Below are positions 1 through 64,000 of a stretch of DNA of 64,000 bases, piece by piece (position 1 is the first letter of the stretch; each line of letters starts with the position of its first letter). A program made the translations under genes and the position numbers. The stretch comes from Choricystis sp. odSpoLacu1 (lineage: Eukaryota > Chlorophyta > Trebouxiophyceae): assembly GCA_958009055.1 (NCBI GenBank), contig OY253664.1, positions 248,001 to 312,000 on the forward strand, read 5' to 3'. The notes under the pieces are model-generated. The model saw nothing but the letters and a program-made list of their open reading frames with translations, did not search any database and was not told the DNA's origin.

Positions 1-642
1 CTTTGGATCGACAGGGGGTAGTAGGGGGAGGGAGAGGCGCTGGATGGCGGGTGAGAAGAGCGGGGAGGAGTGCCAGCGCGCGGATGACAAAGAGAAAGAG
101 TGAGACCCTGGGTCTGCGTGTGCCCTGTTTTGTTGGTGCTGCTTTCCCAGCTCCTGGGACTCCCCCCCCGCCGCCAGCGCGATCAAACAGCGCGCAGTGT
201 GTGGGGAGAGAGTCGACTGCCTCCCCCTCAGCTCCCAGCGCCCGCCACACTGGAGTTGTGTGTCGTCCGTCGCCGCCGGTCGGGGGTCGCACCCGGTTTT
301 CGCGCCGCGCGCGAGAGAGGCTCCTCTGTTTTTCGCGTGGTTTCTCAAGGGCTGGGAGAGGAGCGCACGCACATCTGTCGATGCTGTGCACCGCGGGCGT
401 GTGTGGTGTGGTGTCGTCGTCGTCGTTACGTCTGTGGGGGGGCCCACCGATGTTCGCGCGCGCGAGAGGAGGCGCGTCGTTTTTTTCCTTCGTCTCCGAG
501 GGCCGTGGGAGAGGCCATGCGCACGCCTGTCGATTGGTTGCACGATTCCCCCAGGGTCTTCAAAGCAAAAAAAGGGGCAGACAAAAAGAACGCTGAAAGT
601 GAGTAGGAAAAAAAAAAACAGACCCCCACACCCTCCTCCTCC
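1..642. other. intergenic, no gene seen
   Basis: GC-rich sequence downstream of the RPS3 stop codon, with a short A run at about 608-619. Several open frames cross it, but none has a recognisable domain, a splice structure or consistent codon use. I see no RNA gene here. Confidence 0.5.
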
Positions 643-1906
643 TCAAGCGTACGCGGGTTCCGCGCCCGGCACCCCGCGCGCGGGCCCGCCCTCCTCGTCC
701 TTGGGGGCCAGCACGGTGACGACGTCGGGCAGGGGCGTCTTGGGGCCGGCGCGGCCGGTGGGGTCCCAGTCGCGCATGATTTTGACCGAAATGCCGAGCA
801 CGCCCTGCCGCAGCAGCACGTGGCGCACCGCGGAGTCGACGTAGTCGCGGACGGGGTTGCCGGCGGACAGCATGTAGCCGTCCTTGAACTGTTGGTGTGG
901 GGTGGGTGGGGGTGGGTGGTGGTTTTGGGTGAGCGGAGCGTTTTTTGTTGTTTTTTCGATCGCTTCCTCTTCCTCCTCCCTCATTCCTCTCTCTTACCTT
1001 CATCGCCTTGGCGCGCTGCGCCCTGAGCTTGCCCGACACCACGACTTCGCAGCCCTTGGCCCCCTGCTCCATGACATAACGCAAAACACCATAGCACGCG
1101 CGGCGCACGGCCAGCCCGCCCAGCAGCTTGTAGCGCAGGGACTCAGCCTGCGCCACGGCGCACAGGCCGCGGTTGGCCACTTTCTCGGCGTACAGCTCGA
1201 CGGTGCCGTCGGCAAAACCAAACCGTTTCTGGACGGCGGCGGTCAGCTCGCGCACGCGGCGCCCCTTGACGCCCAGCACGTCCTGGGTGCGGGTGGCGCG
1301 GATGATGACCTCGGTGCGCATGGGAGTGACGCGGACTTCCACGCCGGAGTAGCCCTGAAGAGTGGAGGGGAGGGGGGGGGGGGGGGGGGGGGGGAGGTGA
1401 GCGGTGAAAACAGGGCGATCGCGCCCCCCGCCCGGTTCGCGGCGGCTCGATCCGTGTCGGCGCGCCTGCCCCCCCCGGTCTCTCTCTCTCCCTCTGCCTC
1501 TATCCCACGCACCTGCTCCGCCAGCTCACGGGTCAGCAGCTCGTTGAGCTCGGCGTAGAAGACGCCGTCGGCGACAAACTGGGGGAAGGGAGGGGAGGGA
1601 GGAAGAGAGTGAGCGCACACGTCGCGAGAAGAACGGGTCGGCTCCGCGTGCTCGCGCCGCCAGTGGCTCCACACACACGCCTACCCCCCCATCACATGCA
1701 AAGCGGCTGTGCGAGCCGCGATTGGGGGTGTCAGTGGTGGCGTGGGCCGGGTATCGGGGGTGCGCACGCGCGGCGCGAAAAGGCTGCCGCGCCGTCGGTC
1801 TGCGCGCGGCGCCCCCCCGCCCCGCCGCGCTCTCCGGCTGCGGGCTGGTGGAGAACGCGCGTGGGTGTCCTCTCCGCACCTTGCGCTTCTTGGAGATGGT
1901 AGCCAT
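643..1906 (-). CDS. RPS3: 40S ribosomal protein S3 (uS3)
   Basis: Component of the small cytosolic ribosomal subunit at the mRNA entry site. Four exons join in frame: 1880-1906, 1513-1578, 998-1354 and 643-888, giving 231 aa. The start is the ATG at 1906, encoding MATISKKRK as in other eukaryotic S3 proteins. The N-terminal KH type-2 domain (about residues 20-95, with [14 protein letters not shown]) is followed by the S3 C-terminal domain with [20 protein letters not shown] and [13 protein letters not shown]. The C-terminal tail is a little shorter than in animals. No frame breaks occur, although intron 2 contains a run of 23 G on the plus strand. The gene is head-to-head with the RUN/RH gene, about 120 bp apart. 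Confidence 0.97.
1372..1394. repeat. G23 homopolymer in RPS3 intron 2
   Basis: A run of 23 G on the plus strand, which is poly-C near the 3' splice site of the minus-strand RPS3 intron. It forms an extended pyrimidine tract upstream of the acceptor. The exact length is uncertain in any sequencing read. Confidence 0.8.
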
Positions 1907-2025
1907 GGTGTTTGGTTTGAGGCGGCGTAGGGAGAGAGGGAAAACGAACAAACGAGAGTGTTTCGGGAGAGAGAGAGCTTGTCGACCTCCCCGGCCTCTC
2001 AGACCTTGTGTCAAAACGGCCGGGC
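1907..2025. promoter_or_regulatory. shared divergent promoter, RPS3 / RUN-RH gene
   Basis: A 119-bp gap between two start codons on opposite strands. It is purine-rich on the plus strand. No TATA-like element is evident. That it acts as a promoter is inferred from gene orientation only. Confidence 0.4.
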
Positions 2026-3933
2026 ATGGCGTCCTTCGCCGCCCGCGTGGCATCCCTGCTGCCGCGCAGTCCACCAGCAGCCCCTGCAAAACCATCAGTG
2101 CTGGTGACGCCCACCCCGCGCGCCGACGGGGGCGTGTGCGTCTCTTTAAACTCGACCGACGCGCCACCCCTCCCACCTCCTGGCACGCCACCCGCTGACA
2201 CAGTGCTGGCTGCCTTTTGTCGAGCCGCGACGGCTGCTGCCGCTGCAGCGGCCCACACGGGCGGCGCCACCAGCCTCCCGTCCCTGCCCCCCGGCCACCC
2301 GGCCTCGATCGCTCTCTTGGAAGCCTCCGCCGCCCTCCTCTTCCACGGCGCCACCCCACCGCCGCCAGGGAGTGTCGGCGGCGCTCGTGGCGCCCCCCCG
2401 CGCCGCGGCGGACGCGTTGCGCGGCCTGTTTGCGAGGCGAGGGGGAGGGGGGTGGCGTGCCGCAGCAGCACCCACCACCCCCGCCCCCTCCAGACCCGCT
2501 CGCTGCGCTGCGCGCGGTGGAGCGCAGCACGCACGCTCGTTTGGGCGCTGCCGGCGCCCCCTCTTTGACGGGGTGGGTGGCTGCCAGTGCCGCGACGGGC
2601 GTGTTGGGAGAGCGCCTGGCCGTTACGTCTGCCGCAGTCTCCACCCTCCCCCTCTTCTACCACGCCTGGGCCGCCCTGAGGCACCGCACCGCCAGGAGCG
2701 ACTTGGCCGCTGCTTCAGGCGTGCTAGACGGCCTGGCAGTGGGTGGAGGCGGCGGCAACAGCGCGCGCGCGGCGCGCGTGGCAAGGAGCGCTGACGGCGG
2801 AGGAGGTCTCTCCGACGTCTCCACCGGCGACGAAGCGGACGCCGACGAGCTGGGCGGAGATGGCGACGCGGACGACGACGCGTGGCGCGACCTGGCGGCC
2901 GTGCTGGAGGAAGAGGGTGGGCGCAGCGCGGCGCACAGGCGGACCGGTGCCGCCGCCGCCGCGACGGTCACCCCTCTCGCCCCCGCGGGAGCGACGCATG
3001 CACTGTACCGGGTGTCATGCCCCCCGCACCCACCCACCACGCACCGGTTTCGGGATGTGGCGAGGTGGGCGGGGGCTGCGGTGGCGGCGGGGGTCGCCCC
3101 GCCCGCTCCCTGGCGGGCCCTGGTTGCCGAAACGCGTTCAGCCCCCCGCCGCCGCCGCCTCGACGCCACCGTCATCGACAGACGGGCGGCAGGGTTGGCG
3201 GCCGCGTTGAACGCCAGCTTTGACGCGGCGGGCGGGGTGGAGGCAGCGACAACGCGCGCGCCCGGCGCGGCCGCGCTGGCTTCCCTCGTGGGCGCGCCGC
3301 CGCCGCCGGTGGCGACGCCACGGCCGCGCACCGCCGGCCGCTCCACGCGGCTCGTGCTGACGCGTCCGTCCAGGCACCCCCCCGACACCGCTGTCGCAGC
3401 GTCCCAGGGCGGCGCCTGTGCTGCGTGTGGATCACTCCTGACCCCGCCCACCCTGCGCTGCACCCACTGCGGCGCGCTCGTGTGCGCGCCCTGCGCCCCG
3501 CGCGGCCGCGGCGTCCCGCTGCCCGCCTCCGCCCTGCACACTCGTTCGACTTCACGCCGTCCTGCGTCTGCGCCGACTGCTCAGAGTTTTTAACCGGCGC
3601 GTCCACCCGCCCCCTGCTCCCCGTCGACGCGGCGGCACCCCACCCGCTGACCCAGGTGCCCGCCCTCGCCGCGGCCGCCGCGGCCCGCCGGCGCGCGCTG
3701 ACCGCGCTCGCCGCCGCGTCAGCCGCCTCCCCCTCCTGCGCCGGCGCCGCCGCCCGCTTGGTGCGGTCCGCGCCGCCGAGGAGGGCGCACTTGCTGGATG
3801 CAGGAGCACGTGGTTTTTGGAGTGCAACCGATTTGGAGGACATCGCCGGGGGGGGGGGGCGCTCGCGCTGCTGCTGGCGTGGCTCGACCGAGTGGCGGCC
3901 GCCGCCACAGCTGGCGCGAGGGTGGGACCATAG
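2026..3933 (+). CDS. RUN domain and Rubicon-homology (RH) domain protein, frame broken
   Basis: Probably an endolysosomal or autophagy regulator of the PLEKHM1/Rubicon/DEF8 type. The start is the ATG at 2026 (MASFAARVASLLP). Around residues 90-210 the pattern ALLEASAALLFHG and then LPLFYHAWAALRH fits a RUN domain. An acidic linker follows. The C-terminal third has a zinc-binding RH signature: ACAACGSLL, then LRCTHCGALVCAPC, then FDFTPSCVCADCSEFL. The tail GFWSATDLEDIAGG fits the end of the RH fold. The frame must change at about 2350-2372, 2440-2470, 3541-3550 (an extra AC in CACAC) and in a G12 run at about 3848-3859. After the last shift it ends ARVGP-stop at 3933. The breaks look like indels in repeats, but a decaying gene cannot be excluded. 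No introns are seen. Confidence 0.7.
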
Positions 3934-4179
3934 AAACACACTGCAAACAGTTTCATTGTTTTTTCTTTCTTTCTTTCGGTGTTTTGGTGATACAAAAAGT
4001 GAAGGGTGGACTCTAGAAAAACACGACGCAAAAACACACCACCACAAAAACGCGCGTGCGACAAGAAACCTCGCGAAGCATACAAAAACACAGCGCGCAC
4101 AAGGGATGGGGGCGGGGGACAAGTGCAGCACAAACACACACACACAGGGAGGCAGACAGAGGCCTTGTTCCTTCTTCTC

Positions 4180-5255
4180 TCACCGCGCCCACGACCCGCC
4201 CTCCCCATCCCCACCCCCCCTCCTCCCCCCCCCTCGACGACGACGACGACGCCGTCACCGCCTCCAGCGTGGCGTACACCACCCTGGCCAGTTCAGCCAC
4301 GTCGGCGGGAGGGGGAGGAGGGGCGTCCGTGGCGAGGGCCAGCTCCGTCGCAAGTCGATCAAGCGGGTACCACGCCCACCTCCTGTCCCCCAGGGCCGCC
4401 CCCACGATGAGGGACACGAAGCCGGACCAAGTGGCGGTGGTGGCAGGGGAGACGGCGGGGGCTGGAGGGAGAGGGTGGGTGGGGTGAGTGTGGTGTGGAA
4501 AAAAACACCGTCCCCCTCCCTCTCCCCTCCCTCCCCTACCCACCTTTAGACCACCGCACCGCCACGTCCGCCGCCCGCGTCGCCTCCTTGGCCGCCTCCG
4601 CGGTCAGCCAGACGAGGGAGACGAGGGCAGACGACGCGTCGAGGCGCGGCGCGCCGTCCACGGCGCGCGCACGCGCGCGCCAGCTCGCGGCGAGCATCGT
4701 CCTCGGTCCAGCCGCAGCAGTAGGCTTCCAGGGCGGACTCGGTGAGGCGCTGTGTGTGTGGGAGGGGGGGAAGGATGGTGAGAGGAGTGTGTGTGTCGGT
4801 GGAGACGGAGGGGGAGTATGTGTGCGTGCACAGCGCCGTTTCCCCACTCCCTCTCTATGGCGCGCGTGTCGGGCGGCCAATCTGCGCTTCCAGGCGCGGC
4901 GGCGCGGCCGGGCACGCGGTGGGCGAGTGCTTCCCAACCACGCGCGCCATTGCGAACACACCACCAAGCGGGAGGCGCGCCTCCCACGTGCGCGCCACAC
5001 TCTGCCCCGCCCTCCTCCCCACCCTCCACACACCTCCAGCGCATCAGAAAACCGGATGTTGTACTTGGCGGGCGCCTGAACGGCGAGCACGTCCTCTGCG
5101 AGGCGCGCGGACAGCGACACGACGCCGCCGCGCGGCGCGGTGGCGGCGGCGCGCACTGCGCGGCGGGGGAGGGGTGGTGCGCCGTGTATGTGTGTCGGAG
5201 CGCGCGCCGGCGTGGCGCGACGCGCGGGGAGGCGGGCGTGCGCGTGGCCCAACAT
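4180..5255 (-). CDS. putative plastid- or mitochondrion-targeted protein, unknown function
   Basis: I do not recognise the family. Exon 1 (5034-5255) starts at an ATG with an Arg/Ala-rich, acid-poor leader that looks like a transit peptide (MLGHAHARLPARR), then SLSARLAEDVLAVQAPAKYN. Exon 2 (4544-4749) has LTESALEAYCCGWTEDDARR. Exon 3 begins at 4461 with WSGFVSLIVGAALGDRRWAW and then VAELARVVYATLEAV. Splice phases match. A frame change is needed in a (GC)n stretch near 4670-4680. The C-terminus is uncertain: after a Ser run and poly-G, one frame ends near 4180 and another runs to 4013 through low-complexity sequence. It is head-to-head with the ceramide kinase gene. Confidence 0.6.
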
Positions 5256-5395
5256 ATTTCGTTTTTTTTTCGTGCGAGTGAAATGCACGCGCGTCTGGGC
5301 GTCAAAGAAAACACCCGCCTTCCTCTTTCCTCTCTCTCCCGCCCCGCCCACGAGGCGGGGGCACACGCTGCATCCACCGACACACACAACGAACA
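5256..5395. promoter_or_regulatory. shared divergent promoter, unknown plastid protein / CERK
   Basis: A 140-bp gap between divergent start codons, with a T9 run near 5261. The promoter role is inferred from orientation. Confidence 0.35.
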
Positions 5396-7762
5396 ATGAT
5401 TTCCCCCCGTGACGCCAAGAAGAAGACGTCCCTCGCGTCCCCGGACGACGTGGCAGCGCTGCACGCGGCGTTGTTTGCGGCGGGGGGCGCGCACCCTGGC
5501 CCCGACGCCCCCCCTCCCGACGCTGCCGCCCCCCGCCGCAACGTAGGCGACGTCGTGGTGTCGCCCCGGGTGGCGCCCGTGGTGGCGCGCAAGGCGGCGC
5601 GGGCGGACGGGTGAGTTTTTGGATGGATTGGCAATGGGCGTGTGTTCTTTGCCCAGGGTTTTGGGCGCTGCGCACGCGCAGCGTGTGCACTGGGTGGCGG
5701 CTGGGGTTTGGGCTTGATGCCTGGCAGGGGCACCTGGGAGAGGGCGGGCTGTGTGTCGGGTGGCGAGAGCGAGGGGCCCAGTTTCCGCCTCGCCTCGGGG
5801 CGCCGCCCTCGGGCGCTCCCCTTCTTCCCTCGGTTCCTCCCCGCGCTCCGACACGCACGTCCCTCCCCGTTTGCGTTGGCTTCTTGTGTATGTGCGTGTG
5901 TGTGTGTGTGTGTGTATTTGTGTGTTTGCCAAACCTCTCACTTTCATTTTTTCCTTTCAACCCACAGCCTCGCGTCGCCTGCGGTCCCGTTCCTCGTGCG
6001 AGGTGAGGCAAGAGGGTGGGGCGATGTGCAAGTCGCGCCTCGTTTTCCGAGGCACAAAACAAAGCCTAAACACACGTTCCCTCCCCTCACACACAGGCTC
6101 CTCCGAGTCCGACACCGCGTCGCCGTCGGCGTCCCCCGCCCCGCCCACCCTGCGCCACACCGTCGCCACCCCCCCCGCCGCCGCTGTTCTCACCCCTGAT
6201 GGCGTCGCCTTTGCTCGCAAATCCAGCGACCGTGCGACGGTGCTGTGCGGGGGGGGGCGCGTCGTCGCGTGCCCCACCCCCCCTGATCCCGTTTTGTGAA
6301 ATCTTGGGCGCGACCGTCCAGCCCGACCGCGCGTGCTGCGTGGCCACCGGGTATCGCGTCCTCGTGCACACGTTTCGGAGGCCGACCTCTCGTCCCTGTG
6401 ACTGGACGCCGAGGGTGATCAGCCTGAGCACGAGATCGGTGGATGTCGCTTCTTTCTTTGCTTCCCGCGTCACCGCTGCCGCCCACGCCGCCACCCCCCG
6501 CCGCCCGTCCTCCCTGCTCGTCTTCGTCAACCCGTACGGCGGTGCCCGTGCCGCCCGCCGCGTGTGGGAGGACGTGGCGGGGGCCGCTGCTGAGTGTGGC
6601 GGGGGTGGCGACGCGCGTGGTTGAGACTGACGCGCCCGGCGCTGCGCGCGCAGCAGTGGAAACCCTCACCCCCGCCACCCTGGCCACCATCGACGGCATC
6701 GTGGCGGTGGGCGGGGACGGCCTGTTCCACGAAGTGTTGAACGGGGTGCTGGCGCTGCGTGCGCGCGTGGAGAGTGAAGCGGCAGCGTCGTCATCACCCG
6801 CTGCTGCCGCGACTGCCACTGCCGCCGCGCGCCTGCGCCTCGGCCACATCCCCGCCGGCTCCACCGACGCCCTCGCCTACTCCATCCACGGCACCCGCTC
6901 CCCTGCCGCCGCCGCGCTGCACGTGGCGTTGGGGGATGCAGCGCCGCTGGATGTGCTGGCGTTGACAACGGCGGGTGTCGGCCGCACCCCCTCCCCCCCT
7001 CCCACCATCACGCACGCCGCCTGCGTGGCCTCCTACGGCTACATGGGCACCCTGCTGTCCCTGTCCGAACGCTTGCGCTGGCTGGGGCCCGCCCGCTACA
7101 ACGTGGCGGGCGCGTTGGCCCTGGCGGCGGGCGGGAGCGTGGGTGCTCGCGTCGCGTGGAGGCCCGCCCCGCCCGGCGTCCTGCCCCCGGGTGCCTGCGG
7201 CCCCGAGTGCGGCACGTGCGCGCGGGCGGGGTGGTCGTGGGCGAGGCGCAAGGGGGAGCACACGCCCGCGGGCACGCCGCGGCGGCCGCCACGCGGCGGG
7301 GGGAGCGGCGCGCTTTTGTTGGACGGTGAAGGAAACGCCGACGACAGCGCCCCCACCCCCTCCTCCACCTCCGCCCTGGCCCTCCCCCCCGCCGGCTGGC
7401 GCCACCGGGACGGCCGCTACGCCGCCGTCATGCTGGCGGCGCTGCCGTGCAGGTCGGATCGCTCAGTGCACGGCCTCGCCCCCGACCGGCACCTGGCTGA
7501 TGGGCTGGCCACCCTGATCGCAGTGGACGCCTGCTCACGTAAAGCTTTCCTCACCTTCCTGCTCGCTGTCGCCCGGGGGCGGCCGTTGGGAGAGTTGCCG
7601 GGGGTCACCCTCGCCACCGTCACTGCTGCCACCATCACCCCCCTCCCCGGCGCCACCCCGGGCGCCTGGAACGTGGATGGCGAACCCCTGCCCGATGCCG
7701 CGGTGGAGGCGGCGGTGTTGAGGGGGGCGGTGGCCGTGTTTGCGCGCGGGGTGGAGACGTGA
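5396..7762 (+). CDS. CERK: ceramide kinase-like lipid kinase (DAGK catalytic domain)
   Basis: Predicted to phosphorylate ceramide, or possibly a related sphingoid lipid. Exons: 5396-5610, 5968-6002 and 6097-7762. The first ~130 residues are Ala/Pro-rich and probably disordered. The catalytic domain shows LLVFVNPYGGARAARRVWEDV, the nucleotide loop IVAVGGDGLFHEVLNG, then LGHIPAGSTDALAYSIHGT, which is ceramide-kinase-like. ACVASYGYMGTLL and the Cys cluster CGPECGTC, which also occurs in plant and animal ceramide kinases, follow. Two frame changes are required. One G too many in a G9 run at about 6249-6257, and one in the GGGGG at about 6576-6581, each restore the family sequence when discounted. 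Sphingosine kinase is less likely given GSTD and the Cys cluster. Confidence 0.85.
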
Positions 7763-8091
7763 GAGGGTGGGCAGGATGATTTTTCCCCCTTCCTCCTTCC
7801 TCAGTGAAAGTTCTTTCACTCTGTTCCCACTGTGGTGTGTGTGTGTGTGTGTGTGTGGACAGTTCAACGAACCTGTAGGAATGTTTCACGAGACCTGTGT
7901 GTGGGTGTTTTCACCCTGCGAAACACAAAAAACTCACGCTTTGCCGATTCGGCGAGAACGAGGAGGACGCGCGCGCGGGCGCTCGTCTCGGCGCCTCCGC
8001 GCCTTCCCCCTCCCCCGCCAAACTGGTACCCAGCGACGGGCACGGCTGCCGAGGCTGCCGATAATTCCCGCCGGCGTTCTTTCGGAGCGAA
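7763..8091. other. CERK 3' flank and bHLH upstream region, no gene seen
   Basis: It contains a perfect 8-bp inverted repeat with a two-base loop at 7803-7820 (AGTGAAAG TT CTTTCACT), 40 nt after the CERK stop. A (GT)n run of about 11 units follows at 7835-7857. No reading frame with domain support is present. Confidence 0.6.
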
Positions 8092-9172
8092 ATGGACCAC
8101 GACCTCGATCTCCTTGCCCTGCTCACTGGCGCCGGCTTCCTCACGCCACCGGAAGGCACGTCCCCCGCTGCGGGACGCGTGACGTCCGCACGCGCGTCGC
8201 CGACGGTCGCGGCGGCGCCGGTGAGCCACGTCGCTGCGCCGGCGGCGGCGCCGGTGAGCCACGCGGCTGCGCCGACGCCGCCCCCGGACGCGCCCGCCCC
8301 CGAACCAGCGCGGGGGCGCCCCGGAAAGAAAGGTGTGAGGGTGTGGTGAGGGCGTGATCACGTGCAGGTTGATTCCAGGGAGGGAGGGCAAGGAGGGAGG
8401 GGGGGGGGGCAAACCCCAATCGAGCGAAAAACACCGCCCTCGTCGGAGAGAAGACGGCGAAATGCGGCGGTACACTCCGCCGAAACCACCCACACTCTCA
8501 CCGCACGTGCCGCCCTCCTGAAAACCCAGCAGCCAAAAAGTCGCACGCCCGCCACTCCGACGTGGAGCGCGCCCGCCGGGAGAGGATCAATGGGTTGATC
8601 GACCAGTTGCGCGACCTGGTGCCGACGCCGCCCCCGACCAGCGGCGGTGCACGCGCGTGCGGCCCGGACGCCCCCCCCACCCACCCTCACCGCGCCCGGC
8701 GGGCGGCGCGCCAAGCATGCTGTGCTGACGGACGCCATTGCGAGGCTCAAAGAGTTGGGGGCGGGTGGTGGTGGCGCAGGCGGCGATGCACCTGCCGTCA
8801 CGCCGCCGCGCCCCCCGCCGCTCGCGCCGCGCGCGCGCGGGCGCCCACCCCCCCACCCCCACCCCCACCGTCTCCGTGCGGTCCGTCGAAGGGGGCGGCC
8901 TCTACGTCCGTGTGTCGGCGCCCGACCGCCCCGCCCTGTTGAGGGACCTGGCGGCAGCGTTGGCGGCGCTGCGCGCGTGCGTGTCGCGGGCAGCGGTGGT
9001 GACCGACCCTGCCTGCGGCACCGCCGTCGACGTCTTCCACCTGGTGCCCGCCCCTGATGGCCGGCCCCTGCCGTCCGTCGCCGACCTGACCGCCGCCCTG
9101 ACCGCGGCGGCGGTGGGGTGGGGGGATGATGGGGAGGAGGGGGGGCGCCGCGTCAAGCGGCAGCGCGAGTGA
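8092..9172 (+). CDS. bHLH transcription factor with C-terminal ACT-like domain
   Basis: Predicted nuclear DNA-binding regulator. Exon 1 (8092-8332) encodes an acidic start (MDHDLDLLALLTG) and an Ala/Pro linker. Exon 2 (8530-9172) opens with the basic region and helix 1: KKSHARHSDVERARRERING, then LIDQLRDLVP. Helix 2 is RRAKHAVLTDAIARLKELGA. The last ~100 residues have the pattern VRSVEGGGLYVRVSAPDRP and LLRDLAAALAALRACVSRA, an ACT-like fold as in plant bHLH-ACT proteins. It ends in VKRQRE. The frame must change in a C8 run at about 8671-8678 and again in C runs near 8846-8860. The intron acceptor is a tandem CAGCAG. The bHLH call is firm. The loop length is uncertain because of the frame breaks. 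Confidence 0.82.
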
Positions 9173-10432
9173 AATGAGCGAGAGGCAGGTGGTTCTTTTC
9201 ACACACACACACACGCGCACACACACTCGCTCCCCAGAGCGACCGACGGCGAGCACACGCAGCACTGAGCCGTGGGTCCCCCCCCCCCCCCCCCCAAGCC
9301 CCTTTTATTCTGGCTCGCCGTCGTCTGGCTGTTCTGGGGGGACAGTTTTTTTTTTTTGTCACCCCCTTCCCCCCTCCCCCTCGGCTCCACGCTGGCTCCC
9401 TGGTGAGCGTGTGTCCGCCCCCCCCCCTTTTCTTCCCCTCACAATTTTTCTTTGACGACTCCCCCCGCCCCCCCCCCCTTTGCCCCCCTTTCCCTTTGCC
9501 CCCCCCCCCCTTTGCCCCCCTTTCCCTTTGCCCCCCCCCCCCCCCCCCCCCCTCCCTTGGGTTGCAGAAAGAAACACCACCCCCTGTTTTTCTTTTCTTC
9601 CGCCTTTTTAAAGGATTGTTTTGTTGGCTGATTTCACTTTCTAGACTTTTTCGGCGCGGCTGGGCCGAGAAAAAAACAGCCGCAAAACCCACCCCCTTTC
9701 CCCACCCACCCCTTTTTTTTTCACAGCCCGTGTCTGGGACGGGACGACTTCATGTTCAGGGTTTGACACACACCGCTGGGCTGGTGTCTCGCGCCCCCCC
9801 CCCCGCCCTCGGAAGGTATCGAGAGAGAGAGTGCGGGCGGGGGCGCGGGAGCGCCAGAGACCCACCCCCACCCCCCCCTTGGTTTCCGTCGTCTTGTGGC
9901 GCGGTGCCGTTTTTTTTCTTCCTACTTGACAATGCTTGTGATCGAGGTTTTTTTCTTGTGTGCGAAAAAAAACTCTTCGGTGTGTGGACTCTTTGGTGTG
10001 CGGCGCCGGAGTGAGGCAGACACACAGCCCAGGGCGAAGGGCGGACGCCCTTTTTTTGCTTCACACCAACAACAAAGGTCACGCCCTTCCACGGGACTCT
10101 CCTCCCCAACGCCCCCGCGCCTCCCACGGTCGACGAGAGGCGACCGTGTCACGGCGCCCCACGCTCAGGGGGCGACACCAGTCGGGCCGCTGTCGGTTCG
10201 GGGGGGCTGTTTTCGTCCGCATCCGCATCGTCCCCTCTCTCGCCCACGGCGCCCCTCCCTCCCCTCTCCCGCGCGCGCCACCACACGTGGGCTGACACAC
10301 ACCAGCAAGGCTCCCCCCCCCCCCCATCATCGGAGCAGAAGGAGAGGGCCCTCCCCCGCGCGTCTGCGTTTCTTTTTTGTTTTTTCGTGAGGCGGCCCCC
10401 GCTCGCGCCCCCGCTCCCTCCCCCTCCCCCCG
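9173..10432. other. 1.26-kb non-coding, C/T-rich low-complexity region
   Basis: No supported gene on either strand. The plus strand is dominated by homopolymers: C16 at about 9281-9296, T9 near 9351, a pyrimidine-only repeat block at 9415-9556, and several T7-T9 runs. The frames on the minus strand translate to Gly/Lys/Arg strings without family resemblance. It may hold the 3' UTR of the bHLH gene and upstream sequence of the next gene. Confidence 0.6.
9415..9556. repeat. polypyrimidine block with tandem TTTGCCCCCCTTTCCC-type units
   Basis: About 140 nt of nearly pure C and T. It contains two copies of a unit of the form TTTG C6 TTT CCC TTTG C-run (from 9479 and from 9511), the second ending in C22 at 9531-9552. 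The opposite strand is G-rich and could form G-quadruplexes or triplex DNA. Confidence 0.7.
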
Positions 10433-10895
10433 ATGCGAGGGTCCACGCAGGCCGCCATCGCGGCGGTCCGGGTACCCAACGTGGCAGGTGCGTGTGTGTG
10501 TGTGTGTGTGTGTGCGTGGCGTGGTGACGCAAGGAGAGGGCGAACAGAAACAGAGGGGACCAGCACGCGCCCCCCCCCCCCCCCCCCTGACCTCCCCTCT
10601 TCCCCACCCACCCACCCCACCCACACAGTCCCGCCCCGCCCGTCCGTGCCCGACGGCGACGTGCACGACCGCCCCAGCCCGTCGTCCGCGCCGGCCACCT
10701 CCCCCGAGGCAGCAGCCGCGCCCCCCCCCCGTGCCCTCCCTGCCGCCGCCCCCGGCCGGCCGCGGCGTGCGCTGGCTGGATGACGACGGCGCCGCCGCCC
10801 TGGTCAGCGTGCGCGAGTTTGAGGCGTCCGATGATGACGACGACCGCGGCGGCGGAGGGGCGGGCGGGCAGCCGGTTTGTTGTGCGGTGATGTGA
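10433..10895 (+). CDS. small protein with PP1-binding-like motif and C-terminal CaaX box
   Basis: No family recognised. Exon 1 (10433-10487, MRGSTQAAIAAVRVPNVA) joins exon 2 (10629-10895) in phase after a GT-rich intron. The middle is a Pro/Ala/Ser-rich linker. A frame change in the C10 run near 10720-10729 leads into RGVRWLDDDGAAALVSVREF and an acidic DDDDD stretch. RGVRW fits the (K/R)x(V/I)x(F/W) docking motif for protein phosphatase 1. The last residues, CCAVM-stop, form a CaaX box (C-A-V-M) for farnesylation. I infer a membrane-attached phosphatase regulator. The start could lie further upstream. Confidence 0.5.
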
Positions 10896-11186
10896 AAAAA
10901 AGGTTCACCCTCCTGTTTTTTTCGTGTTTGATCGTCCTCCCGCCGTCCGACCCGTTGAGCAGGTTGTCCCGAGCGCCTATTGCGTCGGTTTCCTGTCGCC
11001 CCCCGCGGTTGCCCCCCTTTTTTTTATTTTCCCAACGTCATTCGGCGCAATTGTCTCCCTCCTCCGTGTTGCCCCCCCCGTCGTTTTTCAAACCCATCAC
11101 GCTTTCTGTTTCGGTTTTGACACGGTTTGGTCCAGCCACGCGCGCGCGCGCTGTAAAAAAATTCAACACTGCTTTTTCTTTTCAAC

Positions 11187-13684
11187 TCACACCCCCGCCG
11201 GCAGCCTCCCCGCATCCCACTCCCGCCTCGGCGACCTCCCCACCGCCGCCCCCGTGGGTTCCAAAAAAGCGACCGTCACGCTGGCAGCCAGGGACGGGGG
11301 GGCGGGCCCCTCGGCGCTGCCGCCGGGGAGGGCCGCCGCGTCGGCGCGCGCGGCGGCCACCTCTGCCGCCGCGTCCCCCGCCACCCCGCCCCCCCCTCTC
11401 CGCCGCGGCCGCCGCCGCCCGCAGCAGGGATGCGGCAGTGGCGGGGCGCCCTGTGGCGGCCACGCGGGCGGCGACGGACCGCAGGATGGCGACCCAGCGG
11501 CCGCGCGCGGTCGCGGCGGCGACCGCGGACGCCGCCGCCGCCGCCGCCGCCCCTCCCGCCGCCTGCCGCCCCGCTTCCCGCTCCTGCAGGGACGCCAGTT
11601 TGTCCAGGTAGGGCAGCAAGGCTGGATGGTCTTGTCCCGCCCACGCGCTGACGGCAGCAACGGCGTCGCCAAGCATGGACGCCGCGCGCGCACGCTCGCC
11701 GGGCGAGGGCGAGAGCGCGAGCGTCGCGGCCACGCTGGCCAGCGCGGCCGCCCGCTCCGGCACCGGTGTGGAGGCCGTCCTCTCTGCGGCCGCCGCGGCA
11801 GCCATCTCTTCTCGGGACGGGAAGCGGGCCGCCGCGGCGGCGGCGTCGGCCGCGGCGCGCGCGTCGGCGGCCGCGCGCGCGCGCGCGCGGCCGCCGACGC
11901 GCGGCTCTCGTTGGCGGCCGCCTCTGCTGCGTACGCGGCCACGGCTGCGGCTGTGACGCGGTCCCCGTTCGTCGCGGCTGCCAACGCGTCGGCCGCGGGG
12001 GCCAGGGCGTCGGGCAGGGCGGCGGAGGCGGCACCCGCGAGCAGGGCGCGAGTCAGCGCGCCGGCTGGACCGACAAGCGTGGGGGGCGGCGCCCTGCCGC
12101 CCCCCGCCTCCGCCGCCGCCGCGTCCGCCAGGGCGGCCGCGACCAAGGCGCCATCCAGGCCCAGGCCCCTCAAGTCGGGGGTGGAGGAGGCGTCCGGGGC
12201 GAGGGATGCTTCCACATCGGTGCGCAGCGTGGCGAGGAGGGACACGCCGGCAGACGTGTCCCCCTCCCCAGCCGCCGCCAAGGCTGCCTGCAGTGTCGGC
12301 CCCAGCCGCCTGGCATCGTCGGCGCCCAGCACCACCACCTCGGTGCGGGCTTCGAAGCCAGAGTCTGCGGGGGCGGGGGAAGAGCGCGCGAGGGAGAGTG
12401 AGAGCGTCGTTTCAGCCGCGGCCGCCGCGGCCGCCGCGGCTCGCGTCCCAGCCATGCGCAGCCAGTGCCGCACCTCCAGCGGGGTGGCCACGGCGGCGGG
12501 ACCCGTGCCGCCCAGCGCTTGAGCCCGGATCGCGCCATCGAACAACGTGACCGCGGCGACAGCGGTGGTGGCGGCCGCCCGGGGAGCGCGCGCGTTCGCG
12601 TCGCCGCCGTTGGCCGCCATGACGCGCGCCACCGGCACGTCCCCACCGACGGCAGTGCCTGCTGTGATGGTCACAGCCACGTCGGCCAGGATGGGGGGTC
12701 CTCCCCGGGGCGCCGGCACGCGGTCGGTCGGGCCCCGCGCGCACGGCCGCCACCCGCCCCTCCACCCTCACCGCAAACACGCGCCCCGCCGCCCGCCTCG
12801 CCTCGCGATCGGCGGTCGCCGCAGCCACGACGGCGGCAGCGGCGGCGGCACGCTCCGCGACGGCGCGTTCGACGGCAGCGCGTTCGGCTGCAGCTCTCTC
12901 CGCCGCGGCGCGCGCGGCTGCTTCTGCCGCCTCTCTCTCCGCCGCGGCCGCCGCCGCGCGCTCGGCCGCCAGTTCGGCCGCCCGCCTCTGCGTCTCCTCC
13001 TCGGCTTCCCTCTCCTCCTCCTCAAACGCGGCCCGCCGGGCAGCCTCCTGCTCGCGCAGGCGGGCTTGTTCAGCCGCGGCCGCGGCCGCAGGCGCAGCCG
13101 CGCGCGCCTGCTGCGCCGCCTCCGCCTCCCGCGCCCTCGCCCGGGCGGCCGCCAGTCGTGTCTCTGCTTCGGCTGCACGGGCAGCAGCCGTGGCGCGGGA
13201 CGCGGCGGCGGCGTCCGCGTCGGCCGCGGCCTCGGCACCCCACGCCGCGACGAGTGAGTCTCGCACGGCCGCTGGATCAGCGTCCACGTCCACCACTGCG
13301 TCCCGTCCCACGCGCACCGCGGTCAGGGCGGCGGCGGCGAGCAGGGTGCCTGTGGTGAGGTCGAGGGATGAAGCGGCGTGTGTGTGTGTGTGCCGCGGCG
13401 GCAGAGGGTTGATCGATAAAGAGACGTTGCGCAAATACGCCTCCTCTGGCCGGCGCACAGGGGCTGGAGGCAGCGGCACAGCGACCGCTTGTTCGACGAC
13501 GTAGCCGGGTGGGGCGGGGGGTGGGGGTGGGGGGGGTGGGCGGGGGGCGGGCTGGGTGCGGGCGACGCCGACGCGCGCTGCCAGAGAAACCGCATCGGGG
13601 AGCAGATGCACACGCGTCCCAAGGGACGACCAGGGCTTCAGCCGCCGCCCTGGACCAGCCGAGAGCCCGGTGTTTTGCGGCTGC
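11187..13684 (-). CDS. Ala-rich coiled-coil protein with TPR-like C-terminus, frame broken
   Basis: Family not recognised. The reading enters at about 13684, just after an acceptor-like TTCCAATTGCAG, so the first exon and start codon are unresolved. A short ATG frame (MPASKQRKE) lies upstream at about 13745. The N-terminus has RLKPWSSLGTRVHLLPDA and a Pro run. Residues about 130-340 are a long Ala/Glu/Arg coiled coil (REQEAARRAAFEEEEREAEE). Then comes a globular stretch (ADVAVTITAGTAVGGDVPVA). The C-terminus has HPALLPYLDKLASLQEREAG and GRWVAILRSVAARVAATGRP, resembling TPR helices. Frame changes are needed near 12720-12770, in the (GC)n at about 11870-11890, and near 11390-11400. The stop is TGA at 11187-11189. 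Confidence 0.5.
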
Positions 13685-13794
13685 AATTGGAAAAGGAGAG
13701 AGCGAAATGAGGTCGTTCACTCTTTTCGCTGTTTGCTTGCCGGCATTCGGGCGCCCCGCTCTCGTCTGGCCACACACACAGCACCCCACACACC

Positions 13795-14852
13795 ATGGAC
13801 TCCCGCATCCGCGCCCTGGAAGCCCGCCGCGCCACCGACGCCGCCGCCGTCGCCGCGGCGCGCGCTGCCTCCGACGCTCGCGTCGCCACCGCCGGCCTGC
13901 GCGAGTTCGCGGGCGGCGTGGACGCAGCGGAAGCCACACTCAAAGCGACGACGGTGGGGCTGGTGACGCGGGAAGATTTTTTGGCGCGGCGCGACGCGGC
14001 GGAGGCGGCAGCGGCAGCCGACGCGGCGAGCGCCGGCGCCAAGCGGCCCGCGCCTGCCGACGACGACGGCGGCCGCGCCGCTAAGCGCAGCGCAGCCACC
14101 GCCAAGCTGTCGTTTGCGGTGGATGAGGAAGAGGAGGAGGATGGTGGCGCCGCCCCCCTGGCGCCCCTCGCGCTCCGAGGCTCCCTCAAAGACCCGACCG
14201 CGCGCACTGACTTCCTGCCGGACGCCGACCGAGACGCGCGGGAGGCGGAGCTGAGGGCGGCGTTGAGGGCGGAGTATGAGGCGAACCAGGAGGTGAAAGG
14301 AGAGAGAGAAAGGAGGGAGGGGAGGGTGCTGCTGCCGGCACACACACCAAACACACTCACCACCCACCACCCCACACTCCCACTCACACACAGCGCCTCA
14401 AAGCCGCCCCCCTGACCATCACCTTCTCCTACTGGGACGGCGCCGGCCACCGCCGCTCCCTGACGCTGCCGCGGGGGTCCACAGTAGGCGAGTTTCTGTC
14501 TGCTGCGCGCGCCTCCCTGGCCCCTTCCTTTCGCGAGCTGCGCGCGTGCTCTGCGTCCGACCTGCTGTACATCAAGGAGGACGTCATCCTGCCGCACGAT
14601 GCCACGTTCCACCATCTCATCACCACAAAAGCGCGCGGTAAGTCGGGGCCGTTGTTCCACTTTGATGTGCACGAGGATGTGCGGGTGGTGGCGGACGCGA
14701 CGAAAGAAAAGGATGAGTCGCACGCGGGCAAAGTGGTAGCGCGCAGTTGGTACCAGAAAAACAAGGAGTTGTTTCCCGCGTGCAGGTGGGTTGAATGGGA
14801 CCCTGACAGCGCCTATGGAGGGTACACGGTCAAGGACGGGGGGCGCAAGTAG
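13795..14852 (+). CDS. XAP5: XAP5/FAM50 family protein (plant XCT)
   Basis: A nuclear protein linked in other organisms to splicing and, in plants, to circadian timing and small-RNA production. Two exons, 13795-14292 and 14394-14852, give 318 aa with no frame break. The N-terminal third is Ala-rich with coiled-coil character. An acidic stretch (FAVDEEEEED) precedes SLKDPTARTDFLPDADRDAR. The conserved C-terminal domain contains ITFSYWDGAGHRRSLTLPRG, then ELRACSASDLLYIKEDVILP, then KARGKSGPLFHFDVHEDVR and KDESHAGKVVARSWYQKNKE. This is a full match to the family. It lies 73 bp upstream of the ATP synthase delta gene on the same strand. Confidence 0.96.
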
Positions 14853-14924
14853 AGAGGGAGAGAGTGTGTAGAGGCGCCAGAGACAAAGCAGACTCGCGAA
14901 CTTTTTCTCCCGCTTTCACTCGCC

Positions 14925-15953
14925 ATGCTGCGCCACCTCGCGTCCTCTGCCCGCCGCGCCGGCCCGCGCGCAGTGCGCGCCTTTGCAGACGACGCCGCCG
15001 GGGCAGGCCCCGACGCGGGCGCCGAGTCGCGGCACGTGTTCCTCGAGAAAATCAAGCCCCTCCTCTCTTCCACGTCGGCGCCGCCCTCCTTCCCCACCGA
15101 CTTCGCGCCCAAACCGAAGGGAGGCGAGGAAGGCGAAGCGTCCGCGGGCGGGGTGCCCGACAAGCTGTCGTTTTCGTGCTACCTGCCGCACGGGCAACCG
15201 ATGGACCGGGAGCCGGTGCGTGTGTTGTGTGTGTGGGGGGGCTGTGGACGCATGGCTGCGGCGCCCTCCGCGCCTCGAGCTGTGTGCATGGCACGCGCAG
15301 CCTGAGACAGGGAGAGAGGCGCCCCGCGGCCCGTGTGTGGGCGCGGGGCGCGAGGATTGCACGCGGACCGCGCGCCGCCCCAAAAAGCACGCGCTCGCGC
15401 GGCGGCCCTTGTCTGTGGCTCGCACCACGCCGCTCCTCCCTCGCTGCCGCCCCCCTTTGAGAGCAGTCAACCGTGCCAACCTGTCTGCGGGTCGGCCAGG
15501 GGACGAGGAGGGGCCGGGAGAGCGCCACTCACACACGCTGCCCCCATGCACGACAACACTCAACCCTCACCTCCCCTTTCCCTCTCACCCCAGGTCGACC
15601 TCGTCCTCCTCCCCGCCCTCACCGGCGATTTTGGCGTCATGCCGGGCCACGTCCCCACCGTGGCCCAGCTGCGCCCTGGTGTCATGTCCGTCCACACAGA
15701 ACTGGACAAAGACGTCAAAAAGTTCTTCGTGTCGGCCGGCTTTGCCTTTGTCCACGCCGACTCGTCCGCCGAAGTGTGTGCTGTCGAAGCCGTCCCCCTG
15801 GAGGACCTGGACCCGGACGCCGTGCGGGCGGGGTTGGCGGACGCCACTGCCAAGCTGGCGGCTGTCCAAGCCAAAGGGGATGACCTTGAGGCCGCCGCCG
15901 CGCAGGTGGGTGTCGAAGTCTACTCCGCCATGGCGGCGGCGGTGGGGCAGTGA
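14925..15953 (+). CDS. ATP5F1D: mitochondrial ATP synthase subunit delta (bacterial epsilon type)
   Basis: Part of the central stalk of the mitochondrial F1 motor. Exons 14925-15215 and 15594-15953 give 216 aa. The leader MLRHLASSARRAGPRAVRAF is a typical mitochondrial presequence. The beta-sandwich domain is split by the intron: LSFSCYLPHGQPMDREP before it, then LVLLPALTGDFGVMPGHVPT and LRPGVMSVH after it. The C-terminal helical hairpin contains AVPLEDLDPDAVRAGLADA. The 378-nt intron is longer than most here. The sequence is intact. It is convergent with the SfsA gene about 105 bp away. Confidence 0.93.
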
Positions 15954-16057
15954 ATGATGAGAGAGAGCGGTGGTGGTTTTGAGAACTAGAGGGGGGGGGC
16001 TTTCTTTTCTTTTGTTCGTGTGAACGTTTTTTTCATTTTCAGAAAAAAAAAAACTTG

Positions 16058-17046
16058 CTACTTTTTATTGCGCGCCTTTTTAGCCGCCGCCGCCGCCGCC
16101 GCCGCCTCCACCACCGCCGCCGGCGGCAGCAGCACGGGGGCGGGGCCGTGGTAGTCGAAGAGCAAGCGCTGGGTGCTTTCTTCATAGCGCACCCCCCCAG
16201 CCAACCCTATCAGCCTGACTCCCGCGTCCGCTGCGTCCGCCAGGGCGGCTGCATAGGCGGGGTCGCGCACGGCGCAGGGGGCGAGGGAAGGGCAGTCGCC
16301 CCGCTGGATGAGGAACAGCGCGGCCGCGCGGCGCCCCGCGCGCGCGATGGAGGCCAGGTCGTGCGCGTGCTGCGCCGCACGAGCCGACACCGTGTCTGGA
16401 AACAGTCCCAAGCGTGGTCCAGGTGGTGCCGGCGTCGGCGCCGGCGTGTGTGCGGTGGAGGAGTCCAGCGGCCCTCCAGCCAGGGTGCACGACTTCACCT
16501 CCACCACCGCGTCACACTCGCCACCCTCCCCATCCACACACCGAAACACAAAGTCGGGGCGGGAGGTGGAGCCACGCCCATACGCTCCCGCGACTTCGCG
16601 GCGGGGGGGGGCCGGGGGCGAGGCGCCAGGGGGCGAGGGCGGAGGCGAGAGCACCAGACTCTGCGAGCGCTGCGACGACTCGGTTGGCGGCGGCGGAGTG
16701 GATGCCGACCAACGGCTCGCCCGCACTCGGCCGAATGGCTTCCAGGGTGTGGGCGTACTTGCGCGTGGTGGAGGGGGGGGCGCGCGAGACGAAGGCAGCG
16801 ACGCCCCCGCCTCCGTGCGGGGTGGTGCCACCCAGGAGGCCGGCCATGGGCCCCGTGTTGGGGCAGTGCACGGTGGTGACAGCGGGCGCTGCGTTGCCGC
16901 TGCCCGTGGTGTCGCTGCTGCTGCCGCCGTCCAGCAGGACGTCTGCCAGAAAGCGTTTGTAGCGGGTCACGAGGAGGGCGGGCGACACGCGCTCCGCCAG
17001 GGTGACGGTGGCGACGGCGCGGGGGGGGGGGGCGGCGGGCCGCCAT
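16058..17046 (-). CDS. sfsA: SfsA family protein (sugar fermentation stimulation homologue)
   Basis: Bacterial-type SfsA proteins bind nucleic acid and resemble restriction-endonuclease-like folds; the role in algae is unknown. The start is taken as the ATG at 17046. The N-terminal part has LVTRYKRFLADVLLDGG, then TTVHCPNTGPMAGLLGG, then STTRKYAHTLEAIRP and LVGIHSAAANRVVAALAESG. The C-terminal part has TSRPDFVFR, DAVVEVKSCTL, LFPDTVSARAAQHAHDLASI and ALFLIQRGDCPSLAP. All are family landmarks. The frame must change in the 12-base C run (G12 on the plus strand at 17021-17032) and near 16600. No introns and no targeting peptide are evident. It ends in a Lys-rich KKARNKK. Confidence 0.88.
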
Positions 17047-17433
17047 GTGTTGCCCCTCACACACGCACACACGCTCTGCTGTCGGCGGGGCAGGTGCTGG
17101 GGCGGGGGGCGCGGGAGGCGATGAGGAGGAAAAAGGGGGGACTGATTGGCCGAGTGTGAAGAAGAGGGGCTGCCTTGTATGTGCCCCAGATGAAGAAGAG
17201 GGGCTGCCTTGTATGTGCCCCAGAGAGAGAACACAACCGTTCCCACCCCATGGAAAAAGAAACGTCAGCGCAGGAAAGAAAATGGCAAAGTAACACAAGG
17301 AGAGGGGGCAGAAGAGAAGGAAAGGGCGGGCGTGTCCAGCGCGGCGAAAGAAAAAGGCTCGTTTCACCCCACGCCGCCCGCACCACCCAACCTCGCTTCC
17401 ACATCCTTCCTCCCTCACAGTCGCCTCCCCAAA
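17047..17433. other. SfsA upstream region, no gene; holds a 30-bp direct repeat
   Basis: Spacer between the SfsA start and the RPL29 stop, both on the minus strand. It contains two identical 30-bp copies (17161-17190 and 17195-17224, period 34) around GCTGCCTTGTATGTGCCCC. No coding signal is seen. It must hold the RPL29 3' end and the SfsA promoter. Confidence 0.6.
17161..17224. repeat. 30-bp direct repeat, two copies, period 34
   Basis: Exact duplication read directly from the sequence. Both copies begin GAAGAGGGGC and end GTGCCCCAGA. Confidence 0.9.
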
Positions 17434-17604
17434 TCAAGCCTTCACGGCTGCCTTGTTGTGGCGCACCGCGTACCTCTGGTTGCGCAGGAACTTGGGGTCC
17501 ATGCCCTTGCGCGACGCGTGCTTGTGCGCCTTCGGCTTCTTGATGCCGTTGCGGTGGGCCTTGTACGTCTGGTTGTGGGCGGTGTGGTTCTTGGACTTGG
17601 CCAT
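17434..17604 (-). CDS. RPL29: 60S ribosomal protein L29 (eL29)
   Basis: A very basic 56-aa protein of the large cytosolic subunit. The single exon from the ATG at 17604 reads [20 protein letters not shown] and then [19 protein letters not shown], the conserved eL29 core. It is near the usual length for species without the animal C-terminal extension and has no frame break. Confidence 0.97.
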
Positions 17605-18416
17605 GGTGTGTGGTGTTGAAGGGGGCGGGGGGAAGCTCTGTGTGTGTGTGTGTGTGTGTGTGTGGAGTTGTGTGTGAGCGTGCGAACGCGGAAACGGACG
17701 ACGGCTGCGCGGCGTGCGTGCTCTCTCCCTCCCTCCTCTCGCCCTGCGGCGTCCAATCGCAGCCCCACAGAGCACTCCCTCCTGCCTGCGTCCGCGTGCG
17801 GCGGCCGCGAGGGGCGGGAGCCGCCCGGAAGAGGCGGGAGGGGCGGCCAGGCCGCCGAAGGGAGGAGGCTCGCGCTCCCGGGCTCCCCCCTCCCTCGCGG
17901 CAACACGTTGCCGCCGCACGCGCCGTGCTGCAGAGGGCGGGGATGACCTCTGCAGACACGCGAACGGAGGACAGGGGAGGAGGCCGCGTTATTGGGGGCA
18001 GGGTGGACGGCGCCGCGTCGGCGATCGCGGGGGGCGGCGACGCAAAACGCGCGCCGCCCCGCGCGCCCCACAGTCACCGAGCGCGTCTTCCGCCGCGGCG
18101 CAGACGCGCGCGGACGCAGTGCGGTGTGTCTGGGCGCGGGGTGTGGGCAGGCGGCGCGAACGCAGCGCGGGCGGGGTGCGTACCTTTTTTTGTTTTGGGG
18201 GTGTGAGGAGGCTTGTCGACTCGTCGACCCCCCCACTGCCAACGAAAGGACCCTGTCTCTCTCCTCCTCCCTCTCTTCTTCAACCGAACGCGGGGTTTCA
18301 CAGAAAGTGTTGCTCCCCAGAGTGTTTCACGTAAATACCACATAGAATAAAAAGAAAAAAAGGATTGGTCGCGTTTTTTTTAGTGTGTTCTCTTCTTTCT
18401 CTCCACCCCCTTCCTT
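17605..18416. other. 0.8-kb intergenic between RPL29 and the GT2-GH9 gene
   Basis: RPL29 upstream region and the 3' flank of the GT2-GH9 gene, both on the minus strand. It contains a (GT)n run at 17637-17663 and an A-rich stretch at 18342-18361. No supported coding sequence or RNA gene. The many open frames lack splice structure and family resemblance. Confidence 0.55.
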
Positions 18417-21400
18417 TCACCCTCCCCGCGGCCTTTTCTCCACGAAAAGCTTGTTGGCCAACCCGCCCGCCTGCATGCATGCCCCCCACGGCGTGGCAGC
18501 AGACGCCGCCCCCGCCAGCGCCGCGGTGAACCCCGCGTTGTACTCGATGCCAACCTCTGATTTCGCGTAGTTCATCCTGTCGTCGGGGAACGTGTCATTA
18601 AAATGAGGCCCACCCACGAGCGCACCATGCAGGACGTGGGGGTTGGGGTCGGGGGAGTGGAGCTGCAGGTAGTTGCAGGTGGCGGGTGGGGGAGGGCACG
18701 ACGCGGCGCGCTGGTGGGGTTGTTGCGGGAACGAGGCCCCCACGCCCACGACAAACGACTGGCGGTTGGGGTTGTCCCCCAGCATGTAGCGCAGCTGGGA
18801 CGTGGCCCAGCACTCGTAGGGGGCGCCCGCGTCGCGGCCCACGTGCTTGGCGTAGATGAAGGCGAGCAGGGCGCTGGAGGGTGGTGTGGTTTGTGTGAGG
18901 TGTTTTTTCTGCCCTCCCTCCTCACCCCACCACCCCACACACAACTCCCCACTCTTACCTGTTGGCCGAGTTGCGCAGCGTGCCCCAGTCATCCGCGTAC
19001 GCCAGCCCGCCCTTGGTCACGTTGACCGCGCTCCCGCGGCGCCACCCGTCCAGGAAGGCGCGCGTGCCGGCCACCAGCTTGGCATCACCAGTCACCCGCG
19101 CCAGCAGCAGCTGCGCGTTCCACGCCATGTTGTTCCAGTTGGACACGTAGTAGTACCAGCGCTCGGTCTCATGCTTCCAGGCGGCGGCCAGCCAGCCCGC
19201 GGCTTCGTCCGCGTAGGAGCGTTCCCCCGCCGCCAGCGCGATCCAGGACGCCGCCCACGCGAGGTCGTCCCGGTAGGCGGTGGACGTGTAGACGAGGCCC
19301 ATGGCGGGGACGGAGTCGGAGAAGCGGCCTTGGCGAGTCTGTGATGGGAGGTGGGGTGGGAAGGGTGAGTGTGGGCGCGGCCGCAAAGGACCCTCCTTAA
19401 CCCGCCCTCTCCCCACCCTCCCACCCACACCTTGGCAAACTTGTACAGCTTCTTGGCGTGCACGATGCACGTCCTCGCAAAGTTGGGGTCCCGCGTCTCA
19501 AACACTTTGGACGCGGCCGCCAGCGCGGCCGCGCCTTGGGCCGCCAGGTCGCTCCCCGGGTGTGTCGCGTTGATGACCAGGTAGGGGCGGGCCATGCCCA
19601 TGCCGTCCATGTCCTCGGGGCGGCCCCAGTAGTCGTGGTCGATCTTGAAGTCGCCGACCTGTGGGGTGGTGGTGGTGGTGGGGGGGGAGTGTGTGAGTGA
19701 TGGTGGTGTTGCTCCTCTCTCTCTCCTCCTCCACACCCCTCCCCACCCTCCAATCTTCTCTCACCTGCCCCACAAACTCTTCATCCTTGGTGTGGCATTT
19801 CAGCAGGTACTCGGCCGCGTGTCGAATGTGCCCCGCCGCGATGTCGGTCTGCCCCGCCGCGTCGTGGGCAGCGGGGAACTCCAGCAGGCCCCACGCCAGC
19901 AACGACGCAGACACGCCGATGCTCATGGAGGCTTTGATGTGGTCGCCCGCATCGTAGAACCCGCCCACCAGGTCGGCGCCGCGGGGGCCGGCGTCGTGCA
20001 TGGCCGAGTCGCCGCGCCACGGGACGCGGTTGCCCGGCCCCAGGGGGCCCGACTTTTGGGCGTCGTAAAACAGGTAGGCTTTCCCCAGGACGGCGCCATA
20101 GTCGAAGACGGGGGGCGCCAGCACGATGGCGGCGGTGAGGGCGGCGAGCGCAGCGGTCGCGCCGAGTGTGAGTGCAGCCGCGGTCGCGGCGCGCAGGCGG
20201 GCGCCGCGCGCGCCCAGGGTGTAAGCCAGCAGCAGGGCGGGGGGGCAGGCGGCGGCAATGCCCCATAGGGCGGCCACAGAGGCGAGGGGGGGGGGCGGCG
20301 CCGGCCGCGAGGAGGGCGCCAAAGTAGCACGCCGCGGCCGCGGCCGCGCCGCCCACGCCGACGGGGGCCCACACGTCGCGCAGGGCGCCCAGGCGCAGCG
20401 ACTCAAATGTGAGGGCGCCAAACTCGGCGCCACCCTCGGCGTCGGCGTCGGCGGTGGGGGCGGCGTCGACGTCCCACGCGGGGCGCACGCCCGGGCGCGT
20501 AGCCAGGGAGGCCAGCAGCTCTGGCATGGTGATGACGCGCTCCAGGGCGCCCGTGGACACACCCGTGCCACTGTAGCCGCCATCATCGTCAAACGCGGGG
20601 GCGGGGGCCGCGCGGCGGCGCACGGCGGAGCGAGGGGGGGGAGCGCGCGGCCGCGGCGGCCGCCTCGCCACCCCCCACCACGCGCGGCGACCCGGGCGCC
20701 CCGCGCGGGGTGCCGCCGCACCCGACGGCCGCCCCCGTCTTGAGCGTGGTCTTGAAGCGGGCGGGAGGCTTGAGCCCCAGGGCACGCAGGGCCGAGTTGA
20801 AGGTCGCTTTCGCGTAGCTCCACCACAGCAGCCGCCCCGACACCCCATTGAACAGCAGGGCGCGCAGCAGGCGGGGGCCGCAGGGGATGCAGAAGGCGAC
20901 CGCGTGCAGCAGGGCGACATGGGGGATGAGGGCGCGGGCCAGGGCGGGGGTCAGCGCAGCGGGGGCCACGCTCCACTTGGCCACGATGGCGGGCGCCAGC
21001 GCCAGCAGGGGGGCGGCGGCCGCGGTGGCGGCAAAGCTGATGAAGCCGGAGGCGTAGATGAGGCGGCAGGCGAGGGGCAGGCCGGGGCGAAGAAGAGGGT
21101 TGTCGGACCGCGAGAAGAACGCGGCGGCGTGGCCTTTCGCCCAGCGCGAGCGCTGGCGGAAGATGGCGCCCTGCTCGGGGGCTTCCCCGACGGCCAGGTA
21201 GCGGGGCACGTAGCGCATCTCGTAGCCGGCAGCCTGCGGGGAGGAAAGAGGCGTGAGTGAGTGTGGGAGCGTGAGAGGAACAACCGCACGCTTCCCCCTC
21301 TCCTCCTACTCCCTCTTCCATCCACACACACGCACCTTCAAATTCATGCCCAGCACGTGGTCCTCCGTCACACTGCGCTCGGGGAAACCGCCCACCGCCG

Positions 21401-22593
21401 CCAGCGCGCCCGCCCGCAGCAGCAGGTTGGAGCCGGTGCACACGACGGCGCCCCACGCGGCGACACCAGGCATCACCGCCTCCCAGAAGTGGGCGTTGCC
21501 GTGGTTGAACACGTCGGCCGCGTCGTCCACATTGGCAAAGCGTTGGGGGGTGAGGACGAGGGCGACGGAGGGGGAGGAGGCGAGGGGGGGGAGGGCCCGC
21601 TTGAAAAAGTCGGGGGACGCGACCTGGTCGGCGTCGAAGACGGCGATGGCGTCGGTGTCGGGGACTTCGGAGCCGGCCGGGTAGATGAGGTAAAGGGCGT
21701 GGTTGAGGTTGGCGGCTTTGCCGTTGAGTTCGCCTTGGGAGGGGGGGTGAGGGAGAGGGACGGTGAGCGTCGCCGCGGCGTCCGTATCGCGTTTTGACCC
21801 TCCCTCCCAACCAACCTCCTTCTCTCTCACCTTGCCCCCTCGGCCGCCCCGACACGTAGCGCACGCCCTCATCCTTCAGAGACGCCACCCACGCCGCCTT
21901 GGCGGGGTCGTTGCCGTCGTCCAGCAGCCACACGGTGCGGGTCGCCCCCGCCGGCAGGTCGGCCGCGTGCAGCGCCCACACCGTCTCAGCCACGATGTCC
22001 ACCGCCTCCGTGTAGCAGGGGATGAGGACGTGAATGTGGTAGGGGAGGCGGGTGCCGGCGGGCGCGGGGCCGGGGGGGGCGGGGGCGCGGCGGCACGCGC
22101 ACATGCCAAACAGCGCGACCGCGGTGCAGCCCAGCATTTCGACGGCGAACACGAGGACGGCGTACCTGGGAAGGGGGAGGGAAATGTCAGCTATGCAACG
22201 CGCTGGGTCCGAGGGTTTGGGGAGGGGCGGGCGAGGCGGGCGGCGATGGGTCCATGCCGTTCGTGCGCGCGCGCCCGCACGCGCGCGGCATTGGGCTCTT
22301 TGCCCGTCGTTTTGCCACCCCCTCCTCCTCTCCACCACCCACTCACCACGTGTACTGGCCCAAGTCCAGGCTCGTCGTGGCCCGCACGTACGCGTAGTGC
22401 GCCCACACGACCAGGTAGGCGCCCCACAACACCGCGCGCGCGCGCGGCGCCACGACGAGCGCTGCGCGGCGGGGGCGGGGGCGGCGCCACCCCCCGCCGC
22501 CTTGACAGACGGCGGATGCGCGGCCGTCACCTCAGCCTCGGCGGCGGCGTCGCCGGCGCCGCGCGTGCGCACGCGCAGGCCGTCGCGCGCCAT
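18417..22593 (-). CDS. cellulose-synthase-type GT2 fused to GH9 endoglucanase
   Basis: One gene apparently encodes both a processive beta-glycan synthase and a membrane-tethered cellulase. Exons (minus): 22347-22593, 21831-22165, 21336-21733, 19765-21233, 19431-19658, 18959-19338 and 18417-18873, in phase, about 1170 aa. After a disordered N-terminus come two membrane segments, then the GT2 core: HVLIPCYTEA, WLLDDGNDP, NGKAANLNHAL, AVFDADQ, GSNLLLRAGALAAVGGF, VTEDHVLGM and RQRSRWAKG (D, DxD, TED, QxxRW). Several hydrophobic helices lead straight into GH9: DLVGGFYDAGDHIK, GGLAYADDWGTLRNSAN, LRYMLGDNPNRQSF, QQPHQRAASCP and SEVGIEYNAGF. The GT2 is closer to bacterial BcsA than to plant CesA, as no plant-specific insertion is seen. 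Two one-base C-run breaks occur in exon 4 (near 20633 and 20290); discounting both restores the length to a multiple of three. Confidence 0.85.
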
Positions 22594-22956
22594 TGAGAAG
22601 GCTTGTGTGTGTTTGGAGGTTTCCTCCTCCGGGCGCTCCCAGTGAGGCGTGGAAGAGGTGTCGCGCAATGTGCGCGGGACCAAGGAGGATGTGTGCTGAA
22701 CGCGGGGAGGCGCCCCCTCGCGAAACACTTGGAATAAGAAAGGGGGGGAGGAGTGATGAGCGTCGTCACACTCGGGCAAGAATTTCGGCGCTAGCCGAAT
22801 GAAAATTGCGACGTCTCTCTCCCAAACCCTCCCGCCTCCATCCTTCTCACAGCCAACACGCTGGCACCCCTCCCTGCACGCCGCGCCCACCGCGCGCGCG
22901 GGGGCGGGTGAGAGAGAGCCAGAGCGAAGAACACACGCGCCTGGAAAAACAAAGCT
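22594..22956. promoter_or_regulatory. shared divergent promoter, GT2-GH9 / XPOT
   Basis: A 363-bp gap between divergent start codons. No conserved element recognised. The promoter role is inferred from orientation. Confidence 0.35.
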
Positions 22957-25900
22957 ATGGCCGACGACCTGGAGCGCGCCGTCCTGTTCAGCTTTGACCA
23001 GACGGGGTCGGCGTCGCCCGAGCTCAAGGTGTGGGTGGTGGTGGTGGTGGGGAGGGTGTTTGCCTTTTCCTTCACGTGTCGGTTTTTCTCACCCACCCCC
23101 CTTTCCACCCACAGGCCCGCGCCCAAGCCTACCTGGACGCCGTGCGCGCCTCCCCCGACGGGTGGCGCGGCTGCCTGGCCCGGGCGGCGGAGCCGGGGGC
23201 GCCGGCGGAGGCTCGTTTTTGGTGTCTGCAAACGCTGCACGAGGTGGGAAAAGGGTTAAAAGGTAGGAAAGAGGGTTTCACCGCCTCTCCCCGGCTCTGC
23301 ATCAGACTCACACAACAGAACACGCACAAACCACCCCCAGCGCGTCACCTCGGGCCGCCACGCTGCCGCCCCCCCTGCCGACCGCGCCGCGCTGCGGGCC
23401 GGCGCGCTCGCGTGGCTCGCGCCCCCCCCCGCCCGGCGCGCCCGACCCCCCCCCCTTTGTGCGCAACAAGGGCGCCCAACTGCTGGCCGCCCTGACGGCG
23501 GCCGACTACCCGGCCGAGTGGCCCGAGTTTGTGGATGCCGCCCTGGCTGCTGCAGCGCGCGGGGCAGGCACCGGCGACACCCCTCCCTGCCCCGCCTCCG
23601 CGGACGCCTTTGTCCGCCTGCTGACCGCCCTGGATGACGATGTCATCGCGCTGGACGTGCCGCGGACGGCGGCTGCTGCCGCGGCGGGGGCCGCTTTGAA
23701 GGACGCGCTGCGGGGGGCGCCCCTCGCGGCTCTAGTGGACGGCCTCTGCCGCGTGGCAGCCGCCGCCGCCCCGGCCCGCCCCTCCCTTTCAGCAGCCGCT
23801 CTGTCCGTCGTCGGCCGCCTGGCCGCCTGGGGCGACATCGGCACCGTGGCATCGGGTGGTGTCGTGGCTTTGTTGTTTGGCGCGCTCGATGCTCCTGGCG
23901 CCCGTGCCGCCCCTGCCGCTGCAGCCGCGGGCGCCCTGGCCGCCATCGCGGCCAAACGCATGGAGGCGCCCGCCAAACTGGCCCTGCTGGCGGACAGTGG
24001 TCTCGCCGCCCGAGCGGCGGCGTGGGCGGCGGCCGCGGCGGCACACAGCACAGGCGCGCCCGCCCCCGCCCCCGCCCCTCCCCGCCGCGCGCGCGGCGCC
24101 GCGGTGCGCCTGCTGGCCGTCGTGGCGGGCGAAGTGTTGGACGCCTGGAAACGGGTGGAGGGTGGCGTCGCGGGCCTGGCGTCGTGTGGGTTGGAGGTGC
24201 CTCCGGACGCAGCCGCCGACGCGGCGGCCGCGTGCGGCGCGGCAGAAGGTCTCCTGGACGGCCTCCTGCCCCCCCTCGTGGCCGCCCTGCCCGCCCTGGC
24301 CCACTGTGGCGCGAGCCATGGGCGGGCGGCGTCGTGCTCTGCCTCGGAAGCGTCCAGTTTCAATGGCGACGCGGGGGGTGCGCACGCAGATGGTGACGCT
24401 GACGACGACGACGACGCGGACGCCGGCTCCTACGCTGCTGTCGCCTTCCTCACCGCCTACATCGCCCGCCTGCGCGCCCTCGCCAAGCGGGCGGGAGATG
24501 GCGGCCTGCCCCCCGGCGCGGGGAGGCACGTGGCTTCCATTTTAACCGCTGCCGCCGACGCCGCGCGCTGGCCGGCGACCGCCCCCCCCGCCCACCCCTC
24601 CCCCGCGGACGCGGACGCAGAGGATGCAGCGGTCGAGCGCCGTGCCGAACTGTTCGCCCTGGTGCGGGTGGCGGCGTCGTTGGATGCTGATGGTGCGGCT
24701 GCCGCCGTCGCGCGCGGACTGGACGCCGTCCTTCAACCTCGCTCCCCCCCTCCCCCCTTCCACGAAGTCGAGATCGCCATCGCCTGCCTCTACCACCTGG
24801 GCGAAGGCGCCCCCGAAGCCGCCGTCCGGCCTGCGGGGGCGCTGGGGTCTGCGGCTCGCGCGCTCGCGGCGGCGGGGTGTGGCGTCCCGCACGCGACCCA
24901 CCGCCTCGTGGCGGCCTCCCTGTTTGAGTGCCACGCCCGCTACGCGCGCGCCATTGGGGCTGATGCTGCTGCTTTGGGTGCAGCAGCAGCAGCGTTTTTA
25001 TCCGACGCGGGCGCTGCCCACGCCGACGCGCGGGTGGCCGCACGAGCTTCCTACCTTTTCGCTCGCTTTGCGCGCACCCTGCGCCAACCCCTGCTGGCCC
25101 GCCTGCCGACCCTGCTGCCCGCGCTGCGCCCCCTTCTCGACGATGTCGTCCAGGGCGCGGGAGAGAGAGCGGTGGGGCGGGGCGGGCGGGCGGCGGAGGC
25201 GGCAGCAGCCGGTCACGGCGGCAGCAGCAGCGCCCCCCGCGAAAAGAGTGACGATCGACTGTACCTCTTTGAAGCCGCGGGCCTCCTGCTCGGCCAGGCG
25301 GAGCTCGACCCCGCCGCCCAGCTGGACGCGGTGCACGCCCTGGTGGACCCTCCCCTGGCCGCCCTGGCGGCCGCGTTGCCGGCTGCTGCCGCGGCGGGGG
25401 GTGGGCCGGCAACTGCCGCGGCGGCTGCCACCGTTCGGACGGCGCTCGACGCGCTCGCGCGGTCGGCGCGCGGCTTCTCCCCCTCCCTCGCCCTGCGCGT
25501 CCGCCCCGCCGTCGGCGCCGCCCTGGCCCCGGCGGCTGATGCGGCCGTCGCTGTGCTCACACGGGCGGGGGGCGGGGCGGGCGCCCCCCCGGGCCGCCGC
25601 GCGCTGCGCGCGCGCGCCGCGTCGCTGCTGCACCGTTTGGTGGACACTCTAGGCCCCGCCCTCCTCCCCCTCCTCCCCGCCGCCGCCCGCGCCCTGCTGC
25701 CGACTCCTCCGTCTCCTTGTGATGTTGTCGATGCGGCCGCCCTGGTGGCTCAACTGGCGGCCGCGTATGGAGGGGATGCCGCGCCGTTGATGGCGGCGGT
25801 CCTGCCCGACATCGCCTCGGCCGCCGCCTCCGTCCTGCCCCCCGACCACGACTGGACAGGGGCGGCGGCGGCACCCCGGCGCCTGGGTGGTGATGGTGGT

Positions 25901-26575
25901 GGTGGTGGCGCCACCCCACCCCACCCCTCCGACGCCCCCCCTCCCCCCTCGGAAGAAGCGCGCGAGCGGGGCGCCGTCCAGCGCGCGCTCCTCGCCCTCA
26001 CCCACGCCCTCGCCTCCGCCCGCCTGGGCGCCGTCGCCCTGGCCGCCGCGTCGGGGCTGCTGGACGTGCTGCTGGCGTCCGCCTCCGCCCACGTGGACCC
26101 CGTGGTGCGGCGGGCGTGTGTGCAGAGTGTGCGGCGCCTCGTGGCGGACGCGGCCGCCGCGACGCCGCCGTCGCTGGCGCTGCCCCCCTTCCTGCGGGAC
26201 GCCGTCGTGCGCCGCGTCTGCCTGGCCGGCCTCGCGTCCTCCCGCCTGGACGCGCGGGATGGCGTGGTGGCGGCGTTGGTGGGGGATGTGGCCGCGTTGC
26301 TGGTGGACGCGGTGGCCGCCGCGCGCGCGCTCGTGGCCGCGGGGGTCGAGACGGCGGCCCCCATCGACGTCGCGGCCGACGCGGCCGCCGCCGGCTTCCC
26401 GCCCGCCGTGGCGGCCGCGGTGGCGGCCGCCATGGACGCGGGCGACGCCAAAGCCGCGCGCGCGGCGTTGAGGGGGGGGCTGCTGGAGATCGCGGGCGGC
26501 GCGGCGGCGGCGGCGTCGGCGGCCGCGCGCGCGCGCGCGTCGCGGCGCGCGCGGCAGCGGCGGCAGGCGGGGTGA
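22957..26575 (+). CDS. XPOT: exportin-T, tRNA nuclear export receptor
   Basis: Karyopherin that carries tRNA out of the nucleus with Ran-GTP (LOS1 in yeast, PAUSED in plants). Exons: 22957-23028, 23115-23243 and 23341-26575. The first two encode MADDLERAVLFSFDQTGSAS and FWCLQTLHE. Exon 3 carries FVRNKGAQLLAALTAADYPA and EWPEFVDAALAAA, then FVRLLTALDDDVIALDVPRT, which aligns well with exportin-T. The rest is Ala-rich HEAT-like helices, ending with SASAHVDPVVRRACVQSVRR. One frame change is needed in the C runs at about 23427-23457, just before FVRNKG. The remaining >1000 codons are open. Length is typical. Confidence 0.9.
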
Positions 26576-26889
26576 GAGACTAGTGTAGAAAACAAGCATG
26601 CTTTTTTCCTGCTTCTTTTGTTTGGGTTTGGGGGGAAGTGGGGGAAGCGCAACAGTCACAGGAAAAAGAAGGAAAAAAAAAAACACATTTTTTTTGGGGG
26701 GGGGGAGAAACACGCACACAAGAGAGAGGCGACGCCACAAAGATCCTCTCTTTTCTTGCCCAACAACACCAACGCAAGCGCGCGCTCCATGGTGTGCGTC
26801 TGGTGTGGTGTGGTGTGAAAACAAGGCAGCCAGGCAACGTGGCAGCCGGGAAAACGTGCAACCATCCACCCCTCGTTTTTCATCTTCTT
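26576..26889. other. XPOT 3' flank, convergent spacer, no gene
   Basis: Spacer between convergent genes with A11 near 26677 and a T8/G10 stretch at about 26690-26706. No coding or RNA feature recognised. Confidence 0.6.
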
Positions 26890-27911
26890 TCACGCCCCAG
26901 GCACCTTGCCCTCGCGCAGCTTCTTGCGCAGGCGCATCCGCTGGGCTTTGGTCATGCCCGCGGTGCCATCATCGGCGGCGGGCGCGGGCGGCGGCGGCGG
27001 CGCGCGCGGTGGTGGCGGCGGGCGCGGCGGTCTGTGAGAGGGGAGGGGGCGAGTTGGTTGGTTGAGCGACCGCTTGTTTTCGACCCTTCCTCTCTCCACA
27101 CCCACAACCATAAAGCACTCACTGCAGCACGTGCGCCGGCGGCGCATGGTACGTGGGGCGCGGCGCCACCGCGGGCACGCCGCGCGGCGGCGGCGCGCCG
27201 CCGTGCCCGCGCCCAGGGGCGCCCCGGCCGGCGGGGCCGGGGCCGCGCCCGCCACCGGGCGGCCCCCGGCCATAGCCTCGCCCGTTGGCGGCGGGCGGGG
27301 CGGCGTGGGGCGGGGGCGCGTGCGCGCGCGTCCCGGGCGCGGGGGGGCGCGGTTGGCCGGGGGCGGCCAGGCCGGGCACGTGGCGGTACTCGTCCGGGAA
27401 CTCGAGGTGCTGTTGTGTGTATGTTTGTGTGTGGGGGTGGCATTGTGTGAGCACGCGCCGTCCGACAAGGGCGACGTTTTTTTTTTATTGGCGGCCCCGC
27501 CGATCGCCCGGTCGTGCCGTCTTCCCCCCCTCCACACACGCGCTCCCTTACCTCCCTCCCACCAAACCACACACGCACCGCACACGTGGGCGGCTGCACC
27601 TGCAGCGGCCTCTCAAACGGGCGCTGTGGCGGGTGCTGGATGAAGCCTGCGGGAAAGAAAACGGAGGGATTGCGAACCGTCAGCGGGGAAGCACCCTGAG
27701 CGCCCGTGGCGCCGCCCTCTCCCTCCCACCCTCAGGCCAAAACCAGGCGACGTGCACGGCCGCTGGGTGCGCCCAATGTGGCAGGCAGCAAGCACGAACG
27801 TTGCGCATACACACTCGGCACGCAACACGCACCCGACCCGACCGTCGGCACTTCGATCGCCAGCGTGGCGGCGTCGATGCGCTCCTGCTGCGTCATGCTG
27901 CGGTACGCCAT
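26890..27911 (-). CDS. small Pro-rich protein with basic C-terminus, unknown function
   Basis: Family not recognised. Four exons with matching phases: 27833-27911, 27579-27646, 27123-27409 and 26890-27031, about 192 aa. The N-terminus is MAYRSMTQQERIDAATLAIE and continues into GFIQHPPQRPFERPLQVQPP and HLEFPDEYRHVPG. A long Pro/Gly/Arg-rich, RGG-like region follows (GRGYGRGPPGGGRGPGPAGR). The C-terminus MTKAQRMRLRKKLREGK is a basic helix. The RGG-like and basic parts suggest an RNA- or chromatin-associated factor, but that is inference. It is head-to-head with the CAP gene over 206 bp. Confidence 0.65.
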
Positions 27912-28117
27912 GGCGCGGGGGTGGTGGGGGGGGCGGGGCAGGGAGTGTGGAGAGGCGCGCAAAGGCGGCGGGGGGAGAGAGGGGCGCACACGCGCTTTGG
28001 AGTGGGGTGGCGTGCTTCTTTTCTTTCACAAGTTCTGTCGCGCAGACCCCCCGTCCTCCTTCCTACCCCTTGCAAACACACACACACACACACACCACAC
28101 GCCCACCACCCAACATA

Positions 28118-30244
28118 ATGCCACCACCCACCGCCACAGCCGCGTCCCTGGCGCTGACGGCTCTGCTGCTGGCCGCGCCCGCCGCGTCTGCCCCGCCGCG
28201 CGGCTCCATTGCGCCTCCTGTGCCCGCCACCCCCGTGACCCCGGAGACCGGCTTGGTGCGCGCCTATGGTGCGGATGGGGGGGCGTCCGTGCCTCCGCCG
28301 CCGTCTTGCGCGTCGGAAGCCGAGTGTGTCAAAGCGTGCGATGGCGGCGCCGACTGGACGCGCGGCGGGGAGGGGCGCCCTCCCACCGCCACCATGGCGG
28401 CCGAGGCGAGTATCAGGAGAGGGATGTGGGAGGAGAGAGGTGGGAGAAGGTGTGCGGGATGGAGGAGCGCGGCCGTAGCGACTCTAGATCGCCGCATGAG
28501 AAAAAAACGCGTCGGACTGCCCAAAAAAACCACCCTCCACCACAGCTCCTGGCCTGCACCAACGCCGTGCGCACGTCGCCCTCCTTCTTTGCCAAGTTTC
28601 TGACGGATGTGTGCGCTGCCGGCACCTGGCTCCCCGCCGCCGCCGCCCCGCGCCGCCGGCCGCTCGCGGCGCTGCCGCCGCTCACGGCGGCGGCGCAGGC
28701 TGCTGCCGACGACATGGCGGCCCGCAACAACTTTGGCCACGATGAGGGACGCAACGCGTCATCCCCGGCTGGTGGCCCCTCGTCCGCCACTGTCGACCGG
28801 GTGCGGCGCGCGGTGCCGGGGGCGCTGCGAGTGGGGGGGCTCGTTGCGGCGGGGTGGACGTCGCCGCTGGATGTGGTGGGGCAGCTGCTGTGCTCTGCCA
28901 AACACAGGGACGTGTTGTTGGTGAGTGTGTGAGGGAGGAGGGAGGCGAGGGAGGGGTGGAAAGAGAGCAAGATGGCGTGACTCTTTGTCTTCCCCAACTC
29001 ACACCTCCCCACCCCCCCCACTAGTACTGCGGCTTCGACGCCGCCGGCTGGGGCACCGCGTTCCCCACATCCTCCGCCGACTGGAAATCATACTACGCCG
29101 TCTACTTTGTGTACACGGGCGGCGCCAACTCGACCGAGAGGTGCGCGTGCGCGCCCGTGGGCGGTGCGCCCGCCCCCGGCTTGCCATCCTGGACGGCCGC
29201 CCCGGCTGCCGCGGGGGACAAGCCCACGTGGCGTGCCACGCCTGCAGCCACGGCGGGCGGGCCGACGTGGACGGCGCCCGCGCCGACTGCTGCTGCTGCG
29301 GCGCGCGTGCCGCCGCCCGCGCCGCCGGCGGCGGCGCCGGCCGCTGCCTCGCCCGTTGCTGCGTCTCCCTCCTCCGCCGACGATGCGGGCCCCACCCCCC
29401 CCGCCTTTGACCGGGCCAACCCGGGGGACCCCGACCCCGCCCAACTGGATGTGCGTGCGACGCCGACGCCGCTCCAGCGGCGGGTGCCTGCGCCGGCAAC
29501 GGTGCCTGCTGCGGCGACGCCTGCTGCTGCTGGGTCACCGGGGTCGACGACGGCTGCCAAGCCAGCTGCCACACCGGCGACCGCGGCGCCAACCACCACG
29601 CCTTCGCCCCCGCCGCCGCCGACGACCACGCCGCCGCCGCCGCCGCCGCCCACCACCACGCCTCCGCCGTCGCCGCCCTCCACCACCACCCCCGCGCCCA
29701 CGCTGGCTCCGCCTCGGCGGCAGACGCCGTCCCCTCCAAGCCCGCGGCCACCACCATTCCCACGCCGGCGGCCACCACAGCGGCGGCAAACCCCCCCTCC
29801 CCTCGCCCGCCCGCCATCTGCGCCATCAACATGGCCCTGCCATCGCGGGGTGGGCCCACCACCGCAGCCACCCCGGCCGCCCTCGTGTTTGTGGCGGGTG
29901 GTGGCGGCCGCGCGCTGGCGACGGCGGACGTGCGCGCTGTGATCGGCGGTGGTGGCGGCGACGTGAGCGTGGCGGCCGTGCTGAGGCACGGAAGCGGACA
30001 CTTGGTGCAGGTGGGGGAGAGAGAGAGTTGGGGAGAGGCGGGCTTTCAGGAAGCCTGCTGGCCAGAATCACTCACCCCTCATCCCCCCCGTCAGCTCTCC
30101 CTGCCCTCCAACTACACGGGCCCCGTCACCATCAACGTGGCCGCCACATCTGGCTTGACCCCGCTGCCTCTCGCCCTCACGTTTTGGGCGGGCGGCCGCC
30201 CCCCGGTTGCCGTGGCGGCAGCACTGCCGGCGGCGGTGTGGTGA
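28118..30244 (+). CDS. secreted CAP/SCP-domain protein with Thr/Pro-rich linker
   Basis: Predicted secreted or cell-surface protein of the CAP superfamily. Exon 1 (28118-28405) has a signal peptide (MPPPTATAASLALTALLLAA). Exon 2 (28546-28920) and exon 3 (29025-30010) hold the CAP-like core: LLACTNAVRTSPSFF, AADDMAARNNFGHDEGRNAS, WTSPLDVVGQLLCSAKHRDV, then YCGFDAAGWGTA and YYAVYFVYTG. A mucin- or hydroxyproline-rich-like region of Thr/Pro/Ala repeats (PTTTPPPPPPPTTTP) follows. Exon 4 (30095-30244) gives LSLPSNYTGPVTINVAATSG. Exon 3 has net two extra bases, so at least one frame break lies in the repeats (the frame changes before 29831). Intron 1 has a GC donor (GAG|GCGAGT). Confidence 0.75.
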
Positions 30245-30505
30245 GTGAAAAGGGCGTGAAAAAAGTGGGGAGTGTGTGTGTGGGGGGGGGGGAGAGTTTA
30301 TGTGTGTGTGCTTGTCGTGTGCGGTGTGGTGGGGGAGAGAGAGAGGGGCCACGCAAAACCGGGTGGTGAAAAAAAAAAAACACCTTTTTTCCCAATCAAA
30401 GTGTAGAGAAACGGGAGTCGGTGCGCCACGCCCGTGCCCTGGTTTATCTTGCAAATGCAAAAAACGTTTTTCAATCAATCAACACACACACTCTCGCTCG
30501 CCCTC

Positions 30506-31409
30506 TCACACTTCCAGCAACCCTTTGACATACACTTTGCCCTTCTCCATGAAGCCCAACGCCTTGGCCAGGCGCTCCACTTCCTCCACGTCGCCCTCCA
30601 CCGTCACGTCGGCGCTCGCGTCGTCGTCGGCCACCACAATTTTTACGGCCACCTCCTCATCCCGCTCCCCACGCTGCCAGTAGTACACCCCCGCCAATGG
30701 CGACAGCGCGGTCAGGCCGTACCACGCGCTGCCTCCAAACGGGGCCGCGATGGACAGCACGAGCGCGGTGGAAGCGAGCCCGCAAAACACGTAGAACACG
30801 AGGGCGGCGGCCTGCCCCCTGGACGCGGCGTAGCGCCCCACAAAGCGGATGACGTCGCCACTGCCGGCGACGCGGTAGTTGAAGGATGTGAAGTGGCGGT
30901 AGATTGCGCGCGCGGTGTCGTCGAGCGGGGCGGCGCCCGGGTTGGTGGGGCCGACCGCCACCTCGTACACGCGACGTACGCGCTTGGACTTGGGGGCGCG
31001 CTTGATCTGGGACCAGAGGCCTGGTTTTGGGAGAGTGGTGGGGTGGGTTGTTGGCGGGTCGAAACGAAGAAAAAACGCATCCCCGCGCTGCCCTGCCCCA
31101 AAAACCCCGCGCCCTCGTCCTCGTCCCCCCTCACACACACCACTCACCTGGCAACGATAACAGAAACAGGCCCAGCGTCACATAGTACGACTCCTTGGCA
31201 AAGCCGCCGCTGCCCACCGCGTCGGCCGCGGCAGCAGGGCCGCCAGCCGCCAGCCACAGCGCGGCCGCGGGAGGCAGCACGCTGAAAATAGAGCCGGAGA
31301 GCGAGTCCGAGGCAGGGGTGGCCCGGCAGGCGGGCGTGGCCGGGCGCGGTGCGACGCGGCGTGTGGGCGCGGCGAGCGCGCGGGCGCCAGCGCAAGGGGT
31401 GGCGCGCAT
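30506..31409 (-). CDS. CCB1: CCB1, cofactor assembly factor of the cytochrome b6f complex
   Basis: Thylakoid protein needed to attach haem ci to cytochrome b6. Exons 31148-31409 and 30506-31020 give 258 aa. The leader MRATPCAGARALAAPTRRVA is a plastid-type transit peptide. The mature part has GGFAKESYYVTLGLFLLSLP directly joined to GLWSQIKRAPKSKRVRRVYE, then TSFNYRVAGSGDVIRFVGRY, two more hydrophobic helices, and LSPLAGVYYWQRGERDEEVA. The end is EKGKVYVKGLLEV, as in plant CCB1. The sequence is intact. It shows that the organism is photosynthetic. Confidence 0.93.
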
Positions 31410-31555
31410 TGCAGGGTGTGGGGAAGAGAGGGGAGGCACTGGCTCCTGGAATGCGCGAGTGACGGGGAAGGTGCGGGTTCGTGGGGCCGGCGCGTTTGTT
31501 TTTTCTTTTGACGTTGTGTCGGGCTCTCGCGACGGTCGCGTTTGCACTTCTCTCT

Positions 31556-34410
31556 CTACCCGCCCACCCCACCCACCGCTCCATCCCGCAACGCCACATA
31601 CACCGCCCTGTAGGCGCCATCCCGAGCTGCCGGCCCTGCTGCCGGCGCCCCCGCCCCCGCCGCGGCGCGCAGCAGCGCCGCGACCGGGCCATCGCGAGGC
31701 GGCAGGGGCGCCACCGCCCCTGCTGCGCGCCCGGCCACGGCCGCGTCGCGCACGGCGGCCGCCGCGTCGGCGCGGTCGGCGCGCGACAAGTCGGTGCGAG
31801 CCGTCAGCAGCCTGTCGACGGCGGCGGGCGCCAGGGCGGGCGCGCTCTGCAGCAGCGCGGCGGCTGCCAGGCGCGCCGCGTCGCCTCCGTCGGCGTCGAC
31901 CAGGGCCGCCACGTCGCCCACCACGCGCGCCGCGCGTGCCACCGCGTCCGGGCGCGCCCACTCACCAAACACGGCCGCCAGGTCGGCCGCGTCGGCGCGC
32001 ACGCGGGCGGCGTCGGCGCGCGTGAGCGCACGCGCGAGCGCGAGGGGGCCAGCCGCCAGGGCGGCCGCCGCGTCGGCCAGCAGGCGCTCGGCCACGCGCG
32101 TGAACAGCGGTTTCTCCAGCAGCGCCCTCAAGTCGCCGCAGTAGTCGGCCAGCGTGGCCAGCAGCGACTCGGTGACCGCGCCGTCGCGCCAGTCGGCGCC
32201 CGCGCCGACGCGCGCGCACAGGTCGCCCAGTGCGGCGTCCGCCACCACGCGCCGGGCCAGGGTGCGGCACGCGCCTGCCGCCAGGTCGGCAAACCCACGG
32301 CACGCGTCGTCCACGGACAGCAGGCGGGATGGGGTGGGGGCGTCGCCCGGGGTGCCGCGCAGGCGGGGCGCGAGGGCCGCGTCAAGGCGATCCGCAAACT
32401 CGGCCGACTCGCGGTGCGCGGCGGCCGCGTTGTTGGCCAGGGCGCACAGGGTGGCATCATCCAGGGCGGGCAACGGAGCTGGCGGCTTGACCGCGGACGC
32501 GGAGAGCGCGGCGGAGACGGCGGCCGCAAACGCCGACGCGCTGCCCGCGCCGCCGCCAGCGGCCGCGATGACGGCGGCTTGGGCCAGCTGGTAGTCGGCC
32601 ATGACGGCCAGCGTGTCGGCGGCCACGTCCAGCAGCAGGTCGCCGTCGGTGACGGCCGCGACCGACGCGAGCGCGTCGTTGGCGCCCCGAAAAAAGTCGG
32701 CGCCGCCGGGTGTGTACAGCCTGCCGTCGGCGCGTTGGGCGGGGGAGGCGTCCAAGTCGGCGGCCAACGAGTTGGCGCACCACGTGGCCAGCGCGGCGCG
32801 CGCGCGGGCTCGGTACGCGCCGTGCAGCGGAGCGACGTCGAGCGGCAGCGCGGCCAGCGGCGCGTCTGCGCCCGCGTCGGCCAGCGTGGCGGCGTACGCG
32901 TCCACCCACCCGATGACGCGCAGCACGTCCGCATTGGACAGGGAGGGCGCCGCCCCCGCGGCGGCGGACACGACGGCCGACACGCCGTCGTGCAGCGCGG
33001 CCGCGGCGGCCGCGACGAGCGCTGCGCCCCGGTGTGGCGGGAACGCGGGGGCCGCGCCGTCGGCCAGGGCCACCAGGTCAGCCACGCGGGCGGAGCAGTC
33101 GTCCAGCACGGCTGCCACGCGGGCATCGCCGTCGGTGGGTGGCGCGGGCGCGCTGTCGGCCGCACGGCCACGCGCGTCGCCGTCGTCGACGGCCAGGCGG
33201 GACGCGGCCACCAGGACGGGGGCAAACGCGTCCGCAAACGAGGCAGCGATGTGCGCTTCTGCCTGCCGCCACCACCGTTTGGCGCAGGGCGCGTGTGGGT
33301 CGGAGGGCGGCGCGAGCGCGTCGCCAGGGCGGCGGTGCACCGCGTCGCCGCTACCGACCGACTCGGCGGCCGCGGTGGCGGCGTCCAGGTGGCGGTCCAC
33401 CGCATCCTGTGCCTCCAACACGCGCGCCGCGTCCACCAGGGCGGCGCGGTCGGCGGCGGTGCGGCCGCCGCGGCGAGCGGCGCGCACGGTGGCCCACAAC
33501 CGCTCCTCCAGGGCGCGCCCCGCGGCCGCCACCCGGCCAAAGTAGGGGGCCAGGCCTGCATCCATGGCGGCCGCCGAACCGTGCGACGCGTCAGCGCGGC
33601 CGCCGGTCGCAGTCGCGGCGGTCGCCCCCGCGAGCGCACGGCGCGCGGCGGCGGCCGACCCTTCCAGCGTGGCCACGCACTCGTACACGGTGGACAGCGA
33701 GGCGCCACCCTGCAGGGCGGCCTCCGCGTCGGCCGCGTGCTGCGGCAGCGCGGCGATGGCGCGCGCGCCAGCGAGCGCGTCGCGCGTGCGCGCGGCGGCG
33801 CGGGCCAGGGCCGCGATGGTGTCGGGGCGGTGCACCAGGGACGCCGACTCGGCGCACAGGCGGTCGATGGTCTGGGGTGTGGGGAGGTGATGGTGGTCGG
33901 TGGGTGGGGTCAGGGAGGGGCGGCAGTTAGGCGGCGCCACCAACCAACGGCACCGCCGTCACACGCTCACACACACACACACACACACCACACCCTCTCC
34001 CTTACCTCATAGCACTCGCGCAAACGGCTCACCGCCCCCGCCGCGCCGTCCAGCAGTGCCGCGCCCGACCGCGCGGCGTCAACGTGGGCCGCCACGGCGG
34101 CAGACAGGCGTGCCGCGTTGGCCTGGGTGAGAGGGAGAGAGGAGTGAAGACGCGGGTGAGGTGGCTGGCGGCAGGGCGACGAAACGGGAGAGGCGGGGGC
34201 GGGGGCGTCGCATCGCGATGCACCCATCAGTCGGCATGCCCTCCCCGCGCCGCCGCCACACACGCACCAGCACACCACGCCTCCCCCCACTCATCTCACC
34301 TCACGTTTGGCATCAAACTCGGCCCTCAAATCGGGCAGTCTGTGCAAGTGTTCGGGGTGCTGCAGCAGGCGGCACACGTCTGCGGCCGCGGCGGCGCGCG
34401 CTTCGGCGGC
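31556..34410 (-). CDS. SEC6: exocyst complex subunit SEC6 (EXOC3)
   Basis: Core subunit of the vesicle-tethering exocyst at the plasma membrane. Exons 34300-34410, 34006-34122 and 31556-33871, all in phase. The first supported exon reads AAEARAAAAADVCRLLQHPE, matching the N-terminus of plant SEC6. It is followed by RLRECYE joined to TIDRLCAESASLVHRPDTIA and LGGASLSTVYECVATLEG-like landmarks. The family blocks ALEERLWATVRAARR, VLRVIGWVDAYAATLADAG, ADGRLYTPGGADFF and LLATLADYCGDLRALLEKPL are clear. No frame breaks occur in 2.3 kb. A first coding exon is still needed. A candidate is the ATG at 34621 (MRSLTVPEQASF) with a donor near 34566, but it lies at the edge of the low-GC island and is weak. 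Confidence 0.92.
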
Positions 34411-34673
34411 CTGCGTGAAAGGTTCCGGGCTACAAAATCAGGCAAGCGGTCACATTGGGCTCCGTGCAACATCGTGCCGCCGAGCCAGCGTGAAAGACGA
34501 CGCTCAAGCACTCACGACGGCCGGTGGTGCTAATCCTATGAGACTCCCCCCCCCCCCCCCCTCACACTTTTCCCGGCGGAGGAGAAACTCGCCTGTTCAG
34601 GAACTGTGAGAGAACGCATCAAGAGCCATGTTGAGAGAGATGGTGAAAAGGGGCAAACTATGAAAGAGTTTTT
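34411..34673. other. SEC6 upstream region and left edge of the low-GC island
   Basis: Composition shifts here from about 70% to about 50% GC. A C16 run sits at 34546-34561. A possible SEC6 first exon (minus, ATG at 34621) is the only coding candidate. It probably also contains the 3' end of the UGT gene. Confidence 0.5.
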
Positions 34674-36083
34674 TTAGATAGCTTTGGCTGCCACAAACTC
34701 TTCGACCAAGTCGCACGCCGCTTCGACGGGCTTCCTGGGAGCGCTCGAGATTTTTTGAGAAAGTTGACGGGCACGCAGTGTAAGAACGTCATCAAATAAA
34801 AGCCTCTTCATAGCGGAGTGGAAGCCATCAGCTGTGACGGGCGTCGAGACCCTGACCCCAAACCCCGCCGCCACTGCCTTTTCACAGTTGTCATCCTGGT
34901 CGCCGATCAACGGCAAAACAGCCACCGGCTTGCCAGAGGCGGCCGCTTCAAGAAGACTGTTGATTCCTCCTTGAGTAATGAAGCCTTTGCACATCGGATT
35001 CTGCAGAAGCCCTTGTTGATCGATCCAGCTCTTCACCTGCACGTGGGTCGGTATCATCTCACGAAAACTTGTCAACGTCAAAGTGCTTGGCAGATCATCG
35101 GCAGACAATTTCCAGATGACTTTGGTGCTTTGAAGACGAGAAAGGGCGCCGGAAATCTGAATCAATTCTTTTTCAGAAAGTGACGCAAAAGTGCCAAAAG
35201 AAATCAACAAAAAACGCTCAGACGCATCGAACACGCGTGTAGGCCCTTTTTGATTGAGCAAGGGCCCCACGTAATGCACATGAGGAGGCAGCGGCCGGTT
35301 CCAGTCGAAAGCAGGATGCGTGTTGATTAGGGTGAGCGCCTTGTCATCGTAAAGGCCAGATGAAGATATGCCGTGAGCCTCCAAGACAGGAAAGAAAATG
35401 GAACGGTTGACTTGAGCGAAAAAAAGCTGGTTTTGAATCCAAGTCCCCACATTTTTTATGAGTGGCCAGAGGCGATTGCGCGGCGGGGCGACGCGAGAGC
35501 CCAACTGTGGCACAACGTTCAAGTTGTTCTCCAGACCCAGCAAACGAGAGTGAAAAGGGTCACCAAGTGGCGCGCAAGAAAAGTAGATGCGCGGGACGGC
35601 GAGTATGTTTGAAAGAGCGAACGTCGCCACAAAGTGCATGTCGCCCACAATCAAGTTGGGGCGGAGACTCTGTAGCTCGGACATGAGCGTCTTGTTGCCC
35701 AGCAGGACGTCCGTTTGCTTGGCCCAGTTACGGAAGCCGCCCATCATTGATGCTATGGACTTACTGAATCGCATCGCGCGGGCGCCCTGGCGCCATTCAG
35801 ATGCGTTGAGCACAGGATCAAAGAGAATGTAGCGAAACCCGTCTTGGCTCTCCAGTGATTGACCGTCCACACGTTCAGTGACTATAGTCACGTCCGCACC
35901 ACGCTTGTGGAGGGTCTCGCCGAGGTATTGCAGCAGTCGGAAGTGAGAGGGAGCGCCTGGAAGGGTAACCATCAGAATTTTGGAAGATTTGAGAGCAGCG
36001 GCGCTGACGACACAGGAGGAGGTGATTGTGGCAGCAGCCACCACCAGCAGCACCACCGCTGTGTGAGATTTCATTTGTAGCAT
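34674..36083 (-). CDS. UDP-glycosyltransferase, GT1 family, with signal peptide
   Basis: Predicted to transfer a sugar from a UDP-sugar to a small acceptor in the secretory pathway; the acceptor cannot be told. Single exon, 469 aa, from the ATG at 36083. The leader VVLLVVAAATITSSCVVSAA is a signal peptide. The N-terminal acceptor half starts KILMVTLPGAPSHFRLLQYL. The C-terminal donor half has FLLISFGTFASLSEKEL, KSWIDQQGLLQNP and then FITQGGINSLLEAAASGKPV and LIGDQDDN, which is the UGT signature. No C-terminal membrane anchor is seen, unlike animal UGTs. GC content is about 50%, far below its neighbours, and codon third positions are not GC-biased. It is divergent from the RWP-RK gene over 160 bp. 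Confidence 0.9.
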   Translation of the reverse strand: MLQMKSHTAVVLLVVAAATITSSCVVSAAALKSSKILMVTLPGAPSHFRLLQYLGETLHKRGADVTIVTERVDGQSLESQDGFRYILFDPVLNASEWRQGARAMRFSKSIASMMGGFRNWAKQTDVLLGNKTLMSELQSLRPNLIVGDMHFVATFALSNILAVPRIYFSCAPLGDPFHSRLLGLENNLNVVPQLGSRVAPPRNRLWPLIKNVGTWIQNQLFFAQVNRSIFFPVLEAHGISSSGLYDDKALTLINTHPAFDWNRPLPPHVHYVGPLLNQKGPTRVFDASERFLLISFGTFASLSEKELIQISGALSRLQSTKVIWKLSADDLPSTLTLTSFREMIPTHVQVKSWIDQQGLLQNPMCKGFITQGGINSLLEAAASGKPVAVLPLIGDQDDNCEKAVAAGFGVRVSTPVTADGFHSAMKRLLFDDVLTLRARQLSQKISSAPRKPVEAACDLVEEFVAAKAI

Positions 36084-36243
36084 TTTTATTGTGTGAGTTT
36101 GAAACTCAGGTGTGATTTGAAGATAACGGACGAATTCAAAAGATTAAGTAATCGATTTCTGCATTTTTTGCCACCGTTTTCAAGCGAATAAAACTGACAC
36201 AGCGTCATTTTATTTTGACTTTTACCTGGCTCAAAAACTGACA
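36084..36243. promoter_or_regulatory. AT-rich divergent promoter of the UGT / RWP-RK pair
   Basis: A 160-bp spacer between divergent start codons, markedly AT-rich with TTTTTATT and ATTTTATTTTG stretches, unlike all other spacers in the window. The promoter role is inferred. Confidence 0.45.
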
Positions 36244-36831
36244 ATGTCTTGCTGCTGCAAGAAAACGCACGACTTGCGCTTTTCATCTCCCAACGAAGAC
36301 TCCTGCCTCCAAGTGTTTTGTGATGATTCTACTGTCCAAGCTTCTGGGTCTGATGCTGGCACGTCGGGTTCAATCGTCCTCTCTACGTGCGTCGTTAAAA
36401 CTCGGTCTTTAGAAAACCCTCTCTGCTCATACTCTGTTTTCTCATTTTGTGACGCATCACCGGAATTTTTGGAGATTTTCGTGAAGTCGTTCGCTCAACA
36501 CAAAAAAGCCAACTCCTTCAAGCGTGGGGAGCCGTCGAAATACGACGACATAACAGCACTGGCTCCATTCTTTCACCTCCCGCTTGACCATGTTGCGGCT
36601 GCCATTGGCATTTGCCCCACGCTTCTGAAACGGGCAGCACGCAAAAATGGTCTGAAAAAATGGCCCTACCGTAAACTGTCGTCTATTCGAAAGCTGCAGT
36701 CCAGGTTGAAGGCGACTCGGGACACGCACTCCTCTGCAAGCCAGTGCCGTGCGTTGGACATCCGCATCGATGAGTTGCAGAAAGAAATTGATGCGATATG
36801 TTTTAATGTCCCCCCGGCCGTCGCAGTATAA
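36244..36831 (+). CDS. RWP-RK domain transcription factor
   Basis: Plant- and protist-type DNA-binding protein; relatives control nitrogen responses and gamete identity in green algae. Single exon, 195 aa. The N-terminal ~95 residues have no recognised domain but begin with a Cys-rich MSCCCKK. The RWP-RK domain covers about residues 97-145: DDITALAPFFHLPLDHVAAA, then IGICPTLLKRAARKNGLKKW and PYRKLSSI. The usual RWPYRK appears as KWPYRK. A short coiled coil (DIRIDELQKEIDAI) follows. It has no PB1 or NIN-like region, so it is of the short RKD-like type. Base composition is low-GC, like the adjacent UGT. It ends 15 bp from the convergent TMX2-like gene. Confidence 0.92.
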   Translation: MSCCCKKTHDLRFSSPNEDSCLQVFCDDSTVQASGSDAGTSGSIVLSTCVVKTRSLENPLCSYSVFSFCDASPEFLEIFVKSFAQHKKANSFKRGEPSKYDDITALAPFFHLPLDHVAAAIGICPTLLKRAARKNGLKKWPYRKLSSIRKLQSRLKATRDTHSSASQCRALDIRIDELQKEIDAICFNVPPAVAV

Positions 36832-36846
36832 AAAAGAAAGAAAGGT

Positions 36847-37596
36847 TTAACTCAACCCCAGGCCCACCGCCAGCCCTTTCCCACTTGTCGCCGCCCGCTG
36901 CCCCCCCTGCCGCGGTGTCACACCCACCACATCTCCCCCCTCGAACAGCACCACCACCGGCAGCGACCCCGCCGCCCGCACGCCCGCGTCTGCCGCCGCA
37001 CGCGGCCAGCGTGCCGCGTCCACGCGAGCTGCGTCGCAGCCCAGTTGAGCCGCCAGCCTGCCGACAGCGTCTCCCGTCGCGTCTGACGCGGCACCGCCTG
37101 CGGGATCATAAAACAGGACGAGGCGGCGGGTGGCCGCGCCGCGCGTCACGCCGCGCGGCTGCACCGCGGTGGTTGGCGGGATGCCGTTGGCGCTGCCGCC
37201 GCCGCCCACCCTCCTGTCGTCTTCCAGCTGTTGGCACAACGCAGCCGGCGTCGTCTCGTCCACGCCGGGAGCCGCCCCCCGCGGCGGCGGTGGAAATAGC
37301 AGCACCGCAACCGCCGCCGCCGCGCACAGCCAGGCCGCCGCCGCGGGGGATGCCGCCGTCATCAAGCCCACCGCAGCCAGCCGCACCGTGCGGCTGGCTG
37401 CGTCCACCCGGTCCACGGCGCGGGCAACGGGCGTGGCAGCGCGCAGCCCGGTGGCGACGATCAGCGCGCCCGCGGTGTACAGTTCCCACTGCGCCAGTTC
37501 TTTGCGTGATTGTGGGGACAGGCGCGCGCGCAGGCACACGTAGAGAGCCAGCACGGCGGCTGTGGACGCGTGGTGGAGGGTGGCGCGGGATGGCAT
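36847..37596 (-). CDS. TMX2-like transmembrane thioredoxin-fold protein
   Basis: Resembles thioredoxin-related transmembrane protein 2 of the ER. Single exon, 249 aa from the ATG at 37596. The N-terminal half has hydrophobic segments (TLHHASTAAVLALYVCLRAR, LYTAGALIVATGLRAA and PAAAAWLCAAAAVAVLLF). The C-terminal half is a thioredoxin fold: RRLVLFYDP, then LGCDAARVDAARWP and AGSLPVVVLFEGGDVVGV, where the cis-Pro motif is seen. There is no CxxC active site, so a redox role is doubtful. It ends without an ER-retention KKxx. Confidence 0.7.
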   Translation of the reverse strand: MPSRATLHHASTAAVLALYVCLRARLSPQSRKELAQWELYTAGALIVATGLRAATPVARAVDRVDAASRTVRLAAVGLMTAASPAAAAWLCAAAAVAVLLFPPPPRGAAPGVDETTPAALCQQLEDDRRVGGGGSANGIPPTTAVQPRGVTRGAATRRLVLFYDPAGGAASDATGDAVGRLAAQLGCDAARVDAARWPRAAADAGVRAAGSLPVVVLFEGGDVVGVTPRQGGQRAATSGKGLAVGLGLS

Positions 37597-37870
37597 TTGG
37601 GGTGGTGTGGTGTGGGGGACTGATTCTTGCCGACGCCGCCACGCCTGTTGTGCGGAGGGCGTGGTCTGTGAAGCCTGCGACCGACTGTGGCCCACACACG
37701 GGGCAGGGCGCGCGTGTGCGTGCAGACACGCTTTTGTGAGAGGGAACCAAAAAACGCTCTGGCCAGAATTGAGTTTTTTTTTTTCGTTGCACGCACACTC
37801 TCGGCACACACACACGCAGCACGCACGGCCAGTGCTCTCTCGCTCTCTCTCCGTCTCCCTGCATCACCGC

Positions 37871-38254
37871 ATGCCGTCCCCCACGCTGCGCACCGCCGCG
37901 CGCGCGGCCGCTGCCGCCGCTCGGCGCGCAGTCGCGGACGCAGAGGCAGCGCTGCAACCGGTGGTGGACGCGGTGGCGCCAGGGCCATTGGTGAGAGTGG
38001 CAGAGCGATGGATAGAAGGAGGCAGGAGAGTGTGGGTCTGCTTCCTTGTGCTAGCGGCGACGCTGTGCTGCCGCCGTCCCCTCTCCGTCCACCTGCCTCC
38101 CACTTCTTTCCCACACACCCTCTTCCTCCAGCCACGCGACCTCAAGTGGGACGCCAACGCTCGCGCCTCAGCCCAGGCCGCCGTCGCGCGAGCGCTGGAT
38201 GCGCAGCGGCGCGCGGCGGCGGTCGGCGACGCGGGTGGTGAAGGGGAGCAATAG
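37871..38254 (+). CDS. 80-aa Ala-rich protein, unknown function
   Basis: Family not recognised. Exons 37871-37990 and 38132-38254 join in phase 0 with a typical intron. The first exon (MPSPTLRTAARAAAAAARRA) has organelle-presequence character. The second reads RDLKWDANARASAQAAVARA and ends in an acidic tail GEGEQ. It is head-to-head with the TMX2-like gene over 274 bp. Support comes from the clean splice sites and the orientation pattern only. Confidence 0.5.
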   Translation: MPSPTLRTAARAAAAAARRAVADAEAALQPVVDAVAPGPLVRVAERWIEGGRRVWVCFLVLAATLCCRRPLSVHLPPTSFPHTLFLQPRDLKWDANARASAQAAVARALDAQRRAAAVGDAGGEGEQ

Positions 38255-38425
38255 GTTTGGGGGTTGAGGCGCCTGCTTTTGGTCTGTAGATTGTTTTGTT
38301 TTGTGTGTAACAATGTGCTGGGTCTCTAGTGGCGCACGGTCGGTTCTGTGGTGTCGATGACAAAGTGAACGGCACTCGGACTATGAACACTCCACCCCAA
38401 TTCTCGCCCCGGCTCTCTCGCGTTC

Positions 38426-40920
38426 ATGGCGGCCAACCGCTCCGCCCTGACCGCCGCCCTGGCGGGCGACGCCCCCGCCGACGATGGTGCTGCCGCCCCC
38501 CCGTTCCGCCTGGACGCGTCCTCGTTCCCCTGCCTGGCCGCGCGCGACGGCGCCGCGCCCGCCGACGCGGGCGGCGACGCGGTCGCCGACTTGGCAGGCT
38601 TCGAGCGCCTGACGCTGCGCGGCGTGGCGCTGGCGGGCAGTGTGCCCACTGCGACGCTGCTGGCGGACGGCAGTGCGGCGGTGAGTGTGTGGGGGAGGCG
38701 GGCGACGGGGGCGCGTGCTGCGGCACATGGGCGCCCTAGTCGTTTGTCGGCGTGGGGGGGCGTGCGCCTGGCCTCGGGCGCCTCTCTTTTGCGTCGTGCG
38801 CGTGGCGCGGAACTGCAGCTCTCAATGGGCCGGCGTCCGAGGCCGGGAGGAGGGGTGGTGGACGCTGGTTGCTGCAGCGAGTCTGCACGGCCAAGCCGAG
38901 CGAGCGCGGGGGCGCCTGCATGCGGCCGCGTTGCGTCCAGTTGGCCTGCCGCCCGCGCGTGTGGTGACCGGCACGCGATTACAAGGCCCCGTTTGTCATC
39001 GGTGTCGGAGAAGCAAGTCAAACGGGGCGCCACCAGTACGGGTAAACGGACGGCACGCGACGACACGAGCTCACCTTCCCTCCCACCCACACACACAGGC
39101 CGACTATGAGCTCAACCCGTTCCGCCGGCGTGGTGGTGAAGAGAGGATCCCCCTGTCGTCGTCGTTGGCGGTGAGTGGGAGAGTGTGGAGTGTTGGTGGG
39201 GGGGGGGGGGGGGGGGGGCAGAGGAGGGCTGAGGCGAGAGCGTTGTCGTTTCGGTGCGGCCACCACCTAGCCACCGCCGCCGCCGCCGCCTCCACCCAAG
39301 CACCACGCTGGTGCCCACGCTCACAAAAAACTGCCCCCTTTTTCTCCACAGGACAAAGCCCGTTGGTCCTCCCTGGGTTCTGCGTCCCTCACCTCCAACC
39401 TGCTGTCCGAAGCCGCCATCGGGTCCCTGCCCGCCGGCCTGTCCCTGGGCGCCCGCGAACGGGTGGCGCTGTCCACCCCCATGTCGCCCGCCCTGGCCAC
39501 CCTGGCCGCCCTGCCACCCGACCGCGTCGCCGCGCGCAACGCAGAGGGCAAGCGCCTGCGCCGCCAAGCGCTACGCGGCGCCGTCATCGTGTTTGTGACG
39601 GCGGGCTACTCGGGCAAGCGCTTCATCTTTGAGCGCGCCAAAGAGCTGGGCGTGCGGTCGGTCGTGCTGGACGGCCCCGACTCGTGGGCGCAAGCGCTCG
39701 TCGCGGAAGGCATCGTCGAAAAGTTTCTGCCCGTCGACTTTGGGGACGCGGACGCCGTCTTCGACAACGCGCTGGCCGCCGTGTCGGCCGCCCGCCGCGA
39801 CCTGGGCGACGTGGACGGGGTGGCCACCTTTTGCGAGCTGGCGGTGCCGCTCGTCGGGCGCCTCGCCGAGCGGCTCGGCCTGCCCGGCAACACGCCCGCC
39901 TCCGTGGACGCGGCGCGCGACAAGTCGGCCACCCGCAACCTGCTGCGCGACGCGGGCCTGCCCAACCCGCGCTCCTTCCTGGTGGAGGAGGGCGCCCAGC
40001 TGGCCGAAGCGGGTGCGCACGTCGGGTTCCCCGCCGTCATCAAGCCCATCCACGGCGCCGCCTCCATCGGCGTCGTGCGGGTGAACGACCAGGCCGCCCT
40101 GGAGGCCGCCTACGCGCGCGTGCAGCGCGAGATGGCGTCCGCCACGATCGTGGCGGGCGCGCTGCTGCAGGGCGACGCGGGCGGCGATGACGACGGCGCC
40201 GCCCCCGCCAACGGCGCCCCCGCGTCCAGCGCTTCCGCCTGGATCAAGACGACACTGATGCTGGAGGAGTACTTGGACGGCCCAGAAGTGGATGTCGACC
40301 TCGTCATCAGCGACGGCGTCCCCGTGTACGGCGCCGTCACCGACAACTGGCCCACCGTGGAGCCCTACTTCAATGAGACCGGGTCCAACTGTCCATCCGT
40401 GCTGACGCTGGACCAGCAGCACGCGTTGATCGACCTGGCGGTGCGGTCGGTGACGGCGCTCGGGTTGACGTCTGGCGTGTTCCACGTGGAGGCCAAGTTC
40501 ACGACTCGCGGCCCCCGCCTCATCGAGGTCAACTGCCGCATGGGGGGCGGCCCCGTGCGCGCCACCAACCTGCTGGTGTGGGGCGTGGACCTGGTGGAGG
40601 AGCACCTGCTGACGGCGGCCGGCATCCCGGCCCGCCCGCCCGTGTCGCCCGTACCGCTCAAACACATCGCCGAGTACTCCATCAACGCCCCCAAAACGGG
40701 GCGCATAGCGCACGCCGACTTCATGGACGAGTGGGCTGCCCACCCGGACGTGCTGTACGCGCACGCGCTTGTCGCGCCGGGCGACCGCGTCACGTGCGTC
40801 GACGACGGCATGCCGACGTGGGTGGCGGAGCTGATGGTGGCCAAGCCCACGGTGGAGGAAGCCATCGAGTTTGTGCAGATGATCGAGAAGCAGGTGAGCG
40901 CGGCGCTGCCGATCGAGTGA
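38426..40920 (+). CDS. carnosine-synthase-like ATP-grasp ligase
   Basis: An ATP-grasp enzyme predicted to join a carboxylate to an amine, most like vertebrate carnosine synthase (CARNS1). Exons 38426-38680, 39099-39170 and 39352-40920 give 631 aa, with no frame break. After ~140 poorly conserved residues comes a Rossmann-like start (IVFVTAGYSGKRFIFERAKE). The ATP-grasp part has VDAARDKSATRNLLRDAGLP, FPAVIKPIHGAASIGVVRV, LEEYLDGPEVDVDLVISDG, and the metal-binding end GPRLIEVNCRMGGGPVRATN. VFHVEAKFT precedes it as in CARNS1. The true substrate is unknown. It is shorter than vertebrate CARNS1 and lacks most of its N-terminal domain. Intron 2 holds a G21 run at 39198-39218. Confidence 0.8.
39198..39218. 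repeat. G21 homopolymer in an intron
   Basis: A run of 21 G downstream of the 5' splice site of intron 2 of the ATP-grasp gene. The 3' half of the same intron is C-rich (CCACCGCCGCC). Confidence 0.8.
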
Positions 40921-41175
40921 CGAGGGAGGGTGGAGGGTGGTTGGAACGCCAACGGTGTGCGCGCACGTGTGCGGTCTAACAAAACAAGACGGGTGTGGGG
41001 TGCGTTGCCTTGTTCGTGTCGCCTGGCTTGGCGTGGTGAGTGTGTGGTGCTTTGTGTGGCGGTGGGGTTAGCGCGCGCAGGGGTTGGGAGGCCGCCTTTT
41101 TGTCTTCTTTTTTTTCTGCGAGTTTTTTTGACCACTTTCCTACTTTTCTTCACACCGTCACCGCCCGCCTTTCGC

Positions 41176-41697
41176 ATGACCTACCCGCGTCAACCCTACG
41201 AGCTGGTGTCGGCTCTTGCGATTGGGTACTTTGTGGGCATTTTCACCGCGCTTGTGTGCGTGTCGCCGCCACCGCCGCCGCCGCCACTGCCGCCGCTCCA
41301 AGCCGCCGGGCTCCTACTCAACGGCGTCCATCTCAACGGCGCTCCCGTGGTCGCGAGGCAACTCCAAGACATCGCCAACAATGTTCTGAACGAGCAGGAG
41401 GATGCCAGTGACGACGACGTCCTCTCGTGGGAGGACAGCGACGATGGCGAGAGGCGCGAAAACGACGGCCTCCTTGATGGCAACGCCGCCCCGCCGCAGC
41501 CCGACCTGCCCCCGCCAATGGCTGGTGCTAACGATGCTGACGCCGTCGGTGATGGTGCTGCCGACGCCCGCGACGACGTGGGGCCCCTGCACGAGGGTGG
41601 GGCGGCTGGCAACTACCTGCATATTTTGGTAGTTGCCGCTTCTCTCATGGGATTTACCATGCTGTCGATGGGTCGCAAGCCCTCTGAGTCCCATTAA
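41176..41697 (+). CDS. small membrane protein with two terminal hydrophobic segments
   Basis: Family not recognised. Single exon, 173 aa. The N-terminal segment LVSALAIGYFVGIFTALVCV is a signal anchor, followed by a Pro run. The middle is acidic (EDASDDDVLSWEDSDDGE) and probably disordered. A second hydrophobic segment, LHILVVAASLMGFTMLSMG, lies at the C-terminus. Codon third positions are more varied than in its neighbours. It could be a single-copy novelty or a fast-evolving organelle or ER protein. Confidence 0.55.
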   Translation: MTYPRQPYELVSALAIGYFVGIFTALVCVSPPPPPPPLPPLQAAGLLLNGVHLNGAPVVARQLQDIANNVLNEQEDASDDDVLSWEDSDDGERRENDGLLDGNAAPPQPDLPPPMAGANDADAVGDGAADARDDVGPLHEGGAAGNYLHILVVAASLMGFTMLSMGRKPSESH

Positions 41698-41901
41698 TAA
41701 CCATGCTGGTGGCGACAGCGTGTCGGAGGCGCGAAGCACCCGCGTGACGTCGCTGGGAGACGAAAAAAACGTTTTCCGGGTCAGTGTTTCGTTTCTTTTT
41801 TAAACACACGAAAAACACCGCGCCAACCACACCACGCGCATCAAACGCACGCTCATCCTATCCTCTCTGCTTCTCTCCACCGCCACTCGCACGCCCACCC
41901 A

Positions 41902-43554
41902 ATGCGGCCGTCGGCCGCCGCGCATCGCGCGGCGGCACGCCCCGCCACCCGCGCGGCGGCTCGCCGGGTGCCCGCCACTCGCCAGCGAGCGGTCGCGTTT
42001 GTCGTGCGGGCTGCTGCTGACAAGGTGAGGAGGGTGTGTGGGTGGGTGGAGAGTGAACAGGAATTGCGATGGACGGCTCCCTTGCCGTCGGACCCGCATT
42101 CGGGTGGCGGTTGGTGCGCTGTGTGAGAGCGCTGCCCGGCTGGACGATGCACTCGTCACTGTGAGCATGCGGCGTGCGTGGCACCGAGCACGCGGTGGCC
42201 AGCGCACCGCCCTCAACACCCGTCACCCTCACAACCCCCCACACAAACACCTCAGCTCGACGTCCTGGTCGTCGGCTCCGGCGCCCGCGAGCATGCTCTG
42301 TCCTGGAAGCTAGCCCAGTCGCCCCGGTGCGGGTCCCTGTTCTGCGCGCCCGGCAACGCGGGGATCGCGGCCGAACCCGCCGTCACCGCGGTGCCCGACC
42401 TGCCCGTCGCCGACAACGCGGCCGTCGTCGACTGGTGCACATCCCGCGGCATCGGCCTGGTGGTGGTGGGCCCCGAGCAGCCCCTGGTGGACGGCATGGC
42501 CGACGCGCTGCGCGGCGCGGGGGTGCACGTGTTTGGCCCTTCGAGCGCGGCGGCCGCGCTGGAAGGCTCCAAAACCTTTCTCAAAGACTTGTGCCGCGAC
42601 TACGGCATCCCCACCGCCGCCTACGACACGTTTACTGATGCCGAAGCCGCCAAAGCCTACATCGACCGCGTCGGCGCGCCTGTCGTCGTGAAAGCCGACG
42701 GCCTGGCCGCCGGCAAGGGCGTCACCGTGGCCGCCACCGCGGCCGAAGCCAAGGCCGCCGTGGACGACGCCCTGGTGGCCTGCCGGTTTGGGGATGCGGG
42801 GGCGTCGGTCGTGGTGGAAGAGTTTCTGGAGGGTGAAGAGGCGTCCTTCTTCGCGCTCGTCGACGGTGTGACCGTCGTGCCGCTCGCGTCGGCGCAGGAC
42901 CACAAAGCCGTGGGCGAGGGCGACACCGGCCCCAACACGGGCGGCATGGGCGCCTACTCGCCCGCCCCCGTCATGACGCCGGCGGTGCAGGCGGCCGCGA
43001 TGGAGACAATCGTCGCACGCACGGCGGCCGCGATGGTCGACCGCGGCGTGCCGTTCACGGGGGTCCTGTTTGCGGGGCTCATGGTCAAGGATGGCGTCCC
43101 CACCCTGCTGGAGCACAACGTGCGCTTCGGCGACCCCGAGTGCGAGGTGTTGATGGTCAGGCTGCAGTCCGACCTGCTGGAGCTGCTGCTGGCGGCCGCC
43201 GACGGCTCGCTCGCGCGCGCGCCGCCGCCCTTGTGGTCGCCCGACCCCGCCCTCACCGTCGTGCTGGCGTCCAACGGTTACCCGGGCGCCTATGAACCCG
43301 GGTCCATCATTCGGGGCACGGACACCGTGCCTGGTGACGCCAAAGTGTTTCACGCGGGCACCAAGGCCGACGCAGACGGCACGCTGCGCGCGGCGGGGGG
43401 CCGCGTGCTGGCCGTCACCGCGGCCGGCGCCACCGTGGCCGACGCTCAGGCGGCCGCGTATGCCGCGGTGGACGCGATTGACTGGCCGGGCGGCTTTTGC
43501 AGGCGCGACATCGGCTGGCGCGCGGTTGAGCGCGAGCGCGGGGGTGGAAAGTGA
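41902..43554 (+). CDS. GARS: phosphoribosylamine-glycine ligase (GARS), organelle-targeted
   Basis: Second step of purine synthesis: phosphoribosylamine + glycine + ATP to GAR. Exons 41902-42024 and 42256-43554 give 473 aa. Exon 1 is a Arg/Ala-rich transit peptide ([20 protein letters not shown]), consistent with plastid purine synthesis. The enzyme starts [20 protein letters not shown]. It continues with [24 protein letters not shown] text ([14 protein letters not shown]), [16 protein letters not shown], the signature [17 protein letters not shown], and [16 protein letters not shown]. It is monofunctional, with no AIRS or GART domains, and intact. Confidence 0.95.
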
Positions 43555-43727
43555 GGTGAAAGGGAAAAACCGAGTAAAACAAAGCAGTCAGCAGACCATG
43601 GAAGTGTCTCGACATTGCACACGCAGAGAAAATGGAGTCTCTCTCGGGGAAAAAAGGAAAGAAAACAGCCCCCCCCGACCGAACAACCACACCTCTAAAA
43701 CATGCCCCTCTTCTCTTCTCTCCCTCT

Positions 43728-45051
43728 TCACCGCTTGGCCCGCGCCCGGTTCTTCACCTCCGCCTCCTGCGTCGGGTGCAGCAGCACATGGTTGCGCGCG
43801 GTGGCCGGGTTGTGCTGGGAGAAGCCGTGCGACCAGTCGTACGACACCGCGTACGCAAAGATTGAGCCGTCCTTGTTGAACGCGCCTGCCGGGATCGGGG
43901 CGTTGGCCTTCTGCATCGCCTTCAGCCGCTGCTTGGAGTCTTTGTCCCAAAAGTTGTATGCGCCATCCGAACCCGCCGTCACAAACGTGTGGTAGGCGGG
44001 GTGGAACGCCATCGCGTTGACCGCGTAGATGTCGGCGCCCTCGCGGTGGCACTTGAACGTGAAGTTTTTGGCGGCCAGCGCGTCCTCCACGTGCTGCACC
44101 GCAACCCGGCCCTCGATGGAGCCCACCAGGTAGCCCGTGGTGTCGGGGAAGGCGGCCACGCAGCGCGTCTGGAACTTGAGGGGGGACTCGATGTCTTTGT
44201 AGGGTGTCTGCGGGTTGGACAGGTTGAAGACCTGGAGGGTGGGGGGAAGGAGGGAAACGGAATGAGGTGTGTGTGTGTGTGTGCGCGCGAGAGAGGCGGT
44301 GGTGGGTTTGGCAGGAAAAACAAAACAAAACCAAACAGCGGCGCCCCGCTTCCTTCCACCCCACTCACCTGGATGCGCCGGTTGGCCAGGCCCACCACCA
44401 TCAGCGGGTGCTTGACATCCAGCGCGTATACGCGCTCCGGCAGAGCCTGCGTGTGGGCCGCCGTCGGCGACCGCGCGTCCCAGTAGCGCAGCGTGCGGTC
44501 CCAAGACCCGGTCACCAGCAGCCACAACTCCTTGACAAAGGCGGCGTGGCGGACGGGGGCGTCGTGGGCGCCGACCTGGGTGGCTTGGCCGGTGGCGAGG
44601 GACCACATCTTGACGACTTTGTCGCAGCCGCCTGGGTGGGGGGGGGTGGGGGGGGGGGAGTGAGCGCGGTGGGGGCATCGCGCGACGCCCGCGTCTCTCT
44701 CGGCAACCCTGCCCGCGCCACCTCCCCACAACCCCACACACACCCACACCGACCCACACCCACACTCTCTCACTCACCCGAAAACACGGCCGCCCCGTCC
44801 GCCGACCACGCCGCGCACAGCACGGGCTGGTCGTGCGCAGTCGCGGCTTTGGGCACCGCCTGCCCGTTGGGCTGCACGTCCCAGCAGCGAACCTGATTGT
44901 CCCAGGAACCAGCCACCAGCAGGTTGGTGACGGGCGAGAACGCCAGGCACGACACGCCGTCGGTGGGGGGCGATGCGACCTCCAGGTCTTTGTTGGGGTT
45001 GTGGGGGGCGCCCGCGGCGGCCTGCGCGCCAAACGCGCCGTAGGAGGCCAT
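43728..45051 (-). CDS. RAE1: RAE1/Gle2 mRNA export factor, WD-repeat protein
   Basis: WD40 propeller that binds NUP98 at the nuclear pore and helps mRNA export. Exons 44778-45051, 44369-44631 and 43728-44231, in phase, about 346 aa. It opens with PPTDGVSCLAFSPVTNLLVA and GSWDNQVRCWDVQ. It continues with GGCDKVVKMWSLATGQATQV, LLVTGSWDRTLRYWDARSP and VGSIEGRVAVQHVE, and ends with FVTAGSDGAYNFWDKDSKQR, SYDWSHGFSQHNP and the RAE1-type tail EAEVKNRARAKR. The RAE1 assignment rather than BUB3 rests on FKCHREGADIYAVNAMAFHP and this tail. No frame breaks. Confidence 0.94.
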
Positions 45052-45304
45052 GATGATGAGGGAATCAGGCCGGTGGAGTGAGGGTGGCGGTGTGAGGGTG
45101 TGTGCGGGCGCACCAGCACACTCAGAGGGCGCGCGCGCAGCGACGCTCGAATGCGTGGGGAGTGACGGACAAACGACGCCAAACACGCCAGACTGAGCGC
45201 CGAATTTTGCACGGTTTCCCCCACCGCGCGCCCACACCGCCACACGCCACACGCACGCCACGCGTGCCACTGGGCCACCGCCAACGCACGCCCTGCCGCC
45301 TGCG

Positions 45305-45877
45305 ATGCGGGCGACAGTGGCCGTGCCGCGTGCCGCTGCGCCCACGCGCGTGCAGCCGCGGCGACGCGGGTGCCGGTGCGTGTTTGGAGGGCAGGCCGGT
45401 TGGCTGGAAGGGGAGCACGAGGCGCAGAGCACACACACAAGAGCTTATTTTGGCTGACACTCTCTCTCCTTTTTCCACAGCACTCGCTCGCGCGCCGCTG
45501 CCGACCCTGACCTCGGCACGCCGCCGCCGCCGCCCCCGCCGGCCGGCACCCGCTCCCGCACGCGCCTGGCCACCACCATTCTGACTGCGCCCCGCAGGGT
45601 GGACGTCTACTTTGCGGGCAAGCCGGGGCGGCGGCTGCTGTGGAAAGGGATCGCGTTTGGCGTCGGCTTTTACGCGGCCAACACGGTGTCCCTGTCGTTT
45701 GGCGCGTTGTCCATCAACGACGTGGTGGCGGCCGCCCTGACGGTGGCGTTCTATGAAGCCGCCAGCGCGGCCTACTACTCTGCGCCGCGCGCGACGCTGC
45801 GGCTCGCGTTTCTTAACTGGCTCAAAATGGGCGCCGTCGTGGCGTTGGTGGCGGACGCGTTTAAGCTGGCGGGTTGA
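45305..45877 (+). CDS. YCF20: YCF20-like plastid membrane protein (DUF565)
   Basis: Nucleus-encoded YCF20 family protein; plant and green algal relatives affect non-photochemical quenching. Exons 45305-45375 and 45481-45877 join in phase (CG|C) to give 155 aa. The leader MRATVAVPRAAAPTRVQPRR is a transit peptide. The mature part has KGIAFGVGFYAANTVSLSFG, DVVAAALTVAFYEAASAAYY and the family C-terminus LNWLKMGAVVALVADAFKLA. In red algae ycf20 is plastid-encoded, so the nuclear copy fits the green lineage. It is head-to-head with RAE1 over 253 bp. Confidence 0.9.
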
Positions 45878-46115
45878 GAGAGAGAGGGGGGGGGGTGAGG
45901 AGGAGGGAGAACTGCTATTTTTTGTTGTAAGAGGGCGGGGTGTGAGTGGGAGAGGCGCTGCGCTCGGCCCGCGCTCGGTCGCTGCCGCCCCTCTTCTCTC
46001 CCCGCCCGCGGCTTGTCGTGTGACCCATTTTTTCAATGTCGAATTCTACACTGCCACCCCCCCCACACCAACGCTGAGCACGCCCCCACCGTGGCCCGGG
46101 GGCGTGGCGGCGCCG

Positions 46116-49082
46116 TCACTCGCGCCCACGCCTCAAAAACGACGGCGTCGCGCGTACAGCCGACGCGGGCGCGCCGTTGCGGTCATCGTGCAGCTCGAAA
46201 AAGTCGGCCAACAGCGCGCGCAGCGCGGCAGGAGTGTGGCGCAGGGTTCGTGCGATGGCGTCGTTGTCGGCGCACAGGGACTGGGGGGGAGAGGAAGGGG
46301 GTGGGGTCGGGTGAAGCGTACTTGTGTGGGGGGGGTGATCGCCTCCCTCCCTCTCTCTCTCACCTCGTACGGCACCACCAGCTCCGCCTCCACAGCGCTG
46401 CGCACGCGATCGCGCACTGCCGCGTCCACTACCGAGTACGCGGCGCGCGCGTCGTCCAGGGCGGCCACGCCGGCGGCGACTGTTTTGGCGGCGTCTTTGG
46501 ACAGAGTGCCACCGACACGTGCGGCGGTGACAGCCTCCACGGTGGGCGCCCACAGGACGGAGCGCAGGTCACGCAGGCGGGCGTCGACCTGGGGGGTGTG
46601 GGGGAGGGGGTGAGGGAGGAGGTGTGGTGGTGGTGGTGGTGGTGGGCGATTTCTCTCTCTCTCTCTCCACCCACCGCGCTGGCGTGCGACACGAGCCAGG
46701 TCGCGGCGTGCGGGGCGAGAGCGGGGCTGGACCCGGCTGTCGCCATGGCGTAGATGACGTTGTTGAGAGCAAAGACGGCGGCCAAAACCTGGGGAGGGCA
46801 GCAAGAGGGGGGTGGGCGGAGAGTGAGAAAGAGGCAAGGGGACAGCAGCGCGCAGTCGCGTGACCGCCCAAAAAACAAATCGCCGCACCTTGCACTTGCA
46901 GGTGCGCGCTCTAGCGTCCAACCCGGATTCCAGCTCTGTCAGCACGCGGTCTACCAACGACGCAACGGGGGACAGTTGCGACGCACTAGGCGCCGCGGGC
47001 GCCGACTTGGAGGGTAGGTCAGCACTTGGTGGCGACAAAGGCAGCAGCAGCTGCGGCGCCAGCGGGTGCGCAAACAGGGCGTCCAAGTGCGCCAATGTCT
47101 GCGCAACGGCGAGGTGCACCTGTGGTTTGCGGCGCAAATAGGGAGTGGTGCGGCGTGGTGAGTCCGGGTGGGTGTAACGGTGCCCCTTGCTGCATGCGTC
47201 ACACGCGTGCCGTTTGCGCGGCAAATCCAGAGGCGCCGTCCACACATACGTCGCAGCCTATACCGCAAAGCGCAGTACCAAAGACTGCACCGTCACGCCC
47301 CCACAAAAACACCGCACCACCATCACGCACCGATCCATCCGTGACCGCCGCTTTCCACGTGTCTGCGCGCCCCAGACCCGCCTCAAAGTCTGCAAACATG
47401 GCTTCAAACTCGTCTTGCGCCGCATCAGCCAGCACCACAAGCCGGGTGAGCAGGGGCAGGAAGCGGGGTCCGGCCAGCGTTTCCGCCAAATCGTCTGACA
47501 CGCTGCTCAGCGCGTGATACATGTCCACCAGGGCCAAAGCCTGTGTGCGAGGGTGTGTGCCACGCATGTGAGAGCGAGCGCGCGGAATGACGCGGCGCAA
47601 GGGGGAGTGCGACGAAGTGGGGAGGGTGCACTCTCTGCCTCACGCGCCGCACTCACCTTGTCCCCCGTTCTGCGCGCCGTAACAATGGTGCGCCCAGTCT
47701 GGATGAGCCTGTCGACCGCGCCACCCGCCACAGAAGCAAAGGCGGTCTCGTCGTGCGGCTTTGTGAAGATGGCGGATGCGGTGTCCCGCTCCGAGGCAGC
47801 GGTTTGGACAAGCAGGCGCAAGTGGTTTGTCCAGCTGTGGGTGCGGGGCAAGGAACATGGTGAGAGTGAGGCGTTTGTCGGGTGCGGAGGAGAATGGACA
47901 CGGTGCGGCGATGTGGCGTCTGTGTGTGTGTTGGGACACGCGGGCACGCACCACCCTGCTCACCTGCCCACCCCCGGGCTGGGGGCGCAGTCACCAGCCC
48001 AGACGCCGCCGTCGGTGGGCGTGCTGGGCTCCAAATCGTGCGTCAGGGCGTCGTGCAGGGCGGCGGCACGCACGTCGACGTAGGCCTGTTGGTGTGAGAA
48101 GGGAGGGGGGTGGGTGGCTGTGAGACGAGCGTGTTGCGCCCTCCTCCTGTGCCACGCAGCCGCGTGCTCTTCCAACCGTCTGCCCCTCAACGCCACCGCG
48201 CTATCACAACCACACACACACCTTGACGCACGCCGTGTCTCCGCTGCGCAGCAGCACGTCGGCCAGCACGCGTAGCCGCGCGACGACCGCGTCGGGGAGA
48301 GCGGCACCTGGGAAAAAAGATGGACAGGGCAGGGTATAGTCAAAACGAGCGCCACCACACGAGTCAGCAGCACACTCTGTATCGTTCACGGGGGGTGAGG
48401 AGCGCAGAGCCGCCCTCGAAAAAAACGCCCCCCCCCCTGTCGGCGGCGGGGCGCGCCGCCCATACCCTCCTCTCACTCGCACCTGACTGCTCCCCGCCTC
48501 CCTCGCCACCCCGCGCGCCGCCTTTGCCCTCTACCACAGCCTGGACCACCCGCCCACGCCCCCCCGAGTGCAGCCGCAGCAGCGTCTCAAAGTTGCGCAG
48601 CGCTAGTGCGCTCCCGTCGGCGCGCAGCGCGGCCGCCGACTCACGCGCCGCGTCGGCGGCCGCCAACCCCGAGTGCACCTTCAAAAAGGATGCCGTCTCA
48701 TCCAGCCGCCCCAGTGCATCCACAAAGGCGGCCAGGTCGGCTTCAGGGCCGGCCAGCACGATTGCTTCCAGCTGACGCGGCGCGTCGAGGTGGGTCAGCG
48801 CGCACTCGGCGGTGGCCAGCGCCGACCTCACTTCGTCTCGGGCGGCGCGCAGTGCCTGTATTTTGGGTTTTTGTGAGTGAGAGGGAGGACCATTGGATGC
48901 AGAGGGCGTTCCTTCCTCTTTCCTCTCACCTGCGTCCGCCCGACCGTCGGCGCGACCAGGCCGGCCAGCCGGTCCATGCCGCCCCCATACCGGGCCAAGG
49001 CGCTGTCCGACTCGGTGGCCAGTGTGTCGGCCCAGTCGAAGGCGGCGCGCAGGCGGCCGGCGCGCGCGGCGTCAGCTTCCAT
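46116..49082 (-). CDS. EXO70: exocyst complex subunit EXO70
   Basis: Exocyst subunit that binds phosphoinositides and targets vesicles to the plasma membrane. Ten exons, all phase-consistent: 48930-49082, 48483-48855, 48222-48307, 47964-48085, 47657-47834, 47331-47540, 46889-47119, 46675-46788, 46364-46588 and 46116-46280, about 620 aa. The N-terminus has TAECALTHLDAPRQLEAIVL, then FVDALGRLDETASFLKVHSG. The middle has CVKAYVDVRAAALHDAL, which spans a splice junction, then SWTNHLRLLVQTAASERDTA and ALALVDMYHALSSVSDDLAE. Near the C-terminus are FALNNVIYAMATAG and LRALLADFFELHDDRNG. The gene has the most introns in the window (nine, 74-211 nt) and no frame breaks. Confidence 0.93.
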
Positions 49083-49207
49083 GTTTTTTTGCGATGGCTT
49101 TTTCTGCGCCTGACGTCGGGGAGACAAATACTCACGAATTTGTTTTCCCCAAAACAAACGCGCCGCCCTGGTTTAGCGCCGCGTGCGTCAAGCTTGCCAC
49201 CCCACCT

Positions 49208-49238
<31 letters not shown>

Positions 49239-49298
49239 GGTCACCGCGCCTGGCGGCCTTCCCGCAGCGCGCTGCTGGCCGACAGTATCTCCTTCCGA
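49083..49298. promoter_or_regulatory. shared divergent promoter, EXO70 / MIA40
   Basis: A 216-bp spacer between divergent start codons, with a (CA)n run at 49214-49239. The role is inferred from orientation. Confidence 0.35.
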
Positions 49299-49860
49299 AT
49301 GGGGGCCGATGACCCGCTGGCCGCCCTGGCACGAGGTGCGTGCTTCTTGAGGCTGGTCCCATGGTGCTGGACACGCCACGCTGGTGGTGGCAAGTGTGCG
49401 AGTTTTTGACGGACGTCCGCTCACGCTTTTTTCGTACACCTGTCCTCTCCTCTCCCTCTCCCTCTCCCCACAGAAGCCACCAAGGGCGCCATCGGAGACG
49501 GCACGCCGCAATCACCAGAGGTATGTGCAAGTGGGTCGGTGAGCGGGCGTGCAGCCTGTGTGCGCGTGTGGCTGAAAAAACAAAACAACGCCGTGTCCCT
49601 CTTCCCCCCCTCCACAGCAAATCGAGCGCAACATAGAGGAAGCGCTGGCGTGCCCCTGCATCGCTGATCTTAAGGACGGCCCCTGCGGCGACTCGTTTGT
49701 GGCCGCGTTCTCGTGCTTTCTGCGGTCGCAGGCGGCGCCGCCAGACCCGGGCGGCGCGGCCGCGCCCCAGTGCCTGCTCTCGTTTGAAGCGTTGCAGGCG
49801 TGCATGGCCAAGCATCCTGCCGCGTTCAACGAGTTTGTGGCGGACAAGAAGAAGGAGTGA
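49299..49860 (+). CDS. MIA40: MIA40/CHCHD4 intermembrane-space import oxidoreductase
   Basis: Oxidises and traps small Cys-rich proteins in the mitochondrial intermembrane space. Exons 49299-49335, 49474-49520 and 49618-49860 give about 109 aa. The redox-active CPC motif ([17 protein letters not shown]) is followed by twin CX9C pairs, [11 protein letters not shown] and [11 protein letters not shown]. The end is [16 protein letters not shown]. It is of the short, soluble human/plant type without the yeast membrane anchor. The start ATG lies in a short exon ([12 protein letters not shown]). Confidence 0.93.
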
Positions 49861-50076
49861 GAGAGATGAGGGCTGTGTTTTTGGAGAGACTGAATTCTGA
49901 AACTGCAAAACAAGTGGAGAATAGCGCGTCCAGCCGCCTCCCCCCGCGTAAAAAGAGAAAGTGAAAAAAGCAACAATAGAGCACCGAGTGCTTCACAAGT
50001 GATGAAGGAGAGAGAGTGGAAAACAAGGACACACACACGAAGAAAAAAAAACGCAGCCCCAGCCTGTCCTGCTTAT

Positions 50077-50673
50077 TCACCCGCTCTTGAACAGCAGCAC
50101 CGCCAGGTGGCCCAAGTAAAAGTAGACGAAGCACTTGGTCTCGTGCGTGACAAAGGAGCCTGTGGAGGGTGGGTGGGTGAGTGAGTCTAACTCGTGTGTC
50201 TGTTTGTCTCCCCGTCTCTCTCGCTTCCCCCCCAACGCCCACACACGCACCAAAGTTGCGCCCGACCACGCAGTGCCACGTGGGCGAGTACCGCTTGTCG
50301 AACTCGCGCTTGACGTAGGCCGCGATGTCCTTCTCGATGGTGTACTTGTCGATGGCCTGGGGGGGGGGGGGGATTTGGTGGGTTTGCGCCCAAAAACGGA
50401 AACGACGCGCGCGCTGCGCACCGCGCGCGCTCCCCCGGGCCGGCGCCACACGCGCCACACGCTGCCTTTTTTCCCCGTTGCACATGCTCCTTGGTTCACC
50501 CTGACCCAGGACGCATCGCCCAGGCGGCGGCACACGCCCAGACGCCAGAGCAAGACACACAGCCCCATCCAACATGCCCCCTCCACTCTCACCGTGGCCG
50601 CGCACTCGAACGCGTCGCGCTGCATGTCTTCCGACATGTCGGCCGCCTTGACGACGGGCTTGCGGTCCTCCAT
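50077..50673 (-). CDS. DYNLL: dynein light chain LC8 (DYNLL)
   Basis: A dimerisation hub protein of dynein and other complexes. Exons 50593-50673, 50251-50356 and 50077-50159 give 90 aa, the standard LC8 length. It reads [20 protein letters not shown], then [29 protein letters not shown], and [20 protein letters not shown] followed by LLFKSG. Nearly every conserved LC8 position is retained. It does not by itself prove flagella, because LC8 is kept in land plants. Confidence 0.97.
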
Positions 50674-50933
50674 GGCGTGGGGGGGTGTGAGAGAAAGAGG
50701 AGGGCGAAGGCAAAAGAGAAACTCGATTCAGTGTGTTGAAACCAAAATAAAACGCGGCCACTCTTCTCAAAGTGGGGGGCGACTCTCTCGCACGCGCGCT
50801 CGCCGCACGGGCTTGGCTGCGCCGCACACACACGCAGAGATACACACACACACACACCACACCGGCACATCGGCCGCCACACCGGCGCTGGAGAGGAGTT
50901 GTTTTGGGGCCGCCTTTCTTCCCACTTTGAACA
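50674..50933. promoter_or_regulatory. shared divergent promoter, DYNLL / U1-C
   Basis: A 260-bp spacer between divergent start codons, with a CA-rich run at about 50836-50860. The role is inferred. Confidence 0.35.
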
Positions 50934-51456
50934 ATGACGCGCTACTACTGCCACTACTGTGACGCCCACCTGACGCACGACTCGGTGCGTTGTGCGTGTG
51001 GTGGAGGGAAGGGAGGGAGGGGAGAGAGAGCGATGGGCGGCGAAACACGTGAGAGCGAGTCGACGATGGCGCAGGCCGCCTTTCGTCTCACCTTCTCACC
51101 CCTCTCTCCACCCACAGCCCGTCGTGCGCCGCCAGCACAACGACGGCTTCAAGCACAAGGCCAACGTGCGCGCCTACTACACCATCATCGCCGACGTCAA
51201 CGGCCTGGCGCCCGCCGCGCCCGTGGGGGGGACGCCGTTTGGCGCGCCGCGCCCGTTTTACGCGCGGCCGCCGCCGGGGGGGTGGCGCCCGCGTGGCTTC
51301 TTTGGAGGGCCGCCCCGCCCTTGGGGAGGGCCACCGCCACCCTGGGGCGGGCCGCAGCCGGGGCCGCCGGGCGTGGGGGGTGGGCCACCTGGGGTGGGGG
51401 GCGGGCCGCCGTTTGGCGGTATGCCGCTGCCGCCCGGGGTGCCGCCACCCCAGTGA
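50934..51456 (+). CDS. SNRPC: U1 snRNP protein C
   Basis: U1-C stabilises pairing of U1 snRNA with the 5' splice site. Exons 50934-50984 and 51118-51456 give 129 aa. The zinc finger is complete: [17 protein letters not shown] with CX2C, then [20 protein letters not shown] with HX5H. The remainder is the usual Pro/Gly-rich low-complexity tail ([20 protein letters not shown]). No frame break. Confidence 0.95.
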
Positions 51457-51865
51457 AATGGGGGGGGGGGGGTGCGTGTGTGCCCCCCGCTCTCTGTTCT
51501 GTGTCTGTGCAGCTGTTTCTGGTTTCCCTGTTTTGTTGTGTGCGTGTAAAAAAAACGTGCGACCCTGCGTTTTCCCCCCACACACACCGCACCAGCAGCC
51601 CACACACGCCCAGAGTGAGACACAAGGCGCAGTGTGTTGGAGACAGGCACGCAGTAGTGGTTCACAAAACCTCAAAGAAAAAACAACTGGCAGACACTCC
51701 TCCACGCGCGCTCGTTTTTCTCCCCACACGCCCGCACACAGTCTCCTTCGTCCTTGGCCTTTCATCAGCAACCCCTACCTCTTTCTCTCCCGCCGGGAGG
51801 CATCAGTTTTTTCTTGTTGGTCGTGTGTGTGCATTCTTTTTCGTTTCCCTTTCCTTTTGCCTCGC
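51457..51865. other. convergent 3' flanks of U1-C and PRMT1, no gene
   Basis: 409 bp containing both 3' ends. It has a G10 run just after the U1-C stop and a TGTAA motif at about 51544-51548, the polyadenylation-like motif used in some green algae. No coding feature is seen. Confidence 0.5.
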
Positions 51866-53022
51866 TCACCGCATCCTAAACGCCATCTTGCGTGCCGCGC
51901 GCCCGTGCGTGCCCTCATGCTCGTACGCCAGCTCGATGTCCAGGTCGCGCGGGTTGCCCGTGTTGGGGCGGCACGCCAACGTGCCGGTGATGGTGTCGCC
52001 CTCTGTGACTGCCAGGGCGTCGCCCAGGTAAAACACGGTCTGTTTCCAGTGGGTCGGGCGCGACGACGGGCCGGTGCCAAACCCGACGCGCGTGTGGCAC
52101 GCTGAAAACTGGACGTCAAAGTGGGCGACCAGGGCGTGCACATAGTCGGTGCGGGTGGCGGTCAGGGTGAAGGGAGCGGAAAAAGCCGCGTCGGCGACAA
52201 CCATCGTCGTCAGGTCAAACGACACGAGCGCAGCGTCGCCCGTCACGACTTGCCCCGAGTCCACGGTGTCGACCAGGGGTTCACCCTCAGCCAGCGTCTT
52301 GATGGCGCGGTAATCAAAGCCGTAGACGTCGTCCCAGAAGTCCAGTTTGTCGGCTCTGTACTCGGCGTCCTCAATCGCGCACAGCCGCACTGTGGCCTTG
52401 TCGGGCAGCAAGATGCCGCCCGGCGCCAGCCACTTGTCGCGGGCGGCGAGAACGGTGTCCAGCATGGATTCGTAGAGGAGGCAGTAGCCCATCCACTCGG
52501 AGATGATGACGTCGACTTTGGGAACAGGGAGCGTCACATCCTCCACCTTGCCTTTAATGATGGTCACGCGGTCCGCGTACCCGTTTTCCGCCACGATGGT
52601 GGTGGCTTGGTCAGCAATGGAGGAGCACTCGACGCCGTACACGTGGGCGGCGCCCGCGCGCGCGGCAAAGAGGGACAGGATGCCGGTGCCGCACCCGACG
52701 TCGAGCACGATCTTGCCGCGCACCAAGTGGGCGTTGCGCTCGATGGCGGTCTGGTAGGCGCGGGTGCGGACCGCGTCTTTCAGCATTTCTTCGTGGATGC
52801 CTGTGTGGTGTGTGGGGGGGGAAGGGGGGGGGGGAGTGCAGGGTTGGTGTCGCGACCGGGGGGGACTGTGTGGTTCCATAGACGCAGACACACTCACACA
52901 CACTCCCTTCTCTCTCTCTCTCTCTTACCGAAATGAGCGTACGAGTCAAAGTAGTAGTCGGCGGCGGTGTGGTCGGACTGGCCTTTGGCGGCCGGACCGG
53001 CGGCGGCGGCCGGCGGCGACAT
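51866..53022 (-). CDS. PRMT1: type I protein arginine methyltransferase PRMT1
   Basis: Makes asymmetric dimethylarginine on RNA-binding proteins and histone H4. Exons 52929-53022 and 51866-52800 give 342 aa. The first exon ends in DHTAADYYFDSYAHFG, joined to IHEEMLKDAVRTRAYQTAIE. The SAM-binding motif is VLDVGCGTGILSLFAARAGA. The double-E loop is SEWMGYCLLYESML, and the THW loop is RPTHWKQTVFYLGD. It ends in KMAFRMR. All catalytic motifs are present and there is no frame break. Confidence 0.96.
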
Positions 53023-53305
53023 GTGAAATGTGTGTGGTGGAGGAGGGGGCGGCGGGGCCTTGCGTCGACTGGCGTGGTCAGGTGAGCTTGGTGTGCTTGG
53101 TCACGTGCCTAGTGTGGACGGGGGAGGGACGTAGGGGCGCACGTGCGCGTGTGCTAGCAATTGGCCACACACACTCGTCAATCTGTCGTCAAAACGAAGT
53201 GCGAGCGAAAAAAAGAGAAAACCCCTCTCACTCGCCGTTTCGCAATCGACGGCAGAGAAGGCCGCCGCCCCTCCCCGCGGCCTCGCCCTCCCCACACAAC
53301 CCCCA
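53023..53305. promoter_or_regulatory. shared divergent promoter, PRMT1 / uL6
   Basis: A 283-bp spacer between divergent start codons. The role is inferred from orientation. Confidence 0.35.
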
Positions 53306-53884
53306 ATGTCCGCCCGCCGCCGCGCCGCTCGCTCAGCCGCCACCGCCCTGCACCGTGCCTCCGTGCCCGTCCCCCCGGGCGTCACGGCCGAGCGGTCTGG
53401 CTCGCGCCTCACCCTGGCCGGCCCCCTCGGCACCGCGGTCACCGACCTGGCCGCCCTGGACGCGCGGGGCGATGGCGCCATCAGGCTGGACGCGGCGGGG
53501 GGCGCCTTCGAGGTGGCGTCCCCCTCCAAAGCGTTTTTCGGGACGCTGACGTCGCTCGTGCGGTCGAAGCTCGCGGGCGTCGCGACTGGCCACGCCGTCA
53601 CCCTCAAGATTGCGGGCGTCGGCTACCGTGCGACCCCCGTAGATGGCGGCACCGGCCTCCTGCTCAAGCTGGGCCACTCGCACGACGTGCGGTATGCACT
53701 GCCGGCCGCGGTGAGGGCTGTGGTTCCCGACCCCACCACCATCACCCTCGTCGGCCTGGACCGCAACCAGGTGACCCAGGCCGCCGCCAACGTGCGGGCG
53801 CTGCGGCCGCCATCCCCGTACAAGGGGAGGGGGGTGCGGCTGGAGGGGGAGACGCCGCGGTTGAAGCCAGGGAAGAGGAAGTGA
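53306..53884 (+). CDS. organellar ribosomal protein L6 (uL6)
   Basis: Bacterial-type L6 of an organelle large ribosomal subunit, more likely mitochondrial. Single exon, 192 aa. The leader MSARRRAARSAATALHRASV fits a mitochondrial presequence. The body has PVPPGVTAERSGSRLTLAGP, then SLVRSKLAGVATGHAVTLKI and AGVGYRAT. The signature PPSPYKGRGVRLEGE lies at the C-terminus. It is intact. Plastid targeting cannot be excluded from sequence alone. Confidence 0.9.
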   Translation: MSARRRAARSAATALHRASVPVPPGVTAERSGSRLTLAGPLGTAVTDLAALDARGDGAIRLDAAGGAFEVASPSKAFFGTLTSLVRSKLAGVATGHAVTLKIAGVGYRATPVDGGTGLLLKLGHSHDVRYALPAAVRAVVPDPTTITLVGLDRNQVTQAAANVRALRPPSPYKGRGVRLEGETPRLKPGKRK

Positions 53885-54104
53885 GGTTTTTTGTGTGTGG
53901 GTGATGGAGAGAGACTGCGTGTTTTGTGGTGTGTTTTTAGCTCCGTGTGTGTTTTTGCAACGATTGTGGTTTTTGTGTTTTGGTGACGCCAAAACGAAAG
54001 CGGGCCCAGCGGGCCCTCATCCGCCGTCGTCTCCTTTTTGCGCAAACAACGAAACACCCCCCATGTTTTTGTCTATCTCTCTCTCTCTCTCCACGCCCTC
54101 ATCC

Positions 54105-57047
54105 TCACACCGAAAACGAGCAGGCGCCACCCTCGCACCCGTGCAGCACTTTGAAGGCGACGGCTTTGACCTGGGGGAGGGGAGAGGAGTGTGTTGTGAG
54201 CGTCGTCGTTTTTTCTTCACCACTGTTCCCCTTCTCTGTCCGCCTCCCCCAAAAAAACTCACGCACCGGCACTTCGTCCTTGACCGTGAACGTCAGCGGC
54301 TCCACGGCGGCGGGCGTGTCGAAGCCGCACTCGGGCGCGCCCAGCGTCAGCTCGCACGCGCCCGAGGAGCTGGTGTGTTGGAGGGTTGGGAAGAGAAAGA
54401 GTGAGCAAGCCCTCTGCCAGACACACTTCCCCTCCTCTCTGCTCCCCACCCCACCACCCCACTCCACACTCACCGCGCCGAGTCGGCGTCCACCACCAGC
54501 TGCCCCCGGAAACCGGCCTCCCACGTCACCCCCAGCTGGTAGGTGGCGTTGGCCCCGGGCAGCGCAGCGAACGACGCGACGCGCGCGCCGTTGCCGTCAC
54601 GCACGCGAAAGCAGTCGCCGCACGCGTGCACGGGGGACGTGCACGACATGAGCACGAGGGCGGATTGAGCGTCCGTGACGAGGCCGGCGTCGCCGCAGTA
54701 GGCCATGTCGACGGCGAACAGGCGGCAGAGCGGCTGCGCGCACGCGCGCGCGCGCGCGCGCGGCCCGCGGGGGAGGGCGGGCAGGTGACACCACCCCCGC
54801 TCAGCGACGCCACCAGGTCCAGGTTGACGTCGGGGGCCGCGCAGTCAAAGGCGTCGGGCAGGGGGAGGGAGGGAGACGTGCAGTCAAAGATGGACACGGC
54901 GTCCGACGCGCGCTTGCACGTCACGTTGGCACTCCCGCCGCCCCCACCCGCCGCGGAAGCGGTGCCGGCCAGCGTGAGGGACGCACCGGACGACAGGGCG
55001 GGCGCATTCTCCAGCGTGACACGGACAGACAGGTCGGTCGCGCCGTCGGCTCAGCGGGTCGCGCGCGCGCGCGGTCGGCGCTCACCTTGGGCGCAGCCGC
55101 CAACGCGCCACACGCGGAGGGCGGGGGCGGCACGGATGCGTTGGCGGCAGCGCCCGGCTTCTTGAGGTCGGCCGGGGCGGCGGGGCGGAGGGGGGCGGGC
55201 GCGGGCGTGCCCGCGCACCCACCCGCCGACCGGAAGCGGCAGCAGTCCACCGGCGCGGCGCACCGGGGGGCGCCCCCCTCGGCAAACGTGGGCGTCGGTC
55301 CCGTGCAGCACTTGCCGTTGCCCGCCCACACGATCTCGTAGGAGGGGGCGCCGCCGACGGTGACCGGGTTGACGGCAGCAGCGTCAAGGACAAAGAGGCG
55401 CAGCGCGGAGGGACCGCCGGCCGTCGCATTGGACGCGGCCACGCCGCGGGCAGCGACCCGGGAGTAGGCGAGGGACACGTTGTGCCAGCCGGGGGGCAGC
55501 ATCATGGGGGCGCAGTATTGTTTGAAGCCTGTGTGGGGGGGGAGGGAGAGAAAGGGAGGCAAGGGGGGGTGAGAGCGAGGGACGCGTGAAAAAAACGCAC
55601 ACACCTCTCTCTCTCTCTCTCTCCCCTCCGCCCCTCCCCAAACACTCACCCGCCCCCTTGGGCGACCCGCCCGCCGCCCCCGACTCATACAGCACGGTGC
55701 CGTCCAGCGTCAGGCGGGCGGCGCCATCGTGCTGGAGGCAGACAAGGTGATAATCAGAGGCGGTGGAGAACAGATCCGTCCCCTCCCCCTCCACCCCGCC
55801 CGCCGGGCGGGACACCAGCACCTGGCCCTCCAAGGTGGCGCCATAGCCGGAGGCGGCCAGGGTGGTGGGCAGGGACGGCGCGCCTGGCCACACGCCGCCG
55901 GGGGTGCGGTGGTTGGGGCAGTCGCACCGCGCGGCCGCGCGGGTGGCGCCCTCGAACGCCAGCTTGCCTTTGGTGGCGGACGCCCCCGTGTAGAACACGG
56001 TGGCCAGGCCGGGGGAGGTGCCCGCGTCGGGGGAGAGGCACGGGTTGGCCAGGGGGGCGGGGGCGGGGGGGGCGGAGGGAGGGGCGTAGCTGGGGGGCAG
56101 GGGCACGCCCGCGCGGGCGGCGACGGAGGCGTCGTCCGTGGGTTCGGCCGAGTCGGCGCCCTGGTGGGGAAGGGGTGTGGGGGTTGGCGGGGGGAGAAAG
56201 GTGGCGGGTCGGCCGCGCACGCCCGCCGCGCCTCGTGGTCTTTCTCCTCCCCCCCTCCTCTCCTCCCCACCCACCTGCACGCTGCCCACTTCCACCGCGT
56301 TGGCGGCCAAGCACCCGGTGTCCGCGTTGAACACGAGCTGCAGGGTGTCGCCGCCGCCGGCGCCGGGCGGGGGGGCGGCCAGCACGACGTGGAGGGGGCC
56401 GCGCGCGCAGGCGGTGACGCTGGTCGCGCGGGGGGGGGAGGGGCACCCCCCCCGTGGCACCACCCAGGGTGACGTTGATGGAGGACGAGGACCGGGTCAA
56501 GGAGGCGCCCGAGGAGCCGGGAATGGCGAGGGTGTCGCCTGTGTGGGAAGGGAGGGGGGAGGGAAAGGGGGAGGGGGGGGGGGTCGAGCGCTCGCACGAA
56601 AACAAACAAAAAAAACGGTGGCCCCCCTCCCCAACCCCCAAACACACACGCACCCTCGCCAAACGGCACCACGTCCCCCCCTTCACACGCGCGCGCGTCG
56701 GGGGAGGGGGGCATGGCGTAGGCCCAGGCGATGAAAGCCGTCTCCGCGCGGTCGGGGGGCGACGCGGCCGCGGACAGGGGGGCCAGCGACTTGGCGGACA
56801 GGGGGCGCACCTCGGTGCGGGAGGCGATGGGGCAGGTGATGAGGAGGGTGCGGGCGCCCGGGGTGGGGGCGGCGGCGGCGAGGGTCTGGAGGAAGGGGAG
56901 GGGGGAAAGGTGGGCAGGCAGCAGGCAGCAGTTATTTTTTTGTCGAGGGGCTGTCGCTCCCTCCCCCTCCCATCCTGCTCTCTCTCTCTGCCTCACCTGC
57001 ACCGTCAGCAGCACGGCCGCCCCCAGCAGGTGGGCGGAGCGTCGCAT
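54105..57047 (-). CDS. secreted Cys-containing multidomain protein, possible PA14-like module
   Basis: No family assigned with confidence. Exons: 56997-57047, 56654-56885, 56275-56538, 55650-56160, 55086-55528, a stretch ~54474-55050, 54267-54369 and 54105-54170. The first exon encodes a signal peptide (MRRSAHLLGAAVLLTVQ). The region with DYHLVCLQHDGAARLTLDGT and then MLPPGWHNVSLAYSR resembles a PA14 beta-barrel, where a ligand or sugar binds. Cys-rich parts include NGKCCTGPTP, VDCCRFRSAGGC and HACGDCFRVRDG. Several N-glycosylation sequons occur (NVT, NVS, NATA). Exon 3 has one extra base in a G/C run near 56431-56453. The junction at 55030-55086 and a (GC)n run at 54737-54757 also need frame changes. 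It is probably a cell-wall or surface glycoprotein. Confidence 0.65.
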
Positions 57048-57153
57048 GGTGCGGGGCACAAGGACGGGGGGGGGGAACGCGCGGTGGTTTTTTTCGCGCG
57101 AGGGAAAGAAAAGACACAGACCACGCCAGGCCACTGACATATGGAGAGGGGCT

Positions 57154-57186
<33 letters not shown>

Positions 57187-57376
57187 TGACGCGGGGGGGG
57201 GGGTGAGGCCGCCCACTGGAATGAAATGAAAGAGGAGGGGAGGAGAGCTTCCTCTCGGGGGTCGCGAGAGGGGGTCGCGAACGGTCGGGAGAAGAGTGAG
57301 CCGACGCGTTTTTTTTCGGTTTCACTCTTTGCGTTTTCGTGTCTCTCCTTTTCCGCCCTTTCCGCCAACCAACGCC
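57048..57376. promoter_or_regulatory. shared divergent promoter, secreted protein / DAD1
   Basis: A 329-bp spacer between divergent start codons, with a (GT)n run at 57153-57184. The role is inferred from orientation. No gene is seen in it. Confidence 0.35.
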
Positions 57377-58086
57377 ATGGACACCGTCCAGCTCATCGCC
57401 AAGTCGTTCGTCACGGAGTACAAGGCCAAGACGCCGGCCAAGCTCAAGGTGCGTGTGTGTGAGGGGGGGGAGGCCGACGTGCCGATGCGCAAGGGGAACC
57501 CAAACAAAAACACGGCGCACTGCTCTGGGCACACCCCCGTCTCACACGGTTCAGCCTGGGCTGCAGGCTGGAGCCCCCACCTCGATTGATGACGGGTGAC
57601 GCGGGATCCCAGAGGGCGCCAGCGAGGGACGCGGTGCCGCGATCGGACTCCCGCCCATCGACCCAATCCAAACACACGCCCTCTTCCCCTCCTCCCCTCA
57701 CCCCAGGTCATCGACTGCTTCCTGGGCTACGCCGCCCTGACGTGCGCTGTGCAGGTGAGAGTGAGAGAGAGGAGGTGTGGTGAAGAGGGGGGAGAGCCCA
57801 AGCACGCGTCCCACCTTCCCTCCCGCACCACCAACCCTCCCTCCACTCCCCGCCCCCCCAACACCACCAGATCGCATACATGCTCCTCGTCGGCTCCTTC
57901 CCCTTCAACTCCTTCCTGTCCGGCCTCTTCGCCTCGGCCGGCTTCTTCGTCATCACCGCCTGCCTGCGCATGCAGCTGGCGCCCGAGACGGCGGGCGCGT
58001 TCGCGTTCTCCCCCCAGCGCGCGGTGGCGGACTACGCGCTGTGCGGGTGCCTGTTGATGCTGACGGCGTGGAACTTTATGGGATGA
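57377..58086 (+). CDS. DAD1: DAD1/OST2 subunit of oligosaccharyltransferase
   Basis: ER membrane subunit of the complex that transfers N-glycans to nascent proteins. Exons 57377-57448, 57707-57754 and 57871-58086 give 111 aa, a standard length. It reads MDTVQLIAKSFVTEYKAKTP, then VIDCFLGYAALTCAVQ, then YMLLVGSFPFNSFLSGLFAS, FFVITACLRMQLAPE and FSPQRAVADYALCG, ending AWNFMG. Three membrane helices are visible. No frame break. Confidence 0.96.
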
Positions 58087-58487
58087 TGATTTGTCGAGGG
58101 CTAGAGAGGAGAGAGTGCGTGTTTTAGTTTTTTGTGAGTGTCAGCGAAACGCAACGCAAGAAAAGGGGGTAGTGACACAGGGGGGGGGGGGGGGGGGGGG
58201 GCAAAAAGAGAGCGCACACACAACCGTGGCGCTGGCGAGCGTGGGGGAAAAATCAGGGGAGAGGCCCCCGGGTGGACACGCCGACGACGACGAAAAGAAG
58301 AAGGAAACAAAAAAAGCGCGGCAGGGGGAGGGGGAAGTCAAGGGACCTCCCCCCCCCCCCCCCCCCCCTCCCCGCCCGCATCAAAAACGCAACGTGGTGG
58401 GGAGCAGCACACCACAGCAGCACGCGCGCACACAAAAAAGTAAGAAGCCTAGGATCAAAAAGAAAACACACACACATGAACCCTCAC
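58087..58487. other. convergent 3' flanks of DAD1 and malate synthase; G22 and C20 runs
   Basis: 401 bp without coding sequence. A G22 run (58180-58201) and a C20 run (58349-58368) lie 147 nt apart on the same strand and could pair. The rest is purine-rich. Confidence 0.7.
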
Positions 58488-60158
58488 TCACATCTTGGGG
58501 GGCGCGCCCCCACCATCCGCCGCCGCCAGGCGCTCGTACGCGGGCACCGTCAAGAAGTCGGCCAGCCGGGGCGACGTGGAGAACGTGCGGAAGAGGTCGA
58601 CTGCCGCCGCGTACTCGCCAGACGCCCACGCCGCATCGCCGACCTGCGCGCGCAGTTTCTTCACCTCTTCGTCGAGCACGGCGTTGAACCCCGCCACCGT
58701 CAGCGGCCCGCTCGCCCCCTCCAGCACGGCGCCATGCCGGATCCACTGCCACACCTGGGTGCGGCAAATCTCGGCGGTGGCAGCGTCCTCCATCAGGCCG
58801 AAAAGGGGGACGCACCCGTGCCCGCGCAGCCACGCCTCGATGTACAGCACACCCACCACCACGTTGTGGCGCAGGGTGGGGGCCGTCCTGGGGCCGACGG
58901 GGACGGCCAGCAGGTCTGACTCCGTGACAGACACGTCGAGGCGGGGTTTGGACGCGATCTGGTTGGGCGACGGCATCAAGTGGTCAAACACCGCTTTCGC
59001 CGGCCCCACCAACGCCGGGTGCGCCACCCACGTGCCGTCGTGCCCGTCCTCCGCTTCCCGCGTCGTGTCGGCTTTCACCTTGTCCAGGGCGGCCGCGTTG
59101 GCGGCGGGATCGTTTTTGACGGGGATCTGGGCGGCCATCCCCCCCATCGCGTGCACCTTGCGCCGGTGGCACGTCTTGATCAACAGCGCCGAGTACGCCC
59201 GCATGCAGGGCTGCGTCATGGTGACAACGCCCCGGTCGGGCACGACGGCGGCCGGGTCTTCGCGCATGGTTTTGATGAGGGAGAAGATGTAGTCCCAGCG
59301 CCCGCAGTTGAGGCCAGCGGAGTGGTCCTTCAACTCGTACAAAATCTCGTCCATCTCAAACGCGGCGGGCAGCGTCTCAATGAGCACGGTGGCCTTGATC
59401 GTGGCGTGGGGCAGGCCGACCGCGTGTTGGGCCGTCAGAAACACGTCGTTCCACAGGCGCGCCTCCAGGTGGGACTGCATTTTGGGCAGGTAGAAGTAGG
59501 GGCCGGTGCCGCGCGCCACCAGTTCACGCGCGTTGTGGAAGAAGTAGAGGCCAAAATCGAAGAGGGCGCCCGGCATGGGGGCGCCGTCGACGACAAAGTG
59601 GGACTCGGGGAGGTGCCACCCGCGCGGCCGCACAAAGAGAACAGCGGGCGACTGCACGAGCGCGTACCGCTTGCCGGACGCACCATCCGTGAAGTCGATG
59701 CAGCGGCGGACGGCGTCCATCAGGTTGGCTTGGCCCGTGACCTGGTTGGCCCACGTGGGCGCGTTTGCGTCCTCAAAGTCGGCCATGAACACCGAGGCCC
59801 CCGAATTAAGCGCGTTGACCACCATCTTGCGTTCGGGGGGGCCCGTGATCTCGACGCGGCGGTCCCGAATGTCGGCGGGCAGCGGGGCCACCGTCCAGTG
59901 GCCCTCCCGCACGTGCGCGGTGTGGGGCAGGAAGTGCGGCTTGGCCCCCGCGTCGAACGCGGCCTGCACCGCCGCCCGCCGCGACAGCAGGTCGGACACA
60001 CGGTGCGCATAGGCGCGGTGCAGCAGGGCCAGGAAGGAGGTGGCGGCGGGCGTGAGGACGCGGGCGGTGTCGGGGGGGGAGGAGGACGCGCGCACGGTGA
60101 CGCCCGGCGGCAGGTTGGCGGGGGACGCCACGGGGGACGCGGGGCGGAGGGCGGGCAT
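58488..60158 (-). CDS. MLS: malate synthase
   Basis: Glyoxylate cycle: glyoxylate + acetyl-CoA to malate. Single exon, 556 aa, the usual length for the A-type enzyme. After a ~30-residue Pro/Ala-rich start, the barrel shows VNALNSGASVFMADFEDANA, then TWANQVTGQANL, GPYFYLPKMQSHLEARLWND, LIETLPAAFEMDEILYEL, CGRWDYIFSLIKT and MRAYSALLIKTCHRRKVHAM followed by GGMAAQIPVKND. The C-terminus is APPKM, which is not a canonical peroxisomal SKL-type signal. No frame break. It is divergent from isocitrate lyase. Confidence 0.96.
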   Translation of the reverse strand: MPALRPASPVASPANLPPGVTVRASSSPPDTARVLTPAATSFLALLHRAYAHRVSDLLSRRAAVQAAFDAGAKPHFLPHTAHVREGHWTVAPLPADIRDRRVEITGPPERKMVVNALNSGASVFMADFEDANAPTWANQVTGQANLMDAVRRCIDFTDGASGKRYALVQSPAVLFVRPRGWHLPESHFVVDGAPMPGALFDFGLYFFHNARELVARGTGPYFYLPKMQSHLEARLWNDVFLTAQHAVGLPHATIKATVLIETLPAAFEMDEILYELKDHSAGLNCGRWDYIFSLIKTMREDPAAVVPDRGVVTMTQPCMRAYSALLIKTCHRRKVHAMGGMAAQIPVKNDPAANAAALDKVKADTTREAEDGHDGTWVAHPALVGPAKAVFDHLMPSPNQIASKPRLDVSVTESDLLAVPVGPRTAPTLRHNVVVGVLYIEAWLRGHGCVPLFGLMEDAATAEICRTQVWQWIRHGAVLEGASGPLTVAGFNAVLDEEVKKLRAQVGDAAWASGEYAAAVDLFRTFSTSPRLADFLTVPAYERLAAADGGGAPPKM

Positions 60159-61050
60159 GGTTTGGTGTGTGCGTTGTTTGTATGTGTGGTGGGGAGGGGG
60201 GCGCGAACCCACGCTGCAGGAGGCAGAGGGAGAGAGGGGTGAGCGAACACGGGTGAAGAGAGGGGTAGTCGACGCCGACGCCGCGCCGCGACGGCGGTGA
60301 CGCGCTCTAGGCGTCGGGGGGGGCACCCTCCACACGCTCCACACTAGCGCGCCCTCCCTCCCCCGACACACGCCACACCCGCGCTCCAGCTGGTGCCGGG
60401 GTCGTGGCGGACGCGTGTTCGGCGCGAGGCCCCAGGCGCATAAAGAGGGGGGACGCGCCAGCCATGCGTCGAGAGGCATCAGCGGGCGTCGGGCCGCGCC
60501 CCGACACCCCGCGCCCTCCCCGCGTCCCCACTCCCCGCGCGTCACCTTGCACCCCGCTCACCTGGCGTGACGTGGCGCGCGGGCGGAGGGTGGGGAAAAA
60601 ACGAAAACAGCAGAGTGTGACGAAGCCTCCTTTTTTTCGCTTCTCACAAAAAAAAAACTCACACACTGCCTTCCTCCTTTTCTTTCCCTCCCCACCCGTC
60701 CTCCACCCTTCCACATCACTCACACACACGCAGTGAGTGCGCCCGACACCGGCTAGCGGGGGCGGGAGGGGCTGCGGCTGCCGGCGGCGTGGCGGCAGTC
60801 CCCTGCGCGCGTGCCTCCCCCATCCAACGCAGCGCGGCCGCCGCGAGGGGTGCCTTCCTGCGCGCGGGGGGCGCAGAGCCCGCGCCGCCCTCCCTCCCCC
60901 CCCCTTTCCGCTCGCCTCGGTGACGGGGGGCTGCGTGCGTGGCATCAGGGGGGGGGATGAGTCCGTGCGACACGCGCCAGCGCGGACGGCGGTGGCCCAC
61001 CATTCGCACACACACCGACGCCTAAATGCCTTCCTTCCCTCCAGCTCACC
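60159..61050. promoter_or_regulatory. 892-bp shared region between malate synthase and isocitrate lyase
   Basis: It separates the two divergent start codons. No coding gene is supported inside it. A pyrimidine tract and AG just before the isocitrate lyase ATG (CTTCCTTCCCTCCAG, 61030-61044) look like a 3' splice site, so a 5'-UTR intron is likely. The common regulation of the two enzymes is inferred. Confidence 0.5.
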
Positions 61051-62806
61051 ATGGCCGACGCCGTCACCCCCCCCAAGTCGTCCCACGCTGACCGCTGGAC
61101 CGGCGTTGTGCGCCCGTACTCGCAGGTGAGAGAGTGGGGAGAGGGGAGGGGAGGAAGAGGAGGGAGAGCTGACGCAGCAGAGAGCCTCCGCGCGTCTCTC
61201 GGACGCGCAAGCCTGGCCTCGCCGCGACGCGAAAGACGAAAAAACGAGCGGGCGCGGAATGGCGCTTTCCCTGCCACGTCGGACAACCCACAGGCTCCTC
61301 GCTGGGGTGCTCCCCACCTGCCCCCTCGCCCTCCCTCGCCGCGCACCACGCGTTGTGGACGTGTGGCGGGAGAGGAGGGGAGGGAGAGAGCTGGCGCGCG
61401 TGTGTGAAAGAGGGAGCAGCCGAACGACTCGCCCCCCAACCCCCCTTACACACCACCTCCCCCGCCCCCCACCCCCCCACCCACCCACTCCAGGCCGACG
61501 TCGAGAAGCTGCGCGGCTCCGTCAAGATCGAGCACACCCTGGCCACCCGCGGCTCCGAGCGCCTGTGGGGCCTGATGAAGGAGGACCCGTTTGTGCCCGC
61601 GCTGGGTGCCCTGTCTGGCGGCCAGGCGGTCCAGTCTGTCAAAGCCGGCCTCAAAGCCATCTACTGCTCCGGCTGGCAGGTCGCGGCCGACGCCAACACG
61701 TCGGGCCAGGTCTACCCCGACCAGTCGCTCTACCCCTGTGACTCGGTGCCGACGCTTGTCCGCCGCATCAACCGCGCGCTCGGCCGTGCTGATGCCGTCG
61801 AACACGCCGAGGGCGGCGCCAAGCGCGACTGGTACGCGCCCATCGTGGCGGACGCGGAGGCCGGGTTCGGCGGCCCCCTCAACTGCTTCGAGATGATGAA
61901 GGCCATGATTGAGGCGGGCGCGGCGGGCGTCCACTTTGAGGACCAGCTGTCGTCGGAGAAGAAATGCGGCCACCTGGGCGGCAAGGTGCTCGTCCCCACG
62001 TCTCAATTCATCCGCTCCCTCGTCGCTGCCCGCCTGGCTGCCGACGTGCTGGACGTGCCGTCCGTGCTGATCGCCCGCACGGATGCCCTGGGTGCGGGCC
62101 TGCTGACGTCCGACGTGGACGAGGTCGACCGCCAGTTCTGCACGGGGGAGCGCACGTCCGAAGGCTTCTTCCGCGTCAAGGACGGCATCGAGGCCGCCAC
62201 CGCGCGCGGCCTGGCGTACGCGCCCTACTGCGACATGCTGTGGGTGGAGACGTCGACGCCCGACCTGGCGGAGGCCAAGGCGTTTGCCGACGCGATCCAC
62301 GCTGTCCACCCGGGCAAGCTGCTCGCCTACAACTGCTCCCCCTCCTTCAACTGGCGCCGCCACCTGGACGAGTCCACGATCGCCACCTTCCAAAAGGAGC
62401 TGGGCGCCATGGGGTACGCGTTCCAGTTTGTCACGCTGGCCGGCTTCCACTCGCTCAACCACGGGATGTTTGAGCTGGCCGCCGCCTACGGCAAGCGCGG
62501 CATGGCGGCCTACTCGGAGCTTCAGGAGGCCGAGTTCGCGAGCGAGGCGGCGGGGTACACGGCGACCAAGCACCAGCGCGAGGTGAGAGAGAGAGGAGGC
62601 GGGTGGGTTGAGAGGGAGAGGAGGCGGGTGGGTTGAGAGGGAGAGAGAGAGAAACGACGAAAAACAAACACTCACCACTTTTCCCTCCCCCCCCTTCCCT
62701 CCAGGTCGGCACCGGCTACTTTGACGCGGTGGCCACCGTCGTGTCCGCGGGCGCGTCGTCCACACTGGCGCTTAAGGGGTCGACCGAGGCGGCGCAGTTT
62801 GACTGA
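61051..62806 (+). CDS. ICL: isocitrate lyase
   Basis: Glyoxylate cycle: cleaves isocitrate to succinate and glyoxylate. Exons 61051-61125, 61494-62582 and 62705-62806 give 421 aa, close to the compact bacterial/protist enzyme. It opens with [12 protein letters not shown], joined to [17 protein letters not shown]. The barrel has [28 protein letters not shown] text ([20 protein letters not shown]), the catalytic loop [39 protein letters not shown] and [12 protein letters not shown]. The C-terminus is AAQFD, with no peroxisomal signal. No frame break. Intron 2 holds a short GA-rich tandem repeat. Confidence 0.97.
62584..62640. repeat. short tandem repeat in ICL intron 2
   Basis: Two copies of a unit of about 26 bp around GAGGCGGGTGGGTTGAGAGG, immediately after the 5' splice site. 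Confidence 0.7.
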
Positions 62807-63606
62807 GCGCCTGGAAAAAAAAAAAACATGATCGATTGTCGCTTTGGTTCGCACGCGCGGGTGGTGTGTTTGGACCCCCGCCTCCCCCCCCCCCTCTATT
62901 TCGTTTTTGACGCGCCCCTGCGCGTGAGGTAGTGGCCGTGGCTTTTTTGTGCGTGCGCGGGAGGGGCGCCACCCACACACGCTGGATTCGCCGGCGCCCG
63001 ACGCCCCCCGTCGCGCGCTCGGCCCTAACCAGCGCGAGGCAGCCCTCCCGCGCGCACACTGGGCCACTCCCCCACCCTCCCCAATTTTGGATGCTCGTTT
63101 ACACACTTAACTGCGTGCCCCTTGTTTCCATTCACTTTTTGTTGTCGCCGCACAATTCTTACTTTTTGCGTTTCGTTTTTTTTTCTCATCACTCGATCTT
63201 CGGTTGAGGACTTTTTCTTTTTTGCCTTTCCCAAAACCATACCCCCCAAAAGCCTCCCCCCGTTGCCCCCCTCGACCCCCCACACACATACACACGCGCG
63301 CGCTGGCGGGCACTCGGCCCGTCCCCCGTGCTGCTGTCGTCGGGTCTTGGGAAACTGTGGGCCGGGTTTGTGTGGAGAGCGCCCCCCAGGCAAAAAACAA
63401 TGTTAGGACTGTGTAATCAAAAAGCCGGCCGACAGGTCGGCACAAAAAAAAGCTGGCGTGGGCGGAGGAAACGGAGGAGCAGGCGCAGAAGGTCAACACA
63501 AAAAGAAATGTTTTTTGGCTAGACCCTGTCTCTCCGCCTGAACGCGTCGTCCTTCTCGCCACACACTCTCTCTGCCCCCTCCCCACCACCGCTCACCACT
63601 CTCGCG
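62807..63606. other. 0.8-kb intergenic between ICL and RRP41, no gene seen
   Basis: It contains A12 just after the ICL stop, then T-rich stretches from 63121 to 63240, locally the most AT-rich part outside the 34.6-36.8 kb island. The open frames lack domain support. Confidence 0.55.
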
Positions 63607-63958
63607 ATGAGCAAGCGCGAGTGGGTGACTCCGGAAGGCCTGCGCGGCGACGGCCGCCGTGCGCGCGAGTTGAGGCGCCTGCGCGTGGAGCTGGGCGTGC
63701 TGCCGCACGCGGACGGGTCGGCGTGCGTGGAGATGGGCAATACAAAGGTGGGATGGAGGGTGAGGAGAGGAGGTGGGGAGAGGCGGTGGCTGCAATTCGC
63801 CGGCTGCATTCGGTCGTCTCACTCGTGCGTGCTCCCATCCTCCTCTCCCCAGGTCCTGGCCGCAGTGTTTGGACCACGCGTGCCTCCCGGCCGTCCCTCG
63901 GGCGGCGACGCGCCCGTCGACGTGCGGTGCGAGTTTGCGGCGGCAACGTTTGCGACAG
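63607..63958 (+). CDS. RRP41: exosome component RRP41 (EXOSC4), 5' part only
   Basis: RNase PH-like subunit of the RNA exosome core. Exons 63607-63747 and 63853-63958 are visible; the rest lies beyond the window. The first reads MSKREWVTPEGLRGDGRRAR, then ELRRLRVELGVLPHADGSA and CVEMGNTK. The second gives VLAAVFGPRVPPG and VDVRCEFAAATFATG, as in RRP41. The second exon ends in phase 1 at a GTGAGT donor. GRR near the N-terminus and the GNTK motif are family landmarks. Confidence 0.92.
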
Positions 63959-64000
63959 GTGAGTTTTTTTGCACCACCAGCGCCCGCCTGGTGGCTGTGT

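Follow-up and report, generated by a model that had tools for sequence, protein, structure and literature searches.

Gene structure of the locus

The window, by which we mean the whole analysed stretch of 64,000 nucleotides, comprises positions 248001-312000 of contig C16 in the 14.6-Mb genome (19 contigs) of the trebouxiophyte alga Choricystis sp. odSpoLacu1, and its GC content is 57-78% per 2 kb. On the minus strand (22593-18417) it carries a gene with seven exons and six GT-AG introns of 85-181 bp, in which a family 2 glycosyltransferase (GT2) is followed by a glycoside hydrolase of family 9 (GH9) (Table 1). Seven exons on one strand had been proposed in a sequence-only reading of this DNA, and this structure was borne out by the coding signal and by a spliced alignment with the Elliptochloris relative P0004 as guide, which reproduced both ends of exons 2-6 together with the 3' end of exon 1 and the 5' end of exon 7. 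The P0004-guided alignment also added two short upstream stretches, which are regarded as noise. The genes around the locus are ordinary and encode an SfsA-domain protein, the ribosomal protein eL29, and an exportin.

Table 1 Features of the GT2-GH9 gene (positions refer to the window; TM, transmembrane helix; residues are those of the read-through model)
Feature	Position	Strand	Content
Exon 1	22347..22593	-	ATG, N-terminal tail, first hydrophobic stretch VLWGAYLVVWAHYAYV, third frame break; coding signal in frame 0, then frame 2
Exon 2	21831..22165	-	Second helix, GT2 start, DDG motif at 21921-21913
Exon 3	21336..21733	-	GT2 core; DAD at 21635-21627; TED at 21368-21360
Exon 4	19765..21233	-	QRSRW at 21155-21141; FKTTLK gating-loop-like motif at 20756-20739; linker
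Exon 4, GH9 side	19765..21233	-	Three hydrophobic helices, GH9 start with DAGD at 19953-19942
C8 run	20634..20641	-	At the first frame break of exon 4
TM5, predicted helix	20306..20362	-	Residues 618-636; matched in the P0001 model
C10 run	20286..20295	-	At the second frame break of exon 4
TM6, predicted helix	20230..20286	-	Residues 643-661; hydropathy scan and P0001 model
TM7, predicted helix	20119..20175	-	Residues 680-698, directly before GH9; hydropathy scan and P0001 model
Exon 5	19431..19658	-	GH9
Exon 6	18959..19338	-	GH9
Exon 7	18417..18873	-	GH9 end, catalytic Glu at 18557-18555, stop

Domain composition

The GT2 half matches PF13632, PF13641, PF13506, and PF00535, all above the respective cut-offs, and contains the motifs DDG, DAD, TED, QRSRW, and FKTTLK, so that all GT2 motifs named in the sequence-only reading (DDG, DxD, TED, QxxRW) are present. 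These motifs and a GT2 fold with flanking membrane helices are features of the cellulose synthase type (BcsA/CesA). With TIGR03030, the equivalog model of bacterial cellulose synthase, the GT2 half scored 148.2 bits, the curated cut-off being 699.1, and with PF03552, representing plant-type CesA, it gave no match up to an E value of 0.001; a genome search likewise placed no PF03552 match at this locus. The best solved GT2 relatives by sequence are BcsA structures (E 6e-28 alone, E 5e-46 with a profile of five GT2 sequences), CslF6 and plant CesA being weaker matches, and BcsA is also the best GT2 by fold among the matches listed when the model of the relative P0001 is used as query. The GH9 half had been called near-complete; it is in fact full-length, covering positions 1-444 of the 444 of PF00759 (E 3.2e-124). 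It has retained the Asp pair of DAGD and the Glu of SEV, which we take, from other GH9 enzymes, to be the catalytic residues. As had been noted, the largest exon spans both the end of GT2 and the start of GH9.

Relatives in databases and paralogs in the genome

Three database searches, namely a first search (17 proteins at E 0.001 or below from 8000 scored candidates), a GT2-profile search (89 proteins with E up to 1e-5), and a search with a reversed paralog (5 proteins), together yielded 100 distinct proteins. A search for the same architecture had been suggested by the sequence-only reading, and by our own profiles 27 of the 100 contain both domains, 26 in the order GT2-GH9 and one (P0018) in the order GH9-GT2, several of these records being fragments or gene models with read-through introns. 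Ten of the 27 come from seven source-named trebouxiophyte strains: Elliptochloris bilobata (2), Symbiochloris irregularis (3), Botryococcus braunii, Coccomyxa viridis, two Trebouxia strains, and Myrmecia bisecta; all named source species belong to the Trebouxiophyceae in the NCBI taxonomy. That the fusion is peculiar to the source assembly is thus rejected by the fused relatives in other database records. P0004 contains an additional kinesin domain and may be a merged gene model. The Apatococcus protein P0025 was considered as a case of GH9 loss and rejected, as its record is labelled partial and breaks off at the border of GH9.

The Choricystis genome itself contains at least seven GH9 loci, and six of the seven found share a gene model with GT2, the exception being C4b, where GH9 stands alone. 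The order is GT2-GH9 in the window, C12, C1a, and C4a, and GH9-GT2 in C7 and C1b, while C3 and C5 encode GT2 and no GH9. The models of C12, C1a, and C4a were guided by P0011, and those of C1a and C12 need no frame break. In C1a, the connecting exon is a single open frame of 510 codons which holds both the FKTT motif and GH9; of 1000 first-order random sequences, one was open in this way. The C1a model skips the DDG stretch, which its guide P0011 lacks; DDG is present in the open frame of C1a.

Continuity of the reading frame

As read, the window copy is interrupted by three frame breaks. Two of them are located in exon 4, where the codon bias follows frame 0 up to the C8 run, frame 1 up to the C10 run, and frame 2 to the end, according to a codon model trained on the GT2 and GH9 ends of the gene itself with the middle stretch left out. 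The sequence-only reading had regarded this exon as open once two C-run indels are discounted; both of these breaks were recovered, but a third one, which lies within exon 1 at about 22500-22440, had been missed. Exonic runs of at least eight bases number four and make up 34 of the 3514 coding bases, and two of the four coincide with frame breaks; the chance of two breaks falling in those four runs is roughly 1 in 10,000. All nine relatives compared read through both break points of exon 4 and have linker motifs in common. The most likely cause of all three breaks is error in the sequence where it has GC-rich runs.

If the breaks were instead genuine mutations, the GT2-GH9 family would still be real, but the window copy would be a pseudogene in decay. 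Besides the three breaks themselves, such a reading could draw on the paralog C4a, which carries one frame break and two in-frame TAA codons, and on the models of C1a, C12, C7, and C1b, which are free of frame breaks and thus argue that breaks do not occur everywhere in the assembly. However, the only in-frame stops of the window copy are those which the breaks cause, two breaks coincide with the C8 and C10 runs, the third falls in a stretch of GC repeats, neither the codon bias nor any catalytic residue has been lost, and the stand-alone GH9 locus C4b is also broken in a G/C-rich stretch, which points to the assembly as the source of the breaks. A pseudogene is therefore unlikely, and we continue with an intact gene affected by sequence errors.

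The two domains might also belong to separate genes, with the GT2 gene stopping at about 20590 and the Met of MPEL (about 20527) opening the GH9 gene, perhaps on a two-gene transcript of the type that occurs in green algae. It is true that the GT2 frame as read stops there and that an ATG comes after it in the next frame, but the second frame shows coding signal as early as 20633-20544, upstream of this Met; in the relatives GT2 and GH9 form one chain whose linker is conserved; and C1a joins the two within one open exon. On these grounds separate genes, including a two-gene transcript, were rejected as highly improbable. Neither TGTAA nor AATAAA/ATTAAA was found in the middle stretch, and since they are missing just after the true stop as well, this absence says little. 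The proposal that GT2 and GH9 are encoded as one protein is thus upheld by relatives which are continuous through the joint and by the open exon of C1a, with the qualification that the window copy requires three breaks to be read through.

Reversed GH9-ankyrin-GT2 genes

The products of C7 (1999 aa) and C1b (1994 aa) share 80.6% identity. In C7, a start resembling a signal peptide (judged by eye) is followed by GH9 (PF00759, E 1.5e-50), one hydrophobic helix, ankyrin repeats (PF13637, E 7e-6), further helices, and GT2 (PF03552, E 2.8e-24). In both genes one open exon of about 600 codons runs from the end of GH9 through the ankyrin repeats into a GT2 helix, which resumes past an intron (VVFWLTE/AFGFIMW), so that C7 and C1b are not easily split into separate genes. 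The two differ at 276, 218, and 560 first, second, and third codon positions, respectively, over 1990 codons, and the third position is the most divergent one in each of the three parts. The domain order recurs in P0018, at 77% identity and with an intron read through. Proteins P0019-P0021 of Nannochloris sp. 'desiccata' have the ankyrin-GT2 core in common with C7 and C1b, as seen in alignments of C7 with P0019 and P0020 over this core, and no GH9 was found in them.

Presumed active and dead GH9 domains

Catalytic residues were compared in a table of 41 rows, in which the column of the catalytic Glu is readable in 24 of 33 fusions (27 from databases and 6 of our own) and was left unread in nine. 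In the 41 rows the readable GT2 motif residues are intact, except that Myrmecia has GED in place of TED. Of the 24 fusions, 10 retain the catalytic Glu (window, C7, C1b, P0001, P0002, P0004, P0005, P0018, P0045, and P0050) and 14 have another residue there (C12, C1a, C4a, P0011, P0014, P0028, P0029, P0031, P0032, P0042, and P0046-P0049). Of these 14, all but P0048 also lack the first Asp of DAGD (13 losses), and all but C12 and P0048 lack the second (12 losses).

Phylogeny of the two halves

A phylogeny of each half had been named as a check on the fusion, and trees were built for both GT2 and GH9. The quick GT2 tree comprised 53 of 108 GT2-bearing sequences, chosen by hand with fragments and near copies omitted, and the careful tree 50 rows after removal of P0080, P0084, and P0016. 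The window GT2 groups with P0006, P0003, and P0001 (100/100) within a chlorophyte clade of 37 rows (100/100), to which the Coccomyxa viridis fusion P0028 also belongs. C7, C1b, and P0018 (100/99) join Nannochloris (100/96) outside this clade. The GH9 tree, built from 26 of 34 GH9-bearing sequences and four bacterial ones, contains a starred clade of seven rows of the active window type (99), whereas 14 of the 15 rows labelled 'dead' fall together (85, not starred), labels which are weak in that P0044 counts as 'dead' with no readable catalytic GH9 column and the Glu column is unreadable in P0026 and P0033. A 'dead' Myrmecia row groups with the active P0050 (81), and C7 and C1b are placed apart on a long branch (100).

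A single clade of all 26 GH9-bearing GT2 rows was rejected (p-AU 1e-52), in a test which also forces out the GT2-only rows within the clade and is weak for the reversed case alone; placing the reversed rows with the 37-row chlorophyte clade, without Nannochloris, was moderately rejected (AU test, p 0.02). Because the reversed genes stand on a separate GT2 lineage, we conclude from these sequence comparisons that GT2 and GH9 appear to have been fused at least twice. Several branches of the 37-row clade (the C3 type, the C5/Coccomyxa type, Scenedesmus/Tetradesmus, and P0036) have no GH9, which is most simply explained by loss, although the database models may be incomplete. The finer branching order is unsure because of the long branches of Myrmecia, P0050, and C4a.

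Proposed topology and mechanism

The hydropathy scan gave a pattern of 1-2-3 helices for the window protein, the hydrophobic stretch of exon 1 (Table 1) lying under the cut-off of the scan and having been called by eye and from the alignment. Among 19 proteins scanned, three helices after the FKTTLK-type motif were found in 13, two helices between QxxRW and this motif in nine, and the complete 2-2-3 pattern in one (P0011), C7 being left aside for an extra helix on its GH9 side. In the P0001 model, part of the first post-linker helix has a pLDDT below 50. Seven helices and a GH9 domain outside the membrane are thus best estimates from prediction.

We propose that the product of the gene is a polytopic glucan synthase which carries an endoglucanase on the same chain. 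Its GT2 would lie in the cytosol, use UDP-glucose to build a beta-1,4-glucan (most probably cellulose), and pass the chain through its own membrane helices, of which two would precede GT2, two would follow it, and three would lie past FKTTLK. This number would place the C-terminus with its catalytically intact GH9 outside the membrane, beside the channel exit, where GH9 may cut, free, or edit the chain as it emerges, a task performed by separate proteins in plants (KORRIGAN) and bacteria (BcsZ); a GH9 of the dead subclade may handle the glucan without cutting. The exons, the domain order, the motifs, the coding signal over the breaks, the continuous relatives, and the predicted fold of a relative are what the analysis shows. 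The product, the sidedness, the GH9 activity, and the role are parts of the best explanation that we infer from them, and cellulose is put no more firmly because the GT2 half is far below the TIGR03030 cut-off and has no PF03552 match. As a whole, a membrane glucan synthase whose fused endoglucanase trims or releases the nascent chain at its own channel exit appears to us a likely reading.

A fused GH9 might instead mainly bind or guide the glucan, cutting being secondary or absent even in the window type. The retention of GH9 in the 14 of 24 readable fusions which have lost the catalytic Glu speaks for such a role, as does the GH6 domain of tunicate CesA, described in two papers as being also without the catalytic Asp (PMC7464555, PMC10334666); however, the window clade keeps both the Asp residues of DAGD and the Glu of SEV wherever they are readable. 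For the window protein we consider mere binding doubtful, if less so than a pseudogene, and prefer a cutting GH9. The idea of a hard-wired editing cellulase accordingly fits the window protein, as far as intact residues can indicate, but not the family at large, in view of the same 14 Glu-less fusions. With somewhat greater confidence than in the mechanism, we hold that GH9 was joined to opposite ends of GT2 on at least two occasions, with these ends predicted to lie outside the cell, that in part of the GT2-GH9 family it is retained despite the loss of its catalytic residues, and that one genome harbours all these forms.

Relation to known systems and significance

In plants and bacteria, cellulose synthase and cellulase are separate, and why a cellulase is needed is an old open question: KORRIGAN and CesA of plants are separate proteins, BcsZ is a separate bacterial partner of cellulose synthase, and BcsA has a PilZ domain and a separate GH8 cellulase partner. 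Bacterial BcsA (PDB 5ej1, 4hg6, 9fnn) is the closest solved GT2 by sequence to that of the window protein, which, unlike BcsA, possesses a C-terminal GH9. KORRIGAN is a stand-alone membrane GH9, whereas the window GH9 is preceded by GT2 in the same model; the available text on KORRIGAN describes an endoglucanase working with the cellulose synthase machinery (PMC4226561).

The sequence-only reading did not know whether a GT2-GH9 fusion had been described. The fusion itself is already published: according to the accessible portion of the C-169 genome paper, Coccomyxa subellipsoidea C-169 has four proteins that join GH9 to a cellulose-synthase-like domain (Blanc et al. 2012, Genome Biol 13:R39, PMC3446292). 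The C-169 proteins combine the same two domains in one trebouxiophyte protein and were likened there to tunicate CesA; that portion of the paper gives no domain order, residue state, topology, or mechanism, and the comparison made here is by description. The C. subellipsoidea protein retrieved in our searches (P0030) is GT2 only. In the open-licence literature searched, as far as its text was available, we found neither the reversed order nor a loss of catalytic residues described for the algal fusions; the available parts of PMC10762512, PMC5977491, PMC9915684, and PMC4981690 do not contain an algal GT2-GH9 fusion, and the terms looked for were absent from PMC4023592.

Tunicate CesA, as described in the papers cited above, and the window protein both consist of a cellulose synthase type followed by a C-terminal hydrolase, but the former has a GH6 which has lost its catalytic Asp and the latter a GH9 which has kept its catalytic residues; the dead algal GH9 domains parallel the tunicate GH6. 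Repeated fusion in algae together with the separate GT2-GH6 case of tunicates suggests selection for holding synthase and hydrolase together. A fusion fixes the place and the ratio of the synthase and the cellulase, and a genome in which catalytically intact, catalytically lost, and reversed fusions occur makes it possible to ask which of cutting, binding, and mere presence matters. If this interpretation is true, the forms existing side by side in Choricystis would constitute a natural experiment on the service that a cellulase renders to cellulose synthase.

Related loci in the source genome

Among the at least seven GH9 loci found in the source genome (G000), C4b is the only one free of GT2; its single frame break lies inside a G/C-rich stretch, which suggests that indel errors are present in the assembly. 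In the paralogs C7 and C1b, which are 80.6% identical, the domain order is opposite to the GT2-GH9 order of the fusion gene in the window. The reading frame of the GT2-GH9 paralog C4a is broken once and is also interrupted by two in-frame TAA codons where its relatives encode tyrosine; C4a is possibly a decaying copy or a poorly read sequence.

Locations of paralogs and of neighbours of the fusion gene
Feature	Location	Strand	Remark
C7 (L030)	G000:C7:11309-4560		GH9-TM-ankyrin-TM-GT2, frame unbroken
C1b (L031)	G000:C1, about 765.0-771.6 kb		GH9-TM-ankyrin-TM-GT2, frame unbroken
C4a (L034)	G000:C4:313.6-317.8 kb		GT2-GH9
C4b (L037)	G000:C4:1139489-1141023		GH9 without GT2
Exportin-T/Xpo1 match (PF19282, PF08389)	window 23267-26572	+	divergent neighbour
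Ribosomal protein eL29	window 17604-17437	-	downstream
SfsA-domain protein	window 16966-16061	-	downstream

Relatives in protein databases

The database models of P0013 (Scenedesmus) and P0004 (Elliptochloris) join GT2 with a V-ATPase F subunit and a kinesin, respectively, and both joints may be annotation mergers. GT2 is present and GH9 absent in the C3 paralog (L035) and in the database proteins P0012, P0023, and P0024, all four of which share a C-terminal tail (LPPHIRGDAFG...) at the point where GH9 would begin. P0023 is identical to C3 across the GT2 rows, so ENA contains either the source genome itself or one very close to it.
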